64,000 nt of DNA from Olsenella sp. An270 (GTDB taxonomy: Bacteria > Actinomycetota > Coriobacteriia > Coriobacteriales > Atopobiaceae): positions 124,001 to 188,000 of the forward strand of contig NZ_NFJF01000005.1 in the NCBI RefSeq assembly GCF_002159735.1, given 5' to 3'. The notes under the pieces were generated by a model that was not told the DNA's origin, made no database searches, and saw only the letters and a program-made list of their open reading frames with translations. Of the stretch, positions 1 through 64,000 are shown piece after piece. Positions within the stretch are counted from its first letter, which is position 1, and every line of letters begins with the position of its first letter. Both the position numbers and the translations under genes were made by a program.

Positions 1-1197
1 TCCATGGCGTTCCGCTGCGTGCTGGCGGCGAGCTTCGCGTCGCCCCTGGTGTCTCTCCTGGGCGTGCAGACCTTCATCGTCTACCTCTGGGGGCGCTCGC
101 GCTCCGGCAAGACGCCGACCCTCAAGGCCGCCGGCAGCGTGTGGGGCGACCCCACCGAGGGCGCGGACAGCTACTTCCGCACCTTCGCGGACACGCCCAA
201 GAGCATCGTGCGCGCGGCGGCGCTCCTGCACGACATACCCGTGATCATCGACGAGCTGCAGAGCAAGGGCGCCGTGGGCGGCCAGGCGGGCAAGCGGCAG
301 GTCGTGGAGGACCTGCTCTACTCGCTCTCCATCGGCCACGAGCGCGGGGCGCTGAACAGCGACCGGACGATGATGAGGGCGGGCTCGTGGCGCTGCCTGA
401 CGATAGCCACGGGCGAGATCCCCATCGTGGGCTCCTCCACGCAGCAGGGCGCGGCGAACCGCACCCTCGAGCTCTGCGCCGAGCCCTTCGAGGACGTGCG
501 CGCCGCCCAGGCCATGCACCACCTCGTCTCCGCGCAGCACGGAACCGCGGGGCGGGCATACGTGGCGGCGCTGAGGCGAAACGACGCGGCCTTCTACGCG
601 GGGCAGTTCTCCTCCGTGCGCGACGCTGTGTGCGCCGCCGCCGGCGGGCACCCGCAGGCAGACAACGTGGCGCTGCTCGCCCTCGCGGACGCCCTCGCGC
701 AGTTCTACGTGTTCGCGCCGGGCAGCGACTGGGCGGCGTGCCTGGAGGGCGCGATGCTGATGGCGCGCTGGGCGCTCGTGAACGCCACGGGCGCGGACGG
801 AGGCGACACCGACGTGAAGGCGATCCAGTTCGTGGCCGAGTGGCTGGTGCGCAACCGCCTGCACTTCGAGAGCTCGGCGGAGATGGACCGGCTCGAGCGA
901 TGGGGCTCCGTGGAGCAGTATCGCGACCGCCCGGGCTTCTGCTGGTGGGTCTTCTCGTCCGTGCTCGACCAGGCGCTCGCGGGCGCCAACTTCGACAGGC
1001 AGAAGACGCTCCGGCGCATGGCCGACGAGGGCGTGCTGCTGCCCGGCTCCGGGCGCGGGTTCACGCGGCAGAAGCGCTTCGGCGACTCGCGGGTGTACTG
1101 CGTGTGCGTCGACAACGCGGCGCTCGAGGCTATGCTCGAGCGCTCTGCGGGCGCGCCGCCCTCGGTGGCTCCGTCTCAAGGGGGCGGGCCATGCTGA
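1..1197 (+). CDS. DUF927-type phage primase/helicase, C-terminal part (5' partial)
   Basis: The frame is open from the first base, so the gene very probably starts upstream of the window. Counting from the first in-frame Met (base 4), a P-loop GRSRSGKT lies at residues 30-37 and a Walker B-like IIDELQ at about 80-85, followed by an alpha-helical ATPase body and a winged-helix-like C-terminus. This arrangement fits DUF927-family replicative helicase/primase proteins of phages and integrative plasmids, which are usually 600-900 aa, so roughly half is missing. Its role would be unwinding or priming of the prophage origin. The family name is from recognition of the P-loop context and is not verified. 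A GAGAC-rich non-coding patch follows immediately, compatible with an origin or operator region. Confidence 0.6.
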   Translation, partial: SMAFRCVLAASFASPLVSLLGVQTFIVYLWGRSRSGKTPTLKAAGSVWGDPTEGADSYFRTFADTPKSIVRAAALLHDIPVIIDELQSKGAVGGQAGKRQVVEDLLYSLSIGHERGALNSDRTMMRAGSWRCLTIATGEIPIVGSSTQQGAANRTLELCAEPFEDVRAAQAMHHLVSAQHGTAGRAYVAALRRNDAAFYAGQFSSVRDAVCAAAGGHPQADNVALLALADALAQFYVFAPGSDWAACLEGAMLMARWALVNATGADGGDTDVKAIQFVAEWLVRNRLHFESSAEMDRLERWGSVEQYRDRPGFCWWVFSSVLDQALAGANFDRQKTLRRMADEGVLLPGSGRGFTRQKRFGDSRVYCVCVDNAALEAMLERSAGAPPSVAPSQGGGPC

Positions 1198-1452
1198 GAC
1201 ACGGGTCGAGACGCCCCTGGCGGCTGGTGAGGGTGCGCGTCCTATCCTCTTGTCTCAACGTCTTGACGGGGACGAGACATGGGGGGACGTCGCGCGCGGG
1301 CGGGCGCGGGCGCGCGCACGCGCGGGCGGGGGCCCTGGGCTCGCCTCCGGTCGAGACGTTGAGACGGGCGGCGTCCTCGCTGGTAGGCGGGCTGTTCGCC
1401 GTCTCAATCGGGCGGCACGGGCGCGATGGCACGCAGGCTTCGAGCATGAGAC
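1173..1452. repeat. Cluster of nine GAGAC/GTCTC motifs
   Basis: GAGAC or its complement GTCTC starts at 1173, 1196, 1208, 1252, 1274, 1353, 1361, 1401 and 1448. That is nine copies in 280 bp, where about one or fewer is expected by chance. Several copies share the longer core TTGAGACG. The cluster begins at the 3' end of the primase-like gene and fills the gap before the zinc-ribbon gene. It could be iterons of a phage origin or operators for a phage regulator; the sequence does not decide between these. Confidence 0.5.
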
Positions 1453-1471
1453 GCGGAGGGAGGTGCGCGCG

Positions 1472-1882
1472 GTGAGCTGGTGGACCGAGGAGCAGGACGA
1501 CGTCCTGCGCGAGGTGAGCTACCGGGGCGCCGAGTTCGCCGCCGCCGAGATCGAGCGGAGGTGCGGCGTGGCCCACTCCGTGCGGGCCGTGGAGATGCGC
1601 GCGTCGCGGATCCACTGCTCGCTAGCAGTGCAGACGGTGTGCCCCGAGTGCGGGGCCGTGGGCGTGAAAATCAACCGGCAGACCGGCATGTGCCCGCTCT
1701 GCACCGAGCGCTACCATCTGGAGCAGGAGCGCGCCTTCAACGAGCAGCTCGAGCGTGAGAGGGCGCACGCGGAGGAGTCCGCAGAACTGGAGGCGGTTCG
1801 GCGCGAGCGGGACATGATGCGGCAGCGGAACAGCCGCCTGTGCAGGAAGTACGGGCTCAAGGGGCGTCGGAAGCGGAATTAA
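1472..1882 (+). CDS. Small phage protein with Myb/SANT-like helices, zinc ribbon and coiled coil
   Basis: The GTG at 1472 is chosen because GGAGGGAGG sits about 7-10 bases upstream; the upstream extension of the frame is low-complexity Arg/Ala. The 136-aa product starts WTEEQDDVLREVSYRG, like a Myb/SANT DNA-binding repeat. It then has two knuckles, CPEC (57-60) and CPLC (74-77), forming a zinc ribbon, and ends in a charged coiled coil and a basic tail. Such proteins lie between replication and packaging genes in prophages and are probably DNA-binding. No specific function is recognised. Confidence 0.6.
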   Translation: MSWWTEEQDDVLREVSYRGAEFAAAEIERRCGVAHSVRAVEMRASRIHCSLAVQTVCPECGAVGVKINRQTGMCPLCTERYHLEQERAFNEQLERERAHAEESAELEAVRRERDMMRQRNSRLCRKYGLKGRRKRN

Positions 1883-1993
1883 TCTAGCGGCTTCTCTAAT
1901 CCATAGAACCCGTGTGGGGCGATGCCAAAACATCAGAGTTCCTGCCTCGATATAAACTGAACCAAATAAAGTTTCTTGGAGGTTTAAGGGGGG

Positions 1994-3220
1994 TTGGATG
2001 TGACGATCGAATTGATTGCTACTGTGATTGTCCCGTTCCTTGCCGCAGTGCTCTCCTTAGTCGGATCTCTCTTTTCAGAGGTCAGTCAACGCGGGCGCAT
2101 TAAAAATGACATTGAGATATATCAGAATCTCGCCTCAAAGCTAGATGGCAATCAGAAAATGTCCAGCTCTCTCAATATGCTTTCCGAACACATTGAGAGG
2201 GAGCTGGGTATGCTTACAGGTGGTAAGGCACGCTGGACATGCCTACCGAGGGCGGTTGTATTCCTTGCTTTGGGAGGAGTACTGTTCTTTGCAGTCGTCC
2301 GCCTCGCCTCGCTCCTGGACGTGGCTGACTTCCTTTCCCCCCTCAACTTGTATGCGTATTTCCTTCTGCTAATACTTGCTGCCTGGTGTCTGATGTCGGG
2401 GCTGAAAAACCTGTATCGTTACGTGGCTCTTAAGTCTCAGCTACTTCTTATCCTCGACGAGGCAAGAACATCTCTAAGGGCGCTCACAAAACTGAGCCAG
2501 AATTTATCTCAATCCGTCGATGCTCAGAGTAAGCTCTCTGATTATTTCAAAAAGGTTGCTGTCAGCTTGGAAACTCCCCAGACAAACTTTGTTGGCACAA
2601 CCTCGGATGCACCATCGAATGCTGTTAATGGCATTGAAAACTTGAAAAAGCTACGGAAAACACTTCAAGAGCAAGAGGATCAGGTAAGCCAGAACGCCTC
2701 AAAAAAAGACGAGCTTATCGCGTCCGCAGACAACACTTTGCGAAATGCCAGCTTCGTGGAAGATCGCACATTATTCTCTCTATCCCTCAAGTGGATGCGC
2801 CGAAGGCTTGTTAAAAGGCGTTATGAACTTGAAGCTATGGAGAATCTACTCACTGAGGCAAAGGATAACATCGCCTGGTGCCGAGGTGCGGTTGATGAGT
2901 CGATACGGCTTTACGAAAGCTTGTCTGGAAATAAGCGCGTCGTGCTTAAAGATTCGAGTGGAATGCTCACCTTTGATACCTCTGAGGAGCTCTATAGAAG
3001 AGAGCACTTGGAGAACTTCTTCTCCGACTTGTCAAAAGGTCGTTTCGAAATCATCAGAGCAGAAGGTCCTCGCGACACCCTTGTCGTCGCGCAACAAAAC
3101 GCCGGTGAAACATACAAAGGGCATAATACATTTACGATACTTGGTTTTCTCACTACCAAAGACGGGCATTTCCCCAGCTATCTCAGAATCAGTCACGCTC
3201 CCGTTCGGCATGTGCCATAG
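1994..3220 (+). CDS. AT-richer membrane/coiled-coil protein of unknown function (prophage cargo)
   Basis: The product is 408 aa. There are hydrophobic segments near residues 10-26 and a pair at about 90-140 (VFLALGGVLFFAVVRLA and LYAYFLLLILAAWCLMSGL). A long charged, mostly helical region with coiled-coil character follows, so it is probably an inner-membrane protein with a cytoplasmic helical domain. The start is TTG 1994 or GTG 2000; GGAGG at 1978-1982 and a G-run at 1988-1993 allow either. Base composition is clearly lower in GC than the flanking phage genes, a sign of separate acquisition. Position between early and packaging modules suggests a lysogenic-conversion or superinfection/defence gene, but no domain is recognised. 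Confidence 0.7.
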   Translation: MDVTIELIATVIVPFLAAVLSLVGSLFSEVSQRGRIKNDIEIYQNLASKLDGNQKMSSSLNMLSEHIERELGMLTGGKARWTCLPRAVVFLALGGVLFFAVVRLASLLDVADFLSPLNLYAYFLLLILAAWCLMSGLKNLYRYVALKSQLLLILDEARTSLRALTKLSQNLSQSVDAQSKLSDYFKKVAVSLETPQTNFVGTTSDAPSNAVNGIENLKKLRKTLQEQEDQVSQNASKKDELIASADNTLRNASFVEDRTLFSLSLKWMRRRLVKRRYELEAMENLLTEAKDNIAWCRGAVDESIRLYESLSGNKRVVLKDSSGMLTFDTSEELYRREHLENFFSDLSKGRFEIIRAEGPRDTLVVAQQNAGETYKGHNTFTILGFLTTKDGHFPSYLRISHAPVRHVP

Positions 3221-3319
3221 CCACTGAGGCAGAAGAGTGAGGTCCAATTCTCTCTTATTGTGACGTGCCATGAGAATCCACCGTGGGGAAGTTTATCGAC
3301 GCTCACGGGGGTGATTCGC

Positions 3320-3742
3320 ATGGCGAGGCGTCCGAAGCTGACGCAGGAGATGGTGGACGAGGCTATTGCGCTCAAGGCGGACGGCCTCTCCAACGGCGAC
3401 ATCATCTGCGCGCTGGGCATCCACGAGTCGACGTTCTACCGCTGGATCGGCGACCCCAAGAACAAGCTGCAGCGCGCGTTAAGCGAGGGGCTAAAAAAGG
3501 AGGAGAGCGCGTTCAAGCGGACGCTGCTCACCACGATCCGCTCGGCGGCGCTGACGAGGCACCAGTACTGGACCGCCGCGGCATGGCTGCTGGAGCGCAA
3601 GTACCCCGACGAGTTCGGCAAGGCGGAGCGCAAGGGCGACGAGGGCCGCGAGGAGGCGGCGCCCAGGATCGTGCTCGGCGTGGTGGCCCAGCCGGTGCAG
3701 GAGAAGCTGCCGGGGTTCGACGAGGGCGGCTCGAATGGTTGA
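3320..3742 (+). CDS. Terminase small subunit-like HTH protein
   Basis: ATG 3320 is preceded by a G-run (3307-3311) at normal spacing; the longer upstream frame lacks a ribosome site. The 140-aa product has an N-terminal helix-turn-helix: KLTQEMVDEAIALKADGLSN, then DIICALGIHESTFYRWI. The remainder is helical and acidic, resembling small terminase subunits that bind the pac/cos site and stimulate the large subunit. The stop overlaps the start of the large terminase gene by 8 bases, which supports the assignment by context. Confidence 0.8.
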   Translation: MARRPKLTQEMVDEAIALKADGLSNGDIICALGIHESTFYRWIGDPKNKLQRALSEGLKKEESAFKRTLLTTIRSAALTRHQYWTAAAWLLERKYPDEFGKAERKGDEGREEAAPRIVLGVVAQPVQEKLPGFDEGGSNG

Positions 3743-5012
3743 CGCGTCGGCGCTCGTGATCCCGCGCTTCCACGACGTGCTCGGCGACGTGATGGCCCAC
3801 GGCCACACTCACTACTGGCTCTACGGCGGGCGCGGCTCCACGAAGAGCTCGTTCATCTCGGTGTGCGTCGTCCTTCTCCTCCTGGCGCGGCCGGAGGCGA
3901 ACGCCGTCATTGTGCGGCGGTTCAGCAACACGCTGCGCGACTCGGTGTTCCAGCAGGTGACGTGGGCCATCGCGGAGCTGGGGCTCGAGCGGTGGTTCCG
4001 GGCGCGCATCTCGCCGATGGAGATAACGTACCTGCCCACGGGGCAGCGCGTCGTGTTCAGAGGAGCCGACGACCCGCTCAAGCTCAAGGGCGTGAAGTTC
4101 ACGCGCGGGTACTGCGCCGTGACATGGTTCGAGGAGCTCGACCAGTTCGACGGGATCGACGCGGTGCGGAGCATCCTCAACTCCCTGCGCCGAGGCGGCG
4201 AGGACTTCTGGATCTTCTACAGCTACAACCCGCCGCGCACGCTCTGGAGCTGGGTGAACCGCGAGAAGCTGGAGCGGGAGCGGCGCGCGGACACGCTGGT
4301 GCGGCAGTCGAGCTACCTCGACGTCGTCGAGAGCCATCCCGAGTGGCTGGGCGGCCCCTTCGTGGAGGAGGCCGAGTACCTGCGCGAGGTCGACGAGCAG
4401 GCGTGGCGCTCGGAGTACCTGGGCGAGGTCACGGGGACGGGCGGCTCGGTGTTCAACAACGTCGTGAGCGTGCGCCTCTCCGACGCGGCGTGCCGGGGCT
4501 TCTCGCGCACGCGGTGTGGCGTGGACTGGGGCTGGTTCCCGGACCCGTGGCGCTTCGTGAGGTGCGGGTGGGAGCCCGGCGAGCGGCGGCTCACCATCTT
4601 CGGCGAGCTCTCGGCGAACAGGAAGACGCCCTCCGAGACGGCGGCGATGGTGGTCTCGGCGCTCACCTACGCCGACGAGCCCGGCGAGGACAGCTACCTC
4701 CACGACGAGCTCATCTGGTGCGACGACACGCCGGACGGCAAGCAGTCGATGGCCGTGTGGAGGCGCGAGGCGGGGCTGCGGGTGCGGCCGGCGAGGAAGT
4801 CGAACATGCGCAGGCTCAGCTACGAGTGGCTGGCGGGGCTCCGCGAGATCTGCATCGACCCCGAGCGGGCGCCGCTCGCCTACGAGGAGTTCCGGCTCAA
4901 GGAGTACGAGCGCGACCGCGACGGCACGTGGGTGGACGAGATCCCGGACGGCAACGACCACAGCATCGACGCGGTACGCTACGCGATGATGGACGACGTG
5001 CTGAGGGGTTAG
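3735..5012 (+). CDS. Phage terminase large subunit
   Basis: This 425-aa protein packages DNA into the prohead. Near residue 33 is the Walker A-like GGRGSTKSS, at about 135-140 the Walker B FEELDQF, and in the C-terminal half a nuclease-like segment starting CGVDWGWFPDPWRF with later acidic residues (IWCDDTPDGK and NDHSIDAVRY). Length and motif order match PBSX/SPP1-type (Terminase_3) large subunits. It overlaps the small subunit gene and would normally be followed by the portal. Here a 1.2-kb segment with a reversed hydrolase gene intervenes. Confidence 0.92.
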   Translation: MVDASALVIPRFHDVLGDVMAHGHTHYWLYGGRGSTKSSFISVCVVLLLLARPEANAVIVRRFSNTLRDSVFQQVTWAIAELGLERWFRARISPMEITYLPTGQRVVFRGADDPLKLKGVKFTRGYCAVTWFEELDQFDGIDAVRSILNSLRRGGEDFWIFYSYNPPRTLWSWVNREKLERERRADTLVRQSSYLDVVESHPEWLGGPFVEEAEYLREVDEQAWRSEYLGEVTGTGGSVFNNVVSVRLSDAACRGFSRTRCGVDWGWFPDPWRFVRCGWEPGERRLTIFGELSANRKTPSETAAMVVSALTYADEPGEDSYLHDELIWCDDTPDGKQSMAVWRREAGLRVRPARKSNMRRLSYEWLAGLREICIDPERAPLAYEEFRLKEYERDRDGTWVDEIPDGNDHSIDAVRYAMMDDVLRG

Positions 5013-5036
5013 TTCTTCTCGCGAGCGTTCTTCTCG
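5012..5036 (+). repeat. Two direct copies of GTTCTTCTCG after the terminase stop
   Basis: Identical 10-mers occupy 5012-5021 and 5027-5036, directly at the terminase stop codon and before the reversed hydrolase gene. The same 10-mer recurs at 5910, 5980, 6100, 6156, 6787, 10317, 10326, 18821 and 63553, and as its complement at 30715, 50592 and 53175. Function unknown. Confidence 0.6.
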
Positions 5037-5091
5037 TCCTACTTTGATGCGCAACGCCTTGCATCTGCCGTGGCGGTGCTCGGGCGCTTGC

Positions 5092-5829
5092 TTATGGGCG
5101 ACCCTCGAGCGCATCGAGGTAGACCTCGGGATGCCACAAGCTCGCCTCGCCGTGCCGCCAGCCAGGGTGCTCGACGAGCGTGCTGTCCGGCATGGCCTTA
5201 GCCAGGGCGCGCGCCGAGCGCACCATGATGCGGGGCTCCCTCCCGCCGACAAGGATGGTGGCCCGCGCCCCGCAGCCCGCGAGCTCGGGCCTCAGCCGGT
5301 AGGAGCTGTTCGCCCGCATGAAGGCGATCATGTCCCGCTTTGATATGGCGCAGCTGTCGCGGTAGTAGGGCTCGTAGAGCTCCTCGGGGAGGTGGAGGCT
5401 CGCGAACTGCGCCCGCGAGAACCAGGGGCGCCGCACGAGCGGGTGGCTCAGGGCGACGGCGGGCGCGACGAGGGCGCGGGCGGCGCGCATGGGGAGCACG
5501 AGTGCGCTCTCGATGACGGCGCGCCCCGCGATCCGCGGCCGCTGCGCAAGGGCCTCGAGGGCGACCTGCGCCCCGAGGGAGACGCCGCCGAGCGCGTCGA
5601 CGTGCCCGCCGAGCTCGCGGTCGATGAGGGCAACGAGCTCGGAGGCGTTGTCCTCGATCGAGGTGAACGGTCGGTCCGAGCCGGCGTGCCCGTCGAGCAC
5701 GGGGAGCACGACGCGGTACCCGTTGGCGGCGAGCAGGTCGGCGACTGCACGGTAGTTCCACCACGAGAGGCCGCCCCCGTGCAGGAGCACCGCCGTCCGC
5801 GTGCCCGTGCCGAGCGTGTGAGTGACCAT
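5092..5829 (-). CDS. Alpha/beta-hydrolase
   Basis: The product is 245 aa, with AAAGGATC upstream of ATG 5829. The oxyanion-type LLHGGGLSWWNY is near residues 15-26, the nucleophile elbow GGVSLG (Ser about 103) is in the middle, and a C-terminal His is in HPGWRHGE, the usual alpha/beta-hydrolase layout. It is probably an intracellular esterase or lipase-like enzyme; the substrate cannot be told. It lies on the opposite strand between the terminase and portal genes, a place normally without an insertion, and is flanked by clusters of GTTCTTCTCG motifs. It therefore looks like a moron acquired by the prophage. Confidence 0.82.
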   Translation of the reverse strand: MVTHTLGTGTRTAVLLHGGGLSWWNYRAVADLLAANGYRVVLPVLDGHAGSDRPFTSIEDNASELVALIDRELGGHVDALGGVSLGAQVALEALAQRPRIAGRAVIESALVLPMRAARALVAPAVALSHPLVRRPWFSRAQFASLHLPEELYEPYYRDSCAISKRDMIAFMRANSSYRLRPELAGCGARATILVGGREPRIMVRSARALAKAMPDSTLVEHPGWRHGEASLWHPEVYLDALEGRP

Positions 5830-5909
5830 CTTGATCCTTTCGATGGTGACGCGGCCCGGGCGGCGTCGTAGGAAGCGGGCGCGCGCTTAGGCCGGCGCAT
5901 GGTCGCGCG

Positions 5910-6165
5910 GTTCTTCTCGTCCCGTGCGGCCATTATACGGGCGGCATGCGAGAGTTTTCCACATTGGGGCCTCCGGCACGTTCTTCTCGGCATGAGACGC
6001 TTTGGAACACGGGGCAACGCTTCGCGCGGAGCGCCGGGAGGTTATCGACAAGTTCTCGCTGGAATGTGCAAAACCGCTGGTGGCGGTGCATGCGCGGGCG
6101 TTCTTCTCGCCTATGTCGCCTGTGGCGTAATTCAGTTGACTACTGAATCTCGGACGTTCTTCTCG
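5910..6165 (+). repeat. Four direct GTTCTTCTCG copies in a 390-bp non-coding gap
   Basis: Copies lie at 5910-5919, 5980-5989, 6100-6109 and 6156-6165, all in the same orientation, between the divergent hydrolase and portal genes. Spacing is irregular (70, 120 and 56 bp) and the sequence between copies differs, so this is not a simple tandem repeat. No gene is supported in 5830-6221. A fifth copy (6787) lies inside the portal gene, in frame, encoding GSSR. Confidence 0.6.
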
Positions 6166-6221
6166 ACCTTTGTGACGAGCGGGTTCAATGGGCGTGTTCG
6201 GACGAGGCGGGAGGTGGGCCC

Positions 6222-7715
6222 ATGGGCGTGAACGAGGACGAGTACTGGGTGCCGGAGCATGTGAGGGAGTGGCTGAGGTCGCTCGGGTTCTCGCTGCCGC
6301 TGGAGGACATGGAGCCGCACATACGGGCGTGGGACCGGTGGATGCGGGCGCTCGGGGACTTCTACGACTACCGGGACACGGACGGCGTGGGGCGGGTGTA
6401 CGAGGTGCATCGGCGGTCCATCCACCCGGCGATGCGCGTGTGCCGGGAGTGGGGGTCGCTGCTGCTCAACGACAAGACGCAGGTGGCGTGCGACTCGGCG
6501 GAGTGCACGGCGTGGCTCGCGCGGTTCCTCTTCGAGACAGGGTTTCTCCCCATGGCGCAGGAGTGCGTGGTGAGGGCCTTCGGGCTGGGGACCGGGGCGC
6601 TGGCGCTCTGGGTGGACGCTGGCTCGCGCGAGGTTCGCGTGCGCCGCTATGACGCGCGCATGGTGGTGCCGCTCACGTGGGACGCGGAGGGCGTGACCGA
6701 GTGCGCCCTCGTGACGCGGGCGCACTGGCGCGGGCAGGCGCTCGACCAGGTGCAGCTGCACCTGCGCGGGGGCCTCTCGGGCGATGGTTCTTCTCGCCCT
6801 GATGGGGGCACGTACAGCATCGTGACGGCGTGCTTCGACCGCGACGGCAACCGGGTGGAGCCCGAGGGGGTGTGCCCGGTCTACGAGACGGGGTCTACGT
6901 GGCCGACCTTCTCGCTTGTTAAGCCGGCCATAGACAACACGCGGGTGGACATGAGCCCCTACGGGCAGAGCGTGTTCGCGGACGCGGTGGACGCGATCCA
7001 GGCGGTGGACCTCGCCTTCGACGCGATGATCTCCGAGGTGGACAACGGCAAGATGAGAATCTTCCTCTCCGACGTGATGTTCGACGCCGAGCGCGACGGC
7101 AGGGGCGGGCGCGTCTCGATCCCCTTCGGCAGGGCGGACTGCACCGTCTTCCGCAAGGTCATGAGCACGGAGGACACGATCACGGAGTTCGCGCCGACGC
7201 TGCGCACGGAGGCGCAGGAGCGGGCGTTCAGGTGCGCCCTGCAGATGCTCGGAGACCTGTGCGGGCTCGGGACGAGGTACTTCGACCTCGACAGCGCGGG
7301 ATACGTGAAGACCGCGACCGAGGTGTCGGCGGACAACTCGGCGCTGATGCGCAACATCCGCCGGCACGAGCACGCCCTGGAGGGCGCGATCGCGGGCATC
7401 TGCCGCGCTCTGCTCGCGGTGGAGCGGCGACTCGGCGCGGAGCTGCCGGACGAGGGCTCTGTGCGGGTGACGTTCGACGACAGCATCATCACGGACACGG
7501 GCGCGGAGAAGCGCCAGGACATGGACGAGGTCGCTGCCGGCCTTATGGAGCCGTGGGAGTACCGCCGCAAGTGGCACGGCGAGGACGAGGCGACCGCGCG
7601 CAGGAGGTCGGCCCCCGCCGCGCGTGCGGGCACCGCCGACGACGGGCGCGGGCGGGCCGAGTTACGCAGCGCCGGCCCCGCCGCCGCTCCGTCGCGCGCC
7701 GCCGGGCGGGCGTGA
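6222..7715 (+). CDS. Phage portal protein (SPP1 gp6-like)
   Basis: The product is 497 aa, starting at ATG 6222 after GGAGGTGGG. It resembles Gram-positive siphophage portals, which form the dodecameric ring for DNA entry at one capsid vertex. Supporting features are the long central region with KPAIDNTRVDMSPYGQSVFA, the helical stretch TATEVSADNSALMRNIRRHE near residue 370, and the C-terminal FDDSIITDTGAEKRQDMDEV followed by WEYRRKWHGEDEATA. After that point the last 35 residues are low-complexity Ala/Arg/Gly encoded by the GC-rich inverted-repeat region, so the native C-terminus has probably been replaced. The usual minor capsid (MuF/gp7) gene does not follow. Confidence 0.88.
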   Translation: MGVNEDEYWVPEHVREWLRSLGFSLPLEDMEPHIRAWDRWMRALGDFYDYRDTDGVGRVYEVHRRSIHPAMRVCREWGSLLLNDKTQVACDSAECTAWLARFLFETGFLPMAQECVVRAFGLGTGALALWVDAGSREVRVRRYDARMVVPLTWDAEGVTECALVTRAHWRGQALDQVQLHLRGGLSGDGSSRPDGGTYSIVTACFDRDGNRVEPEGVCPVYETGSTWPTFSLVKPAIDNTRVDMSPYGQSVFADAVDAIQAVDLAFDAMISEVDNGKMRIFLSDVMFDAERDGRGGRVSIPFGRADCTVFRKVMSTEDTITEFAPTLRTEAQERAFRCALQMLGDLCGLGTRYFDLDSAGYVKTATEVSADNSALMRNIRRHEHALEGAIAGICRALLAVERRLGAELPDEGSVRVTFDDSIITDTGAEKRQDMDEVAAGLMEPWEYRRKWHGEDEATARRRSAPAARAGTADDGRGRAELRSAGPAAAPSRAAGRA

Positions 7716-7794
7716 CGGCGGCGTGCGCGCCCGTGTTGCCGGGGCAGGCCGCGCGAGAGCGAAGGGAGCGGCTGAGCCCCCTGGCGAGGGCAGA

Positions 7795-7985
7795 CCGCGC
7801 AGCGGGCTGGCCCGAGCCGGTGGCGAAGACGCGACCGGAGCGGGGCGCGGCCGTGAGGTGGACTCCCCGCGCGCATGGCGGCGGCACGGGCGCCCCGTGC
7901 GCGCGACGGAGCGGCGGCGGGGCCGGCGCGGAGGGGCCGAGGTTGGCAGCGCCTGGCGGCGGCGGTGCCGGGTGCGCGGCGGGGG
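7795..7985 (+). repeat. Left arm of a large imperfect inverted repeat
   Basis: This extremely GC-rich stretch is similar to the reverse complement of about 9775-9965. A 19-bp block (7846-7864) is perfectly repeated as its complement at 9895-9913, and alignable but diverged sequence continues for roughly 150-190 bp around it. The two arms bracket the zinc-ribbon/Vsr-like nuclease gene. I see no supported gene in 7716-8216. Confidence 0.5.
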
Positions 7986-8216
7986 CATGCCCCTCGTCCT
8001 TCTCGCCGTCTTTGTCGTCGGTCTTATCGACAAGTTCTTATCTATTGTTGAAAACAAAGCGCTGTTCAGGTGTAGTGTTGTGTAGTGTTTTGCTACCGCC
8101 TGGGGCTCTTTGGATGACGCGTGCGGACGAGCAGTTGCCCGGCTCCTATCGCGGAAATACAATCCATGGCGAGCGCCCTGCTCCGGGCGGGCGCGCCCGT
8201 CACCATGGAGGTTGCC

Positions 8217-9764
8217 ATGCCAAGAAAGGTGCTCAGAACCCGGGAGGAGCTCGACTCGATTCTCTCGGCGGCGGGGCTCGAGCTCGCGGAGGAATACGAC
8301 TCGCAGCGCAGCTATCCCAAGAACGCCTGGCTGCTCACCAGATGCAAGACGTGCGGAACCGTCGCCGACTACCGCCTGAGGTACGTGACGGACAAGGCCG
8401 GGATCGCGGGCGAGCCTGTCTGCAGGGCGTGCTACTGGCGCGAGTGGCTCAGGTCCGATCGTTTCCCCTCGCCGGGTGCATGTCCTGACGAGCCCTCCGC
8501 CCGCGCCTTGGCGGGGGCCCATGGGCTCAACCTCGTCGAGCTGCTCGAGCCCGGCCTGGCGCACGAGGCGCTCCTCCTCGTGCGGTGCAGGACGTGCGGC
8601 AGGCAGTTCGTCGTCCGGGAGCGCGACGTGCCCTTCGGGTGCAGCTGCCAGAGCCACCCGAGCACATCGTCCCACTACGCCCCGCCCGTGACGCGCGAGG
8701 TGACGGAGCCGGAGCCCACGCACGTGCAGAGGACGTTCCTCACGCGCGACCAGGGAAGGGTCACCCCGGTCTCCGAGGTCCCCGAGCTCATGGAGGCGTG
8801 GGACGACGAGCGGGACCCGAGGGAGACGATGGTCTGCCCGTCCGGGTGGTGGGCAATGGCGCCCGGCGACGGGCAGTATCGCTTCAGGTGCGCCAACGGG
8901 CACAGAACCTACGCCTACCCATACACCTACCTGCAGAACGGCTGCCCGGCCTGCCGGGGGAACGCGACGAAGGGCACCGGACTCTACCTCGCCGACACCG
9001 CCCCCGAGCTCGCCGCCGAGTGGTCCCCCGAAAGGAACGGCAGGTGGACGCCGGAGAATGTCAGACAGAGCAGCAAGAGGTCGGTGTGGTGGAGGTGCCT
9101 CGCGTGCGGGCACGAGTGGGAGGCGTCGCCCCGCGACAGGTCGAAGCGCGACGGCCAGCTGTGCCCGTCCTGCGGGAAGATCCAGGGCTCGCTCGCGTGG
9201 ACGTACCCAAGGCTCGCCGAGCAGTGGGACGCATCGAATCCCGTGTCCCCCTGGAGGGTGCGGCCGCACTCCAAGCTCGACTTCGTCCCCCTGTGGGACT
9301 GCCCGGAGAACCCCTCGCACAGATGGAGGGCGGAGATCTCCTCCCGGGTCGCCGGCGCGGAGTGCCCAGAGTGCGTGGGCACGGGGAAGTCCCGCGTGGA
9401 GCTGCGACATTTCGAGGCGGCCCGGAGGCTGCTGGGCGACGCAAGGTCGGGGGCGAGGTATGACGACCCGGGCTTCACAAACAGGTGGAGCATCGACATC
9501 TCGCTTCGCTACCGGGGCCGCATGGTCGCCATCGAGTACGACGGCGCACACTGGCACCTCGGCAAGGAGGACGTCGACAAGCGAAAGAGCGAGGAGCTGC
9601 TCGGCGCGGGGTTTGTGGTGGTGAGGATCCGCGAGGACGGGCTCCCCTCGCTCGGGATAGCGTCGGGGGACTACGCAGAGGTATGCGCAGACGGCTCGGC
9701 CCCCGATCCGGAGGGCGTCATCGAGCGCGTCAAAGAGAGGCTCGACGCCATCATCGCGAGCTGA
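8217..9764 (+). CDS. Zinc-ribbon (DUF4379-like) protein with C-terminal Vsr-like endonuclease domain
   Basis: ATG 8217 follows GGAGGTTGCC; upstream in-frame starts lack such a site. The 515-aa product has repeated CxxC knuckles: CKTC and CRAC in the first quarter, CRTC, and CPAC followed by a block ending PENVRQSSKRSVWWRCLACG. The spacing is typical of DUF4379 zinc-ribbon repeats, whose consensus reads Laae.WspekNg..tPe.v...s...vWW.C..CGheW. The last 120 residues (WSIDISLRYRGRMVAIEYDG, then AHWH, KRKSEELLGAGFVVVRIRE) resemble Vsr/PD-(D/E)XK nucleases, with ID..IEYDG as probable catalytic carboxylates. It is likely a homing-type or defence endonuclease. Located between portal and head genes and flanked by inverted repeats, it appears to be an inserted unit. 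Confidence 0.75.
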   Translation: MPRKVLRTREELDSILSAAGLELAEEYDSQRSYPKNAWLLTRCKTCGTVADYRLRYVTDKAGIAGEPVCRACYWREWLRSDRFPSPGACPDEPSARALAGAHGLNLVELLEPGLAHEALLLVRCRTCGRQFVVRERDVPFGCSCQSHPSTSSHYAPPVTREVTEPEPTHVQRTFLTRDQGRVTPVSEVPELMEAWDDERDPRETMVCPSGWWAMAPGDGQYRFRCANGHRTYAYPYTYLQNGCPACRGNATKGTGLYLADTAPELAAEWSPERNGRWTPENVRQSSKRSVWWRCLACGHEWEASPRDRSKRDGQLCPSCGKIQGSLAWTYPRLAEQWDASNPVSPWRVRPHSKLDFVPLWDCPENPSHRWRAEISSRVAGAECPECVGTGKSRVELRHFEAARRLLGDARSGARYDDPGFTNRWSIDISLRYRGRMVAIEYDGAHWHLGKEDVDKRKSEELLGAGFVVVRIREDGLPSLGIASGDYAEVCADGSAPDPEGVIERVKERLDAIIAS

Positions 9765-10430
9765 GCCCCGCCCTGCCCGCCGCCACCCCGGGGCGCCGCC
9801 ACCGCCGTCCGCTGCCCGTCGAGGGTCGTCCGCAGCCCGCCCGCCTCCGCTCCGTTGCGCGCGCGGCTCGGGCCCGCCCCGCCCCACGCGCGAAAGTCCA
9901 CCTCACGGCCGCGACGCACGCTCCGGCTGTGTATTGCGCCGCGGCTCGCGCCAGCCGGCTCCGCCCTCGCATCGCACCCGGCTCGGTCCGGCCGGCTGCG
10001 CCGTCCGCCCCTCGCGGCGGGCGCATGCTTCGGGCTGCGCCGTCTGTCGCTCGCACCGCGCGCATACACAGCCTCCGCGTGCGGCGCGGCCTGATGCTGG
10101 GGAACCTTCGCGTGGGGCGGGTCGGTCCCTCGCGGCGGCGCGCACTCCGCTACGGCGTTCGGGCTGCTGCGCTCACGCACTCGTCCGCTACCGGCGATGT
10201 CAGCGCCCCGGGGTGGCGGCGGGCAAAACTCGACCAAGGCCGGCTTGCGGGCGGGAGACCCGGTCGGCAACGGCAGCCGTGCGGGTCTTCCTCGTCGGAG
10301 ATGGTGGCGAGCTGGCGTTCTTCTCGTTCTTCTCGGTTGAGCCTTCCTTGAGTTTCTGTCCCCTTGGCACACTACAATCTCTAGGCACTCTGGAGATTGG
10401 GAGACGGACCCCTTTCGAGCGCATCGCTGT
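9765..10430. other. GC-rich non-coding stretch with right inverted-repeat arm and degenerate repeats
   Basis: No gene is supported here. Bases 9775-9965 form the right arm matching 7795-7985 in inverse orientation. Further right, related blocks recur in degenerate direct copies, for example GGCTGCGCCGTC near 9994 and GGGCTGCGCCGTC near 10033, and an inverse pair around GTGTATTGCG (9929) and GCATACACAG (10063). Two overlapping GTTCTTCTCG motifs sit at 10317-10335, after which composition becomes normal and a promoter-like TACAAT appears near 10372. Confidence 0.5.
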
Positions 10431-10452
10431 GTCAGAATAAGGACACTCTGAC
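10431..10452. promoter_or_regulatory. Inverted repeat upstream of the methyltransferase gene, candidate autoregulatory operator
   Basis: GTCAGA (10431-10436) and TCTGAC (10447-10452) form a perfect 6-bp inverted repeat with a 10-base centre, 28 bases before the methyltransferase start. Methyltransferases with N-terminal HTH domains, such as M.SsoII and M.EcoRII, are known to repress their own genes by binding palindromes of this kind. Assignment to this protein is inference. Confidence 0.35.
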
Positions 10453-10479
10453 CTAGATTCGTTCCGTGAGGTATGTAAC

Positions 10480-11652
10480 ATGCAGCTTGAGGCATCTGAG
10501 ATACGCGCCAAGAGGGTCGAGCTCGGCCTGACGCAGAAGGAGTTCGCCGCGGCGCTCGGCATGGGCCCGAACGGGGAGCGCACCGTCCGGCGCTGGGAGG
10601 CGGGCGAGACCGCCCCGAGCGCGGTCGAGTCCGCCTTCGTCTCCTCCCTCGGCCACTCCGCGCCCTTTGACCAGGGCGACCGCGAGGACGCGCCCTTCAC
10701 CTACGTTGACCTCTTCGCCGGCATCGGCGGCATCCGGATGCCCTTCCAGGAGCTCGGGGGGCGCTGCGTGTTCTCCTGCGAGTGGGACAGGTTCGCCCAG
10801 AAGACGTACCGCATGAACTACGGGGAGACGCCGGCCGGCGACATCCGAGAGGTCGCCGCCGACGACATCCCCGACTTCGACGTCCTGCTCGCGGGCTTCC
10901 CCTGCCAGCCGTTCTCGCTCGCCGGCGTATCCAAGAAGCGCTCGCTCGGGCGCGCGACCGGCTTCGAGGACGAGACGCAGGGCACCCTCTTCTTCGAGGT
11001 CGCCCGCATCATCGACGTGAAGCGGCCGAAGGCGTTTTTGCTCGAGAACGTCAAGAACCTCACGAGCCACGACCGGGGGAACACCTTCCGCGTGATCATG
11101 CACGTGCTCAGGGACGAGCTCGGCTACGACGTCCACTGGAAGGTTCTGGACTCGCGCCACTGGACCTGCCAGCACCGGGAGCGGATCTACATCGTCGGCT
11201 TCTCCGAGCCGACCGACTTCGACTGGGACGACCTCGAGGTGCCCGACGAGGAGCACACCTGCGCGGAGATCCTCGAGGACGACGTGGACGACCGCTACGT
11301 GCTCTCCGATAAGCTCTGGGACTACCTGAGGGCGTACAAGGCCAAGCACGAGGCGAAGGGCAACGGCTTCGGCTACAGCGTGGTCGGGCCCGGCGACACC
11401 ACGCGCACGCTCTCCGCCAGGTATCATAAGGACGGGAGCGAGATCCTCGTGTCGCGCGGCGAGGGCGAGAACCCAAGGAAGCTCACCCCCAGGGAGTGCG
11501 CGAGGCTCCAGGGGTTCCCCGACGAGTTCATCATCCCCGTCTCCGACACGCAGGCGTACCACCAGTTTGGGAACTCGGTCACCGTGCCCGTGATCCGCTC
11601 GGTGGCCAGGCTGATGATGGGGGCGATGCGGGATGGACTACGGGGCGCTTAA
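10480..11652 (+). CDS. DNA cytosine-5 methyltransferase with N-terminal HTH
   Basis: The product is 390 aa. Residues 5-45 form an XRE-like helix-turn-helix (RAKRVELGLTQKEFAAALGM, then RTVRRWEAG). The catalytic domain follows with motif I DLFAGIGG (77-84), motif IV GFPCQPFS with nucleophile Cys142, motif VI LLENVKN, motif VIII HRERIYIVG and the C-terminal motif X GNSVTVPVIRSV. The enzyme transfers methyl from SAM to C5 of cytosine. Because its partner is an EcoRII-type nuclease, the target is probably CCWGG-like. It overlaps the nuclease gene by 20 bases. The HTH may also make it a repressor of its own operon. Confidence 0.93.
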   Translation: MQLEASEIRAKRVELGLTQKEFAAALGMGPNGERTVRRWEAGETAPSAVESAFVSSLGHSAPFDQGDREDAPFTYVDLFAGIGGIRMPFQELGGRCVFSCEWDRFAQKTYRMNYGETPAGDIREVAADDIPDFDVLLAGFPCQPFSLAGVSKKRSLGRATGFEDETQGTLFFEVARIIDVKRPKAFLLENVKNLTSHDRGNTFRVIMHVLRDELGYDVHWKVLDSRHWTCQHRERIYIVGFSEPTDFDWDDLEVPDEEHTCAEILEDDVDDRYVLSDKLWDYLRAYKAKHEAKGNGFGYSVVGPGDTTRTLSARYHKDGSEILVSRGEGENPRKLTPRECARLQGFPDEFIIPVSDTQAYHQFGNSVTVPVIRSVARLMMGAMRDGLRGA

Positions 11653-12847
11653 CAGCTACTTCGACGGTGCGGTCGCGAAGACCCTGGCGGCGGTGGACAT
11701 AAGCCCCGCCAAGAGCAACCAGCACGAGTTCAACGGGACGGGGTCGTTGCGCGCCCTTTTCGGCGACGACGACATCAAGGGGATGCGCACCACCTTCGCC
11801 TACCTCGACGACGGCGCCGACCCCGTCTTCGACCACGGCTTCACGACGTGGTACGACGCCCGCAGGAGGCACCCGACCCGGACCGAGTACCGCCTCTACT
11901 ACAACGACAACGAGTGCATCGCCGCCGCGCGCCCGGGAGACCTCATGGTGATCGCCATCTCGGACGCGGGCGAGGTCCTCGTCGCCTTCGCGAGGGCCGG
12001 GACCACAGCGGAGGCGCAGCTGCGCTGGCTGTTCGGCGTCGGCGACGCCGCCGACACCGGCTTCAGGCCCGCGCCGACCGACACGCTGCGCATCGACGCC
12101 ATGGCGGCGAGGATCCTCGAGTCCATCGGAATCGAGGTCGGCATCCCCAGCGCCGCCGACGCCTACCTCGACGGCCTCGTCGAGCGCTTCGGGGACTCCT
12201 TCCCGAGGGGCGCCGACTTCAGCGCGTACTCGACGTCGACCCTCGGCGAGCTCGACTGGGCGGGCGACCCCGACGGCTCGCTCGTAGCCTGCTACGAACG
12301 GGAAGAGCTGCTCTTCCGCGTGTTCGAGCGGCACATCCTAGAGCGCGACCTCGCGCCGTTCCTAGGTTCGCAGCTCGACGTGGACGGCGTGCTCCGCACC
12401 ACCATGTCCGCCTTCCAGCGCAGGAAGTCCCGCGCCGGGACGGCCTTCGAGAACCAGCTCTCCATGCTCTTCGACGCCCGCGGGATTCGCTACTCCGCGC
12501 AGAGGTACACCGAGGGGAAGTCGAAGCCGGACTTCGTTTTCCCCTCCATCGAGGACTACCACGACCCCGAGTTCCCCGTCGCCCGGCTCACCGTGCTCGG
12601 CGCGAAGACCACCATCAAGGAGCGCTGGAGGCAGGTGCTCGACGAGGCTGACCGCGTCGAGGACAAGCACCTCGTTACGCTCGAGCCGGCCGTGAGCTCC
12701 GACTATACGAGGGCCATGCGAAAGGACCGCCTCCAGCTCGTGGTGCCGCGCCCGATATTCCCGACCTACACGCCCGCTCAGCAGGAGTGGCTGATGGACG
12801 TCGCGGGGTTCTGTGAGATGGTGGAGGCAAGACAGGGAGGCAGGTGA
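11633..12847 (+). CDS. EcoRII-type restriction endonuclease
   Basis: The product is 404 aa, near the length of EcoRII. The N-terminal half matches the effector DNA-binding part of this family. The C-terminal half carries the EcoRII-C signature: RAGTAFENQLSMLFDARGI, KPDFVFPS with the catalytic Asp, LGAKTTIKERWRQVLDEAD with the catalytic Lys, and KHLVTLEPAVS. Such enzymes cut CCWGG-type sites and often need two sites. The start ATG 11633 lies within the end of the methyltransferase gene, and the stop overlaps the next gene by 4 bases. Expression is therefore probably coupled across all three genes. Confidence 0.9.
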   Translation: MDYGALNSYFDGAVAKTLAAVDISPAKSNQHEFNGTGSLRALFGDDDIKGMRTTFAYLDDGADPVFDHGFTTWYDARRRHPTRTEYRLYYNDNECIAAARPGDLMVIAISDAGEVLVAFARAGTTAEAQLRWLFGVGDAADTGFRPAPTDTLRIDAMAARILESIGIEVGIPSAADAYLDGLVERFGDSFPRGADFSAYSTSTLGELDWAGDPDGSLVACYEREELLFRVFERHILERDLAPFLGSQLDVDGVLRTTMSAFQRRKSRAGTAFENQLSMLFDARGIRYSAQRYTEGKSKPDFVFPSIEDYHDPEFPVARLTVLGAKTTIKERWRQVLDEADRVEDKHLVTLEPAVSSDYTRAMRKDRLQLVVPRPIFPTYTPAQQEWLMDVAGFCEMVEARQGGR

Positions 12848-13704
12848 GGACGTTGCCGATAAGCCCGATTGAAAGGGGTATTTTCATCTCCCTTTTCAAC
12901 AGAGGAGGCGCTGTCCTAGACCTTACGATAAGCGACTTCGACAGTTTGACTTTTCGATGTGTAGGCATCCCCCTGTGCAAGCACTATGAGAAGTCAAAAG
13001 GCAAATCTCTCATCGCCTTTCTAGATAGCTGCTCAGACGAGGATGCTCTGAAACTTCTGAATGAGTTGATGGACTACTACGAGCTTCACTATGAGAGCGA
13101 GTACACGGAACCCGGGTCAAAAGCCGATTGTCTGTACAGCTTCCGGCGTTATTCGGAAGAATACGCTCGTCTCTATCACAAAGCATGCGAGATCCTCAAT
13201 AGGGAGAACGCAGGATACAACCCCTTTGAGGAGCCATCCGAATATCTTAAGGAGCAGTTCTCTTCCGACTATATGAGCTCGCAGATCGACTCCCTCATGA
13301 GGATGCGCGAGGAGAACCCGACCGATGCTATCGGGAAGGCAAAGGAGCTCGTGGAAAGCTGCTGCAGGACGATTCTGAAGGAGACAGGCGTCGGAGAAAC
13401 CAAAGACTGGAGCATGAACGAGCTGATAAAAGCCACGAAGCAGAAGCTCGACATTGATACCGAGAGCGTCTCCGACAGTCTTCCAGAGGCGGCGACGGTC
13501 AGGAAGATCCTCGGGAGCCTGTCCGGACTCGTCGGGGGGATAGCTGAGTATCGGAACAGCTGGGGCACCGGCCATGGGAAGGCAGCCGACTTCGAGCCCC
13601 TGTTCGTTCGGCACGCCAAGCTCGCCGTCGGGTCCAGCATCACGCTCACTGAGTATCTCTGGGACACGTACCTTTGGAGGAAGGAGACAGGGAGACTGAA
13701 GTAG
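12844..13704 (+). CDS. Abortive infection C-terminal domain-like protein (Abi_C)
   Basis: GTG 12844 overlaps the stop of the restriction enzyme gene (GTGA), so translation is probably coupled. The 286-aa product has a unique N-terminal half and a helical C-terminal half with AIGKAKELVESCCRTILKET, then IKATKQKLDI, ILGSLSGLVGGIAEYRNSWG and TGHGK. This is the pattern of Abi_C-type (PF14355-like) domains. GC content falls sharply relative to the R-M genes, suggesting it was added from another source. It may act as a back-up to the R-M pair, triggering growth arrest when restriction fails. That role is inference. Confidence 0.7.
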   Translation: MRTLPISPIERGIFISLFNRGGAVLDLTISDFDSLTFRCVGIPLCKHYEKSKGKSLIAFLDSCSDEDALKLLNELMDYYELHYESEYTEPGSKADCLYSFRRYSEEYARLYHKACEILNRENAGYNPFEEPSEYLKEQFSSDYMSSQIDSLMRMREENPTDAIGKAKELVESCCRTILKETGVGETKDWSMNELIKATKQKLDIDTESVSDSLPEAATVRKILGSLSGLVGGIAEYRNSWGTGHGKAADFEPLFVRHAKLAVGSSITLTEYLWDTYLWRKETGRLK

Positions 13705-13774
13705 TGCGTTGTCTTACGGCAACTCAGCAGCCGAACTGTATTTTCGCCCTCAGTTTGATTGTTCGAGACGTGAC

Positions 13775-14395
13775 CTATCTCTCTGGGTTGGCAAGCAGCC
13801 GAACTTGGTCCCGGCTGGATAGCTTGGCAAAATCCTCCCCCAACCACACCCCCGACTCACCCGGCCCGAGCACGAGCGGCATGCGGTCGTGGACGGGGGC
13901 GACGCTGGCGTTGGGCTCCGTGGTGACGACGGAGAACCTGCCGTCGAGCTGGACCGCGGCGAGCAGGAACGCGCGGGCGCCGGGGAGGCGGAAGCGGTAC
14001 TGGCGCCTCACGGGCCTGCCCGTCCGATCGCTGGGGACGGTCTCCGTTCGGTGGGACTCGTAGAAGGCGCGGACCGGAACGAGGCAGCGGCCGTCGCGTA
14101 TGGCCTTCGCCCACATGCCCCGGCGCCCGAGCCGGAGCTGGTCGAGGGCGGTCTCGATGCGGGTGTTGAAGACTGCGTGTGGCCTGCCGTCGAGCGGGAA
14201 GCCCCACTCGAGCATGGCGACCTCGAGGGCGCCAGTCTTGCTTGGAACGTAGACGGGCACCCTCGCGCCGGGCCGCGCGTCGCGGGTGGGGTCAGGCGCC
14301 TCTATGTAGCGGATGGCGTGGCCGCCGCCGATGCCGCGCGCGGCGAGCACGGACTGTGCCTCGTCCTCCGTGAGCGGGCTTATCCTCACGCACAT
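13775..14395 (-). CDS. SRAP-domain protein (SOS response-associated peptidase, YedK/HMCES family)
   Basis: The product is 206 aa. After removal of Met, Cys2 is the nucleophile (MCVRIS). Other active-site positions are present: Asn77 in FNTRIET, Glu113 in FYES and His169 in HDRMPLVL. SRAP proteins form thiazolidine crosslinks with abasic sites in single-stranded DNA and shield them during replication. The gene is reversed relative to the phage late genes and overlaps the HNH gene by 10 bases, so the two are likely one operon. Phage or moron copies of SRAP beside nucleases are known; the precise benefit here is not evident. Confidence 0.9.
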   Translation of the reverse strand: MCVRISPLTEDEAQSVLAARGIGGGHAIRYIEAPDPTRDARPGARVPVYVPSKTGALEVAMLEWGFPLDGRPHAVFNTRIETALDQLRLGRRGMWAKAIRDGRCLVPVRAFYESHRTETVPSDRTGRPVRRQYRFRLPGARAFLLAAVQLDGRFSVVTTEPNASVAPVHDRMPLVLGPGESGVWLGEDFAKLSSRDQVRLLANPER

Positions 14396-15186
14396 GCCGG
14401 GCCTCCCTCATTTCGTTCGCGTGCACCTTCCTTGCCCGCCCTGGGAACGGGAAGCATCTTGTCCAGGGTCATGAGCGGGAGGTCGAGGGCAAACTCCGGG
14501 CAATCTCCCCACTTCCGGGAAGCCATGGGGGTTATGTCGCACCCCAGGTAGGGTGGGATGAAGTCAGAGGCATCCACGTCCACCAGAGTGAACCCGACCG
14601 GGAAGGTCGCGACGTGGGCAAGGGTGACGCTCCCTCCATTCGCATAGTACAGGACCATCCATCCGGTAGTGATCATCACCGAGTCTGAATCGGGGACCGC
14701 GAACATGTAGAGCCGATACCTGCTCGGGAAGTCGTTGCTCTCCTTGTCGAGCAGGAACTCCCTGCAGTCGAGCATGGTCCCATAAGGCGTCGTGGAGCAG
14801 AAGTTACTGACGGCGTGCTTGAAGAAGGCGAGCACGTTCACGTTGCCGCCGCTCAGATGGATGGAGGGCGCGTCATCTGCTGGGGGATGCTGGACAAAGT
14901 GGGCGCCGAGCTCCCGCATGCACCCCGTGTACTCCCTGACGTAGTGCGTTCCGAAGTAGCTGTTGCAGCTGCCGCAGAGGGCTTGGACCCCGATTCCCCT
15001 GCGCATCTTCGTGAACCTCACCCCGTCCTTTGCGGAGGCGTCGAAGACGCCCGCCCTCTTGATGATGTCGACGCCCCTGTACGACCTAGCGCCCTGGTTG
15101 TTCCCCATGCTTCTTGGAGGGATGTGCTCGAAGGACAAGGGGCCCTCCCTCCCGCACACGTGGCAACGATCCGACTTCTCTGGCAT
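14386..15186 (-). CDS. HNH-like endonuclease family protein
   Basis: ATG 15186 has AGGAGG seven bases upstream; longer in-frame versions lack this. The 266-aa product begins with a treble-clef HNH-like motif: CHVCG (Cys8, Cys11), SFEHIPPRS (His21), then CGSCN (Cys71, Cys74). The rest is a beta-rich domain without a recognised family. It is likely a DNA-binding or nicking nuclease. It sits in the reversed SRAP-HNH pair at the right end of the accessory island, immediately before the scaffold gene, so it is not the phage's packaging HNH. Confidence 0.65.
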   Translation of the reverse strand: MPEKSDRCHVCGREGPLSFEHIPPRSMGNNQGARSYRGVDIIKRAGVFDASAKDGVRFTKMRRGIGVQALCGSCNSYFGTHYVREYTGCMRELGAHFVQHPPADDAPSIHLSGGNVNVLAFFKHAVSNFCSTTPYGTMLDCREFLLDKESNDFPSRYRLYMFAVPDSDSVMITTGWMVLYYANGGSVTLAHVATFPVGFTLVDVDASDFIPPYLGCDITPMASRKWGDCPEFALDLPLMTLDKMLPVPRAGKEGARERNEGGPACA

Positions 15187-15313
15187 TGTTTCCCTCCTTG
15201 GCTTATCACCATTATCCCCGCTCGCGGGGTCTTTGTGACACGCCCATAGCCTGTACCCATCGTTTGGGTGCGGGCTTCCTTCATGCCCGCCCGAGGAGAA
15301 AGGCGGGCCTTTC

Positions 15314-15835
15314 ATGGACGGCGAGAACGATGGCGCGGCCGCGCAGGTGCAGGTCGAGGGTCAGCAGGCGGCGACGGGCGACCAGGCGGCGCAGGCGCCG
15401 GCGGCGGCCCGGGCGGAGCCGGGAGAAGGCGCGCTCGAGCGGGCGCGCGCGGACTACGAGGCGGCGCTTGCGGAGCGCGATGAGAGGATCGCCGAGCTCG
15501 AGGGCGAGATCGCCGAGGCGGCGAAGACCGCCGAGAGCGCCGACAAGCTCCGGGCCGAGATGGACGAGCTGCGCCGCAAGGGCGACGAGGAGCGCGTGGG
15601 ATTCGAGCTTCAAATCGCCGGGGCGAGAAACGTCAAGGCGGCGCGAGCGCTTCTCGCCGACCACGACAACGACATAGAGAAGCTGAGGGCGGCGGAGCCG
15701 TGGCTCTTCTCGGCATCCCCCGCCTCGGCGCAGGCGGGGGCGACGGGGCTGCCGAACGCGGGCGCGGCCACCGACGAGGGCGCGCGGATGAGGCGCTGGC
15801 GAAAGATCGCCGGCATCGACGACGAGGAGGAATAG
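15314..15835 (+). CDS. Capsid scaffolding-like protein
   Basis: The product is 173 aa, highly charged and Ala/Glu-rich with a predicted coiled coil at about residues 45-95 (EGALERARADYEAALAERDE onward). It precedes the major capsid gene by 3 bases, the standard place for a scaffold. The C-terminal basic motif RMRRWRKIAGIDDEE fits the capsid-binding end of scaffolds. Assignment rests on composition and position. Confidence 0.8.
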   Translation: MDGENDGAAAQVQVEGQQAATGDQAAQAPAAARAEPGEGALERARADYEAALAERDERIAELEGEIAEAAKTAESADKLRAEMDELRRKGDEERVGFELQIAGARNVKAARALLADHDNDIEKLRAAEPWLFSASPASAQAGATGLPNAGAATDEGARMRRWRKIAGIDDEEE

Positions 15836-15838
15836 GAC

Positions 15839-16855
15839 ATGGCGAACTCCATCGCATATACGAAGAACTACACGTCCGTCCTAGACGAGGTCTACAAGCG
15901 CGCGGCGTGCTCGACGTGCCTGAACTCGCCGCGCCGCATGGCGCGCGCCGGGCGCAACGCCAAGGAGATCATGGTCCCGAAGATCGAGGTGTCCGGCCTC
16001 GGGGACTACACCCGCAACGTGGGCTACAAGACGGGCTCGATCACCTACGAGTTCGAGACGAAGACGTTCAACTACGACCGCGGCATCAAGCTGCTCGCGG
16101 ACGTGATGGACGTCGAGGAGGCGGGCGTGCTCGACTGCTTCGTGGCGGCGGGCTCGGAGCTCCAGCGCACGCAGGTGGCGCCGGAGGCCGACGCCTTCAC
16201 CTTCTCCGAGATCGCGGGGCACGAGGGGGTGACGCCCGCCGAGGAGGACTTCGCCGACGCCGAGGCCGAGGACGTGCTGGCGAGCCTGCGCGCCGCGACG
16301 AACGCGATGGACGAGGCGGAGGTCACGACCGGGAGCCGCATCCTGTTCATCACGCCGACGCTCAAGGGCGTGCTGGACGACTTCTCTCTCGCGAACCCCG
16401 CGCGCTCCAACCGCGTGCTCGAGCGCTTCAGCCGCATCGTCGAGGTGCCGCAGACGCGCTTCTGGTCCGCGATCGAGCTCAACTCCGGCGAGGAGGACCA
16501 GTTCGGGTACTCGCGCGCCGAGGGCAGCTACGTGAAGACCGGGGACACGAGCCTCACGCCCGGCAAGACGTACTACACGGAGAGCTCCGGCACCTACACC
16601 AAGGTGACGAGCCCGAGCGCCGGGAGCCTGAGCAACTACTACGAGCTCGTGGGCGCGGGCGCGCCGATCAACTTCATGGTGGTGGAGCGCTCGGCGGTGA
16701 TCAAGTTCGACAAGCACGTGGCGAGCCGCGTGTTCAGCCCGGACGAGCTGGAGAACCTGGACAGCTACATGATGAAGTACCGCAAGTACGGCATCGTGGA
16801 GCTGCTGGACAACAAGCTGGACGGCGTGCACGTCTCCTGCGCGCCGCTGGCGTGA
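15839..16855 (+). CDS. Major capsid protein
   Basis: The product is 338 aa, directly after the scaffold gene. The body looks like an HK97-fold capsid protein of Gram-positive siphophages, with a long N-arm, FEIRQDRG-like FNYDRGIKLLADVMD, RILFITPTLKGVL, and the C-terminal VVERSAVIKFDKH. Residues about 225-275 (YVKTGDTSLTPGKTYYTESS, then YTKV) form a separate Thr/Tyr-rich segment found as an inserted decoration-like domain in several phage structural proteins. It builds the icosahedral head. Confidence 0.88.
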   Translation: MANSIAYTKNYTSVLDEVYKRAACSTCLNSPRRMARAGRNAKEIMVPKIEVSGLGDYTRNVGYKTGSITYEFETKTFNYDRGIKLLADVMDVEEAGVLDCFVAAGSELQRTQVAPEADAFTFSEIAGHEGVTPAEEDFADAEAEDVLASLRAATNAMDEAEVTTGSRILFITPTLKGVLDDFSLANPARSNRVLERFSRIVEVPQTRFWSAIELNSGEEDQFGYSRAEGSYVKTGDTSLTPGKTYYTESSGTYTKVTSPSAGSLSNYYELVGAGAPINFMVVERSAVIKFDKHVASRVFSPDELENLDSYMMKYRKYGIVELLDNKLDGVHVSCAPLA

Positions 16856-17238
16856 GCGAGGGGCTGACGGGCGCCGCCGGCTGCGGCCCCGCGCCCGTCC
16901 CCTACGGCTTCTACCTCGACGGGTACGGCGGGGCGCTCACGGCGGAGGCCCTCGCGGAGGCGCTGCCGGCGGCGGTGCGCTGCGTTTGCGGCCTGACTGG
17001 ACGACGCGCGCCCGACCCCCGCTGGGACGAGGACTTGGCGGACGCGTGGCGGCGCGCGGTGTGCGCGGCGGCCGACGCCTTCGCCGAGTACGGCGAGGGG
17101 CGCGTGGGCGGCTTCTCGATAGGGTCCTTCTCCGTGACGAACTACCGCGACGAGGGCACGACGGGTGCCGAGGTGGCGCGCGAGGCCGCGCTCGCGGAGC
17201 TGGCGGGGACGGGGCTTGCGTTCGCGGGGGTGAGGTAG
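16852..17238 (+). CDS. Head-tail connector-like protein
   Basis: GTG 16852 overlaps the capsid stop (GTGA). The product is 128 aa. Context suggests the adaptor that sits beneath the portal ring; the central GFSIGSFSVTNYRDE and mainly helical character are compatible. No catalytic feature is seen. The assignment is chiefly positional. Confidence 0.65.
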   Translation: MSEGLTGAAGCGPAPVPYGFYLDGYGGALTAEALAEALPAAVRCVCGLTGRRAPDPRWDEDLADAWRRAVCAAADAFAEYGEGRVGGFSIGSFSVTNYRDEGTTGAEVAREAALAELAGTGLAFAGVR

Positions 17239-17568
17239 GTGCGCTACCTGAGGCCGATACCGAGGCGGCTGCTGCCCGACGACATGCTGGTCTACCTCCC
17301 CGCCGAGGGCGGCGGGCGCAGCGAGGGCCGCCTGGTGCGGCACGTGCGCTTCGAGCGAACGGAGGAGGTCGTCTCCGACGCGCACCGCTCGGCCGACGCG
17401 GGACACGGGACGGTGCTCGTGGACGCGGTGAACTCCGAGGGCGCCCTCGAGGTACCCGCCGGGTCGCGCGTGCTCGTGGGCGCCGGGCCGTCGATGCTCG
17501 TCAAGGCGTGCAGGAGGTGCTGCGTGGTGCGCGGCCAGGTGCACCACTGGGAGCTGGAGGTGGGCTGA
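17239..17568 (+). CDS. Minor capsid / head-closure protein
   Basis: GTG 17239 directly follows the previous stop. The 109-aa product begins RYLRPIPRRLLPDDMLVY and is beta-rich, resembling the minor capsid proteins (PF10665-like) that follow the capsid gene in many Firmicutes and Actinobacteria siphophages. It probably takes part in head closure. The stop overlaps the next start by one base (TGATG). Confidence 0.65.
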   Translation: MRYLRPIPRRLLPDDMLVYLPAEGGGRSEGRLVRHVRFERTEEVVSDAHRSADAGHGTVLVDAVNSEGALEVPAGSRVLVGAGPSMLVKACRRCCVVRGQVHHWELEVG

Positions 17569-18026
17569 TGGCTTGCTCCGAGCCCCTCGGCGCGCACGTG
17601 CCGACCGACTGGGACGCCGAGGGCGGCGGGGTCGCCGGCGCGGTGGCCACGCTGCTGCGGGCGCTGGGCTACGGCAACGCGTTCTGCTCGCCGCCGCCGG
17701 CGCGGGTGTGCTGCGAGCCGATCGTGCTGACCCAGGGCGCCTTCGAGCGCGACGCGCGGCTCGCGGACGGAGCGGAGCGCGGGCGGGTGCCCGTGGGCGT
17801 GCTCGTGTGCTGCGAGGACCCGCGCGACTCCGAGGCGACCTGCCGCGCGGTGGAGCGCGACCTGCGGCGGGACTCCTGGGAGGGCTCCGGCGAGGGCTGG
17901 CGCTGCAGGGTGGCGGCAGTGGACTCCGGGGGCTCGGCGCCGAGGGGCCGCGACGGCTCCGGGCGGTGGCTCTGGGGGTTCACGCTGATTCTGACGGTGG
18001 TGATCGACTTTGGCGGACAGGGTTAG
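17568..18026 (+). CDS. Minor capsid / tail terminator-like protein
   Basis: The product is 152 aa. It has an N-terminal helix (GGVAGAVATLLRALGYG), a middle beta domain and the C-terminal strand WGFTLILTVVIDFGGQG typical of tail-terminator or minor capsid 3 proteins. These cap the tail tube at the head. It is the last clear connector gene; the expected major tail protein does not follow. Confidence 0.6.
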   Translation: MACSEPLGAHVPTDWDAEGGGVAGAVATLLRALGYGNAFCSPPPARVCCEPIVLTQGAFERDARLADGAERGRVPVGVLVCCEDPRDSEATCRAVERDLRRDSWEGSGEGWRCRVAAVDSGGSAPRGRDGSGRWLWGFTLILTVVIDFGGQG

Positions 18027-18195
18027 GGCCGGGCGCGGCGTGGACGGCCACGACGTGGTGCGCAGGAGCAACCCGCTGCAGCGTGGGGCTCAGGGAGCGC
18101 GCGAGCAGCGGGCGGGCTCGGCGGAGACCGACCGCATGGGGCGCGAGCAGCAGCGGCGCGCGACGGCCTACGGGCGGGCGCGGGGGCGGCTGTGA
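18010..18195 (+). CDS. Short ORF at the junction of connector and tail-tip genes
   Basis: A TTG-started frame of 61 aa overlaps both neighbours (16 bases upstream, 4 downstream). It is Arg/Gly-rich with no recognised domain. It could be a genuine small protein or the 3' remnant of a deleted tail gene such as the tape measure, since all tail-tube genes are missing exactly here. Confidence 0.4.
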   Translation: MADRVRAGRGVDGHDVVRRSNPLQRGAQGAREQRAGSAETDRMGREQQRRATAYGRARGRL

Positions 18196-18908
18196 GCTCC
18201 GTCGTCTACAACGGGCACGACCTCTCCGGGTACGTGACGGCCGAGCTGGTGGAGCCGGCGGGGCACGCTCTTGAGCCGCGCGCGCTCGCGGTGCCGGGGC
18301 GGCCGGGCGCGGCGCTCTTGGGCTGCGAGCTTCCGCCGAGGGTGCTGCGGGTGCGGCTGTTCCTCGACGCGGGGATCGCGCTGACGGCCGAGGGGCGCTC
18401 CGAGGTCCGGCACGAGCTGTACGGGTGGCTCGTGGCGCCGCGGGGCGCCGAGCTCGAGCTGCCCGGGGAGCCGGGGCTCTCGTGGCGCGACGTCGTGGTG
18501 ACGGACGCCTCCGACTGGGACTCGCTCTTCGAGGACGGATCCTGCGAGCTGGCGTTCACGTGCTTCGACCCGGTGGCCTACGGGGAGGGGAAGTCGAGCG
18601 CGGCGGGCACCCTCACCGTGGGCGGCACGTGGGCGACGTGGCCGGTGGTGACGCTGACGGCGAGCGCGGGGTCGTCGGTGAAGGTGGCGAACGAACTGGG
18701 GCGCTACGTGCTCGTGGAGCGCGAGTTCGCGGCCGGGGACGAGGTGGTGATGGACTTCGCATCCGAGGCCGTCACCGTTGACGGCGTGGACGCGGCGTCA
18801 GGCGTCGCGGTGGAGAGCACGTTCTTCTCGCTCGAACCCGGCGCGCACGTGCTGACGTTCTCCGGGTGCTCGGCGCACACGGTGGCGTGGGTGGAGAGGT
18901 GGCTCTGA
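18192..18908 (+). CDS. Distal tail protein (Dit)
   Basis: GTG 18192, 238 aa. It begins VVYNGHDLSGYV with a two-domain layout: an N-terminal ring-forming half with LRVRLFLDAGIALTAEGRSE and a galectin-like C-terminal half ending AHTVAWVERWL. This matches siphophage Dit proteins, which form the hexameric hub of the tail tip. It is translationally linked to the following tail-tip gene (TGATG). A GTTCTTCTCG motif occurs inside the gene at 18821. Confidence 0.8.
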   Translation: MSSVVYNGHDLSGYVTAELVEPAGHALEPRALAVPGRPGAALLGCELPPRVLRVRLFLDAGIALTAEGRSEVRHELYGWLVAPRGAELELPGEPGLSWRDVVVTDASDWDSLFEDGSCELAFTCFDPVAYGEGKSSAAGTLTVGGTWATWPVVTLTASAGSSVKVANELGRYVLVEREFAAGDEVVMDFASEAVTVDGVDAASGVAVESTFFSLEPGAHVLTFSGCSAHTVAWVERWL

Positions 18909-20080
18909 TGGTGCCGACGCTCTACCTCTTCGACCGCTTCGACGAGCGGCTGGGGATCCTGCCTACGGTGGGCGGGATCACGCACGTCGAGGAGGTCGGC
19001 GGCGAGGACACGATCGAATTCGACTGCGCGCTCGTCCCCGAGAAGGGCGAGCGGTTGCTGTGGCGCGACCCGACGGACGGCGTCTGGCGCGAGCACGTGG
19101 TGGTGCGCACCGACGAGCCGCTGGGCGGGCCCGCGCACGTGTACGCGGAGTCGTCGCTCTGCGAGCTCCTGGGCGACTTCGTCGAGGAGATCCAGCTCGT
19201 GGGCAAGACGGCGCAGCAGGCGCTCTCCTCCGTACTGGGGGTCACGCGCTGGACCGCGGGCGAGGTGGGCGCCGGCGTCGCGGCGCGCGGGTGCCTGCTC
19301 TACCACGTGAACGCCCTCGCGGCGCTGCGCCGCGTCGAGGAGGTGTGGGGCGGCGAGGCCGAGGCCGTGATCGCCGTGGCCGACGGGCGCGTGGGGTCGC
19401 GCACGGTCAACCTGCCCGCGCGGCGGGGCGCGTGGCGCGGGGCGCGCTTCTCCTACGGCAAGACGCTCGCGGCGTGCACGCGCACGGTGCTCGAGGACGA
19501 GGTCTTCACGGCGCTCTACGGCTACGGCAAGGGCCTCCCCATCTACGACGAGACGGGGGCGCCCACGGGCGGGTTCACGCGGCGGCTGACCTTCGGCTCC
19601 GTGAACGGGGGCGCGAACTGGGTGGGAGACGACGACGCGCGCCTGGTGTGGGGGCGCCCCGACGGCGCGGGCGGGAGGGCGCACCGCTTCGGGCACGTGG
19701 TGTTCCCGGACTGCGAGGACGCCGCCGAGCTCAAGGCGCTGACCGAGGCTGCGCTCGCGGCGGCGTGCGAGCCGCGCGTCTCCTACGAGGTGGACGTCGC
19801 GGCCGTTGACGGCGGCGCGGGCGTGCGGCTGGGCGACGACGTGGCGGTGATCGACTCGTCGCGCTCGCCCGAGTGGCACCTGCGCGCCCGCTGCGTGCGG
19901 CGCGTGCGCGAGCTCGGCGAGGGCAAACCCGTTGTGCGTCTCACGCTGGGCACGGTCGAGCGCACGACGTGGGCGGCCTCGACAGACGTGGCCGCGCGCG
20001 TGACGGCGGTCGAGGAGACGGCTGCTGCCGCCTCCGACACGGTGGCGTCCTACGAGGACCTGGGCGAGAGGGAGTTCTGA
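18908..20080 (+). CDS. Tail-associated protein (Tal / phage minor structural protein N-terminal type)
   Basis: The product is 404 aa, beginning [14 protein letters not shown]. It has the pattern of phage minor structural and tail-tip proteins: gp27-like N-terminal barrels, a helix at [20 protein letters not shown], and the central [11 protein letters not shown] with [19 protein letters not shown]. It would form the trimeric hub below Dit and help reach or open the cell surface. No peptidase or lysozyme domain is visible, so it may be purely structural. Confidence 0.8.
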
Positions 20081-20081
20081 C

Positions 20082-21818
20082 ATGGTTGACGAGAGCACGT
20101 TCCCGCTGGACGGCGACGGGCTGCGCGAGGTCGTCTGGGACGAGTGCGACGCGCCCTTCGCGGGGCCGTTCGTCGCCTCGCCCGCCGACGCGGAGGGGCG
20201 CGGGATCGCGCTCTCGGTGACGCGCGGCGGAGAGGCGGTGGACCTCACGGGCGCCTCGCTCTATCTCCTGTGGCGCCACCGCGAGCTGCGCGTGCGCGGC
20301 TGCGAGCCCCTCGAGGAGGTGGACGCCGAGACGGGCAAGTTCCGCGTGTTCTGGCCCGCCGCGATGGCGCGCGCCGAGGGCACCGTCGATGCCCAGGTCA
20401 TGGTCTCCTGGGACGAGCGGGCGCTCTCCTCGCTCTCCTTCACGGTGCTGGTGGGGCCGGCGCTGACCGGCGGCGAGGGAGGGGGCTCCGACGGCTACTC
20501 GATGTTCCTCGAGGCGCTGAAGAAGTTCGAGGACGCGGACGGCGTCATCGCCGACGCCGTGGCCAAGGCGCAGGAGGCCGTGGAGACGGCCCAGGGCGCG
20601 GTGGCCACGGCGGGACAGGCGGTCGAGGCGGCGCAGGGGGCGTCCGGCGCGGTCGCCGCCGCCAACGCGGCAGCCGCCGCGGCGACGCAGGCGAAGGACG
20701 AGCTGCTCGCGGCCGCCGAGCGCGGCGACTTCGACGGGGCGGACGGCCTGCCGGGAGCCGACGGAGAGGACGGCGCGCAGGGCGCGGACGGGGCCGACGG
20801 CGTGAGCCCGACCGCGAAGGTCGAGCAGACCGAGGCGGGCGCGGTGGTGACGGTCACCGACGCTGTGGGCACCACCACCGCCACCCTCTCGCACGGACCC
20901 AAGGGTGACAAGGGCGATGACGGGGAGAAGGGCGACAAGGGTGACCCGTTTACGTACGAGGACTTCACCTCGACGCAGCTGGAGGCGCTCCGAGGCCCCA
21001 AGGGCGACAAGATGACGTTCGACGACCTGACCGAGGAGCAGGTCGAGGCCCTTCGTGGCGAGAAGGGGGACAAGGGCGACCCGTTCACCTACGGGGACTT
21101 CACCGCCGAGCAGCTCGAGTCGCTTCGCGGCCCGCAGGGGATCCAGGGCCCGCCGGGCGCGGACGGCGCCGACGGCGAGAAGGGCGACAAGGGGGACCCG
21201 TTCACGTACGGGGACTTCACGCCGGCGCAGCTGGAGGCGCTGCGCGGCCCGCAGGGCTTGCAGGGGCCTCCGGGCGAAGATGGCGAGGACGGGCAGGACG
21301 GCGCGCCGGGCGCGGACGGCGTCAGCTGCACGCACTCGTGGTCCGGCTCCGTGCTCACGGTGACGAGCGCGAGCGGCACGAGCTCGGCGAACCTGCGAGG
21401 CCCGAAGGGCGACGCCTTCACCTACGCGGACTTCACCGCCGAGCAGCTCGAGGCCCTGCGCGGTGCGGACGGCTCCGACGGCGCGCCGGGCGCGGACGGT
21501 CAGGACGGCGCCCCCGGCTCTGATGGGCAGGACGGCGCGGACGCCGAGATCACGGGGGCGACCGCCACGGTGGACGCCTCCACGGGAACGCCGTCGGTGA
21601 CCGTGACGCTCGGCGGCACGCCGGGGGCGCGCACGTTCGCCTTCGCCTTCTCCGGCCTCAAGGGCGAGGTCGGCGAGCAGGGGCCGCAGGGCGCGCCCGG
21701 GCAGGACGGCGAGGACGGCGCGCCCGGCGCCACGCCCGACCTCTCGGCATACGCGACGAAGCAGTACGTCGACCAGGCGATCGCCGCCCTGGACGACCTG
21801 AGCGAGGTGGAGTTCTGA
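20082..21818 (+). CDS. Baseplate/tail fibre with BppU-like head and collagen-like repeats
   Basis: The product is 578 aa. Residues 1-130 resemble the BppU N-terminal domain that docks on the tail tip. A helical Ala-rich segment follows at about 150-215, then long Gly-X-Y stretches broken by four or five copies of a spacer reading [20 protein letters not shown]. The C-terminus is a short coiled coil. Collagen-like triplets in phage fibres form trimers. The near-identical spacer units could change copy number by recombination and so alter fibre length. Confidence 0.8.
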
Positions 21819-23197
21819 TGGCCGTGGGGACGATTCAGAGGAGCGTGCTCACCGACATCGCGAACGCCATCCGCGCCCAGAACGGCGGCACGGGCACCTA
21901 CCTGCCCTCGGAGATGGCGGCGGCGGTGCTCGCGCTCGACGGCACCAGGGCGGGGGCGCCTCTCCAGGCGACGCCGGGTGCTGGCACGGGCGTGATCTCG
22001 GACTCTGTGTTCGACGGCATCGCCGGCGCGATCCGAGCGCAGAACGGGCTCTCCGAGACGTACACGCCGGGCGAGATGGCGCCGGCGATACTCGCGCTCT
22101 CCTGGGACGTGGGCGTGAAGATGCGCGCGATCCTGCTCGCGGACGGCACACTCGAGTTCAACTACCGCGACGGACGCTCCTCCGACGTGCCCGGTGCGGT
22201 CATCCTGGACGCCTGGGAGGTGGACCCGGAGGGCTACTCGTCGGCCGGCGCCCGCCCCTGGGACGACGTGAAGCTCTCCGTGACGCGCGTCGTGTTCGAC
22301 GGCGACTTCTCCGAGGGCGGGCTCGCCAACGCGAGCTACCTCTTCCACGGGTTCGAGAACCTCGTGGAGGTGGAGGGCTTCGAGGAGCTCTCCGGCGCGA
22401 CCAGCATGAACCAGATGTTCGTGAGCTGCGCCTCGCTCGAGACGATCTGGGCGGACGGGTTCACCTCGTCCGCCGCGAGCGGGTCGCTCATGTTCAGCGG
22501 CTGCAGCAGGCTCGTGGGCGGCCAGGGCTACGTGCCGGGGCAGATGGACAACCACGCGGAGCTCAACTACGGGGCGGACGGCGTGCTGACCGACCCCGCG
22601 AGCGACCAGCGCGAGTGGTTCCGCTGCTTCCTCTACGCCGACGGCGGGCTCGTGCTGACGGCCGCGGCCGAGCCCGAGGCGGGGCGGGAGCTCGTGTCGT
22701 CGGGGCGCCTGTGCGCGAACGCCCGGTACAACTCCGTCGGCTACCAGCCATGGTACGACCACCGGCACGACGTGGAGGCGGTGGAGATCGCCGCCGACAT
22801 GGCGGCCTACGACCACGTGAACACGAACTACTGGTTCTACGGGCACCAGGAGATCGCCAGCGTGACGGGGATGGGGAACCTCAGCGGCGTGCGCGAGATG
22901 CAGCACACCTTCAACAGCTGCGTGGGGCTCACCGAGATCGACCTGTCCGGGCTCGACCCGTCCTCGCTCGAGGACCTCGCCTACACCTTCGGCGGGTGCG
23001 GGTCGCTCGTGACGATCTGGGCGGACGCCGACTGGGCGCTGCCGGCGTCCGGCGTCTCCGGCTTCCAGACGTTCTACCAGTGCTCCTCGCTCGTGGGAGG
23101 GGCGGGAACGACCTACTCGAGCTCGCGCGCGGGCTATCAGTACATGAGGATCGACGGCGTGGGCGGCGCCGGCTACCTCACCGCGAAGAGCTCTTGA
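21818..23197 (+). CDS. DUF285/BspA-like repeat protein, probable receptor-binding fibre tip
   Basis: The product is 459 aa, and its start overlaps the previous stop (TGATG). The N-terminus carries two copies of a helical unit (SVLTDIANAIRAQNG and SVFDGIAGAIRAQNG). The rest consists of BspA/DUF285-type repeats (ANASYLFHGFENLVEVEGFE, TSMNQMFVSCASLETIWADG, REMQHTFNSCVGLTEIDLSG). It is the last gene of the structural operon, in the usual place for receptor-binding tips or fibre chaperones. Adhesion to the host surface is inferred. Confidence 0.75.
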   Translation: MAVGTIQRSVLTDIANAIRAQNGGTGTYLPSEMAAAVLALDGTRAGAPLQATPGAGTGVISDSVFDGIAGAIRAQNGLSETYTPGEMAPAILALSWDVGVKMRAILLADGTLEFNYRDGRSSDVPGAVILDAWEVDPEGYSSAGARPWDDVKLSVTRVVFDGDFSEGGLANASYLFHGFENLVEVEGFEELSGATSMNQMFVSCASLETIWADGFTSSAASGSLMFSGCSRLVGGQGYVPGQMDNHAELNYGADGVLTDPASDQREWFRCFLYADGGLVLTAAAEPEAGRELVSSGRLCANARYNSVGYQPWYDHRHDVEAVEIAADMAAYDHVNTNYWFYGHQEIASVTGMGNLSGVREMQHTFNSCVGLTEIDLSGLDPSSLEDLAYTFGGCGSLVTIWADADWALPASGVSGFQTFYQCSSLVGGAGTTYSSSRAGYQYMRIDGVGGAGYLTAKSS

Positions 23198-23201
23198 CAA
23201 G

Positions 23202-23249
23202 CACCCCTCCGGCGCGTGCGGCGCCTGCGCCGCATGTGCCGGAGGGGTG
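23202..23249. terminator. Strong hairpin after the tail fibre operon
   Basis: A perfect 12-bp stem pairs 23202-23213 with 23238-23249, and an inner GC-rich stem (TGCGGCG with CGCCGCA) extends it. There is no U-run, so it would work as a Rho-aided or stalling terminator. It starts 5 bases after the fibre stop codon. Confidence 0.55.
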
Positions 23250-23356
23250 GACGCGCCGCCGGATAGCCCTCGGGACGAACCCGCCGTGCGGGCGGCGCGA
23301 GAGGCGGGACATTGCCGCGATTATGTGCCGAGACTTACTCTGAAAAACGACAGCAC

Positions 23357-23566
23357 TTATCCCGTATAGCTCCTGTTTACCAGCTTGCCGCCCACATACG
23401 CAAGTTCATGAGCACTCTCCGAGATATATTTTGCTACGGAGTGCCACTCTCTTTTGAACTTGAAGAACAACTCGCCGTCTATTCTTTTGATCGGGCAAGT
23501 GTATGATCCTGTTCCTGCTGCGATCCGACACCATTCGCAGGCTTTGTTGACCATCATCACTATCAT
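23357..23566 (-). CDS. Small Cys-containing protein, third gene of the MerR cassette
   Basis: ATG 23566 overlaps the stop of the upstream gene (ATGA), indicating coupled translation. The product is 69 aa with a CEWC motif near the N-terminus and an additional Cys in SYTCPIKRIDGELFFKFKRE. The rest is mixed and hydrophilic. It could bind a metal or be redox active; no family is recognised. Confidence 0.5.
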   Translation of the reverse strand: MIVMMVNKACEWCRIAAGTGSYTCPIKRIDGELFFKFKREWHSVAKYISESAHELAYVGGKLVNRSYTG

Positions 23567-23916
23567 GCTTCCTCGCTCTCCCCTCCTGTATCCTCTTCTC
23601 CTTCTTCTGGCTCGGGTGCATCCTCTTCTTGCTCAACCGCTGGCTCCTCGACAGTCGTTCTCTCTGCCTGCATTTCGTAGGCGTGTATCCCGTTTACGAG
23701 TTCCGCTTTCGCCTCATTTGCCAGGGCCTTCTTCTTGCTGTACTGCCCGTAGATTAAGGCTGCTCCTGCGAAGAGGGACCCGGCCACAAGGGCGCCTATT
23801 CCCGCCCCCTCAATCCTTCCTTGTCCGCGCGCGTTCTTCTCAAGCGTGCTTAGCAGGAGGTCGGGCCCACCCGCCTCCTTGGCCATGTGCGAAAGATCTG
23901 CGTAATCCCAAGACAT
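23563..23916 (-). CDS. Small membrane protein with acidic tail, second gene of the MerR cassette
   Basis: ATG 23916 is preceded by AAAGGAG. The product is 117 aa, with an N-terminal amphipathic part, one hydrophobic segment (IGALVAGSLFAGAALIYG) around residues 40-57, and a Glu-rich C-terminus with Pro. It lies 13 bases downstream of the MerR-type regulator gene and is probably co-transcribed and controlled by it. Function unknown. Confidence 0.7.
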   Translation of the reverse strand: MSWDYADLSHMAKEAGGPDLLLSTLEKNARGQGRIEGAGIGALVAGSLFAGAALIYGQYSKKKALANEAKAELVNGIHAYEMQAERTTVEEPAVEQEEDAPEPEEGEEDTGGESEEA

Positions 23917-23929
23917 GCATGCTCCTTTC

Positions 23930-24808
23930 TCAGTTCTCAAGCTCCTCAATCTCTTTGCGGCGCTCTTCAGTCAGCTCAAGAGTTTCAATGAAACCGCTCA
24001 TTGCCTCTGCTATGTAAGTCTCAGCAACATGGAGCCGTTCGAGTGACCGCTCATCCATCCGTGCCAGCATGCTCGGCGGCGTCATCCCACCTTCTTTGTA
24101 GAACTTGCCGAGTATGTAGAACGTGACATAGGGGTCGTCCTCGTTTGCGTTCTCAGCCGCGGAGTACGCAGCGGCCACGGCGGCGTTCGCCTCTTCTGAC
24201 CTTGCGGGGATTCCCCGCGCCTCTAGGTCTAATAGCGCAATGAGCATTTGATTTACGATGTAAGCGAACGGCCCGAACTCCTTCGATTCCTCGATTATCT
24301 GGGCCATTCTCTCGTCCAGCTCGGACATGCCGGCATCAGCCATGCGGCTGTTCGCGCTCTCCGCCCACTTGAAGTAGTTGACAAGCTCCCTCTCCCCCTC
24401 GTCCCCTTCATCCGCCAAGATCCAGGCGTACTCGGGATGACGAAGCAGGGCGTGCATGGCCTCTCCCGTATTCGGGCCGGACCCATTCCCGATGAGCTTC
24501 CTCACTTCCTTGGCGAGGAACAGGCGCTCCCTGCCCTTGCGCAGCTGCGTCTCGAGCTCTGAGATTCTGCAATCGAGAGACTCCCGCACATCGAACCCTG
24601 GCGCAGCAAGCGCTTCCCTGACCTCCTTTGTTGTGTATCCAAGGTCCTTAAACAGCTTGATGAGAAAGAGGGTAGTGAGGTCATCCTCAGAGAAGAGCAT
24701 GTATCCAGCCTCGCTCCTTTCCGGCGAGATCAGGCCCCACTCCACATAACGCTGCAGAGTCCTCTTTTTTATCCCGGTCAGCTTGCTGACCTCCCCAGTT
24801 TTTATCAT
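23930..24808 (-). CDS. MerR-family regulator with large helical effector domain
   Basis: The chosen start is ATG 24808. It has GGAGG eight bases upstream, and an upstream ATG (24832) lies inside the promoter's -10 box. The 292-aa product has a MerR winged helix at residues 1-70 (IKTGEVSKLTGIKKRTLQRY, then VEWGLISPERSEAGYMLFSE), a dimerising coiled coil near 75-100, and a long helical C-terminal domain of the kind seen in TipA-like regulators that bind small molecules. Its own promoter has the classic MerR form, so autoregulation is likely. The cassette is reversed relative to the phage late genes. Confidence 0.85.
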   Translation of the reverse strand: MIKTGEVSKLTGIKKRTLQRYVEWGLISPERSEAGYMLFSEDDLTTLFLIKLFKDLGYTTKEVREALAAPGFDVRESLDCRISELETQLRKGRERLFLAKEVRKLIGNGSGPNTGEAMHALLRHPEYAWILADEGDEGERELVNYFKWAESANSRMADAGMSELDERMAQIIEESKEFGPFAYIVNQMLIALLDLEARGIPARSEEANAAVAAAYSAAENANEDDPYVTFYILGKFYKEGGMTPPSMLARMDERSLERLHVAETYIAEAMSGFIETLELTEERRKEIEELEN

Positions 24809-24827
24809 CTCCTTCACCTCCATCTTG

Positions 24828-24858
24828 AGCATAAACTGCGACGTAGTGTCGCAGTCAA
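24828..24858 (-). promoter_or_regulatory. MerR-type promoter with 19-bp spacer and perfect palindrome
   Basis: On the minus strand, -35 TTGACT (24853-24858) and -10 TATGCT (24828-24833) are 19 bp apart. The spacer contains the perfect dyad CTGCGAC GTAGT GTCGCAG (24836-24854). An overlong spacer centred on a palindrome is the hallmark of promoters that MerR proteins activate by untwisting. Confidence 0.75.
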
Positions 24859-25021
24859 GCGACTTTTTCGAAATCGTCCAAATATATCTTTGTGAACTCC
24901 TTTGTGAAGCGACGGAAGGCTACGCTTCGCAACATATCCGCAGCTAGACATGCTCGTTTGTGACCGCGTCGGACACTTCTCCCAGAGGGCGGGGCGTTCC
25001 CGCTCGAGGGAGGAGGCGCGC

Positions 25022-25237
25022 ATGGAGTCGGTCGTCGCGGCGCTCGTGACGGGGGTGCTCACCCTCGCCGGGGTGCTCGTGTCCAACTCGCGCAGCCGCG
25101 CGGTCATGGAGGTCAAGATCGACAACCTGACGCGGCAGGTCGAGAGGCACAACTGCCTCGTCGAGCGCACCTACGCCCTGGAGCAGGACGTCGCCGTCGT
25201 GAAGGCGGAGATCGAGAACATGCGGAAGGGGCAATGA
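25022..25237 (+). CDS. Holin-accessory-like small membrane protein (XhlA-like)
   Basis: ATG 25022 follows GGAGGAGG. The product is 71 aa: one hydrophobic segment (VVAALVTGVLTLAGVLV) followed by a coiled coil (VMEVKIDNLTRQVERHN onward). This resembles small tail-proximal lysis proteins such as XhlA or phage-associated hemolysins. It is the first gene of the lysis cassette and overlaps the holin gene by 4 bases. Confidence 0.65.
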   Translation: MESVVAALVTGVLTLAGVLVSNSRSRAVMEVKIDNLTRQVERHNCLVERTYALEQDVAVVKAEIENMRKGQ

Positions 25238-25461
25238 TGGAGGCTTTCCTGACATCCAACGAGTGGCCGTGGCGCCTGGCGCGGACCATCGTGCAGGGCG
25301 TGCTCGGCGTGGTCGTGGCCAACGTGGACATGCTCGTGGGCTGCGCCGTGCTGGCGCCGGAGTGGCGCGCGGTAGTGGTGGCGCTCGTGATGGCCGTGCT
25401 GTCGCCGGTGATGGCGGAGCTCGGCGCGGCGCTGCCGTCGGGCGGTGGTTCCGATGAGTGA
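25234..25461 (+). CDS. Putative holin
   Basis: The product is 75 aa with two predicted membrane segments (about residues 20-40 and 45-65) and a short polar tail with Gly-Ser. It lies directly before the amidase, so it would release the endolysin by making holes in the membrane. The family could not be named from sequence alone. Confidence 0.7.
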   Translation: MMEAFLTSNEWPWRLARTIVQGVLGVVVANVDMLVGCAVLAPEWRAVVVALVMAVLSPVMAELGAALPSGGGSDE

Positions 25462-25597
25462 CGGGCGCGAATACGCGAGCGAGGAGGAGCGCTGGGAGGC
25501 GCTGCGCGGCGAGGGCGTCGAGGCTGCCGCGCCGGACGGCTGGGAGCCCGACGAGGGCGAGGACGGCGGCTTCGAGGAGGTCGCCGATGGCGTATAG
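25454..25597 (+). CDS. Small acidic ORF between holin and amidase
   Basis: ATG 25454 to TAG 25597 gives 47 aa, strongly acidic with repeated Glu/Asp and Trp. It overlaps the holin end and the amidase start. No domain is recognised; it could be translated by coupling or be only a leader for the amidase. Confidence 0.4.
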   Translation: MSDGREYASEEERWEALRGEGVEAAAPDGWEPDEGEDGGFEEVADGV

Positions 25598-26531
25598 CAT
25601 CCTCTTCAAGCAGTGCGGGAGTGACCACATGACGCGCGGGCGCTCGCGCGCGATCGACCGCATCGTGGTGCACTTCACGGCGACGCTCGCCTCCGCGCGC
25701 AACAACGCGACGTACTTCGCGCGGAACGAGGGCCAGGGCGCGAGCGCCCACTACTTCGTCGACGACATCACGCCCGAGATCTACCAGAGCGTTGCCGAGG
25801 GCGACACCGCCTGGCACGCCGGCGACTGGCAGATGAACTGCCGCGCGATCGGCATCGAGGTCGTCTCGGCAGGCGAGGACTTCAGCGCGACCGAGGTCGA
25901 GAAGCTGGGCTGGCTCGTGAGGAAGCTCATGGCCAAGTACGGCATCGGCGCCTCCGGGGTCATCCGCCACTACGACGTGACGGGGAAGCTCTGCCCCGCG
26001 CCCTACGTGGCAGCGTCCAAGTGGGCTGCGCTGAAGGCGCGCATCACGGGCGGGGGCTCCTCCGGCGGGACGACTGCGGTTGCCCCGGAGGGCACGGTCG
26101 CGGAGCTCGCGCGGCGCGTCATCGCCGGGGAGTTCGGAAACGGGGACGCGCGCCGCGCGGCACTGGGGAGCCGCTACCCGGAGGTGCAGGCGGAGGTGAA
26201 CCGCATCCTTGCGGGCGGCTCCGGCGGGGGCGCGGCACAGTCGCCGGCGGCCGACGACGTGGACGACCTCGCGCGCCGGGTGATCGCGGGCGAGTTCGGA
26301 AACGGGGCGGCGCGCAAGGCGGCGCTGGGCGACCGCTACGCGGAGGTCCAGGCGCGCGTGAACGAGATGCTGGGCGCCGGGGGCTCCGGCGGGTCGTCCG
26401 GCGGCGCGGACGTCGACGCGCTGGCGCGCGCCGTCATCCGCGGCGACTACGGTAACGGCACCGAGCGCAAGCGCCGCCTGGGGAGTCTCTACGACGCCGT
26501 GCAGGCTCGCGTGAACGAGATCCTGTCGTGA
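25587..26531 (+). CDS. N-acetylmuramoyl-L-alanine amidase (endolysin) with three Cpl-7-type repeats
   Basis: ATG 25587 has GAGGAGG upstream. The product is 314 aa. Residues 1-150 form an Amidase_2 domain with zinc ligands in VVHFTA and HYDVTGKLCPAPY and the conserved ASAHYFVDD and DTAWHAG; it cuts the bond between MurNAc and L-Ala. Three CW_7/Cpl-7-like repeats then follow, each containing ARRVIAGEFGNG or close variants, joined by Gly/Ser linkers; these bind muropeptides. This is the phage lysin for host lysis. Confidence 0.92.
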   Translation: MAYSILFKQCGSDHMTRGRSRAIDRIVVHFTATLASARNNATYFARNEGQGASAHYFVDDITPEIYQSVAEGDTAWHAGDWQMNCRAIGIEVVSAGEDFSATEVEKLGWLVRKLMAKYGIGASGVIRHYDVTGKLCPAPYVAASKWAALKARITGGGSSGGTTAVAPEGTVAELARRVIAGEFGNGDARRAALGSRYPEVQAEVNRILAGGSGGGAAQSPAADDVDDLARRVIAGEFGNGAARKAALGDRYAEVQARVNEMLGAGGSGGSSGGADVDALARAVIRGDYGNGTERKRRLGSLYDAVQARVNEILS

Positions 26532-26641
26532 CGCGGGAGGACGCCCGCTGGGGCGTGGGCGTGGTGCTCTCGGTGGTGCTTCTCGTCGTCGCGCTGCCGC
26601 TCGTGCCGCTGCTCTGGCTCGCGGGCAGGCTAGATCCGTAG
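26528..26641 (+). CDS. 37-aa single-span membrane protein after the endolysin
   Basis: GTG 26528 overlaps the amidase stop (GTGA). The translation reads a short polar head, then one long hydrophobic segment (VVLSVVLLVVALPLVPLLWL) and a short tail ending LDP. Its size and place suggest a second holin, antiholin or spanin-like component, but function is unknown. A strong terminator follows 34 bases later. Confidence 0.5.
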   Translation: MTREDARWGVGVVLSVVLLVVALPLVPLLWLAGRLDP

Positions 26642-26674
26642 CGTTCCGTCGCTTCACGAAGGTCTACACAAGGA

Positions 26675-26708
26675 GAGGCCCTCGTCCCTGGGATGGGACG
26701 AGGGCCTC
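26675..26708. terminator. Terminator hairpin between converging genes
   Basis: Perfect 14-bp arms at 26675-26688 and 26695-26708 with a 6-base loop. It lies between the lysis operon and the reversed small gene, and would serve both directions. There is no strong U-run. Confidence 0.7.
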
Positions 26709-26750
26709 CGTCGCTACTGCCTCCGTCGCTACCGCCTCCGTCGCTACCGC
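26706..26750. repeat. Three 15-bp tandem repeats
   Basis: CTCCGTCGCTACYGC is repeated three times without gaps (26706-26720, 26721-26735, 26736-26750), and a partial fourth follows. The repeats overlap the 3' end of the reversed gene, whose stop codon falls in the first copy read from its side. Confidence 0.75.
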
Positions 26751-27061
26751 CTCCGGCGCGGGCCGTCTCTGAGCGTCGGGAAGTCGCGGTGCCTGGGGCC
26801 GTCCACGAGCACCTCGTACCACCACTCGCGGCTTCGTGGCCCGTCCGCCGCGAGGTCGTCGATCAGGCGGGTCTGGGTAACCTCGTCGAGTTCCGCGAAC
26901 TCGTCGCGCATCGCGTTCTCGATGGCGGAGGAGCTCGCGATCATGTCGTGTAGGATCTGCTTCTTCTCCTCGATGGTGAAGCTCTCGGGCGAGATGTCCA
27001 TGAGCTCTGCCATGAAGTAGGCGTGGTCCTCGGCGTCCTCGAGTGCCTTCCAGTCGGTCAT
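26744..27061 (-). CDS. Small acidic helical protein at the right end of the prophage
   Basis: ATG 27061. The product is 105 aa, rich in Asp/Glu: EDAEDHAYFMAELMDISPES, then EEKKQILHDMIASSSAIENA. It ends in RRRR where the 15-bp repeats begin. A frame slip in the repeats would extend it with EAVAT units. No family is recognised. It is the last gene before the intergenic region that should hold the prophage attachment site. Confidence 0.6.
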   Translation of the reverse strand: MTDWKALEDAEDHAYFMAELMDISPESFTIEEKKQILHDMIASSSAIENAMRDEFAELDEVTQTRLIDDLAADGPRSREWWYEVLVDGPRHRDFPTLRDGPRRRR

Positions 27062-27110
27062 GTCTGTGCTCCATTTCTCTCATGTAGTGAGTTTTCCCCT
27101 TATCTGGGGT

Positions 27111-27131
27111 GGTACGAATTGCGGTACGAAT
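27111..27131. repeat. Direct repeat GGTACGAAT, possible integrase arm sites at the prophage edge
   Basis: GGTACGAAT occurs at 27111-27119 and 27123-27131. Short direct repeats like this near a prophage end often bind the arm domain of tyrosine integrases. The core att site cannot be fixed because the other end is outside the window. Confidence 0.35.
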
Positions 27132-27255
27132 AAACCCGCTCGGAGCGTTTCACGCCGTTGCGAAGTGTTATTCGGACTTCAATACGACACCTATAACTAC
27201 CTGCGAGAATGTTGCATTCTGTTACCCGCTGTTCCGAACTGGGGTGCGTCTCCTA

Positions 27256-27272
27256 ATTAGCTCGGAGCTAAT
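27256..27272. promoter_or_regulatory. Perfect 17-bp palindrome upstream of the DUF4190-like gene
   Basis: ATTAGCTC G GAGCTAAT is a perfect dyad about 60 bases before the next gene. It may be an operator or a short terminator marking the border between prophage and host genes. Confidence 0.4.
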
Positions 27273-27334
27273 GAACCGCAGCGGCGCGCTCCCCATACTG
27301 TGAGGCGCAGCAAACCCAACCGGAAGGAGCCCTC

Positions 27335-27604
27335 ATGGCAGACAGCAAGCCCACCTCGGCCGCGGCGATCGTCGGACTGGTCCTGGGAATCCTCGCGATC
27401 GTGACCTCGTGGATCCCCATCGTCAACAACCTCTCGTTCATGATCGGCGCCATCGGCCTGGTCTTCTCGATCGTGGGCGTCGTCGGCACCGTGCGCGGGA
27501 CCAAGGGTGGCAAGGGCCTCGCGATCGCGGCGCTCGTCGTGAACGTCCTCTCGCTCGTGGTCGTGCTCGGCCTGCAGAGCGCGTGGAGCGCCGCCCTGTC
27601 GTAG
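27335..27604 (+). CDS. DUF4190-like small membrane protein
   Basis: ATG 27335 follows GGAAGGAG. The 89-aa product has two or three hydrophobic segments: AAAIVGLVLGILAIVTSWIP, FMIGAIGLVFSIVGVVGTV, and LAIAALVVNVLSLVVVLGL. This arrangement is typical of DUF4190-type proteins. Role unknown. It lies 51 bases upstream of the JetD-like gene and may be co-transcribed. Confidence 0.75.
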   Translation: MADSKPTSAAAIVGLVLGILAIVTSWIPIVNNLSFMIGAIGLVFSIVGVVGTVRGTKGGKGLAIAALVVNVLSLVVVLGLQSAWSAALS

Positions 27605-27655
27605 CGCGCCCCCGACGCGGTATGCTGTGGGGGCAACCAACAGACAAGGACCCCC

Positions 27656-28858
27656 ATGGCACACCGACTCACCGAGCAGGAGCACGACATGGTGCTCGAG
27701 CTCGCCAAGATCCTGAGCAAGCAGCTCCCCACGCAGTTCCGCAGCGTCGCGGGCGGCATCGCGAGCGGACTCGTCCGCGTGCGCAAGAGCCCGCTGCCCG
27801 CCGCCGACGTCGCCGACGTCCTGGAGAGGTACGACGCGGACGAGACCGCGCTCCGGGCCCTGCTCGACGCCGGCGTCCTCGAGCCGGCAGGCAGCGACTA
27901 CGCGCTGCGCGTCCCCCGGGAGCAGGGCGACGCGGCCGAGAAGGACGAACGCTCGATCGCCCGCACCGAGCCGCCGCGGCCGCCGGCGCGCCGCGCGAGC
28001 CGGGGCCTCGCCGGCCTGGACACCATCCGCAAGCAGTCGCCCGAGCTCAACGGCGTGCGCCGGCAGATCATCGACCTCGACCCGCGCCTGTGGATCAACG
28101 GCTGGCTGCTCAGCACGCCCGACGCGTTCCTGCGCTACGAGCGCGAGCTGCGCGCCCTCGACGCGGCGCTCGCGGGTGGCGCCACGCTCGGCGACGGCAC
28201 GCTCAGCCTGCGCGAGCTCTCCTACCAGCTCTTCGGCGACGAGAAGTTCCTCGCCGTGGAGTCCGACGGCCGCAAGCTTCTTCACCTCATGGGCATCACC
28301 GACGTCGTGAGCTGCCGCCCGCAGGTAAAGCTCGAACTGCTGCATCACATCCCCAAGCACCACCGCCGCCTGCGCCTGGTGGTCTCCGAGAACCTGGACC
28401 CCTGGGTCAACATGCGCGACGCCCTGTTCGTGGACGGTCGCAAGAAGATCCTCGGCGAGCGCGTCCACGGCGTGGTCTTTGGCAACGGCTACCTCGTGGA
28501 CGACCCGCACAAGCTGCCCGACCTTCTCGACACGCTGCGCGCCGACGACGTGCGCATCCTCTACTGGGGCGACATCGACCGCGCCGGCCTCTCCATCCTG
28601 GCCAAGCTCGCCGACATGGCCGACGGGCGCTTCTCGGTCGAGCCGTTCGCGCCCGCCTACCGCAAGATGCTGCGCCGCGCCATGCGCCGCTTCCCCGACC
28701 CGCTCATGAACGAGGAGACCGACCAGGGCGGCGTGCGCGTGGTGGGCCTCGAGCTCATGGAGGGCGTGCTGGACAAGAAGGAGATGGCCTACCTGCGCGC
28801 CGTCGTGGAGGGCGCGCGCCTCATCCCCCAGGAGATCCTCACCGCGCACGACCTGTAG
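27656..28858 (+). CDS. Solitary JetD-like (DUF2220) Toprim-fold protein
   Basis: The product is 400 aa. The N-terminal third is helical and HTH-like, and the middle contains a winged-helix-like LSLRELSYQLFGDEKFL. The C-terminal domain shows the Toprim-type pattern of JetD/DUF2220: Glu in LVVSENLDP, GNGY, then ILYWGDIDRAGLSILAKL with two Asp, and the final RLIPQEIL. JetD is the nuclease subunit of the Wadjet anti-plasmid system and works with the SMC-like JetABC complex. No jetABC gene is present in the window, so this is an orphan relative whose task may differ. The match is by motif recognition. Confidence 0.7.
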   Translation: MAHRLTEQEHDMVLELAKILSKQLPTQFRSVAGGIASGLVRVRKSPLPAADVADVLERYDADETALRALLDAGVLEPAGSDYALRVPREQGDAAEKDERSIARTEPPRPPARRASRGLAGLDTIRKQSPELNGVRRQIIDLDPRLWINGWLLSTPDAFLRYERELRALDAALAGGATLGDGTLSLRELSYQLFGDEKFLAVESDGRKLLHLMGITDVVSCRPQVKLELLHHIPKHHRRLRLVVSENLDPWVNMRDALFVDGRKKILGERVHGVVFGNGYLVDDPHKLPDLLDTLRADDVRILYWGDIDRAGLSILAKLADMADGRFSVEPFAPAYRKMLRRAMRRFPDPLMNEETDQGGVRVVGLELMEGVLDKKEMAYLRAVVEGARLIPQEILTAHDL

Positions 28859-28872
28859 GGGCCCGGCCGTTC

Positions 28873-30504
28873 CTAGCCCTCGCTCTTCTCGAAGGTCTTG
28901 ATCGCCGGGGTGGTGAGCAGGCCCAGCAGGATGATCGCGGCACCCACGCCGTACGCCACGCGCGTGGACTCGTAGCGGGCGCGCGCCTCGATGTTGACGA
29001 GGGCGTTCTCCTCGGAGCTGGTCATGTCGATGTCGGCGATCTGCTCGCGAAACTCCTGGTTGCTGCCCAGGTTGATGCTCATCTGGGAGACCTGCTCACT
29101 AACGGCCGGCGAGATGGCGGGATCGGCCGCCGCGCCCGCGCGGACCTGGCCCGTGATGCCGAGCAAGAGCACCGCGCCCAGGAGCGCCACGCCCACGGCC
29201 TGGCCGACGTTGCGCATGGTGCTCTGGATGCCGCCCGACTGCGAGGCGTCGCGCTCGCTCACCGCGAGGGCCACGACGTTGCTCGAATGCGACGAGACGG
29301 TGCCCGCGCCCACGCCGGCGACGAACGCACCGAGGTAGACGCCAAACGCGTTGCTGCCGTCGATGGTCACGGAGAAGGCCATGATCGCCAGGGCGGCCGC
29401 CATGATGACGTATCCCGCCTGGATGACGTGGCGCGGGTTGGCGTGCGGCGCGAGCTTGGGGATGCCGAGCGCCAGCGCGAAGGTGGGGACGCCGGTGACG
29501 ATGGAGATCACGCCCACGTCGATGGGGCTCCATCCGGCAACGAGCTGCAGGTAGGGAGCCATGAGGATGGACTGGACGCCCATGAAGAAGAACGTGATGG
29601 CGTTGGCGGCGAGCCCGGCGAGGACCTGCGGGGTGTGCAGGAACGACTGCGGGAGCAGCGCGACGCCGTTTTTCTTCTCCACGCCCTTCTCCACGTGCAC
29701 GAGCACGATCAGGACCACCACGCCGAGAAGCGCGAGCGGCAGCGCCGGGGAGATGCCGAAGAACATGAACGGGCAGGTGTCGAGCGGCTCGATGAGGCCC
29801 CACGAGGAGATGCTCGAGATGCCCACGAGGAACATGAACAGGCCGGACGCGGCGAGCGCCACGCCGACGCCGTCGAACCTGAGCTTCTCGTCCACCTGGT
29901 CGATGTGCGGCAGGCTCGAGGAGACGCCCAGCACGGCGAGGAAGTAGGCGGCGAGCACGAGGAAGGTCACGTGCATGCCGGCCGCCTCCATGACGACGCC
30001 GAGCATGAGCGGCAGCAGCGCCGAGAGGCCCGAGGCGGCGCCGATGCAGCCGAAGGCGACGGTACGGTCGTGACCCTGGTACAGGTACGGGATGAGCCCG
30101 AGGACGGACGGGATGAGGAAGCTCGCGCCAAAGCCCACGAGCACGCGACCGGCCCAGACGAAGACCATCATGTTGGGCGCGAGCGCGCAGGCGACCTCGC
30201 CGAGGGCGCAGAGGGCCGCGCCGATCCGGAAGGTGCGCTTCCAGCCGATGATGGTGCCCACGAGGCCGCCCGCGATCATGAACGCGCCGCCCATGAGCGG
30301 GTAGACCATGTTGGCCAGCTGGATCTCCGAGGTCGTGGCGCCGAGGTCGTGGGTGAGCGCGGACGCGGCGAGCGACAGCGCGCCGTTGTCCCCGGTCGTG
30401 CCCATCTGGGCGAGGATGAGAATGAGGATGGGAAGGACCGCAAAGTGCCCCGCTGCCGACCCTCCCGCCCTCGCGGTGTGACCCGCGGCGGTAACTGAAT
30501 GCAT
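28873..30504 (-). CDS. MFS transporter, DHA2 (14-helix) type
   Basis: The product is 543 aa with about 14 predicted membrane helices. The N-terminus has GDNGALSLAASALTHDLGAT (motif D1-like), and the first loop carries GTIIGWKRTFRIGAAL (motif A-like) and AGRVLVGFGASFLIPSVLGL (motif B/C-like). The long loop between helices 13 and 14 is typical of DHA2 drug:proton antiporters. It is probably an exporter of drugs or other small toxic compounds; substrate unknown. The start at 30504 is preceded by GAGAGGAT. Confidence 0.88.
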   Translation of the reverse strand: MHSVTAAGHTARAGGSAAGHFAVLPILILILAQMGTTGDNGALSLAASALTHDLGATTSEIQLANMVYPLMGGAFMIAGGLVGTIIGWKRTFRIGAALCALGEVACALAPNMMVFVWAGRVLVGFGASFLIPSVLGLIPYLYQGHDRTVAFGCIGAASGLSALLPLMLGVVMEAAGMHVTFLVLAAYFLAVLGVSSSLPHIDQVDEKLRFDGVGVALAASGLFMFLVGISSISSWGLIEPLDTCPFMFFGISPALPLALLGVVVLIVLVHVEKGVEKKNGVALLPQSFLHTPQVLAGLAANAITFFFMGVQSILMAPYLQLVAGWSPIDVGVISIVTGVPTFALALGIPKLAPHANPRHVIQAGYVIMAAALAIMAFSVTIDGSNAFGVYLGAFVAGVGAGTVSSHSSNVVALAVSERDASQSGGIQSTMRNVGQAVGVALLGAVLLLGITGQVRAGAAADPAISPAVSEQVSQMSINLGSNQEFREQIADIDMTSSEENALVNIEARARYESTRVAYGVGAAIILLGLLTTPAIKTFEKSEG

Positions 30505-30706
30505 TATCTATCCTCTCTGTTGGGTTGCCCCGCTCCCACACGGTGGGGCACTGATGCTTTGATGTACCCGTGTAGCAGGTAAAATCCTAGTGCGCGACAA
30601 CTTCGCAAAAGCGGCGCAATGCGTAACGCGGACTGAACGCAATCGCAAGCTATCCTGAATCGGTCGACGCGCAGATATGGAGAAGGGTTCACAATCGAGA
30701 AAGTTC

Positions 30707-30735
30707 TTGCAGCCGAGAAGAACGATGCGTATAGT
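30707..30735 (+). promoter_or_regulatory. Promoter of the initiator tRNA gene
   Basis: -35 TTGCAG (30707-30712) and -10 TATAGT (30730-30735) are separated by exactly 17 bp, and the tRNA starts 30 bases further. The spacer contains CGAGAAGAAC, the complement of the recurring GTTCTTCTCG motif, and GTTCTT to the left pairs with its AAGAAC half. Confidence 0.75.
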
Positions 30736-30764
30736 TATTCCTTGCACACACGAGGTGCACACAT

Positions 30765-30843
<79 letters not shown>

Positions 30844-30852
30844 AACTTGCTA

Positions 30853-30882
30853 GTCGGAGGCCTTTGGGCCTCCGACTTTTTT
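30853..30882 (+). terminator. Rho-independent terminator behind the tRNA gene
   Basis: A 10-bp perfect stem (30853-30862 with 30867-30876), loop TTTG, followed by six T. It belongs to the element and replaces the original tRNA terminator now found at 50372-50404. Confidence 0.9.
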
Positions 30883-30887
30883 GTTTG

Positions 30888-30918
30888 GGTACTAGCGTGG
30901 TACTACGCTGGTACTACC
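30888..30918. repeat. Left integrase arm-type sites
   Basis: Three GGTACTA-type repeats: 30888-30894, 30899-30906 and 30910-30918. Related GGTACTA copies are at 50161-50167 and 50183-50189 beside the integrase gene. Matching short repeats at both inner ends are expected for arm binding by the integrase. Confidence 0.55.
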
Positions 30919-31123
30919 GATTGTGAAACTCAACTTGGGCACGGCCCTTTCAACCGAGGTCAGCAATTCGTTGCTATTTAGGTCAGTGTTTAACGGCGGG
31001 CGAACATGGTAGAATAATTCCAAGAAGCCGACTTGGGTGGAACAAAGCTGGGTCCCCGAATGGGGGTAGGCGTCTCCGGACTGCTTAGAATTCCCTTGCT
31101 CCTGGGGTCGGCTTTCTTGCTGG

Positions 31124-32125
31124 CTAGAGGTTTTTCCTCGCCTTTCTCTTTGCAAGTTCCCCACGCATTCCGTCGATAACGTGTTCAGGATCACGCCGGA
31201 TTTCCTGCAACATGAGGTCGATAGCTTGCTGTGAGTATCCCCAGCTGGGCTGTTCACCACCAAGCGAGAGGTTATACGAGTAGGAATCGTTTCCCTTCAT
31301 GTTGTAGAAATCCACAAATACATTGAAGTGAAAAACGTTGAACTCTTTCGACTCACCATTAACTCTAAGGACGATACCCTCCTTGTTGAGCTTGCGCCTG
31401 ATGAAGTCTGCCCCCCGCTTAGCGCGATAGATATACTTGTTTATGGGGTCAGTGAGCGAGTGCAGTATTGAGACTGCAGTATCCGAGTCATTTGCAATCC
31501 GGACGGGAATGCCCTCTTTCTTCTTCGTGAGACGCAGATCGGTAGCATAGTTAATTCCGGATCCTTCGGGCCTGCTCGCAACTATCGAGGAACCAAGCTC
31601 GAGCATCTTCTCCACCACCTCGCGCGGATAACGGGCTTTGATTACATCGAAATCGACATCTCCACGCCTCACGGACAGGGCGAGGTAGTTCTCGGGTATC
31701 CGGTCGCTAATCTCAATTCCATGCAGCTCGCGCAGCTTCTCCTCGTAAAACTTCACGCACTCCTGCAGGATTGGGCCGTAGAACAGCTCGTACTCATCGG
31801 TCACAAAATGCGTGCTCGTGTTGCGGAGTTCACAAACCACATCCATGTTTAGACGGAGCGGGTCGTTTTCGTTGGTGAAGACCTTTTTGAGACAGTCGGA
31901 GAGCGAGAGGGTCCGGTCACTGCCCGGATAATAGACGGACTCGTAGCCAATCTGATGGATGATATATGCCTTGAGCATAAGCTCCCATGCATTGCAAAGG
32001 AAGAAGCAGCAACCTTCGGCGTGATATCGAATGGTCGGTCGATTATAAAGTTCTATGGCAAGCAGGAAGGCCTCCTGAGACTTATCGAGGAGGCGCTCAT
32101 AAGTAGTAGATTCGACTTCGTTCAT
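31124..32125 (-). CDS. DUF3644-family protein
   Basis: The product is 333 aa. The N-terminal part KSQEAFLLAIELYNRPTIRY, then HAEGCCFFLCNAWELMLKAY, is the DUF3644 signature, followed by a helical HEPN-like region with ELRNTSTHFV. Such proteins are often next to restriction or defence genes and may be RNases of the HEPN type; this is not proven. It is the last gene of a three-gene operon, 6 bases after the MmeI-like gene. Composition is AT-richer than the host. Confidence 0.75.
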   Translation of the reverse strand: MNEVESTTYERLLDKSQEAFLLAIELYNRPTIRYHAEGCCFFLCNAWELMLKAYIIHQIGYESVYYPGSDRTLSLSDCLKKVFTNENDPLRLNMDVVCELRNTSTHFVTDEYELFYGPILQECVKFYEEKLRELHGIEISDRIPENYLALSVRRGDVDFDVIKARYPREVVEKMLELGSSIVASRPEGSGINYATDLRLTKKKEGIPVRIANDSDTAVSILHSLTDPINKYIYRAKRGADFIRRKLNKEGIVLRVNGESKEFNVFHFNVFVDFYNMKGNDSYSYNLSLGGEQPSWGYSQQAIDLMLQEIRRDPEHVIDGMRGELAKRKARKNL

Positions 32126-32131
32126 ATTGCC

Positions 32132-34927
32132 CTACGATTCTGTCTTCTCGGCGTAGAGCTTGAAGAGGTGGCCAACTATTCGCCCCTCATCACCGCTAAA
32201 CGTCACTCCGTAGGCACGTTCAACGGCAAAATCGAGCTCACGATGTGCTGCAATCAGCTTAGGAAAGAACGCCTCATTGTCTGGATCGTACAAATCGGCA
32301 AGCGTCACGCCATGCTGCGCGGCGCGGGCATCAAGAACAGCCTGCGCATAACCCTCAATCTCAGCACGCTGAGCCTCTGTCGGCTCAGGCCAAACAAAGT
32401 TGTTATATACAACACCGGATGAGTATCGATAGTCACTCTTTAGACGACCACACACCGTTCTCATCCATGCATTATGAAACTGTGAATGAAGCACTCCGAA
32501 ATGATATAGCGTCGCATTAGGAATCATTAAATTCGCGTCGCCGCAGCGGTCATCACTACCAATAAAACCGAGGGGAATATACTTCCTCCTCTCGGAGCTA
32601 TGACGTGGAATAACGACTGATGCTCCTGATGAGATGACTTCCATCCCTAGCTTCTGGGGCGTTTCCGCCGCTTTTTTAGTTTGCTTCCGATTACTTGATA
32701 GACGGTATTCACGCACGGCATTTATGCGCTCGCGACAAAGGGGCAGTTCTTTTAATTCGGCAAAAGACGCATCACCGAGCCAAAGACACCAGCGCCGATA
32801 CCCGTGAAGAAACTCCTTCGACCCTATCCAAGGGTGAAAGAAGCGTGCTGCCCCAGGCTCACATCTCAGAAAATCATTCTTTTCTTCATCCGTAAAGAGG
32901 TAATTACCTCCATCAATAGGCTGCGATCCAATTACCATTCTCGGAACGTCGCACAATGGCCTGGATCGGTTCCAAACAAACACATCGGGAGCATCAACAA
33001 GATACGGATTAATATTCGATGGAAGAATAGTGCGTTCGGGCAAATCTGGAGCATCGTGAACAAAGAGGCGCTTCTTCACGTCTTCACGAGAGAAGCCGAT
33101 GATGATGCAGAACACGTGGGCCTTTTCAGCTGCTTCGTTGTCCCATCGGAAAGTGTTGTGCGCGAAGTCGATGTGGAGTCCCATGTCATGCAGCGGTTTC
33201 CAGAGGTTCGCAACCTGCTCTCCCTGGCAGATGGAGTTGGTGGAGACGAGCGCGCAGCGAGTGCGCTTCCCCTCCGTGAACCTCGCCGCTTTCATGTACC
33301 AAGCGCCGCAATAGTCGATGTTTCCCGCATTCTTGGCGCCGTTGAACACGGTAAGCAGCTCGGCCTTTTGCTCCTTGCTCTGGTTACGTGCCCCGAGGAA
33401 CGGCGGGTTGCCCACGAGGTAGGTAAGGTCTTCTGGGAACACTTCAGCCCAGTCCGTTGTGAGAGCATTCCCCTCTACGAGATTCGAGAGGCTCCTCAGG
33501 GGCAGGAAATCAAAGTCGTAGTGCGGGAGAATCTCCTGCGTCTTTCGGAGCATCTGCTCCTCGGTGATCCAGAGGGCGGTCTTTGCGACCGAGACGGCGA
33601 AGTCGTTGATCTCAATGCCGTAGAACTGGTCGAGGGTCACCCTGACGGGACTCTCCAGGTAATCGAAGATGGCCGTCTGGTCGCCGAGCTCGTCCTCGAT
33701 GATGCGGTTCTCGATGGTCCTGAGCTGACGGTAGGCCTCCGTGAGGAAGTTCCCCGAGCCGCAGGCGGGATCTCCGACGGTGATGCTCGCGATCTTGTCA
33801 TGCAACCGGCCGAGCAGCTGCTTGCGCTTTCCCTCGCTCCGCTCCCCCTCGGCAGCATGCAGCTCTGCCCAGAGGTCATCAAGGAAGAGTGGCCTGAGGC
33901 ACCTGTCGATGTTCTCGACGCTCGTGTAGTGCATGCCACCCGCGTGACGGGTCTCGGGGTTGAGCGTCCCCTCGAAGACCGCCCCGAAGATGACGCCCGA
34001 GATCTCCCTCCAGTCGAAGCCCTCGGAGGCCTCGGCGATGACCGCCGCAATCTCCTCGGTCATCTGGGGGATAACTATCGACGAGTCAGAGAACAGCCCT
34101 CCGTTGATGTATGGGAAGGCGGCCAAATCCTCGTCCAGATACTCGTCCCTTTGGTCGTAGGGCGTGTCGACGACTCCAAAAAGATCGGCGAGCTTTCCGC
34201 GGAGCTTCCTTGGATCCCCCTGGCAGTACTTTCCGAACGCCCTGTGGGACTGGAGCAGCCCCGCGTCCTCAGCGTAGAGCATGAAGATGACACGAGTGAT
34301 GAGGACGTTGAGCGACCTCTGCTCCTCGGCGTCCTCATCGATGTGGTGATACTGCTTCGCCAGCGCGTCGTACAGCTTGGACACGTAGGTCCCCGCCTCG
34401 ACGGAGAGCTGCTGCTCCTTGTGGAGGCGGCTCGTCTCCTGGGAGGTGAGGAACGACAGCAGGTACGCATGATCCGGGAGCTCCTCGAGGGAGAACTCCT
34501 GGAAGCCCTCCTCAGGGCGCTCGTCATCCAGGTCGTAGAGGCGGAACGTCTCGAAGTTGCACGTCATGACCCAGCGCGGGCGCTCGGAGTACGGCAGGTT
34601 CTGGGCGTACCACATGGCCTGCTGGAAGGGCGTCACGAACGTCTTGTTCCTCAGCTCGGGCTCATCAAGGTCAACCCCAACGGACTTCTGCTCGCAGAGG
34701 AAGTGGTGGTCGCTCACGAAGACGTCTATGCGCCGACCTCGCACCTTTCGCTCGAAGTCCACGAAACCAGCAATCTCGTTAGAGGGAACTCCGAGGACGC
34801 TCTCCAAGAGGTCAATCCAGAACTTCTGGGTATCCTGTTGCTCGTTGCTCTTCCCCTCGGGGACGGCGGCGATAATGCCCTTCCAGCGCTCGACAAATGC
34901 CTTGGCCTCAGCAGTTCGTTCCATCAC
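32132..34927 (-). CDS. MmeI-like type IIL/IIG restriction-modification enzyme (N6-adenine methyltransferase fusion)
   Basis: The product is 931 aa. Near residues 66-88, the region RGRRIDVFVSDHHFLCEQKS carries a D...ExK nuclease centre. A helical spacer follows, then methyltransferase motif I GDPACGSGNFLTEAY (about residue 385) and motif IV NPPFLGA (about 505). The C-terminal part contains a target recognition domain (YSSGVVYNNFVWPEPT). In this family a single polypeptide both methylates adenine and cuts at a fixed distance. It starts with a 4-base overlap to the zinc-finger gene, so it is probably coupled to it. Confidence 0.85.
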   Translation of the reverse strand: MMERTAEAKAFVERWKGIIAAVPEGKSNEQQDTQKFWIDLLESVLGVPSNEIAGFVDFERKVRGRRIDVFVSDHHFLCEQKSVGVDLDEPELRNKTFVTPFQQAMWYAQNLPYSERPRWVMTCNFETFRLYDLDDERPEEGFQEFSLEELPDHAYLLSFLTSQETSRLHKEQQLSVEAGTYVSKLYDALAKQYHHIDEDAEEQRSLNVLITRVIFMLYAEDAGLLQSHRAFGKYCQGDPRKLRGKLADLFGVVDTPYDQRDEYLDEDLAAFPYINGGLFSDSSIVIPQMTEEIAAVIAEASEGFDWREISGVIFGAVFEGTLNPETRHAGGMHYTSVENIDRCLRPLFLDDLWAELHAAEGERSEGKRKQLLGRLHDKIASITVGDPACGSGNFLTEAYRQLRTIENRIIEDELGDQTAIFDYLESPVRVTLDQFYGIEINDFAVSVAKTALWITEEQMLRKTQEILPHYDFDFLPLRSLSNLVEGNALTTDWAEVFPEDLTYLVGNPPFLGARNQSKEQKAELLTVFNGAKNAGNIDYCGAWYMKAARFTEGKRTRCALVSTNSICQGEQVANLWKPLHDMGLHIDFAHNTFRWDNEAAEKAHVFCIIIGFSREDVKKRLFVHDAPDLPERTILPSNINPYLVDAPDVFVWNRSRPLCDVPRMVIGSQPIDGGNYLFTDEEKNDFLRCEPGAARFFHPWIGSKEFLHGYRRWCLWLGDASFAELKELPLCRERINAVREYRLSSNRKQTKKAAETPQKLGMEVISSGASVVIPRHSSERRKYIPLGFIGSDDRCGDANLMIPNATLYHFGVLHSQFHNAWMRTVCGRLKSDYRYSSGVVYNNFVWPEPTEAQRAEIEGYAQAVLDARAAQHGVTLADLYDPDNEAFFPKLIAAHRELDFAVERAYGVTFSGDEGRIVGHLFKLYAEKTES

Positions 34928-36141
34928 GCCTCCTCCATGCCGCTACCCAACAGCCCATGTCGTCTCTTCCATGTGGTTCGGCAGGCATCGCTACAGAATC
35001 TTCGGGAAGGCCCTTGGTTCGTTGAGAAGACGGTCCTCTGGCAGTTCTCGCAAGTTGACAGGTAGTGCGAGGGGTGGTCTCGAACCAGCCCCCATAGTGC
35101 GGTAGGAAGGTCATAGGAGCAAACCGAGACCTCCTCCATCATCTTGCCGCTGTACGAGAGGTGGGGCCTGTAGAGCTGAGAGTCGAGAGCGTTCAAGAGC
35201 ACGTCCGCGAGCTCCCCCTGCCCAACGCCCTCCCTATTCTCGATGACGAGGTACATCCACTTTGCCTCTTTCGGCCTGTTTTTACGTGGCTTGAAAGAGC
35301 CACGGGCGGCCTCCGCCTGTGACCCCGTTGCAAACTTAATAACGTTACAGCCTCGCAAGACTCCTATTGACGCACCAAAAAGCCCCATCCTGACTTCGGC
35401 AATGCGCCCATAAAGGGGGCACGTTGCGTCGGCGTTATAAGCGAGGTCGTTTCCCGTCACGCTGCCAGGTCGGAAAAACGGATTGAACATCACGGGAATG
35501 GCATAACCGGGCGAGTCGATTACCAGTTTCGAGCTAAAGGTCCTTCTCCCCACTCTAGAGAAGCCGGCGTCCTCGAGAAGGGTGTCAGAGCTCCTGGCCC
35601 CCTCTCTCAGAAGCGCGCCAACTCTCAGAGTGACTGAAAGCAGGTTCCTCAGAAGTACCCAGTCCTGCAAAGGCTCAACGATAAGGGGCGCCCTTCCCTC
35701 GCCGCTTGAGACGTCAGGGCACTTCGAGCAGAAGTCTCGATTCTCCACCGCTCGCGAGACGGCAAGACGGGCAGCGTTGCCAGACCGCTCAAACGCCCAT
35801 GGGTCATCATCCGACCGCTTCGCGTAGGGGTCGAAGAAACACTCTGCCAAGAGATCGTCAGGGGAGCTGACGAGCGCGCGAAAGTCTTCCCTATCCAAGG
35901 TGCGCAAGCGGAGACTATTGCCCCTGAGAAACATGGGCCCCAGCTGCTCCGCTGCGTCAGCCAAGGACTCGACGTTCTTCGCCATGAGCAGATCATTCAC
36001 CGAGTTGATTGACGGGTTGCACGGAGAGTCGGGCATGCCCGCACTCGGCACCACTCGAACAAACGAGTGCATCCCAGACCTCTGGTCCTTTGCAATGTAG
36101 AGGCCTTTTTGCGGACCGCCCATTCTGCCCCCCGTCTGCAT
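34924..36141 (-). CDS. Uncharacterised protein with C-terminal zinc finger
   Basis: The product is up to 405 aa. ATG 36141 lacks a clear ribosome site and ATG 36123 with a nearby G-run is possible. Most of the protein has no recognised domain. The end carries CENCQRTVF and RFCSDACRTTWKRR, a Cys4 treble-clef finger of the CGNR kind. It is the first gene of the operon with the MmeI-like enzyme and DUF3644 protein, and may be a DNA-binding regulator or a specificity partner. Confidence 0.65.
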   Translation of the reverse strand: MQTGGRMGGPQKGLYIAKDQRSGMHSFVRVVPSAGMPDSPCNPSINSVNDLLMAKNVESLADAAEQLGPMFLRGNSLRLRTLDREDFRALVSSPDDLLAECFFDPYAKRSDDDPWAFERSGNAARLAVSRAVENRDFCSKCPDVSSGEGRAPLIVEPLQDWVLLRNLLSVTLRVGALLREGARSSDTLLEDAGFSRVGRRTFSSKLVIDSPGYAIPVMFNPFFRPGSVTGNDLAYNADATCPLYGRIAEVRMGLFGASIGVLRGCNVIKFATGSQAEAARGSFKPRKNRPKEAKWMYLVIENREGVGQGELADVLLNALDSQLYRPHLSYSGKMMEEVSVCSYDLPTALWGLVRDHPSHYLSTCENCQRTVFSTNQGPSRRFCSDACRTTWKRRHGLLGSGMEEA

Positions 36142-36185
36142 GAAGAATAAACGTACAGCTTTCTCACAAAGAATACCTGATTTTC

Positions 36186-36215
36186 TTGACTCGTTTGCCC
36201 TAATACTGATATAGT
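36186..36215 (+). promoter_or_regulatory. Promoter for the excisionase/replication genes
   Basis: -35 TTGACT (36186-36191) and -10 TATAGT (36210-36215) with 18-bp spacing, 55 bases before the excisionase-like gene. TTGAC at the left and GTCAA just after the -10 box (36214-36218) form an inverted pair that may be an operator shared with the divergent operon. Confidence 0.65.
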
Positions 36216-36270
36216 CAATTTTGTTCAGGCTTTAGGCGGATTAACCCTATGCTTTTCGAAGGAGACGAGG

Positions 36271-36474
36271 ATGGACGCAAAGACGTCGGGCACGTCAAGC
36301 GGCGCTAAGGGCATCCGGCCGTGGAGGACTCACGAGGCGGCAAAGTGGTGCGGGATGAGCGAGCGCAGGCTCCTCGAGTTCGCGCGCGAGGGAGTCATTC
36401 CCGCGCGCAAGATCGGCGGGGTTTGGTACTTTTCTCCCCAGAAGCTCGCCGCCTTCTTCGACGTCTCCCTCTAG
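36271..36474 (+). CDS. Excisionase-like HTH_17 protein
   Basis: The product is 67 aa, ATG after AAGGAGACGAGG. The winged HTH reads RTHEAAKWCGMSERRLLEFA, then REGVIPARKIGGVWYFSPQK. This domain occurs in excisionases and in small regulators of integrative elements. It may direct excision by the distant integrase or control the following gene. Confidence 0.8.
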   Translation: MDAKTSGTSSGAKGIRPWRTHEAAKWCGMSERRLLEFAREGVIPARKIGGVWYFSPQKLAAFFDVSL

Positions 36475-36501
36475 TGCACAAGTGCGATTTGGGTTATTCC
36501 G

Positions 36502-37698
36502 ATGCCATCCGACTATCAGGGCATACTTGACGACGTGGAGATTGAGGAGGAGCCCGGCTCCTTCATGCCCGTGCTCACGCCCGAGATGAGCGACTGGCTG
36601 TTCGATGCCTCAGTCTCACTCGGCAACGCTTTCGGGGGCGGGCGCATCAAAGGGAAAACGTATCGGACAATCCAGAAGATCGTCAACGCGGTCGCGCTCT
36701 TCACGCCCAGTGACATCATCCTGTCGGACGGCAGGCAGCGTGCCACCTTCTCATATCGCCAGATGGCCACCGCCATCGGACTTAGCCCCAAATCCACAAA
36801 AACCGTTCAACAGGTACTGCGGGTCCTTTGCTTCGAGACCGAAAGCACGGACGCGGCAACGTACCGTGAGGCATACAAGCTGCTGTACGAGGAGCGAGGT
36901 GGGAGGCCCCTGCTCTCTTCCCACTTCAAGAGCGATTCACGGAAGCTCGCCTCGGCTTGGAAACTCTGCGGCATTCGTCCGAGGGCCTGCGCTCCCGTGG
37001 AACGGAGTACCGTTGCGCCGCGAGAGCCCCATTCAACCGTGCCCCAAACGCGCCCAACCGTTGTCACAGGCGAAGAAACCGTAGCCGAAAGCGCCTCGAC
37101 CGTAGTCGACCCCGTAGACATCGACCCCACTACGGTTGCCGGTCGAAGCCCGGACCTTAATGCGGCTAACGAGGCTGCCACCAGCGACTTCGGGGCCCGC
37201 TATCGCCCAAATGCCGAAGGAACCGTAGTCGATTCTTCCGAGTCAGACGGTCCCGTAGCGACCACGTTTAACACTAGTTCCCTTATAGCTCACTCCTCCG
37301 AAGACCCCGAGGGCTGGTTCTCCAGGCTAACCCGTCTCTTCCAGTACCCTCCCGGAAGGAGGGAGGCTGATACGAGAGAGGCCTTCAATAGGCTTACGGG
37401 CATGGGATATTCGCCGAGGGCCCTCTACGACGGGGCCGCGGCCTACGTGACGAGGACTCCCAAGAGCGAGCAAATGCGGTTTCCGCTCAAGTTCCTTGAG
37501 GATGTCAGCCTCGTCCGCAGCTGGTGCAAGGCCCCGCCCAGGACCCTTGATCCAACCAGGCTTTGCAAGGTGGAGTCGTACTGGGCATACCCCTTCAAGG
37601 CCGGGCTAGAGTTTGTTATATGCTCTCCTACCGCGACCAGAGAGGAAGCTTTTGACGCCGTCCGTCGCATGGTCGACGAGTACGGCAGGGAGCCCTGA
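36502..37698 (+). CDS. Putative replication/initiation protein of the element
   Basis: The product is 398 aa. The N-terminal 120 residues include a winged-helix-like part (RATFSYRQMATAIGLSPKST). A long low-complexity linker rich in TV and acidic residues follows, then a C-terminal helical domain (FNRLTGMGYSPRALYDGAAA). Position after an excisionase-like gene and the repeat-rich linker DNA suggest a replication initiator, but no family is recognised. It may equally be a DNA-binding maintenance protein. Confidence 0.5.
   Translation: MPSDYQGILDDVEIEEEPGSFMPVLTPEMSDWLFDASVSLGNAFGGGRIKGKTYRTIQKIVNAVALFTPSDIILSDGRQRATFSYRQMATAIGLSPKSTKTVQQVLRVLCFETESTDAATYREAYKLLYEERGGRPLLSSHFKSDSRKLASAWKLCGIRPRACAPVERSTVAPREPHSTVPQTRPTVVTGEETVAESASTVVDPVDIDPTTVAGRSPDLNAANEAATSDFGARYRPNAEGTVVDSSESDGPVATTFNTSSLIAHSSEDPEGWFSRLTRLFQYPPGRREADTREAFNRLTGMGYSPRALYDGAAAYVTRTPKSEQMRFPLKFLEDVSLVRSWCKAPPRTLDPTRLCKVESYWAYPFKAGLEFVICSPTATREEAFDAVRRMVDEYGREP
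37010..37260. repeat. Iteron-like CCGTAG/ACCGTTG repeats inside the putative replication gene
   Basis: Copies of CCGTAG or close variants occur near 37011, 37059, 37078, 37100, 37112, 37222 and 37252, and a complement CTACGG near 37130. They encode repeated Thr-Val steps in the linker. Plasmid initiator genes sometimes contain their own iterons, so this may be an origin; codon-level repetition of the linker could also explain it. Confidence 0.35.
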
Positions 37699-37875
37699 TG
37701 AAACTGAGCCGAAAGCTCATCGGCCCCGATTGGCGGCAGCGCGCCACCTCAATCCATGGGGATTGGTGGGGATTGTCATCCGCGCACGGTGACGGCGTGA
37801 AGTCCCCAATAGGCTCATGAGCTACCCCACGAAGAGCATCCAGCGTCCACCAATATGAGGCTGTAGGGCCTCTGT

Positions 37876-38199
37876 TTACTCACTTTCCTGTCTCAGATAT
37901 TCAATGAACTCTTTGATTGATTCCTCTCGCTTCTCCGCCGTAAGCGCCCGGCTCTCGCTGAGTTTATCTTTTCTTCTCTTCAGGAAGGCAGAGATAAAAT
38001 CAGAGTACCTTTCTGCCTTGGCCCTATTATTGCCATCTAGCGTTTCGTCGACCTCAAAGTCAGACTCATCAATCTGGACCCTCTCATCTGGCGATGTCAG
38101 CCAAAGGAGAAGGTCCGCGTATTGATCGGAGGCGGATAGGTCGAAGGATTCCTCCTCCAGTTGCACTATGACCTTTCCGTCGCTTCCACACGTTATCAT
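37876..38199 (-). CDS. Small partner of the PHP-ATPase
   Basis: The product is 107 aa. Its start overlaps the ATPase stop (ATGA), so it is translated after the ATPase. It is acidic and helical (EESFDLSASDQYADLLLWLT, then KAERYSDFISAFLKRRKDKL). No domain is recognised. Tight linkage suggests a complex or regulatory partner. Confidence 0.7.
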   Translation of the reverse strand: MITCGSDGKVIVQLEEESFDLSASDQYADLLLWLTSPDERVQIDESDFEVDETLDGNNRAKAERYSDFISAFLKRRKDKLSESRALTAEKREESIKEFIEYLRQESE

Positions 38200-40793
38200 G
38201 AGTGATCACCCACTTGGAAATTGTACTTGTTCAACCGCATCTTCAGATACCGCTCTCCGCCGTCCAGCACATCGGCTATCGATTGCTTGATTGGACTCTC
38301 GTTCAGCGGGCCGGGAACGTAGCTAATGCCGTTGTTGTCATTGTTGCAGACGATAACGGTGCGAGCGTCCCCGTTCACTATGACCGGTGCTGAGTGGCTG
38401 ACTACGAAGAACTGCACATTAAGTTTGAGCTGCTTCAGACGGTCGACGAGAAAATCTTTGATAGTCGCCACATCGAGGTTGTCCTCCGGTTGGTCGATGA
38501 CGACGTACGCCCATCTTCCAGATGCGACGCTGTCGTTTAGAAAGAGCTTCAACAGTGCTTGCGCCTTCGTCCCCGGCGACATGTCGTCTATAGGTTTCTC
38601 AGCGATCTTTATCTGGGTTTTAAGGCTGCCCGCATCGCATATCGTTGTCTTGGCCAATTCGAAGTACTTCTCGTAATGAGACCCCAGATCCCTCGAAGAG
38701 TACGATATAAATTTCCTTCCATCGAATAGCTTGTGCATGCGTCTTCTGTCCGCTTGGCGCAGGAAGGCTTCGGCCAAGGCCTGCAGGTCCTTGCTGGACG
38801 ATGCTCCCAGCAGGTTCGCGCGCTTGTCATCGTACGTCGAGTCGTCTTCGTAAAAGAGGGAGATCTCGATTGGTTCGTCGCCGTTCTGCAGCGGCACCGG
38901 ATCAATTGGCTTGTGCATGCGCTCGTATGCCGCTTGCGCTTCCTCATCTACGTGCTTCAATGAAATGCGGAGCGAGAGCAGGTCGTATAGGAATGCAGTG
39001 GCATCTTTAGTTTGTTTCTGGTATTGGGCGAGCGTTGTGGAGCCACTCGCATTGTTAGCCGTATTCAATGTCTCAGAGAACAAGGACACGAGCTCTTCGC
39101 GACGCGAAAACCAAGATGGGTCAACTTTCCCCAATCCGTCCGAGAATCGTCCGATTCGCTTGATGACTGCTTCCATGTCATTTTGGATGGCGCGCGTCTC
39201 CACTTCAAGTGCTTCAAATAGCGTGTTATCCTCGGGGTAGGAAGCATTGAACTTGATAGAACCGATGGCTTCCGATGCGGCTCTGAGCTTGTCATCTATG
39301 ACGTTAAGCGAATTCTTGGCTTTTGTTATCTGCGGTGCATCCCTTGCGGGCAGCGACGGCCCTTCTATCGTGATGCCCGAAGGTACCGCAGCATCGAGGT
39401 GGTTGATACGCAGTGGACCGTTGGGATATTTCGTGCAAAATGCCTTGAGCAGCCGCTCTCCAAGATTCAGCCAAGTTTTCAGCTCATCCGCAGCTTCCTC
39501 TGAACCTTTCCTCGCTTTCTCTTTCAATGGCGAAATGTGCTCGTCTAGAAAGGGTATCTGCTCGTACTTCCCACTCCTGTAGATCTCCTCAAGCTCCCCT
39601 TGGCCGAGGTAAAGGCACTTAGGGCGATTGCTTGTTGGAACGCCGTCCTGCATCTTGAACTTCACGCTGTCCGCATCTACGAACCTCGAGTAAGTGTCGA
39701 CTCCCTTATTTGCGAGGAGGCATGCAAGCATCGATTTCCCGCTACCCCTTGACCCTACGATGCCGTTATAGCCCGGCGAGAAATTGAGCGTGATCGGACG
39801 GCTGTTGTCCACAGCGCCGCTAACGTAGGTATTGAAGGACACTGACTCCAGAAAAGACCCAGTATTTGTCTGCGGCAGCTCCGGATATTCGTCCGACGTC
39901 TTGATACGGCTTTCGGGGTCGCTGATAGCGAGCAGCAGCGATTCAAGGTCGCCGTCAAAGTCTATCCATGTGAAGCGAGAGCCGATCTCCTCAGTCGTCT
40001 TGGCGTCGCTGAAAAATAGCGCCGCGACCGTAGTCTCAAGCTCTTCAGCCATCCCAGTCGAAATGCTTTTTCTGCTTTTAGAGCCGCCTTCAACCGCCAT
40101 GGCGTGACTGTAGTAGAAAAGACGATCTTTGTAGTCGAGATTCGCCTGGCAGTTGTTCGGGAGGTAGGAGGACAGGCTTCTGTCCTTGTTCTCGTGGGGA
40201 ATGAAGAAATGAGGTATTGCGGCGGCCTCTTTCTGGAACTCTTCGAGGAAGATTGCCTTGCCCTCGGTCATCTTAGAGAAAGACTTCGGCGATTGCGGCT
40301 GAATGGCCGGTTTGCCGTCGCTGGGTGCACCCTTCTCGGCGAGCAGGCGTTTCTCGAATAGGTGGGTGACCACCTGCGCCATTGCCCCTGCATCCTCCAT
40401 CGAGAACCAGACTATGGCATGGAAGTACTCGCCTTTCGAACCCTTTCCTAGCGTTAGGTTATATTGCTTTATTGTGTCGGGATGGAGCTTGACGTTTAGC
40501 TCAACCCCGCCAATCAACGTTTTGTTCTCTTTCGCCAGCACGCCCTGCAGCTCCGACAGCAGCTTGACATCCACGCTGTTGTGGTCCGTTACGGCAACCA
40601 CATCGAGGTCACCGCCTGTCAAGGCGTCAAAGAACTCGGACTTTTCGTAGTCCCTGCTGTAGCAGGAACTCGAGTGAATGTGCATGTCACATTTTTTGAA
40701 TGTGCCTGCAGACAGCCTCTTCGTCGTTTCAACCACGACCTTCTGTAGCAGAACGCAACGCTTTGTCACATTAATTCTCTCATTGGGGAACAT
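38196..40793 (-). CDS. PHP-domain / SMC-like ATPase (TrlF-like)
   Basis: The product is about 865 aa; the start is uncertain (ATG 40793 chosen, and GTG or TTG starts nearby are possible). The N-terminal PHP phosphoesterase domain has CDMHIHSSSCYSRD and VVAVTDHNSVD. The ATPase follows with Walker A VGSRGSGKSMLA, a long central helical region, signature-like residues, Walker B YVVIDQPEDNLD and switch His in FFVVSHSAP. Such PHP-ATPases resemble proteins annotated as TrlF-like and are frequent in variable regions. A nuclease or phosphatase action triggered by nucleotide state is likely. Defence function is inferred from context. Confidence 0.75.
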   Translation of the reverse strand: MFPNERINVTKRCVLLQKVVVETTKRLSAGTFKKCDMHIHSSSCYSRDYEKSEFFDALTGGDLDVVAVTDHNSVDVKLLSELQGVLAKENKTLIGGVELNVKLHPDTIKQYNLTLGKGSKGEYFHAIVWFSMEDAGAMAQVVTHLFEKRLLAEKGAPSDGKPAIQPQSPKSFSKMTEGKAIFLEEFQKEAAAIPHFFIPHENKDRSLSSYLPNNCQANLDYKDRLFYYSHAMAVEGGSKSRKSISTGMAEELETTVAALFFSDAKTTEEIGSRFTWIDFDGDLESLLLAISDPESRIKTSDEYPELPQTNTGSFLESVSFNTYVSGAVDNSRPITLNFSPGYNGIVGSRGSGKSMLACLLANKGVDTYSRFVDADSVKFKMQDGVPTSNRPKCLYLGQGELEEIYRSGKYEQIPFLDEHISPLKEKARKGSEEAADELKTWLNLGERLLKAFCTKYPNGPLRINHLDAAVPSGITIEGPSLPARDAPQITKAKNSLNVIDDKLRAASEAIGSIKFNASYPEDNTLFEALEVETRAIQNDMEAVIKRIGRFSDGLGKVDPSWFSRREELVSLFSETLNTANNASGSTTLAQYQKQTKDATAFLYDLLSLRISLKHVDEEAQAAYERMHKPIDPVPLQNGDEPIEISLFYEDDSTYDDKRANLLGASSSKDLQALAEAFLRQADRRRMHKLFDGRKFISYSSRDLGSHYEKYFELAKTTICDAGSLKTQIKIAEKPIDDMSPGTKAQALLKLFLNDSVASGRWAYVVIDQPEDNLDVATIKDFLVDRLKQLKLNVQFFVVSHSAPVIVNGDARTVIVCNNDNNGISYVPGPLNESPIKQSIADVLDGGERYLKMRLNKYNFQVGDHS

Positions 40794-40897
40794 TGACCGC
40801 AACAAACGCTGACGCGCAACACATCTTGTAACGAGCTAGTAGTCCGTTATCCACCTGATAAGTGCCGGCTTTTCCCACCATACGGAAAGGGCGGGCC

Positions 40898-41113
40898 ATG
40901 AGCGATATGCAAGACAAGGTAAAACTGACCAGCGGGGACACGGCACAGGAGCCGCAGAGCACATTGGAGCGGATGAGCGTTGGCGTAAGCACAGCTGTAG
41001 ACGGTATGGGCGACGCGTTGATTGTCCTTACCGCTGATGAGGACAACACTGGACGCACGCAACGGAAAGTAAGGGACATCGGCTCGCTATTTCGTAATCG
41101 AAATATCCTCTGA
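40898..41113 (+). CDS. Small ORF of unknown function
   Basis: ATG 40898, 71 aa, hydrophilic, without recognised domain; the ribosome site is weak (AAAGGGCGGG). It is the only plausible gene in the 700-bp gap between the PHP-ATPase and the Ymh-family gene. Confidence 0.35.
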   Translation: MSDMQDKVKLTSGDTAQEPQSTLERMSVGVSTAVDGMGDALIVLTADEDNTGRTQRKVRDIGSLFRNRNIL

Positions 41114-41220
41114 AATCTACCATCACTCTGCGAGGGACGATGCCCTCTTGTATGAAGCCAGCCGGGCCACCAAGTTACCAGCACTCCCCGCATGATGTGG
41201 CGGAGCTATAGTCCACTCAT

Positions 41221-41240
41221 TTGCGGTTGTCTTACCGCAA
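41221..41240. promoter_or_regulatory. Perfect 7-bp inverted repeat in a gene-free stretch
   Basis: TTGCGGT and ACCGCAA flank a 6-base loop. No T-run follows, so an operator is as likely as a terminator. The surrounding 41114-41527 shows no gene. Confidence 0.4.
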
Positions 41241-41527
41241 CTTCCTCATAGTGAAATCCCTGGTTTCATCCATCTCCCTCAGTTACATTAGAGACAACTA
41301 TGTCCTAGCGGTAGCCACAGTCAACCTGGCACAACAGAATGCTTGACGCACATGCCCCCGAGGGCAGACAAGCACGGCCACCCTTACCCACTGGAGAACG
41401 CCCTCGTCTGTTACAACACGAGAGACCACCCCATCACCCGCGAAAACGATATTAGGGCATCGGGCAGCTAGGATAATCTCCTGGAGGAGGCGCAGCCCCC
41501 CAGCACCTGACGAGAGAGGAAAGCGCT

Positions 41528-42340
41528 GTGTCCAAGGCACCCGCACTGACCGTGGCCCAGGCGGAGCAGATCTGCAGGGTTATCGGCGATACGCACAACG
41601 GCCTCACCGGATCCGAGATCGGCAGAATGCTCGCCGAGCTAGGGATTGCAGACGTGGATCCGGCCAACACGAAATGGAAGAGGCTGTACAATGCGCTCGC
41701 CAGCAGGACGGACGGCGCCGGAAATGCCAATGCCGTGTATGGCCTTATTATTTATTGCTTCAACCCCGCCCGGGGCATCAACGACGGCGCGCGATACAGG
41801 TGGATGATGGACGAGGTGAATCGGGTCCTCATGCTCTCCGGTATCGAGGTGCGTGACGACGGAAAGCTCCATAAGGTTCAGGTGGCAGAGACGCTAGATG
41901 AGGTTGAGCGCCGAACCAGAAGTCTCAGAAACGCACTCGTTGGGGCCGGCGCTCATCCCGAGGTCATGAAGTGCTGCCAAAAGGAGCTCCTCGTTGACGA
42001 CTACTTCCATGCCGTCCATGAGGCTGCCAAGGGCCTCTGCGACCGAGTGAGAGAAATGTCCGGGCTAAGCCTCGACGGAACGAGGCTGTTTGACGCGGCG
42101 CTGAGCGTCAAGGATCCCTACATCGCCCTGACCACCCTGCGGACCGAATCTGAACGCAACCAGCAGAATGGCCTCAGGGAGCTGCTCAACGGCGCGATAC
42201 ACCTGGTTCGCAACCCGACGGCACACCAGCTTAGAATCCATTGGGACGTCAACGAAACGGACGCCGTCGAGGTCCTCAACCTGATCTCCTATCTTCACAA
42301 GCTGCTCGACAGCTGCTCCGTTGTGCCGCGACCCTCCTAG
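41528..42340 (+). CDS. Ymh-family (TIGR02391) protein
   Basis: GTG 41528 after GAGAGGAA. The product is 270 aa. The C-terminal half has the family hallmark: YFHAVHEAAKGLCDRVREMS, then LFDAALSVKDPYIALTTLRT, ESERNQQNGLRELLNGAIHL and RNPTAH. The N-terminal part is helical and wHTH-like. Family members are associated with mobile and defence regions and contain a HEPN-like RNPTAH motif, so ribonuclease activity is possible. Function unproven. Confidence 0.8.
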   Translation: MSKAPALTVAQAEQICRVIGDTHNGLTGSEIGRMLAELGIADVDPANTKWKRLYNALASRTDGAGNANAVYGLIIYCFNPARGINDGARYRWMMDEVNRVLMLSGIEVRDDGKLHKVQVAETLDEVERRTRSLRNALVGAGAHPEVMKCCQKELLVDDYFHAVHEAAKGLCDRVREMSGLSLDGTRLFDAALSVKDPYIALTTLRTESERNQQNGLRELLNGAIHLVRNPTAHQLRIHWDVNETDAVEVLNLISYLHKLLDSCSVVPRPS

Positions 42341-42379
42341 AGCGCCTTCGCATCACAGGAGTCCCTCCATCGATAACCC

Positions 42380-42409
42380 TCGCACGTTGTCTGCGCAGAC
42401 AGCGTGCGG
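42380..42409 (+). terminator. Hairpin downstream of the Ymh-family gene
   Basis: CGCACGTTGTCTGC pairs with GCAGACAGCGTGCG with one mismatch, giving a 13-14-bp stem 40 bases after the stop codon. A weak T-rich stretch follows. Confidence 0.6.
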
Positions 42410-43012
42410 GCATTTCTTCTCGGCCACGCTGCGTGGAGGGGCATCTTCGAAGAAGAATGGGGCCAGCATATGTGTGACAGGCACAGGCTCAACGGTGGCC
42501 CACCTCACGGGAAGAAATGATCGTCGTCACCCAGCCCGGTAAGAAATGCCATCGGCCCAGATGCCGAACACCATGCAGGCCGAGGAACGCCTCAACAGCC
42601 TCGCACCTCAAGGCGAGGGCATGGGCCTTGTCCCACACGGCGCCCGCAATCCCCGGGGAGGACGGCAGCCGAAACGATTCCCGGCCGCGTTAAACAAAGG
42701 GAGTGCCGCCGCCGCTGGAATCGCGAGGGGCGGGTCTCACGACGTTCCTCTCAATCTCGTAGAGGTCGATGCGCGCGACAGGGACCGGCCAATCGAAGCG
42801 GAGCCCATAGCGCCGTTGACGGGGCCGCCGTGGCCGGATGAGGGCAGGGGAACGATAGGTAACATCTCATGCTTTTCAAAAGAGGATGGCTCTGCACCCC
42901 TCCCCCTCAGAAAGCCCTCGCAACGACGTCTTTGCCCGGAAGCTTGATGACAACACCCCCCTCCGTCAGTGACAAACAGATTGCTTCCCATGACAGCGTG
43001 ACGGCAAATCTA
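42410..43012. other. About 600 bp without a supported gene
   Basis: Open frames exist (42546-42947 on plus, 42737-42991 on minus) but have no ribosome sites and unnatural composition. A TTTCTTCTCGG variant of the recurring motif is at 42413. I see nothing else of note. Confidence 0.4.
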
Positions 43013-43282
43013 CTAGAGGGCCGCTCCGTCAGCCTCGGATGACTGCAGAGGCTTCCCGCCAAACAGCTCCGAGTCGAAGAACTCCCTGAGCGAGACCCCG
43101 AGGCCGCGCGCGATGCGGTCGACGTTCTCGATGGAGACGTTCCGCCTGCCGACCTCGACCTCCGCGAGGTAGGTGCGCGACATCTCGATGGAGTAGGCGA
43201 AGGACTCCTGGCTCACGCCCAGCTCCCCCCTCAGCTCCTTTATGCGCAGGCCCACCCTCATGGGGGCGTTAAGCTCAGTCAT
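43013..43282 (-). CDS. XRE-family HTH regulator
   Basis: ATG 43282 with GAGGGG upstream; the longer frame upstream is not real. The 89-aa protein has a typical HTH_3: RIKELRGELGVSQESFAYSI, then EMSRTYLAEVEVGRRNVSIE. It lies divergently from the membrane-protein cluster and probably controls it. The promoter region between them (43283-43403) contains AT-rich ATATGAG-type repeats. Confidence 0.85.
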   Translation of the reverse strand: MTELNAPMRVGLRIKELRGELGVSQESFAYSIEMSRTYLAEVEVGRRNVSIENVDRIARGLGVSLREFFDSELFGGKPLQSSEADGAAL

Positions 43283-43760
43283 CGGCACCCCTCGCTCTCG
43301 AGCACCAATGTTTTGGCTTCGACCTATATGAGTCACCCCTATATAAGTGACAATATGAGATAGACTAGGGGGCAGGAACACGGTCTCGTCAAGGAGGTCG
43401 CACATGGGCGCTTCGAGGGGGTACATCCCGCGCACCTTCCTGCGGAAGCTCGGCGCGGGCGGGGCGCGCCCGGCATGGTTCGTCCTGTTCCTCGCCGCGG
43501 CGGCGACGGCCGCGGCCTGGGCGGGCGCGCTCGTGCTGCTCCTGCTCCTGGCCCAGCCCCCCGCCGCGGGCGGCGCGGCGGCCCCCTCGTGGGGCGCGCT
43601 CGGTGTGTTTGATAACGTCTGACTTGCGGATTTGATCACCCGGAGCTTTCGGGAATGGTCACGAAAAACTTTCGGGTTTGGGCATGGGCACGCCGACCAT
43701 CCCCAACGGGGCCTAACGTTGTCGCTGCTACGGTTGCGACGATGGGAGGCCGGGAAGGAA

Positions 43761-45263
43761 ATGATCGGCGTGGACAAGATCGACGATATCAGAAGGCTCG
43801 GGAGGGGCGGGGCGAGCGTCGCCTCGATCGCCCGGGACACCGGGGTCTCCGAGCCCACGGTGAGGAAGTACCTGAGGGAGACCGACCTCTCCGAGAGGCC
43901 GCCGGCGGTCGGCAGGGCGCCCGAGTCGCCCCTGCTCGAGCCCTTCGCGGCGCTGGTCGACTCGTGGCTGCTCGAGGACAGGCGCTGCTGGTACAAGCAG
44001 CGCCACACCGCGAAGAGGGTCTTCGACCGGCTCGTCGCGGAGAAGGGCTTCGAGGGCTCGTACTCGACCGTCAGGAGGTACGTGAGGAGGAGGCGCGAGG
44101 AGCTCGCCGCCGAGCTCGACGCCCGCGAGGCGCAGGGGTTCCTGCTGCTCGACTGGCTCCCGGGCGAGTGCCAGGTCGACTTCGGGCAGGCCGACTTCCG
44201 CGTGCGAGGCGTCGTCACCCGCGGCCACTTCCTCGTGGTCACGTTCCCGCACTCAAACGTCGGGCTCGCGCAGGTCTTCTGGGGCGAGACCGCGGAGTGC
44301 GTCTGCCAGGGGCTCCGCGACGTCTTCGAGTTCCTCGGGGGCGTGCCGCTGCGGGCCGTGTTCGACAACGCCACCGAGGTCGGCCGCAGGGTCGGCGCTG
44401 AGATGAGGACCTCGGCGCTCTTCCGCCGGTTCGCCGCGCACTACGGGCTCGACTACAGCTTCACCAACCCCCACTCCGGCAACGAGAAGGGCTCCGTGGA
44501 GAACAAGGTCGGGACGCTCAGGCGCAACCTCTTCGTCCCGGTCCCGCAGGTCTGGGACGTGAAGGCCTACAACGAGCGGCTGCTCGGGACGTGCCTGGCG
44601 CTCTCGGACGGCAGGCCGCACTACCGCAAGGGAGCGCCCGAGTCCGAGCTCTTCGGGGACGACCGCGCCGCGCTCTCGCCGCTGCCCGCGGCGCCGTTCG
44701 CGTGCGTGACGTGGCTCACCAGGAGGTGCGACAAGCAGGGCTCGTTCAGGGCGGGCGGCGAGCACCGCTACTCGGCGGGGCCCGCCAACGCCTCCCGCGA
44801 GGTCGCCGTCGCGATGGGCGCCTTCGACGTCACGGTCGTCGGCGCCGGAGGCGAGGTCGTCGCCGAGTACCCGCGCGAGTGGGGCGACGCGCCGACGGAC
44901 TCCGCCGACCCAATGCTGCAGCTGAGGCTGCTCTGCGTGCGCCCCGGCGGCTGGCGCGACAGCGTCGTGCGGGGGTCCCTGCCCGAGCAGCTCGTGGCGT
45001 TCCTCGACTCGGAGTCGCCCGCCGACCTCGGAGCCGACCTCAGGGCGCTGCGCGACGTGAGCGCCAGGCGGGGCTGGGCGGCGACCGTGGAGGGCGCGCT
45101 GAGGTCGCTCGGGGCCACGGGCGGCGTCGACGCCGCCACCCTGGAGCTCGCCGCCGCCAGGGCGGCCGCCGGCGACGCGCTCGTCGAGTACGACGAGCCG
45201 GTCGACCTCGCGGGGTACGACCGGGCCTTCGAGCTGCTGGAGGGGGGCGCCGCCAGTGCCTAG
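43761..45263 (+). CDS. istA: IS21-family transposase IstA
   Basis: ATG 43761 after GGGAAGGAA; the frame is open further upstream but without a ribosome site. The 500-aa protein has an N-terminal HTH (ASVASIARDTGVSEPTVRKY), an integrase-type DDE core with Asp in ECQVDFGQADF, Asp in RAVFDNATEVGR, Glu in NPHSGNEKGSVENKVG, and a C-terminal beta domain. It cuts and joins the IS ends. Confidence 0.95.
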   Translation: MIGVDKIDDIRRLGRGGASVASIARDTGVSEPTVRKYLRETDLSERPPAVGRAPESPLLEPFAALVDSWLLEDRRCWYKQRHTAKRVFDRLVAEKGFEGSYSTVRRYVRRRREELAAELDAREAQGFLLLDWLPGECQVDFGQADFRVRGVVTRGHFLVVTFPHSNVGLAQVFWGETAECVCQGLRDVFEFLGGVPLRAVFDNATEVGRRVGAEMRTSALFRRFAAHYGLDYSFTNPHSGNEKGSVENKVGTLRRNLFVPVPQVWDVKAYNERLLGTCLALSDGRPHYRKGAPESELFGDDRAALSPLPAAPFACVTWLTRRCDKQGSFRAGGEHRYSAGPANASREVAVAMGAFDVTVVGAGGEVVAEYPREWGDAPTDSADPMLQLRLLCVRPGGWRDSVVRGSLPEQLVAFLDSESPADLGADLRALRDVSARRGWAATVEGALRSLGATGGVDAATLELAAARAAAGDALVEYDEPVDLAGYDRAFELLEGGAASA

Positions 45264-46011
45264 GATCCCGGACGCCGAGCGCGAGGAGTTCTCCTCGCGC
45301 GCCAGGTCGCTGTTCATATCGAAGGCGACGATAGCGTGGTTCCTCGAGACGGCGACCCCGGGCCAGCTCGCCGCGTGCTCGGGGATGCTCGCGCGCGAGC
45401 TCGAGTCCCGCGAGCGGTCGAAGCGCGCCCGGCTGCTGCGCCAGGCCCGCTTCCCCGTGCCCAAGGCCGTGGAGGGGTTCGACTGGTCCAACGTGCGCTT
45501 TCCCGAGGGCTGGGGCCGAGACGAGATGCTCTCGCTCGACTTCGTGGAGCGCGCCGAGGACCTCGTCCTCCACGGCCCGACCGGCCGCGGCAAGACGCAC
45601 GTGGCGACGGCCCTCGGCATCGAGGCGACCCGGCGCGGGGTGCCCGTGCGCTTCTTCCAGACGGCGACGCTGGTGCTGCAGCTCGGCAAGGCGAAGCGCG
45701 AGGGGACGCTCGACAGGCTGCTGGCGGACGTCGGCAGGGCCGAGCTCGTGATCCTCGACGAGTTCGGCTACGTCCCCTTCGACGTCGACGGCGCGCGCCT
45801 GCTCTACCAGGTCATATCCGACTCTTACGAAAGGAGGAGCATAGTGTTCACCACGAACGTCGAGTTCAGCCGGTGGGGCACGGTCTTCGCGGACGACAAG
45901 CTCGCCGCCGCGATCGTGGACCGCGTCGTCCACCACGGCAGGCTCGTCGAGTTCGGCGGCCCAAGCCACCGTCTCGAGGAGTCGCTCATGCTGGGCAAGT
46001 CGGGAAGCTAG
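45256..46011 (+). CDS. istB: IS21-family helper ATPase IstB
   Basis: GTG 45256 overlaps istA by 8 bases. The product is 251 aa: Walker A GPTGRGKTH at about residues 109-117, Walker B LVILDEFGYVPFD, sensor I FTTNVEFSRWG and sensor II region at the end. It is a DnaC/DnaA-like AAA+ regulator that assembles on target DNA and stimulates IstA. Confidence 0.95.
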   Translation: MPRIPDAEREEFSSRARSLFISKATIAWFLETATPGQLAACSGMLARELESRERSKRARLLRQARFPVPKAVEGFDWSNVRFPEGWGRDEMLSLDFVERAEDLVLHGPTGRGKTHVATALGIEATRRGVPVRFFQTATLVLQLGKAKREGTLDRLLADVGRAELVILDEFGYVPFDVDGARLLYQVISDSYERRSIVFTTNVEFSRWGTVFADDKLAAAIVDRVVHHGRLVEFGGPSHRLEESLMLGKSGS

Positions 46012-46286
46012 CGGCGCGCCCGTGACCGAACCCGAAAAAGTTGCGTGCCCAAACCCGAAAGTTTTCCGTGATCATTTCAGAAAGACGGACTTGACCAAAC
46101 ACACTCGGCCCGGCCGGGGGCTTCCTCCTGCTCTGGGACATGGCGGTCCTCTGGTACCACCTCGTCTACCTCGTCAGCTACAGGCTCGGCCTCTGGGACG
46201 GGGGAAGGGAGGGGGGACGCCTCGTGGTGTGGGGCGGCCCGCTGTTCGTGGCCCTGGCCACCACGGCGCGGCTGCTGTAGCTCGTC

Positions 46287-46478
46287 ATGAAGTACGTCGC
46301 CGCCCCCGTGCTCCCGTTCCTCCTCGCCGCGACCTTCAGGCAGACCACGGGCATCGGCAGCGCGCCGGTCGACCTGCTGTGCATGGCGGTCCTGCTCTAC
46401 CCGGCCCTCGTCCTCATCGCGTACGCGATCAGGTCCCTCGCGGCCCGGGCGGGGCGCCCGGCGAGGGAGGGGCGATAG
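46287..46478 (+). CDS. Small membrane protein
   Basis: ATG 46287, 63 aa, two hydrophobic segments (VAAPVLPFLLAATF and LLCMAVLLYPALVLIAYAI) and a basic tail. It lies 6 bases after the interrupted membrane gene and 12 bases before the large surface protein, so they form an operon. Function unknown. Confidence 0.65.
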   Translation: MKYVAAPVLPFLLAATFRQTTGIGSAPVDLLCMAVLLYPALVLIAYAIRSLAARAGRPAREGR

Positions 46479-46490
46479 GGGGTTGCGGAC

Positions 46491-47555
46491 ATGAGCGAGC
46501 GCAAGGCTAGCAAGGCCAGGGCCACGGGCGGGGCGGGAACCAGGGCGGCCAGGGCCACGACACGCCCGAAGGACAGGGCGCGGAGGGACGTCCTCGCCGC
46601 CGTCGCAAGGGCGCGCGAGGCGGGCGCCGTCTCCGCCTCGCTGTCGGACGGGGACGTCGCGGACGTCGTGACGCCCGTCATCGACGCGCTCTACGACGCC
46701 TACGAGGAGGGCGGCGACGCCCCGACCCGCGAGGCGTTCTCCGAGCGCTGCGGGCGCGAGGACGTCGGCAGGGCCGTCCTCGACATGCCGCGGGACCCGT
46801 TCGCGGCGAGGCGCCCGGGGCGCGGGGCCGTGGCGGCCATATGCGCGGGGTGCGCCCTCGCGCTCGCGGTGGCCTGCGGCGGCGTCGCGCTCTCCCTCTC
46901 GCCGGGCGGCGACCCATCCGGCGGCGAGGCGGAGGGGGCGCCGGGCGCGGCCGTCGCGGATGACGGCGCGGACGCCGAGGGCGCCGTGGAGGCGGACACG
47001 GGGGCTGCGGAGTCCTCCCAGGCAGAGCCCGAAGTGCAGGCCGGTCAGGACGGCGGCTCCGTGACCTCTGCTGGCGGGGCTGCGTCCCCCTCCGGTGGCT
47101 CGGCCTCGGCGTCCTCTGGCGGCAACGGCTCCTCTACCGGCTCTGCTGGTTCGACCGGCGGCTCCTCCTTGACCCCCGGCGGCTCCGGTTCTGGCTCTTC
47201 CGGCGGCTCCGGGTCGTCCTCCCCGACCGCGCATGTCCACAGCTGGGTCGCGCAGACCACGACCGTGCATCACGACGCGGCCTACACGACGGTCCACCAC
47301 GACGCGGTGACTAAGGACCGAACCATCTGCAACAACTGCGGGGCGGACATAACCGGCAACGTCGACGCCCACATGAAGGCGAACGTCCTGAACGGGTGTG
47401 GGTCCTACAGCATCAAGACCGTCGTCGTCCAGGCCGCGTGGGACGAGCAGGTTCTCGCTAGCGCCGCCTGGGACGAGCAGGTCCTCGTGAGCGCCGCGTG
47501 GGACGAGACGGTGACCACCGGCTACCGCTGCCCCGGCTGCGGCGCGACGAGGTAG
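46491..47555 (+). CDS. Single-pass surface-type protein with Ser/Gly linker and zinc-ribbon-like end
   Basis: The product is 354 aa. It has a basic, coiled N-terminus, one membrane segment at about residues 105-130 (AAICAGCALALAVACGGVAL), and an acidic and then Ser/Gly/Thr-rich linker to about residue 245. The C-terminal domain has paired His (VHHDAAYTTVHHD), CNNCGADI and CPGCGATR knuckles, and three copies of AAWDEQV. The layout suggests an extracytoplasmic metal-binding domain on a stalk. The family is not recognised. It is the last gene in its cluster. Confidence 0.7.
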   Translation: MSERKASKARATGGAGTRAARATTRPKDRARRDVLAAVARAREAGAVSASLSDGDVADVVTPVIDALYDAYEEGGDAPTREAFSERCGREDVGRAVLDMPRDPFAARRPGRGAVAAICAGCALALAVACGGVALSLSPGGDPSGGEAEGAPGAAVADDGADAEGAVEADTGAAESSQAEPEVQAGQDGGSVTSAGGAASPSGGSASASSGGNGSSTGSAGSTGGSSLTPGGSGSGSSGGSGSSSPTAHVHSWVAQTTTVHHDAAYTTVHHDAVTKDRTICNNCGADITGNVDAHMKANVLNGCGSYSIKTVVVQAAWDEQVLASAAWDEQVLVSAAWDETVTTGYRCPGCGATR

Positions 47556-47594
47556 CACGCCGCCCGCGCGGAGCCCGGGGGGCGTCGGGGGCGC

Positions 47595-47900
47595 TCACGC
47601 GCACGAGCGCACGACGGACCCGGCTGCCCTGTCGTACTCCCACTCCCCGGGGAGGCGCTCGCCAGACGCGCCCACCTCGGCCCACCAGTCCTCCTCGGGC
47701 TCGCCGAGCGGCACCCAGCGGCGCGGGCCGCCGACCTCCCGCAGCTCGGTCGCGCGCGAGGGGCTCGCCCGAACCGGCGCCACGCGTACCTCCTCGCCCA
47801 GCGCCCCGGCGGGAGCGCCCGCGCTGTAGTCGCAAAACGCACCCATCGTGCAGTCGGCGGCGGCGACACCGGGCCGCAACGTCTCAGCATCTGCTCGCAT
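47595..47900 (-). CDS. Hypothetical protein downstream of the MobC-like gene
   Basis: ATG 47900 with GGGAGGG upstream. The 101-aa product is acidic with several Trp and no recognised domain. It follows the MobC-like gene by 19 bases, in the place where a relaxase usually lies. Confidence 0.5.
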   Translation of the reverse strand: MRADAETLRPGVAAADCTMGAFCDYSAGAPAGALGEEVRVAPVRASPSRATELREVGGPRRWVPLGEPEEDWWAEVGASGERLPGEWEYDRAAGSVVRSCA

Positions 47901-47919
47901 AACGTCCCTCCCCGCTCCC

Positions 47920-48330
47920 CTACCCTTCGATGTCGCCCGGGTCGAGCGGCTCGACGTCTATGACGACATGATGCCGCCCCGCCTCGTCCCTGAGCGAGAT
48001 GAGCGCGGACATCATCCTGAGGGTCGCGTCGCGCTGAAGCTCGAGGGCCCGGTCCAGCGCCCTTCGGTCGTAGCCCTCCGCCCCGCGAGAGTTCAGTGCG
48101 CGGGCGATCTGGTTCAGGTTGACCCCCTGCCTGTGAACCTCGAGCCACGCGCGGTGCAGGCGCTTGAAGTCGATCACGACGACTTTCAAATCGTCGGAGT
48201 AGATGAGGGCGTCACGGACGAGGTCGCTGACGCGAATTCCGCATTTCCGCGCCTTCCGCCTGAGCTCCTCCCGCTCCCTCTCCGTGACGTACACCTTGAT
48301 TTGCTTGTTCCGGATCCTGCTCTCGCTCAT
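47920..48330 (-). CDS. MobC-like relaxosome accessory protein
   Basis: ATG 48330 has GGGAGG seven bases upstream; the upstream extension of the frame runs through non-coding repeats and is not used. The 136-aa product begins MSESRIRNKQIKVYVTERER with a ribbon-helix-helix-like N-terminus (REELRRKARKCGIRVSDLVR). A helical MobC-type region with VHRQGVNLNQIARALNSRG follows, the family signature. MobC helps melt the origin of transfer for a relaxase. No relaxase is found, but strong palindromes lie just upstream. Confidence 0.85.
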   Translation of the reverse strand: MSESRIRNKQIKVYVTEREREELRRKARKCGIRVSDLVRDALIYSDDLKVVVIDFKRLHRAWLEVHRQGVNLNQIARALNSRGAEGYDRRALDRALELQRDATLRMMSALISLRDEAGRHHVVIDVEPLDPGDIEG

Positions 48331-48509
48331 CTCGAACCTCCCGTTTTTCATTTTTCGCTTTTCGTGAACGGCGACGCCGCCGGTCCGGCCTTGCGCGACT
48401 TGCGAGATGAGGGGACGCCCCCCCGGCGGGGCGGCGCCCCCCAGACCGCAAAAACCGGGCGCGCGAAGAACGGGGGGCTCCGGACGCGCGACCCCGAAAC
48501 GCGCGAGTC

Positions 48510-48576
48510 GCAAGATGGAAGTGGGTACCCAGCCGCCGCAGAGGGGCGAATTGGGTACCCGCTTCCTACATCTTGC
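48510..48576. repeat. Interrupted inverted repeat upstream of mobC-like gene, candidate oriT component
   Basis: GCAAGATG and CATCTTGC at the outer ends (48510-48517 and 48569-48576), and GGGTACCC-type inner arms (48523-48530 and 48553-48560), form a large imperfect hairpin. Paired palindromes directly before a mobC gene are usual for origins of transfer. Confidence 0.5.
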
Positions 48577-48606
48577 AACGTGAGCAGCGGCTCGCCCGAT
48601 GCGAGA

Positions 48607-48662
48607 GGGCCTGTGTGTCCCTTTGCCCGGTGACGCCACCGGGCAAAGGGACACACAGGCCC
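48607..48662. repeat. Perfect 26-bp inverted repeat with 4-base loop
   Basis: Arms at 48607-48632 and 48637-48662 are exact complements around the loop ACGC. There is no U-run. It may be part of the transfer origin or a very strong bidirectional terminator between the integrase and mob regions. No gene is supported in 48331-48885. Confidence 0.85.
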
Positions 48663-48885
48663 GGTCCCCCGCCACAAGTTAGGCCGCTCGCTACAGAGGA
48701 GCATGGTGATTGCGACACACACCGCAAAGGCCGCCGCAGTCGAGCACGAGTCCGATCGTGAGCATGACGCAATGAGCGCCCGACGCGACCGCGATGCAAG
48801 CGCGGGCTTTTTTGGAAAATGCCCTGACGGTGTCCACGAGAGACGACTTGCCTCGCAAGGCTTACAGCAAGACGTCTGCTCGTGG

Positions 48886-50145
48886 CTATGCAGACTCGTC
48901 ACCATTGCCCAGCATGATTCGGTCCATAGCCTCCATGCCTTCTCGCTTGCTGTCAGCAAGGGCATCCGCGTACACGTTGAGCGTCATGGCCGCATTGCTG
49001 TGGCCGAGAACGGAGCTCACAGTCTTCACGTCCAGGTTCCCCGATGTAGAGGAGATCGCCAAGGTCGCGAAGGTGTGCCTCAGGTCATGGAAGCGGGGCG
49101 GAACCCCCTGCGTCCCGACGAGCCCCACCGCCCTCGCCAGGGCATGCCACTCGTGACCCAGGACCTGCGGGCTGTACCACGTTCCGCTGATTGGCGAGCC
49201 GATCACAAACAGGGAGTCATCCCAGTCCATTCCAAACTCCTCCCTGTCCGCAATCATCGCTTGCTTGCGCTCCGTAAGAACCAGGAGGAGCCCCTCCCCA
49301 AACGGCACGTTTCTCAGGGAGCTTTCCGTCTTGGGGGAGCTAAGCACGTACCTGCCGGCAGAGCGCGAAAGAGAGTGGCTGATCCGGATGCTGCGTCCCT
49401 CAAGGTCGACATCGCTCCACCGCAACGCGCATATCTCCCCCTGGCGCATTCCGGTCGACAGGGCGATGCGGACTCCGACCGCGAGGGGCGACGGGCCAAA
49501 TCCCACGAGGGCCCGATTGAGCCTTGCGACCTCTCGGGCGCTTAGGGCGTTGACGGGCTTCGCCCTTCGCCTGGGGGCGTCGACCCTATCGAAGGGGTTG
49601 AGGGTCAGGTCCCCCATTTTGCAGGCGTACGTGAAGACCTGCTTGGCGAACACGTGGATGTGAGAGAGCGTCGTGCTGCTGAGGCCGTCGGCGGCCATCC
49701 CCTGCTCCCAGGCGACGATCAGCTTCGGGGTGACGTCGCGCAGCCTCGTGTCGCCGATCTCGGTTCCCCGTATCTTGGAGATGTGGGAGCGGTACCCCCT
49801 TATCGTCACCGGACGGACCGCCCGAGAGAGCTCCTTGCGCATGACGTACAGCTCCGCGTACTCGGCGAAGGTGGTGTCGCACGACGCCTCCTCCAGGCGC
49901 GAGCGCTCCTCCTCGGACGCGACCAGCTCGTCCCTCCACCGGCGGAGGGCCGTCTCGGCGCTCGCCCTGCCCCGGTTGTCGGGGGTGACCTCGCCCGTCG
50001 CCTCGTCGACCCTGTCCGGGTAGCACCGGACGCCGGTGGTCTTCGTGAGCCGGTGCTGCCTCCCGTCCTCGCCCTGCCAGTTGACCACCGCGCGCCACTT
50101 GCCGCCGTGCTTCGACACAAAGCCCTGGGTGTATGCCCTCCGCAT
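48886..50145 (-). CDS. Tyrosine integrase of the tRNA-fMet element
   Basis: The product is 419 aa, ATG 50145 after GGGAGGCAAGCG. The N-terminal arm-binding domain (FVSKHGGKWRAVVNWQGEDG) is followed by a SAM-like core-binding domain and a catalytic domain with Arg in LSTGMRQGEICALRW, HDLRHTF, the second His in VLGHSNAAM and the Tyr nucleophile in TLNVYADAL. It catalyses site-specific recombination at the tRNA gene. It lies at the attR end, opposite to the tRNA, about 170 bp from the core. Confidence 0.95.
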   Translation of the reverse strand: MRRAYTQGFVSKHGGKWRAVVNWQGEDGRQHRLTKTTGVRCYPDRVDEATGEVTPDNRGRASAETALRRWRDELVASEEERSRLEEASCDTTFAEYAELYVMRKELSRAVRPVTIRGYRSHISKIRGTEIGDTRLRDVTPKLIVAWEQGMAADGLSSTTLSHIHVFAKQVFTYACKMGDLTLNPFDRVDAPRRRAKPVNALSAREVARLNRALVGFGPSPLAVGVRIALSTGMRQGEICALRWSDVDLEGRSIRISHSLSRSAGRYVLSSPKTESSLRNVPFGEGLLLVLTERKQAMIADREEFGMDWDDSLFVIGSPISGTWYSPQVLGHEWHALARAVGLVGTQGVPPRFHDLRHTFATLAISSTSGNLDVKTVSSVLGHSNAAMTLNVYADALADSKREGMEAMDRIMLGNGDESA

Positions 50146-50160
50146 CGCTTGCCTCCCGCT

Positions 50161-50191
50161 GGTACTAGACGGGTCCTAAACCGGTACTACC
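50161..50191. repeat. Right integrase arm-type sites
   Basis: GGTACTA-type repeats at 50161-50167 and 50183-50191 mirror those at 30888-30918, at the element's other end. They also overlap the probable integrase promoter, allowing autoregulation. Confidence 0.5.
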
Positions 50192-50317
50192 AACGTTAGC
50201 GGGGGCGGGACGCCGGCCGACGACCCTGCCCGACCCTGCCGGATTCTGCCTGCCCAGGGGGACAAACGGTGCCCGCCCCGCCAGGGCGTGCCGGAGGCGT
50301 TTGGGCTGGATGGGCCT

Positions 50318-50364
<47 letters not shown>

Positions 50365-50371
50365 CAGAGTC

Positions 50372-50404
50372 AGCCCGGAGTTCATGCGGCCTCCGGGCTT
50401 TTTT
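50372..50404 (+). terminator. Original tRNA-fMet terminator
   Basis: AGCCCGGAG (50372-50380) pairs with CTCCGGGCT (50391-50399) and is followed by a run of T. Before integration it would have stood directly behind the tRNA gene. Confidence 0.85.
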
Positions 50405-50418
50405 CTTGCGCGCGACAC

Positions 50419-50601
50419 GTCCTTCTCGCTGGCCCGTCCTTCTCGCCGAGTGTACGAGTTAGCCCGCAGGAGCCGTCGAAAACGGCGCCTCTTGGCGACG
50501 TTTCCCCAGTTGACAAGGAAGCGCCCGGAGCCGAGCGAGCCAAAACTCGTACACTCGGCGCCGGGCGCCCCAGGACAGCCCTTTTCGCGGGCGAGAAGAA
50601 C
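50419..50601. repeat. Large nested palindrome in the intergenic region beside cutC
   Basis: Outer arms are GTCCTTCTCG (50419-50428 and 50436-50445) against CGAGAAGAAC (50592-50601). Inner perfect 16-bp arms are GCCGAGTGTACGAGTT (50445-50460) and its complement (50544-50559). A small hairpin GCCGTCGAAAACGGC lies in between. The CGAGTGTACG core recurs at 53032. No protein is supported here. Confidence 0.7.
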
Positions 50602-50602
50602 C

Positions 50603-51298
50603 TCAGCCCAGCTTCACGATCTTGGTGCCGTGAACCTCCTGCACGCCGAGGGCCTCGGCGACGGACTCGGCGTTCTCGAAGGTGATGCCGCCGCCGGGCA
50701 GGATGGTCAGGCGCCCCGCGGCGTGCTCGATCAGGCGGCGCAGATGGTCCAGGTTGTCGGCTATCGGCGTGCCGGCGGCCCCGCCGTGCGTGAGGATGCG
50801 CTCCACGCCCAGGTCGGAGAGAAAGCCGATGGCCTCGCGCTGGCGCTCCTCGGTGAGCTCGTCGAACGCCATGTGGAAGGTCACCATCACGGGCGGGACC
50901 TCCGTCCCCGACTCGTCGGTCACGGGTCCGTGCGCGGCCTCGACGAGGCGCGCCGTCATCTCGCGGTCCACGACCGCCTCGCCCGTCTCGGCGTCGGCGG
51001 TCAGGCAGCCAAACACGACGCCGTCCACGCCCAGGCTGCGCGCCATGGCCACGTCGTCGAGCATCATCTGCTCCTCCGCGGCCGTGTAGACGAAGTCGCC
51101 TCCGCGCGGGCGGGCCATGGCCATGACGGCCGTCCCGGCCTCGCGCACGATGCCGACGGCGGCGCGAATGACGCCGTAGCTCGGGCTGGTGCCGCCCACG
51201 GCGAGGTTGTCGCAGAGCTCGATCCTCCCCGCCCCCGCGGCGAGCGCGGCAGGCACCCGCTCGACGTTCTCCGCACAGAACTCCCTCAGCAGCGCCAT
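50603..51298 (-). CDS. cutC: Copper homeostasis protein CutC family
   Basis: The product is 231 aa, ATG 51298 after GGGGAGG. It is a TIM-barrel protein with the family pattern: N-terminal LREFCAENVERVPAALAAGA, GRIELCDNLAVGGTSPSYGV, the MARPRGGDF motif, VDGVVFGCL, TFHMAFDEL, ERILTHGGA and the end GGGITFENA. Long linked to copper tolerance, CutC has also been proposed to be an enzyme; its reaction is unsettled. It lies alone between intergenic repeat arrays. Confidence 0.93.
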   Translation of the reverse strand: MALLREFCAENVERVPAALAAGAGRIELCDNLAVGGTSPSYGVIRAAVGIVREAGTAVMAMARPRGGDFVYTAAEEQMMLDDVAMARSLGVDGVVFGCLTADAETGEAVVDREMTARLVEAAHGPVTDESGTEVPPVMVTFHMAFDELTEERQREAIGFLSDLGVERILTHGGAAGTPIADNLDHLRRLIEHAAGRLTILPGGGITFENAESVAEALGVQEVHGTKIVKLG

Positions 51299-51468
51299 GA
51301 GGCCTCCCCTCGACAGGAATCGTTGACAACATGATAGCGAGCGCCCCCAGGGGCAAGATGACGCGCCGTACCGAGAACTTCTTCGGGAACTTCTACCGCG
51401 CGCCGATAGACTAGCGGCGCACCCACGCCCCCCTGGCGCCCCGTCGACCCTGCTGGCCGGCGGGGCGT

Positions 51469-51695
51469 TTTCTTGGAATCGCCGGGGTTGTCCTGAGGGC
51501 GTCTAGGGATTGCGGCCCTTGTCCCAGGAGCGTCTAGGAATTGCCGCCCTTGTCCGGCGAGAAGGACCTGCGGCCGGACAGCCCCTCGGATTCCCGGAGT
51601 TTTTCTCGCCAAGGTCGCCGTTTTCTAGGCTGTCACCTGACAACGTCCCGAATTCTTAGATCTCCTCATGACAAGGACGCAGATTCCTAGAAGCA
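51469..51695. repeat. Mirrored 31-bp-period repeat array with 55-bp core (array 1)
   Basis: Direct units with a TCTAGGAAT-like head and a CCCTTGTCC-like tail begin at 51471, 51502 and 51533 (period exactly 31). A 55-bp core with inverted ends GGCGAGAA and TTCTCGCC occupies 51556-51610. Inverted units follow with TTCTAG-type ends at 51623, 51653 and 51684 (periods 30 and 31). The core is 51/55 identical, in reverse complement, to that at 53174-53228. Confidence 0.85.
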
Positions 51696-51713
51696 GTGCG
51701 CGCAGCCCCGTTC

Positions 51714-52997
51714 CTACGCAGAGACGGCGATCCAGTCCCACGTGCGACGACGACGGTCCCAGCGCAGGCGTGCCCGCACGGAGGCCTCCTGTCCGTCGCG
51801 CAGCCCGAGCTCCCCCATCAGGCGTTCCGGCACCAGGCAGTCGCCCACGAAGGCCGACCCGCCGCGAGAGACCCTCACGGTCCCCGTCACGCGCCGCTCC
51901 ACGTCATCGGGTCGCGGCGGCTCGACGTGCTCGACCGAATCTGCCACGAAGCCCCACGCGTCCTCATCCTCGCGATACGACGCGACGGCGACGCCGCTCA
52001 GCATCGAGAGATCGGCGATGCCCAGCTCCGCCACGGTCCGCGCCGGCACCAGCACGTCGCCCGTCGAGGCCGTGCCACCGGGCAGCCGCACAAAGCCGTA
52101 GTCGCCCACGCGCTCGAAGCGGCCCTCGAAGCGCCGCACGAAGACCGAGCGCAGCGCCTCGTCCCCGCAGACCTCCGGCGTCCCCAACACGGAGCGCCCG
52201 TCCGGTGAGAGCACGGCGTCGTAGACCTCGTGCGCCCTGAGCTCGCGCGCCAGGCGGGCGTCGTGCACCACGCTGCGCTCGATGCTCACCTGCGGCGCGC
52301 CAAACTCGCGCACGGCGGAGCGCCGATAGGCCGTGATGCCCAGGGCGCCGCGGCGCGGGCTCGCCCACTCCACGTAGATCGGCGTGCGCGGGAGGTCGTC
52401 CAGGGCCTCGGGGGTCTCCCCCTCCTCGTCCGGCGCCTCCCAGGTGCCGTGGCGCAGGTCCTCCGCCATCACGAAGGGCTCCGGGCCGGACCAGGACACC
52501 AGGGACTCGAGCTCCTCGGGGGACCCGGAGAAGGCCGAGAAGAGCGGACGCAGCAGCGGTCCCGCCTCCGACGTGGAGATCAGGACCCGCTCGCCGTCCG
52601 AGCGGGAGCGGCCGCCCGCGAGCCACTCGGCGTCCGGGACCACGACCGTCGCGGAGCGCAGGGAGTCGAGCAGCGCGCGGAGCCCCCGCTCGTCATGGGC
52701 GCGGCGCAGGTCCCACGCGAGGTCGGTCAGGCGGCGCAGGAGGTTCTTGTAGAGCACCTCGTTGCCGTCATCCGGCAGACGGAGCTCGGCGATGCCGCGC
52801 AGGTGCTCGGCCAGGCGCGGGGACGCGCCGTCACGGCGCACGAGGTCGCAGAGGACCCACGAGAGGGCGCGGGAGACGCGCTCGTCCCCCGGGTGGCGCG
52901 CATGCTCGCGGCGCGCGAGCCCGAGCGCCTCGTCCAGGCGCCCCGACTTCCGCATCGACGTGATGATCCCGCTCGCGCGGGCCGCGTCATCGCCCAT
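51714..52997 (-). CDS. Uncharacterised protein with helical-repeat N-terminus and two OB-fold-like domains
   Basis: The product is 427 aa. The first 110 residues are helical and TPR-like (LDEALGLARREHARHPGDER). The middle is unique. The last 150 contain two similar domains: RFERVGDYGFVRLPGG, then TGDVLVPARTVAELGI; and GTVRVSRGGSAFVGDCLVPE, then RLMGELGLRDG. This pattern recalls cold-shock/S1-type OB folds. It may bind RNA or ribosome-associated nucleic acid. It sits alone between two mirrored repeat arrays. No name can be given. Confidence 0.75.
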   Translation of the reverse strand: MGDDAARASGIITSMRKSGRLDEALGLARREHARHPGDERVSRALSWVLCDLVRRDGASPRLAEHLRGIAELRLPDDGNEVLYKNLLRRLTDLAWDLRRAHDERGLRALLDSLRSATVVVPDAEWLAGGRSRSDGERVLISTSEAGPLLRPLFSAFSGSPEELESLVSWSGPEPFVMAEDLRHGTWEAPDEEGETPEALDDLPRTPIYVEWASPRRGALGITAYRRSAVREFGAPQVSIERSVVHDARLARELRAHEVYDAVLSPDGRSVLGTPEVCGDEALRSVFVRRFEGRFERVGDYGFVRLPGGTASTGDVLVPARTVAELGIADLSMLSGVAVASYREDEDAWGFVADSVEHVEPPRPDDVERRVTGTVRVSRGGSAFVGDCLVPERLMGELGLRDGQEASVRARLRWDRRRRTWDWIAVSA

Positions 52998-53060
52998 GGC
53001 ACCTCCCGCCGACGAGTCGCTCCCCTTTCGTCGAGTGTACGGGACTCGCGCCGCGGGCGC

Positions 53061-53282
53061 TTCTAGGAATCCTCGTCCTTGTCGCCAGGCGTTCTAGAAG
53101 TTGAGGCCCTTGTCCGAGAGCGATCCAGGAACTCGGGACGTTGTACCGCCCCGTTCTAGGATTCGGCGACATTGGCGAGAAGAACTCCGGGAATCCGGGA
53201 GGTTGTCCGGCCGCAGGTCCTTCTCGCCGGACAAGGGCGGCGATTCCTAGAAGTCCCTAGGACAAGGGCGGCAATTCCTGGA
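53061..53282. repeat. Mirrored 31-bp-period repeat array with 55-bp core (array 2)
   Basis: Four direct units begin at 53061, 53092, 53123 and 53154 (period exactly 31). The core is at 53174-53228. Two inverted units beginning GGACAAGGGCGGC lie at 53229 and 53260, again 31 apart. The whole is an imperfect palindrome of about 220 bp between two genes of the same direction. Confidence 0.85.
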
Positions 53283-53286
53283 CGCC

Positions 53287-54081
53287 CTACAGGCTCTCCA
53301 GCAGCTCGCGCATCGTGGCCTGGACCGCGTGCTCCGCGTTGGAACCGATCACGCGCTGGGCCACCTGCTTCACGGCGTAACGCGCGTTGGCCATCACGCA
53401 GGGGTGGCCCACGTAGCGCAGCATCGCGTAGTCGTTCATCGAGTCACCGAAGGCCATGACCTCGTCCGGCTGGATTCCCCAGTAGCGCATGACCTGCTCG
53501 AGCCCCGTGGCCTTGCTCACATGGCGCGGCGTCACGTCGATCCAGCGCGAGCCGCTCGGCAGGAAGGTGAACCACTCGGAGAGCTCGCGCTCCAAGACGT
53601 AGGCCATGTCCATGATCTGCTCGGGGCGGTCGCAGCAGATGGACGCCTTGATGATGCTCACGTCGGGCGACGGCGGGTCAAAGACGCAGATGGCGTCGGG
53701 CAGGTCCTTGTCCAGCTCGCGCACGTAGGCGCTCTGGTCGTTGAGCAGGAAGGCGTGGCCGGCGTCATAGAGCGCGAGGTGCAGACAGTCGAACATCTGG
53801 CACGTCTCGAAGAGGCGCATCACGGAGAGCGTGGAGAAGACCTCGCGGTCGAGCAGCCGGCCATCGGCGTAGACCTGCGTGCCGAGCGAGGCCACGTAGT
53901 CCATCTCGTCGGCGACGGGCTCGAAGAACCAGCGAAGCGTGTCGTAGCGACGGCCGGAGCTGGCCACGAAGCGCACGCCCCGCTCGGCGAGCCGGTGGAT
54001 CAGCTCGAAGGTCTCCTCGGGGACCTGGGCGTCCTCGTCGAGCAGGGTGCCATCCATGTCTGACGCGATGAGCTTAATCAC
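53287..54081 (-). CDS. Cof-type HAD-IIB phosphatase
   Basis: GTG 54081 has GGAGGAG upstream and overlaps the previous stop. The 264-aa product has motif I ASDMDGTLLDED, motif II VASSGR, motif III Lys in HVSKATGLEQV and motif IV FGDSMNDYAML, with a C2B cap between. It is a Mg-dependent phosphatase of sugar phosphates or similar small metabolites. It is paired with a second HAD gene, probably by duplication. Confidence 0.9.
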   Translation of the reverse strand: MIKLIASDMDGTLLDEDAQVPEETFELIHRLAERGVRFVASSGRRYDTLRWFFEPVADEMDYVASLGTQVYADGRLLDREVFSTLSVMRLFETCQMFDCLHLALYDAGHAFLLNDQSAYVRELDKDLPDAICVFDPPSPDVSIIKASICCDRPEQIMDMAYVLERELSEWFTFLPSGSRWIDVTPRHVSKATGLEQVMRYWGIQPDEVMAFGDSMNDYAMLRYVGHPCVMANARYAVKQVAQRVIGSNAEHAVQATMRELLESL

Positions 54082-54929
54082 GACTCCTCCTTCAGGAACG
54101 CGGGCAGCTCGCCCGCCCTCGTCGCCCGGGCGACCTCCAGCAGCGCGTCGGCCACACCCTCGTCCGCGCACGCGCCCACGCGATGCCGCGCGGCGCGGAG
54201 CACCTCGTCGGTGGCGTTGGCCACGGCCACGGAGTGCGGGACCTTCCGCATGACGGCCAGGTCGTTCTCGGCGTCGCCGAAGACCACGACCTCGTCGAGC
54301 CCCACGCCCAGCGCCTCCAGCAGGACCTCGAGGCCGTCGGCCTTCGAGACGCCCGCCGGCAGCACGTCAAACCACTCGGCGAACGGCGAGACGATCATCA
54401 CCTCGGGGACCGCCTCGGCGACGAGCGCGCGGCAGCGGTCCATGCGCTCCGGCGGTCCGGGGCAGGCGATCGTCGCCGCGATCATGTCCTCGTCGGGCAC
54501 GGCGTCGACGCAGATGCCCGTGAAGGCCGAGCGCCGCTCGAAGGGAGCCGACTCCTCCTTGGTGGCGCGCACGCAGTAGGCAGGATTGGAGGCGTCCGTC
54601 TCGTTGGGGTAGCACACGAGGAACATGCCCCTCTCGCCGCGCAGCGCCTCGTCGATGCGCACGAGCTCGTCGTGGCCGAGAAGGACCGTGCGCACGTAGC
54701 GCCCCTCGGCACGCACGCGCTTGCCGTTGGAGAGGATGCCCGTCATGAAGCACGCCTCGTCGCCCCGGAAGAAGCGCATGAGCTCGACGTAGTCGCGGCC
54801 GGTGGCGGGGCCAAAGGGCACGCCGGCGTCGAGCAGCTCGTGGATGGCGCGGGCGGTGCGGTCGGAGACGTGGTCCGCGCCAAAGGGGATGAGGGTGTTG
54901 TCCATGTCGGACAGGACGAGCCTGATCAC
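54078..54929 (-). CDS. Cof-type HAD-IIB phosphatase
   Basis: GTG 54929 after GGAGGAGGC. The 283-aa product has motif I LSDMDNTLIPFG, motif II GPATGRD, motif III Lys in GVSKADGLEVLL and motif IV FGDAENDLAVM. Asn replaces Gly after the second Asp of motif I (DMDNT for DMDGT), an acceptable variant. It overlaps both neighbours by 4 bases, so pepT, the membrane protein and both HADs form one operon. Confidence 0.9.
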   Translation of the reverse strand: MIRLVLSDMDNTLIPFGADHVSDRTARAIHELLDAGVPFGPATGRDYVELMRFFRGDEACFMTGILSNGKRVRAEGRYVRTVLLGHDELVRIDEALRGERGMFLVCYPNETDASNPAYCVRATKEESAPFERRSAFTGICVDAVPDEDMIAATIACPGPPERMDRCRALVAEAVPEVMIVSPFAEWFDVLPAGVSKADGLEVLLEALGVGLDEVVVFGDAENDLAVMRKVPHSVAVANATDEVLRAARHRVGACADEGVADALLEVARATRAGELPAFLKEES

Positions 54930-55471
54930 GCGTGCCTCCTCCCGCTCGTGGGCAGCAGGTCAAAGCGGTCGATGCTCATGAGGATCTGCTCCACGTCGAC
55001 GATGCCCAGCAGCGTGACCGCGCGGCGGCCGTCCACCCAGACGACGAGGTTGCGAAAGCCCGTCCCGGCGCGCAGCCCCGACCACTCGAGGCGGTCAATC
55101 CGGTCGTAGCGGACCCACACCTTGGGCCCCACGAGCGGCGTGACCGCCATGCAGTCGCCGAAGGTGGAGACGCGATATCGGCAGATGGCCGCCCACAGCA
55201 GGAACGACGTGACGAGGAACGCGTCGAAGAAGGTCAGCACCGTCCCCTCGTCGGCGCCAAACACGTCCTGCTCGCAGAGCCAGGCGATGAGCAGGCCCAG
55301 CGCCGCCATGAACGCCATGGCGAGCACGATCGAGCGCGTGAACTCCGCCGAGACGACGTAGGTGTCGTGATGGCTGTGGTGGCGCTCCGTGATGCGGACG
55401 TTGCCCACGTGCTCGAACACGAGGGCGATGACCGGCACGGCCAGAGCCACGACGACGAGCAGCACGTCCAC
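54926..55471 (-). CDS. Membrane protein with C-terminal PH-like domain
   Basis: The product is 181 aa with three predicted membrane spans (residues 1-20, 45-65 and 78-95), followed by a beta-rich part with MAVTPLVGPKVWVRYDRIDR, then LEWSGLRAGTGF. This resembles bacterial PH (YdbS/DUF304-like) domains. GTG start, 3 bases after the pepT stop. Role unknown, likely at the cytoplasmic membrane. Confidence 0.7.
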   Translation of the reverse strand: MDVLLVVVALAVPVIALVFEHVGNVRITERHHSHHDTYVVSAEFTRSIVLAMAFMAALGLLIAWLCEQDVFGADEGTVLTFFDAFLVTSFLLWAAICRYRVSTFGDCMAVTPLVGPKVWVRYDRIDRLEWSGLRAGTGFRNLVVWVDGRRAVTLLGIVDVEQILMSIDRFDLLPTSGRRHA

Positions 55472-55474
55472 GGG

Positions 55475-56728
55475 CTACGCCTCCCCGCCCGGCGTCTGGG
55501 CGAACTTGGCGACGAGGCGCTCGAGGAGGTCGACCGTGAGCTCGAGGTTGCGCACGGGCACGAACTCGCGCACGGAGTGGGCGTTGTAGCCGCCCGTGGC
55601 GATGTTGGGGCAGGGCAGCCCGCGGAAGGTGAGCTGGGCGCCGTCGGTGCCGCCGCGCGCGGGCACGAGCACCGGCTCGATGCCGACCTCGCGGTTGGCC
55701 TCCAGCGCAAAGTCAACGAGGCACCTCTCGGCCTCCCCGAACTTCTCGGCCATGTTGCGGTACTGCTCGCGGAAGGACACCTCGACCGTGCCCTCGCCGT
55801 AGCGGTCGTTCAGGAACGCGGCGATGGCCCGGAAGGTCTTCTTGCGCCCCTCGAAGCCGTCGGCGTCGAAGTCGCGCAGGATGTAGGAGAGGGTGAGCGC
55901 GTCGGCCGTGCCCTCGATGTCGGTCGGGTGGTAGAAGCCCTCGCGGCCCTCGGTGTGCTCCGGGCGCTCGGAGGCGGGGACGAGCTGCTGGAACTCGGAT
56001 GCCACGGTGATGGCGTTGACCATGACGTCCTTGGCGGCGCCCGGGTGCACCATCACGCCGCGCACGCGCACGGTGGCCTCGCAGGCCGAGAAGCACTCGT
56101 AGTTGAACTCGCCGAGGGCCTCGCCGTCCACGGTGTAGCCCCAGCGGGCGCCAAGCGCCTCGAGGTCGAGCAGCTCGGCGCCGTGGCCGATCTCCTCGTC
56201 GGGGACAAAGGCCACCTTGATGGTGGGATGCGGCAGGTCGGGGTTGGAAACGAGGCGGGCGAGAAGCGCGCAGATCTCGGCCACGCCGGCCTTGTCGTCG
56301 GCCGAGAGGAGCGTGGTGCCGTCGGTGCAGACGATGTCCTGCCCGACGAACTGGGCGAGGTCGGGCACCTGCTCGGTCGTGGTCTGGACCGGCACGCCGT
56401 CCACCACGCCGGAGACGAGCGGGCCGCCCTCGTAGCGCACCACGTGCGGGCGGACGCCCGAGGCGGGCGCGTCGGGCGAAGAGTCGATGTGGGCGCAGAG
56501 CAGAAGCGCCGGGCACCCCTCTGCCCCGGCGGATGCGGGCAGCGTCGCGGTCACGTAGGCGTGCTCGTCCACGGCCACGTCCTCGCAGCCGATCTCGCGC
56601 AGCTCATCGCCAAGGAAGCGCGCCATCTCGTGCTGACGGGGCGTGGACGGGGTCTCGTCCATGTTGTTGGGGTCGGACTGCGAGTCCACCTGCACGTAGC
56701 GCATGAAGCGCTCGAGGACGTCGGACAT
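55475..56728 (-). CDS. pepT: Peptidase T (tripeptidase)
   Basis: The product is 417 aa, as usual for PepT. Metal ligands and catalytic residues are in LLCAHIDSSPDAP, TTLLSADDKAGVAEI, FVPDEEIGHGA, and the C-terminal GGTDGAQLTFRG and NAHSVREFV. It is a zinc-dependent M20 aminopeptidase that releases N-terminal residues from tripeptides in the cytoplasm. It is the first gene of a four-gene operon. A motif variant TTTTTCTCGCC lies just upstream (near 56746). Confidence 0.95.
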   Translation of the reverse strand: MSDVLERFMRYVQVDSQSDPNNMDETPSTPRQHEMARFLGDELREIGCEDVAVDEHAYVTATLPASAGAEGCPALLLCAHIDSSPDAPASGVRPHVVRYEGGPLVSGVVDGVPVQTTTEQVPDLAQFVGQDIVCTDGTTLLSADDKAGVAEICALLARLVSNPDLPHPTIKVAFVPDEEIGHGAELLDLEALGARWGYTVDGEALGEFNYECFSACEATVRVRGVMVHPGAAKDVMVNAITVASEFQQLVPASERPEHTEGREGFYHPTDIEGTADALTLSYILRDFDADGFEGRKKTFRAIAAFLNDRYGEGTVEVSFREQYRNMAEKFGEAERCLVDFALEANREVGIEPVLVPARGGTDGAQLTFRGLPCPNIATGGYNAHSVREFVPVRNLELTVDLLERLVAKFAQTPGGEA

Positions 56729-56846
56729 GGTGCCTCCTTCGACGGTTTTTCTCGCCTGCTAGTCTAACGCAGGGCACGGCGGCGCGTGTCAGCCGCCGGT
56801 ACGGTGTGCCGGGGTCTACAATGGTGGGCGACGAAGGAGGCACGCC

Positions 56847-58145
56847 ATGTCCGAGAGCTACCGGGAGCGCAGGCAGAGGAAACAGCCGCACCGCCGCGGG
56901 ACCCGCATCGAGCCCGCGGCGCCGAGCCAGCCCGCAGGTCGCCCGGCCGCCCGACCAGCCCGCGCGCGCCAAGCAAAGACGCGGCTCTTCCCCGTCGTTA
57001 TCGTGCTCGCCGCCCTCTTTGTGGTGGGGTGCGTGCTCGGCATCCGGGCGGCGCTCACGCCGGCGCCCGAGACGACCCCGGAGCCCGCGGGCCCCGCGAC
57101 CGTCCACTTCGTCGCCGTGGGCGACAACCTGCCGGAGATCGGCATCGCCGCCTACGCCGACGCGCAGGCGGGCGAGGTGGGCGACGGCGACTACGACTAC
57201 CGGCCCGTCTACGAACCCGTCCGAGACATCGTGCAGGCGGCCGACCTAGCCTACGTGAAGCAGGAGACGCACCTGGGCGGCGATGACATCGGGCCTCGGG
57301 GCTACCCGTCGTTCAACACCACCGACCAGATGGCCGACGCCATCGTGGACACGGGCTTTGACCTCGTGGCCTCCGCGTCGAACCACTCCTACGACTGGGG
57401 CTACTTCGGCGCCAACGACCACTCGCGCGAGGTCTGGAACGACCAGCCCGTCGTCTTCACCGGCACGGCGTCGAACGAGGAGGAGGCTGCGGAGATCGCC
57501 ACCATAGAGCGCAGCGGCATCACGTTTGCCCTGCTCGACTACACCTACGGCGTGAACGGCTACGACCAGGCGGACCTGCCCGACTACGCCGTGAATTTCA
57601 TCGACAAGGAGCGCATCGCAGACGACGTGGAGCGCGCCCAGGAGCTCGCCGACGTCGTGCTCGTTGCCATGCACTGGGGCACCGAGAACCTCATGGAGGC
57701 CGACGAGACCCAGCTCGAGTACGCGCAGTACCTCGCCGACCTCGGTGTGGACGTGGTGCTGGGATCGCACCCGCACGTCATCGGTCCCATGACGTGGCTC
57801 GAGGGCGAGGAGGGCAACCGTACGCTCGTGGCCTACTCGCTCGGCAACTTTGTGGTCAACCACGACGCCCCCAGCCCCAAGAACCAGCTCGAGGGGATGC
57901 TGAGCTGCGACTTCGTGCGCGAGGAGGAGGACGGCGAGGTGAGCGTCGAGAACGTCGTCTGGACGCCGCTCGTGATGCACACCGACGGCAGCACCTTCGC
58001 CGTCTACCCCCTCAAGGACTACACCGGTGAGCTGGCGGCCGCCAACCCCGTGTTCTCGGGGCTGGACGACCCCCTCACCTGGCTGCGCGACACGAGCGAG
58101 CAGGTGGTCAACTCCCTCGGCGACGAGTTCAAGATCGACGCGTAG
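56847..58145 (+). CDS. CapA-family metallophosphatase-like protein
   Basis: ATG 56847 after GAAGGAGG. The product is 432 aa, with a basic N-terminus, then a single membrane anchor at about residues 49-72 (LFPVVIVLAALFVVGCVLGI). The extracytoplasmic CapA/PgsA domain follows: FVAVGDNLPE, DLVASASNHSYDWG, VLVAMHWGTEN, VVLGSHPHVIG, AYSLGNFVVNH. Members take part in poly-gamma-glutamate or related surface polymer processes; here no pgs genes adjoin, so the substrate is open. Confidence 0.88.
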   Translation: MSESYRERRQRKQPHRRGTRIEPAAPSQPAGRPAARPARARQAKTRLFPVVIVLAALFVVGCVLGIRAALTPAPETTPEPAGPATVHFVAVGDNLPEIGIAAYADAQAGEVGDGDYDYRPVYEPVRDIVQAADLAYVKQETHLGGDDIGPRGYPSFNTTDQMADAIVDTGFDLVASASNHSYDWGYFGANDHSREVWNDQPVVFTGTASNEEEAAEIATIERSGITFALLDYTYGVNGYDQADLPDYAVNFIDKERIADDVERAQELADVVLVAMHWGTENLMEADETQLEYAQYLADLGVDVVLGSHPHVIGPMTWLEGEEGNRTLVAYSLGNFVVNHDAPSPKNQLEGMLSCDFVREEEDGEVSVENVVWTPLVMHTDGSTFAVYPLKDYTGELAAANPVFSGLDDPLTWLRDTSEQVVNSLGDEFKIDA

Positions 58146-58156
58146 CGACCCCGTCT

Positions 58157-61100
58157 TTAGTCGACGCCGGCGCGGGCCTTGAGGTCCACCAGGCGGGCGC
58201 GCTGCTCGGCGGAGAGCGGCAGGCCGTAGTCCTCGCCGAGCGTCGGGTCGTCAGGGTTCTCCAGCCTGAAGCCGCCGCGGTTCTCGCGGAAGTTCTCCTT
58301 GGCCACCGAGATCATCAGCTTGATGCGGTTGAGCTGGTTGACCTCGGAGGCGCCGGGGTCGTAGTCCACGGCCACGATGTTGCTCTCGGGGTGCATCTGG
58401 CGCAGGCGCTTGATGACGGACTTGCCCACGACGTGGTTGGGCAGGCACGCGAACGGCGAGCAGCACACGATGTTGGGCGTGCCGGTCTCGATGAGGTCGC
58501 ACATCTCGGCCGTGAGCAGCCAGCCCTCGCCCATCGTGTTGCACAGGGACAGCACCTGCTCGGCCTTGGCGGCCAGCTCGAAGATGTCGGGGTACGCCTG
58601 GAAGCGCGTGGTCTTATCGAGCATCCTGTTGATGGGCTCGCGCAGGCCCTCGACGAGCTTGATGCCCGCCATGTGCGAGAGGCGGCTCGTGGCCTTGGTG
58701 CCGAGCTCGGCGTTGGTGTTGATCGCGTTGGTCATGCCAAAGAGGAAGAAGTCCACGAGGCCGGGCACGTTGGCCTCGCAGCCCTCCTGCTCGATGACCT
58801 TGACCACCTGGTTGTTGGCCGTGGGGTGGAACTTGACCAGGATCTCGCCAACCACGCCCACGCGCGGCTTGGAGCGGTCGTTCACGAGCGGCAGCGCCTC
58901 GAAGGCGTCCACGGTGCGCTGGCAGAGGTCATAGAAGCGCTTGCGCCCGCCGGCCACGATCACGCCCTTGGCGTCGGCCATCATGCGGTCGTAGAGCTCG
59001 TCGGCGGCGCCGGCCTCGGCCTCGTAGGGGCGCACGCGGTAGAGCAGCTGCATGATGAGGTCGCCGTAGAGCAGGGCATAGACGGCCTTGATGAGCAGGC
59101 CAGGGTCCTTGAGGACGTTGAAGCCGGGGTTCTTCTCGTCCAGGCCGGAGGCCGCGGTGAGGGAGATCACCGGGATCTCGGGGTGGCCGGAGTCCTTGAG
59201 GGCCTTGCGGATGAGGGCGATGTAGTTGGTGGCTCGGCAGCCGCCGCCGGTCTGGGTGATGATGACGGCCAGACGCGAGAGGTCGTACTTGCCGGAGAGC
59301 ACCGCCTCCATGATCTGGCCGGTGACCAGGATGGACGGGTAGCAGATGTCGTTGTTGACGTACTTGAGGCCGGCCTCGACGGCGCCCTGGTCCACGGAGG
59401 GGAGCAGGACCACGTTGTAGCCGGAGCTCTTGAACAGCTCCTCGATCAGGTCAAAGTGGATCGGCGCCATCTGCGGCACGAGGATGGTGTAGCCCGCCTT
59501 CTGCATGTCCTCGGTGTAGCGGACCTTCTCGAAGGCGGCGCTGGCAGCCTCGCGGTAGACGGGCACGCGGCCCTCCTGCGTCTTGCGGGCGCGCTCGAGC
59601 GAGCCGTCGGCGTTCTTGACGCCCACGGGCTCGACCTCGCGGACCTCGCCGCGGCTGGCGGCGCGACGCAGCTCCTCGCGCTGCTCGGTGAGGGCGGCCA
59701 TGAGGGAGCGGATGCGGATGCGCGCCGCGCCCAGGTTGGAGACCTGGTCGATCTTGAGGACGGTGTAGATCTTGCCGGACGCCTCGAGGATCTCCTGGAC
59801 CTGGTCGGTGGTGAGGGCGTCGAGGCCGCAGCCAAACGAGAAGAGCTGGATGAGGTCCAGGTCGTTGCGGGAGGCCACGAAGCGCGCCGCACGGTAGAGG
59901 CGGCTGTGGAACATCCACTGGTCGATCACGCGGATGGGGCGCTCGGGCGTCATCTTGTGCGCGACGGAGTCCTCGGTGAGCACGGCAAAGCCGAAGGAGT
60001 GCACGAGCTCGGGGATGGCGTGGTTGATCTCGGGGTCGTTGTGGTAGGGGCGGCCCGCCAGCACGATGCCGTGGGCGTCGTGCTCCTCGATCCAGCGCAG
60101 GGCCTCGTCACCGGCGCGGTGCATGGCGTCCTTGAACGCGAGGTCCGCGTCCCAGGCGGCGTTGACGGCCTCGTCGATCTCGGCGCGGGTGATGCGCGCA
60201 CCGCGCACGCGGCCGCGGCCGGCCTCCGCGTCCTTCTCGCGCTGCTCAACGACCAGCTCGAAGAGGCGGCGCTTGAGCTCCTTCTTCTTGTCGTACGGGA
60301 TGAACGGGGCGAGGAACTCGATCTTGGAGCCCTGGCCCAGCTCGTCGACGTTGAGGCCGAGCGCCTGCGGATAGCTCATGACGATCGGGCAGTTGTAGTG
60401 GTTGGTCGCGCCGTCGTCCTCCTGGCGCTCCCAGCGGATGCAGGGCATCCAGATGAAGTCGGGGTCCTTCTCGATGAGGTTCATGATGTGGCCGTGGGAG
60501 AGCTTGGCCGGGTAGCACACGCTCTCGGACGGCATGGACTCGATGCCCGCGTCGTAGGTCTTGGCCGAGGTCTGGTCGGAGAGCACGACCGAGAAGCCCA
60601 GCTTGGTGAAGAACGCATGCCAGAACGGGTAGTTCTCGTACATGTTGAGCGAGCGCGGGATGCCCACCGTGCCGCGCGGCGCCTCGTCGACCGGCAGCAC
60701 CGGACGGTCGAAGAGCAGCTTGTTCTTGAACTCAAAGAGGTTGGGCGCGTCGTTCTTCTTGGCGCGGCTGCCGCCGGCTCCCTTCTCGCATCGGTTGCCC
60801 GTGATGAAGCGACGGCCGCCGCCAAAGTCGTTGATCGTGAGCAGGCAGTTGTTGGAGCAGCGTCCGCAGTGGACGTTGGTGTGCTTGACCTGCAGGTTGT
60901 CGATGTCCTCGCGGGACAGGACCTGGGAGGTCCCCGCCGCACCGGCGCGGTCGCGGGCGAGAAGGGCCGCGCCGTAGGCACCCATGCAGCCCGCGATGTC
61001 CGGGCGGATGACGTCGCGCCCGGTCAGGACCTCGAAGGCGCGCAGGGTAGCGTCGGACATGAACGTGCCGCCCTGGACGACGCACCACTGGCCGATCTCG

Positions 61101-62788
61101 TCGAAGTCGCGGAGCTTGATGACCTTGAAGAGGGCGTTCTTGATGACGGAGTAGGAGAGGCCCGCGGCCACGTCGCCGATCGTCGCGCCCTCCTTCTGCG
61201 CCTGCTTGACGCGGGAGTTCATGAAGACGGTGCAGCGGGAGCCAAGGTCGACGGGGCTCTTGGCGCCCACGGCGGCCTGCGCGAACTCCTGGACGGTCAT
61301 GTTCATGGACACGGCGAAGCTCTCGATGAAGGAGCCGCAGCCCGAGGAGCACGCCTCGTTGAGCATGATGTGCTCGATGACGCCGTCCTTGACCTGCAGG
61401 CACTTCATGTCCTGGCCGCCGATGTCCAGGATGAACTGGACGTCGGGCACGAAGGCCTTGGCGCCGCGCAGGTGCGCGACGGTCTCGATCTCACCGGAGT
61501 CGGCGCGCAGGGCCTCGATGAGGATCTGCTCGCCGTAGCCGGTGGTGGTCACGTGGCCGATCGAGCAGCCCTCGGGCAGGCGGTCGTAGATGTCGTCCAT
61601 GATGCGGCGCGCGGTGCCCAGGACGTCGCCGTTGTTGTTGCCGTACCAGGTGTAGAGCAGCTCGCCGCCCTCACCCACCACGGCGCACTTCATCGTGGTG
61701 GAGCCGGCGTCGATGCCCACGAACACGCGACCGCGGTAGGTGGCCAGATCGCCCTTGGGGACCACCTGCTTGTCGTGGCGCTCCTTGAACTCCCGGTAGT
61801 CCTCCTCGGACTCGAAGAGTGGCTCGAGGCGCGCGACCTCGGAGCCCTGGACGTCCCTGAGCTCCTCGAGGAGGCGGATCACCTCGTCGAAGGTGACGTA
61901 CTTCTCGGACTCACCGGCGAGCGCCGCGCCCGTGGCCACGAACAGGTGCGCGTTCTCGGGGACGATGATGTGCTCGTCGTCGAGGTTGAGCGTCAGGTAG
62001 AAGCGCTTGCGGAGCTCCGAGAGGTACTGGAGCGGGCCGCCGAGAAACGCCACGTGGCCGCGGATGGGGTGGCCGCACGCCAGGCCCGAGACCGTCTGGT
62101 TGGCCACGGCCTGGAAGATGGAGGCGGCGATGTCGGCCGGCTTGGCACCCTCGTTGAGCAGCGGCTGGACGTCGGACTTGGCGAAGACGCCGCAGCGGGA
62201 CGCGATCGGGTGGATCTGGGTGGCGTCCTTGGCGAGCTCGTTCAGGCCGGAGGCGTCGGTGTGGAGCAGGGAGGCCATCTGGTCGATGAAGGCGCCCGTG
62301 CCGCCGGCGCAGGTGCCGTTCATGCGCTGCTCGATGCCGTTGTCGAAGTAGATGATCTTGGCGTCCTCGCCGCCCAGCTCGATGGCGCAGTCGGTCTGGG
62401 GGATGAGGGTCTCGACGGCGCGCTTGGAGGCGATGACCTCCTGGACGAACTCCAGTCCCAGCCAGTTGGCGAGCAGCATGCCGCCGGATCCGGTGATCGA
62501 GACGCGCATGGGCGCCGCGCCGATCACCTTGCGCGCGCGGGCGAAGAGCTCCTTGGCCGTCGCGCGGATGTCGGTGTGGTGGCGCTCGTAGTTGGCGTAG
62601 ACGAGGTTATCGTTGTCGTCGATGACGGCAAGCTTCACCGTGGTGGAGCCCACGTCGATGCCCAGGCGCAGGTGCGCGTGGGAGAAGTCGGTCGCGTGCG
62701 CCGGGGAGAGCTCGGCGCCGTCCGCCTTGAGCTCGAGCGGCTTGCGCGCGCTCTTCTCGGCCTGAATGGAGTCAGCGGTCTTGGTCAT
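58157..62788 (-). CDS. Giant 2-hydroxyacyl-CoA dehydratase activase-related protein
   Basis: ATG 62788 with GAGGAGG upstream. The product is 1,543 aa. It has two tandem ASKHA ATPase domains, one starting LGIDVGSTTVKLAVIDD (about residue 43) and one starting VFVGIDAGSTTMKCAVVGEG (about 350). Cys motifs for Fe-S binding are NEACSSGCGSF and CGRCSNNC. DUF2229-like and dehydratase-like parts follow (VGIPRSLNMYENYPFW, DICYPSILVTGQIMEA). Small activases drive electrons into 2-hydroxyacyl-CoA dehydratases using ATP. These large fusions occur widely in anaerobes and their true substrate is unknown. It overlaps the TetR gene by one base and is its probable target. Confidence 0.93.
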   Translation of the reverse strand: MTKTADSIQAEKSARKPLELKADGAELSPAHATDFSHAHLRLGIDVGSTTVKLAVIDDNDNLVYANYERHHTDIRATAKELFARARKVIGAAPMRVSITGSGGMLLANWLGLEFVQEVIASKRAVETLIPQTDCAIELGGEDAKIIYFDNGIEQRMNGTCAGGTGAFIDQMASLLHTDASGLNELAKDATQIHPIASRCGVFAKSDVQPLLNEGAKPADIAASIFQAVANQTVSGLACGHPIRGHVAFLGGPLQYLSELRKRFYLTLNLDDEHIIVPENAHLFVATGAALAGESEKYVTFDEVIRLLEELRDVQGSEVARLEPLFESEEDYREFKERHDKQVVPKGDLATYRGRVFVGIDAGSTTMKCAVVGEGGELLYTWYGNNNGDVLGTARRIMDDIYDRLPEGCSIGHVTTTGYGEQILIEALRADSGEIETVAHLRGAKAFVPDVQFILDIGGQDMKCLQVKDGVIEHIMLNEACSSGCGSFIESFAVSMNMTVQEFAQAAVGAKSPVDLGSRCTVFMNSRVKQAQKEGATIGDVAAGLSYSVIKNALFKVIKLRDFDEIGQWCVVQGGTFMSDATLRAFEVLTGRDVIRPDIAGCMGAYGAALLARDRAGAAGTSQVLSREDIDNLQVKHTNVHCGRCSNNCLLTINDFGGGRRFITGNRCEKGAGGSRAKKNDAPNLFEFKNKLLFDRPVLPVDEAPRGTVGIPRSLNMYENYPFWHAFFTKLGFSVVLSDQTSAKTYDAGIESMPSESVCYPAKLSHGHIMNLIEKDPDFIWMPCIRWERQEDDGATNHYNCPIVMSYPQALGLNVDELGQGSKIEFLAPFIPYDKKKELKRRLFELVVEQREKDAEAGRGRVRGARITRAEIDEAVNAAWDADLAFKDAMHRAGDEALRWIEEHDAHGIVLAGRPYHNDPEINHAIPELVHSFGFAVLTEDSVAHKMTPERPIRVIDQWMFHSRLYRAARFVASRNDLDLIQLFSFGCGLDALTTDQVQEILEASGKIYTVLKIDQVSNLGAARIRIRSLMAALTEQREELRRAASRGEVREVEPVGVKNADGSLERARKTQEGRVPVYREAASAAFEKVRYTEDMQKAGYTILVPQMAPIHFDLIEELFKSSGYNVVLLPSVDQGAVEAGLKYVNNDICYPSILVTGQIMEAVLSGKYDLSRLAVIITQTGGGCRATNYIALIRKALKDSGHPEIPVISLTAASGLDEKNPGFNVLKDPGLLIKAVYALLYGDLIMQLLYRVRPYEAEAGAADELYDRMMADAKGVIVAGGRKRFYDLCQRTVDAFEALPLVNDRSKPRVGVVGEILVKFHPTANNQVVKVIEQEGCEANVPGLVDFFLFGMTNAINTNAELGTKATSRLSHMAGIKLVEGLREPINRMLDKTTRFQAYPDIFELAAKAEQVLSLCNTMGEGWLLTAEMCDLIETGTPNIVCCSPFACLPNHVVGKSVIKRLRQMHPESNIVAVDYDPGASEVNQLNRIKLMISVAKENFRENRGGFRLENPDDPTLGEDYGLPLSAEQRARLVDLKARAGVD

Positions 62789-63465
62789 CAGTTGTCCTCC
62801 TCGGAGCACATCGCGGCAAGGGCGAAGCTGGGCAGGTCAAGGTCGATGGGGTTGTCGTAGAGGTCGCCGGGGCGCACGAACATGAGCGCGGTCATGAGGC
62901 GCGCCATGACGCCCACGCCCTCCCGCATCCCGCCGTCGAGCCAGCGCAGCAGCACGCCGACCTCGGCGGAGATGGCGAAGGTGAGGTAGTAGTCGAAGAG
63001 CGGTCCCAGGGCGCGCAGGTTGAGGCCGTCGAGGGCGCGCGGCCCCACGACCTCGTAGGCGACCTTCTTGATGCGCTCGGCGAAGGCCGGGTCTCCCCCC
63101 TCGCCCAGGAGCGGCCGCAGGTAGTCCCCGCGGTCGCGGACGCAGCGGAGCAGCTCGGCGGCGCCGGGGGCGGGCCTGCCATGGTCGAGCGCGGAGCGCA
63201 GGTCGTCCAGGTGGCACGACGCCAGGCGCGCGAGCGGGGCGCGCAGCTCCGCCAGGGTCTCCTCCTCGATCTGGTTCACCAGGTCGGGGATGTCCCGGAA
63301 GTGGGAGTAGAAGGTGCGGCGCGTAACGCCGGCCCGCTCGGTCACCGCGGTCACGGTGACGCGGGAGAGGTCGCCCGTCGCGTCGATCTCGCGCGCGAGC
63401 GCGGCGCGCAGGGCCTGGCGGGTGCGGACGCTGCGCCTATCGGTGCTGAGCACGCATTCCTGCAT
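62788..63465 (-). CDS. TetR-family regulator of the activase gene
   Basis: ATG 63465 after GGAAAGG; the upstream extension crosses the promoter. The 225-aa product has an N-terminal HTH (RVTVTAVTERAGVTRRTFYS, then HFRDIPDLVNQI) and a helical C-terminal ligand domain with LRPLLGEGGDPAFAERIKKV. The stop overlaps the activase start (TGATG), so both genes are one unit and the regulator probably controls its own operon via the palindrome upstream. Confidence 0.88.
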   Translation of the reverse strand: MQECVLSTDRRSVRTRQALRAALAREIDATGDLSRVTVTAVTERAGVTRRTFYSHFRDIPDLVNQIEEETLAELRAPLARLASCHLDDLRSALDHGRPAPGAAELLRCVRDRGDYLRPLLGEGGDPAFAERIKKVAYEVVGPRALDGLNLRALGPLFDYYLTFAISAEVGVLLRWLDGGMREGVGVMARLMTALMFVRPGDLYDNPIDLDLPSFALAAMCSEEDN

Positions 63466-63505
63466 GGGTGCCTTTCCGTGAGATATTTCACAGCGTGCGT
63501 AGTAT

Positions 63506-63520
63506 TGCACAACCTGTGCA
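63506..63520. promoter_or_regulatory. Candidate TetR operator
   Basis: The perfect dyad TGCAC AACCT GTGCA lies 41 bases before the tetR start, in the divergent promoter region. A second short dyad GTGA..TCAC is at 63478-63491. Palindromes of this size next to their own gene are usual TetR targets. Confidence 0.55.
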
Positions 63521-63552
63521 GAAACGGGAGCTGGCACAACATCTACACGCAG

Positions 63553-63577
63553 GTTCTTCTCGCCTGCCGAGAAGGAC
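63553..63577. repeat. Inverted pair of the GTTCTTCTCG motif
   Basis: GTTCTTCTCG (63553-63562) and CGAGAAGGAC (63568-63577) are separated by CCTGC, forming a 10-bp stem with one G-T mismatch. It lies between tetR and the next gene. The pair resembles the ends of the 55-bp cores of the intergenic arrays. Confidence 0.7.
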
Positions 63578-63625
63578 GCGCGGCGAGGGCTCCGTCGTGA
63601 CAGAATGATTTGGTTGGGAGGTCTC

Positions 63626-64000
63626 ATGGGAAAGCGCGTTGCCATCTTGCTGCTCGTCGTCGCGGTGATCGGGACGGGCGTCGTCGTGGGGACGACCCTG
63701 CTCCCCCGCCTGCGCGCCGACTCCGAGCAGACAGAGGCCCCCGCAACCGTCGAGGAGACGCCCGAGGAGCGCGTTGTCGTCCAAGAGGAGCAGCTCCATC
63801 CCGTGACCATGGCCGAGGCCGCCACCCTCACGTCGACCGGCGAGGACGGGCTCACCGTCACCGCGCCCGAGGCCTTCCTCGAGCGCGAGGAACTGAGCGC
63901 GGTCCGCTCGGAGATCGCAAAGCTCGAGGAGACGGGCGTCGAGGTCAGCGTTGCACTCGTCGACCTCGAGACGCGGCGCGGCCTCTGGTACGACGCGGAC
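63626..64000 (+). CDS. Serine-hydrolase (class A beta-lactamase-like) membrane-anchored protein, 3' partial
   Basis: ATG 63626 after TTGGGAGG; the frame is open to the end of the window (125 aa seen). An N-terminal membrane anchor (VAILLLVVAVIGTGVVVGTT) is followed by an acidic linker. The start of a domain reading VEVSVALVDLETRRGLWYDA is typical of beta-lactamase2-type serine hydrolases. The catalytic SxxK lies outside the window, so the class is tentative. Confidence 0.65.
   Translation, partial: MGKRVAILLLVVAVIGTGVVVGTTLLPRLRADSEQTEAPATVEETPEERVVVQEEQLHPVTMAEAATLTSTGEDGLTVTAPEAFLEREELSAVRSEIAKLEETGVEVSVALVDLETRRGLWYDAD

Follow-up and report, generated by a model that had tools for sequence, protein, structure and literature searches.

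Mirrored arrays of 22-bp sites with a 31-bp period recur at gene ends in an Atopobiaceae genome: candidate platforms for a DNA-binding protein

Two mirrored arrays around one gene

The DNA analysed here is a 64,000-nucleotide stretch (the window) of the genome of Olsenella sp. An270 (Atopobiaceae; 2.01 Mb in 14 contigs; hereafter G000), in which a 427-aa gene with an S1/CSD-like TOTE domain lies between two repeat arrays. A CutC-family gene is located downstream of array 1, and array 2 sits at the 3' end of a gene encoding a HAD-family hydrolase (Hydrolase_3), a position that it occupies in four species. Unit positions in both arrays were set with a PWM built from the copies present in the same genome, which resolved each array into a continuous series of 22-bp sites (TCTAGGAATCGCCGCCCTTGTC) with a 31-bp period and with all units facing the centre. 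Same-strand steps in the PWM scan are 31 bp in every case, and the forward-to-reverse step at the centre is 44 bp in array 1 and array 2 alike. The features are listed below; all individual units were placed by the PWM scan, and array 1 as a whole by the scan and its geometry.

50603-51298, minus strand: CutC-family gene, downstream of array 1
51471-51691, both orientations: array 1, three forward and four reverse 22-bp units, 31-bp steps, central 44-bp step
51471-51492, plus strand: array 1, unit 1 (TCTTGGAATCGCCGGGGTTGTC)
51502-51523, plus strand: array 1, unit 2
51533-51554, plus strand: array 1, unit 3, innermost forward, near consensus
51555-51576, no strand: array 1, 22-bp centre, containing the 12-mer copy GGCGAGAAGGAC at 51556-51567
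51577-51598, minus strand: array 1, innermost reverse unit, degenerate
51608-51629, minus strand: array 1, reverse unit
51639-51660, minus strand: array 1, reverse unit
51670-51691, minus strand: array 1, outermost reverse unit, 22 bp from the stop codon of the 427-aa gene
51714-52997, minus strand: 427-aa gene, S1/CSD-like TOTE domain, between the arrays
53062-53282, both orientations: array 2, five forward and two reverse units, 31-bp steps, central 44-bp step, adjoining the stop codon of the HAD gene
53062-53083, plus strand: array 2, outermost forward unit
53093-53114, plus strand: array 2, forward unit
53124-53145, plus strand: array 2, forward unit
53155-53176, plus strand: array 2, forward unit
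53186-53207, plus strand: array 2, innermost forward unit
53208-53229, no strand: array 2, 22-bp centre, containing GGCGAGAAGGAC on the minus strand at 53217-53228
53230-53251, minus strand: array 2, innermost reverse unit, exact consensus
53261-53282, minus strand: array 2, outermost reverse unit
53287-54081, minus strand: HAD-family hydrolase gene (Hydrolase_3)

The two arrays match each other in inverted orientation over 133 nt, with 88% complementarity. The initial annotation had described mirrored 31-bp-period arrays, matching in opposite orientation, around the gene, and these are real and part of a larger set than it had noted. Its separate 55-bp core module, on the other hand, dissolves into the 22-bp centre, a spacer and one further degenerate unit, the innermost reverse unit of array 1, which the core had masked; the GGCGAGAA/TTCTCGCC ends ascribed to that core are copies of an independent 12-mer, GGCGAGAAGRAC. 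CRISPR had been dismissed, correctly: CRISPR arrays are direct repeats in one orientation with unique spacers of similar length, whereas the spacers here are 9 bp long and the arrays are mirrored.

The 12-mer occurs 416 times in the 2.0-Mb genome, against a single match for the reversed-pattern control. Besides the two array centres, its sites in the window include 50436-50447, 50590-50601 and 63553-63564, among others. Of 81 sites, 47 lie outside called genes, in 25% of the sequence, which is an enrichment. Inverted pairs of the 12-mer are present in 24 of the 31 genus genomes, and it resembles DNA-uptake- or terminator-type sequence.

The 427-aa gene was considered as a partner of the arrays. 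It is missing from two array-bearing species (G003 and G023) and is therefore not their partner; it is also found in G006, G025 and G020, which are without arrays of the 31-bp type. The distribution of the protein, with its TOTE-conflict-system S1/CSD-like domain, is patchy (6 of 31 genus genomes, one of them a weak match). Mobile-element genes, encoding a NikA/MobC-like mobilisation protein and a tyrosine integrase, lie beside the arrays at 47920-50145 of the window.

The 31-bp arrays across the genome and the genus

Used as a DNA query, array 1 returned 138 matches in G000, and a two-unit pattern matched exactly at 95 positions there against none for the reversed-pattern control. About 0.5 Mb of the genome was read for arrays. 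In all 40 arrays read, the forward units precede the reverse units, save for one spurious extra match in array 1; same-strand steps are exactly 31 bp in 227 of 237 cases, and the centre step is 44 bp in 33 arrays and 75 bp (44 + 31, one lost unit) in three. These step counts and the pattern matches set against their control exclude a chance origin of the array geometry. Together with three further arrays found later (C1:75-296, C7 near 121-278 and C13:6266-6486), the genome holds at least 43 copies, in agreement with the genome-wide family that the initial annotation had offered as an option. Such arrays are thus not unique to this locus, and the period is held in the other copies and in other species.

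The arrays are oriented >>>..<<<, the exceptions being a few composite arrays of joined mirrored modules. They contain up to six units per side, with left and right numbers that are often unequal (2/5 and 5/2, for example). Within the unit, positions C2, A7, A8, G14 and T18-T21 are near-invariant, and at the positions between them G or C is strongly, if degenerately, preferred. Sequence in the 9-bp spacers is practically unconstrained, and the innermost units extend symmetrically into the centre (ACGG..CCGT).

Nearly all 31-bp arrays of G000 are intergenic, mostly at gene 3' ends, and their neighbours, as read from the sequences, are ordinary housekeeping genes. According to a codon-usage gene caller made for this analysis, the 38 arrays with both neighbours called lie between tandem (24), convergent (10) or divergent (4) genes, and 20 of the 24 between tandem genes are closer to the 3' end of the upstream gene. 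In six arrays the outermost unit overlaps the gene end in an identical register, with the array starting 4 bp before the end and the stop codon inside the unit. A crude count revealed no clear difference in the loss of intrinsic terminators at array-bearing 3' ends (no terminator detected at 35 of 60 array-bearing ends and at 70 of 97 others, some of the detections being array hairpins). Placement at gene 3' ends is also expected for any element excluded from promoters and genes.

Arrays in G003, G014, G023 and Atopobium sp. UBA1382 are orthologous in position to arrays of G000, and identity in their flanks is about 76-99%. The 13 array comparisons that were aligned, which take in a few pairs with poorly aligning flanks, give a divergence of 0.20 in the flanks, 0.44 in the spacers and 0.24 over the whole unit, and 0.03-0.05 at unit positions C2, A7, T18, T19 and G20. 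Gaps within orthologous arrays are mainly whole 31-bp steps, and spacer length is kept while spacer sequence turns over. Inert insertions would be expected to decay evenly, and the observed pattern would fit sites kept in phase by selection.

The two-unit 31-bp pattern was found in 5 of 31 genus genomes and in none of 89 genomes outside the genus. Its absence from the other 26 genomes, among them G024, which is sister to a species that bears arrays, indicates that the 31-bp type is dispensable or replaceable. The more distant species G022 carries two arrays only, in a segment (L080, G022:C3:328000-347000) with flanks mostly 90-98% identical to G000:C9 that looks like a chromosomal transfer; no multiplication of these arrays followed there. 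A scan with a different, central pattern of 84,980 species representatives, which may omit G000 and very near genomes, identified Atopobium sp. UBA1382 (Coriobacteriia, Atopobiaceae) as the sole carrier of true arrays, the three matches outside Atopobium being single chance matches. No 31-bp arrays were detected in viral contigs by an exact-pattern scan, a BLAST search of plasmids and phages with array 2 gave no match, and a search of the open-access literature for such repeats in this group found no paper.

Other mirrored families in the genus

A sequence-free search for mirrored arrays yielded 46 candidates against one in block-shuffled larger loci, many of them 31-bp arrays and some of them coding noise. 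In G025, which is without the 31-bp type, this search uncovered arrays of unrelated units with periods of 40-42 bp (four helix turns). Helix phasing is therefore general in the genus, and unit sequences differ between species.

One of these other families, family Y, is built from the unit CAAAAC-N5-CKCGTG with a variable tail, in a >>..<< layout. As determined from nine arrays of G006 and G025 and 13 read in G000 (two without a detected outer reverse unit), its successive steps are 40-41 bp, about 121-124 bp at the centre (113 bp in one array) and again 40-41 bp. Outer units differ in sequence from inner ones, many arrays have an asymmetric AT-rich motif (GTTTTCCCAGTTGnGAATATnA) at the dyad, and four arrays overlap a gene end in the manner of the 31-bp type, starting 2 bp before it. 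Half-to-half offsets in 51 arrays, which are not independent as several species have values in common, fall at 157-160, 167-168 and 177-179 bp, with nothing between these groups and with about 10 bp from one to the next. A scan for the two-unit family Y pattern, whose control was silent, matched 14 of 31 genus genomes and none of 109 from the family's other genera. A strict detector, which would miss divergent arrays, gave no convincing array in a 331-kb sample of DNA from those other genera. Combining the 43 or more arrays of the 31-bp type with 45-50 of family Y, extrapolated from six in about 256 kb, we estimate that G000 carries about 90 arrays.

Comparison of shared sites between species revealed changes both within and between families. 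At one orthologous intergenic site, family Y units carry the tail GTGATGAA in G025 and GTGTGATG in G006, and each tail matches the other arrays of its own genome, as would be expected if a trans-acting protein had changed its specificity. At another shared site, G006 has family Y and G025 has an array with a 41-bp period. The 3' end of dgt is occupied by the 31-bp type in G000, G014 and G023, by a 41-bp-period array in G025 and by a palindromic family Z in G003, G024 and G006, and at the murG-murC site the array is absent in G024, G025 and G004. In this small sample, the dgt and other shared-site comparisons thus indicate that certain sites are occupied repeatedly, by different families, and the gaps at gene 3' ends may just be where such sequence is tolerated.

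Further interspersed repeats were observed in these genomes. Family Z, the third interspersed family, is a palindromic element with arms like GAGTGTACGA..TCGTACACTC and an AT-rich centre (L195, L196, L198 at the dgt 3' end, and L123:16520-16630). REP-like tandem hairpin repeats with a period of about 61 bp are present in several species of the genus (L167, L168 and L170 in G019, L174 in G007, L133 in G025), and G000 contains a paired palindrome, CGCTCGTGAATTCACGAGCG, with copies about 53 bp apart (L227:2714, L227:4734 and L228:1491).

The presence of several families at one intergenic site, as at the dgt 3' end, together with the patchy distribution, is what might be seen if the arrays were non-autonomous mobile elements or their remnants, that is, multi-site ends of a transposase or recombinase joined without cargo and inserting near gene 3' ends. 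Family Y, with its outer and inner arm types and centred asymmetric motif, would then be comparable to the attachment site of a recombinase, in which two arm sites lie to either side of an asymmetric AT-rich core at the dyad. The ends of Mu, Tn7 and IS21-type elements and attP likewise comprise several asymmetric sites of about 20 bp, in opposite orientation at the two ends. Unlike these, the arrays have no cargo, little common internal sequence, conserved genomic positions and signs of purifying selection. Orthologous arrays stay put, with 3-5% divergence at contact-like bases against 44% in spacers, most copies have nothing internal in common apart from the sites, viral contigs contained none by exact pattern, plasmids and phages gave no BLAST match to array 2, and the two arrays of G022 arrived with a transferred segment and did not multiply. 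Set against the features of MITEs, the copies have little internal sequence in common; an empty-site comparison at one family Y locus did not align and resolved no clean empty site, and flanking duplications were viewed by eye only. Mu_transpos_C had no matches in the genus, but its control was silent too. We therefore regard mobile elements as a rather unlikely account of the arrays as they now stand: a mobile origin is possible, given the core-plus-arms layout of family Y, and the present sequence conservation argues that the copies are functional in place.

Folding, known repeat systems and a putative protein platform

The inverted layout, the location at gene 3' ends and the folding of array 2, whose RNA is strongly stable relative to shuffles (z -7.3), are all compatible with arrays that act as RNA, as long transcribed hairpins ending or protecting transcripts. 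In the same test, however, array 1 is only modestly stable (z -2.4). Complementarity between units of the same array is 0.733 for mirrored and 0.725 for non-mirrored pairs over the whole unit, and 0.620 and 0.613, respectively, in the variable middle. An excess was found only in the few bases at or beyond the inner end of the unit (0.488 versus 0.431 in within-array shuffles, a value reached by 0 of 500), and it comes partly from the shared extension of the innermost units. The lack of covariation between mirrored units indicates that what is conserved is the DNA sequence, not a long RNA hairpin. Unequal left and right unit numbers (2/5, 5/2) and spacing in helix turns, which has no RNA rationale, also speak against this account, and at the gathering threshold Rfam returned no match at the arrays, its sole match being a tRNA. 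Action as RNA is hence improbable, and the single long branched RNA stem proposed for each array in the initial annotation is not supported by these data. Its suggestion of bidirectional terminators fares likewise in the RNA sense, which covariation and folding make unlikely; as a protein roadblock, it is possible.

Several known systems bear a partial likeness to the arrays. RepA iterons, SopC and ParR/parC are protein-binding direct repeats with helix-related spacing, present at one or a few sites per replicon. The arrays, in which protein binding is putative, have direct repeats at a similar helix-related spacing but number at least 43 chromosomal copies and are mirrored about a centre. Pneumococcal BOX elements, made of distinct A, B and C modules and read as RNA hairpins, are also modular, variable in internal unit number and dispersed between genes, whereas the arrays use one unit type in both orientations. 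BIME-2 elements, which are DNA gyrase sites in E. coli, are likewise repeat arrays outside genes, to which a DNA-organising protein is recruited, but they have no such sequence or geometry. Gyrase cleavage has been mapped (PMC6379681).

REP/BIME repeats in general are palindromic hairpin units, many of them GTAG-tagged, which alternate in orientation and are associated with RAYT (PMC2817692, PMC3733652). Like the arrays, they occur in tens to hundreds of extragenic copies with species-specific sequences, and roles in chromosome organisation and termination have been suggested for them (PMC2817692, PMC3733652). If the arrays were REP/BIME repeats maintained by a RAYT transposase, dozens of copies outside genes, at 3' ends and in either orientation, would likewise be seen. 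Their units, however, are not palindromes and have no GTAG tag (the 22-bp PWM is asymmetric), their orientation is mirrored once rather than alternating, and they are helix-phased. In G000, the genome richest in 31-bp arrays, no Y1 transposase was found (no matches to PF01797, against 28 of 31 genus genomes with matches), which excludes RAYT for this genome and leaves maintenance by such an enzyme very improbable indeed.

The arrays are probably DNA platforms for a sequence-specific, self-associating protein, kept by selection on the host. The putative protein would bind the asymmetric 22-bp unit and associate with its own copies, and the 31-bp period (three helix turns) would set all bound copies on one face of the DNA, such that two series of bound proteins would face each other over a fixed centre. 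The arrays could then act as two-way insulators or roadblocks at gene ends or as chromosome-organising sites, options to which we give about equal weight and between which the crude terminator count did not discriminate. Binding, self-association and either form of action are what we infer from the array geometry, the conservation of contact-like bases against diverging spacers, the positions held across species, the intergenic and mostly 3'-end location and the species-specific units. Whole-turn spacing with free spacer sequence, as in protein-bound helix-phased arrays, is found at periods of 31 and 40-42 bp and in the centre groups of family Y. A putative protein platform would account for the helix phasing, the constant centres, the freedom of the spacers and the concerted unit change, and none of them needs RNA. 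The protein-organised chromosomal site listed among the options of the initial annotation fits this reading.

More tentatively, the arrays may represent an undescribed class of chromosome sites, comprising several mirrored, helix-phased families (about 90 arrays per genome, by extrapolation), each with its own putative fast-evolving, self-associating DNA-binding protein. Different species would build these families from unrelated site sequences, sometimes at the same gene ends, and the sites with their proteins would constitute a nucleoprotein layer, particular to each species, at the 3' ends of genes. If this is right, chromosomes of a gut-type actinobacterial genus would carry abundant geometry-constrained sites whose putative protein partner changed its sequence preference between closely related species. 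The arrays would then provide a natural test of the constraints that helix phasing sets on the assembly of nucleoprotein, and would lead directly to a new protein that organises or insulates DNA.
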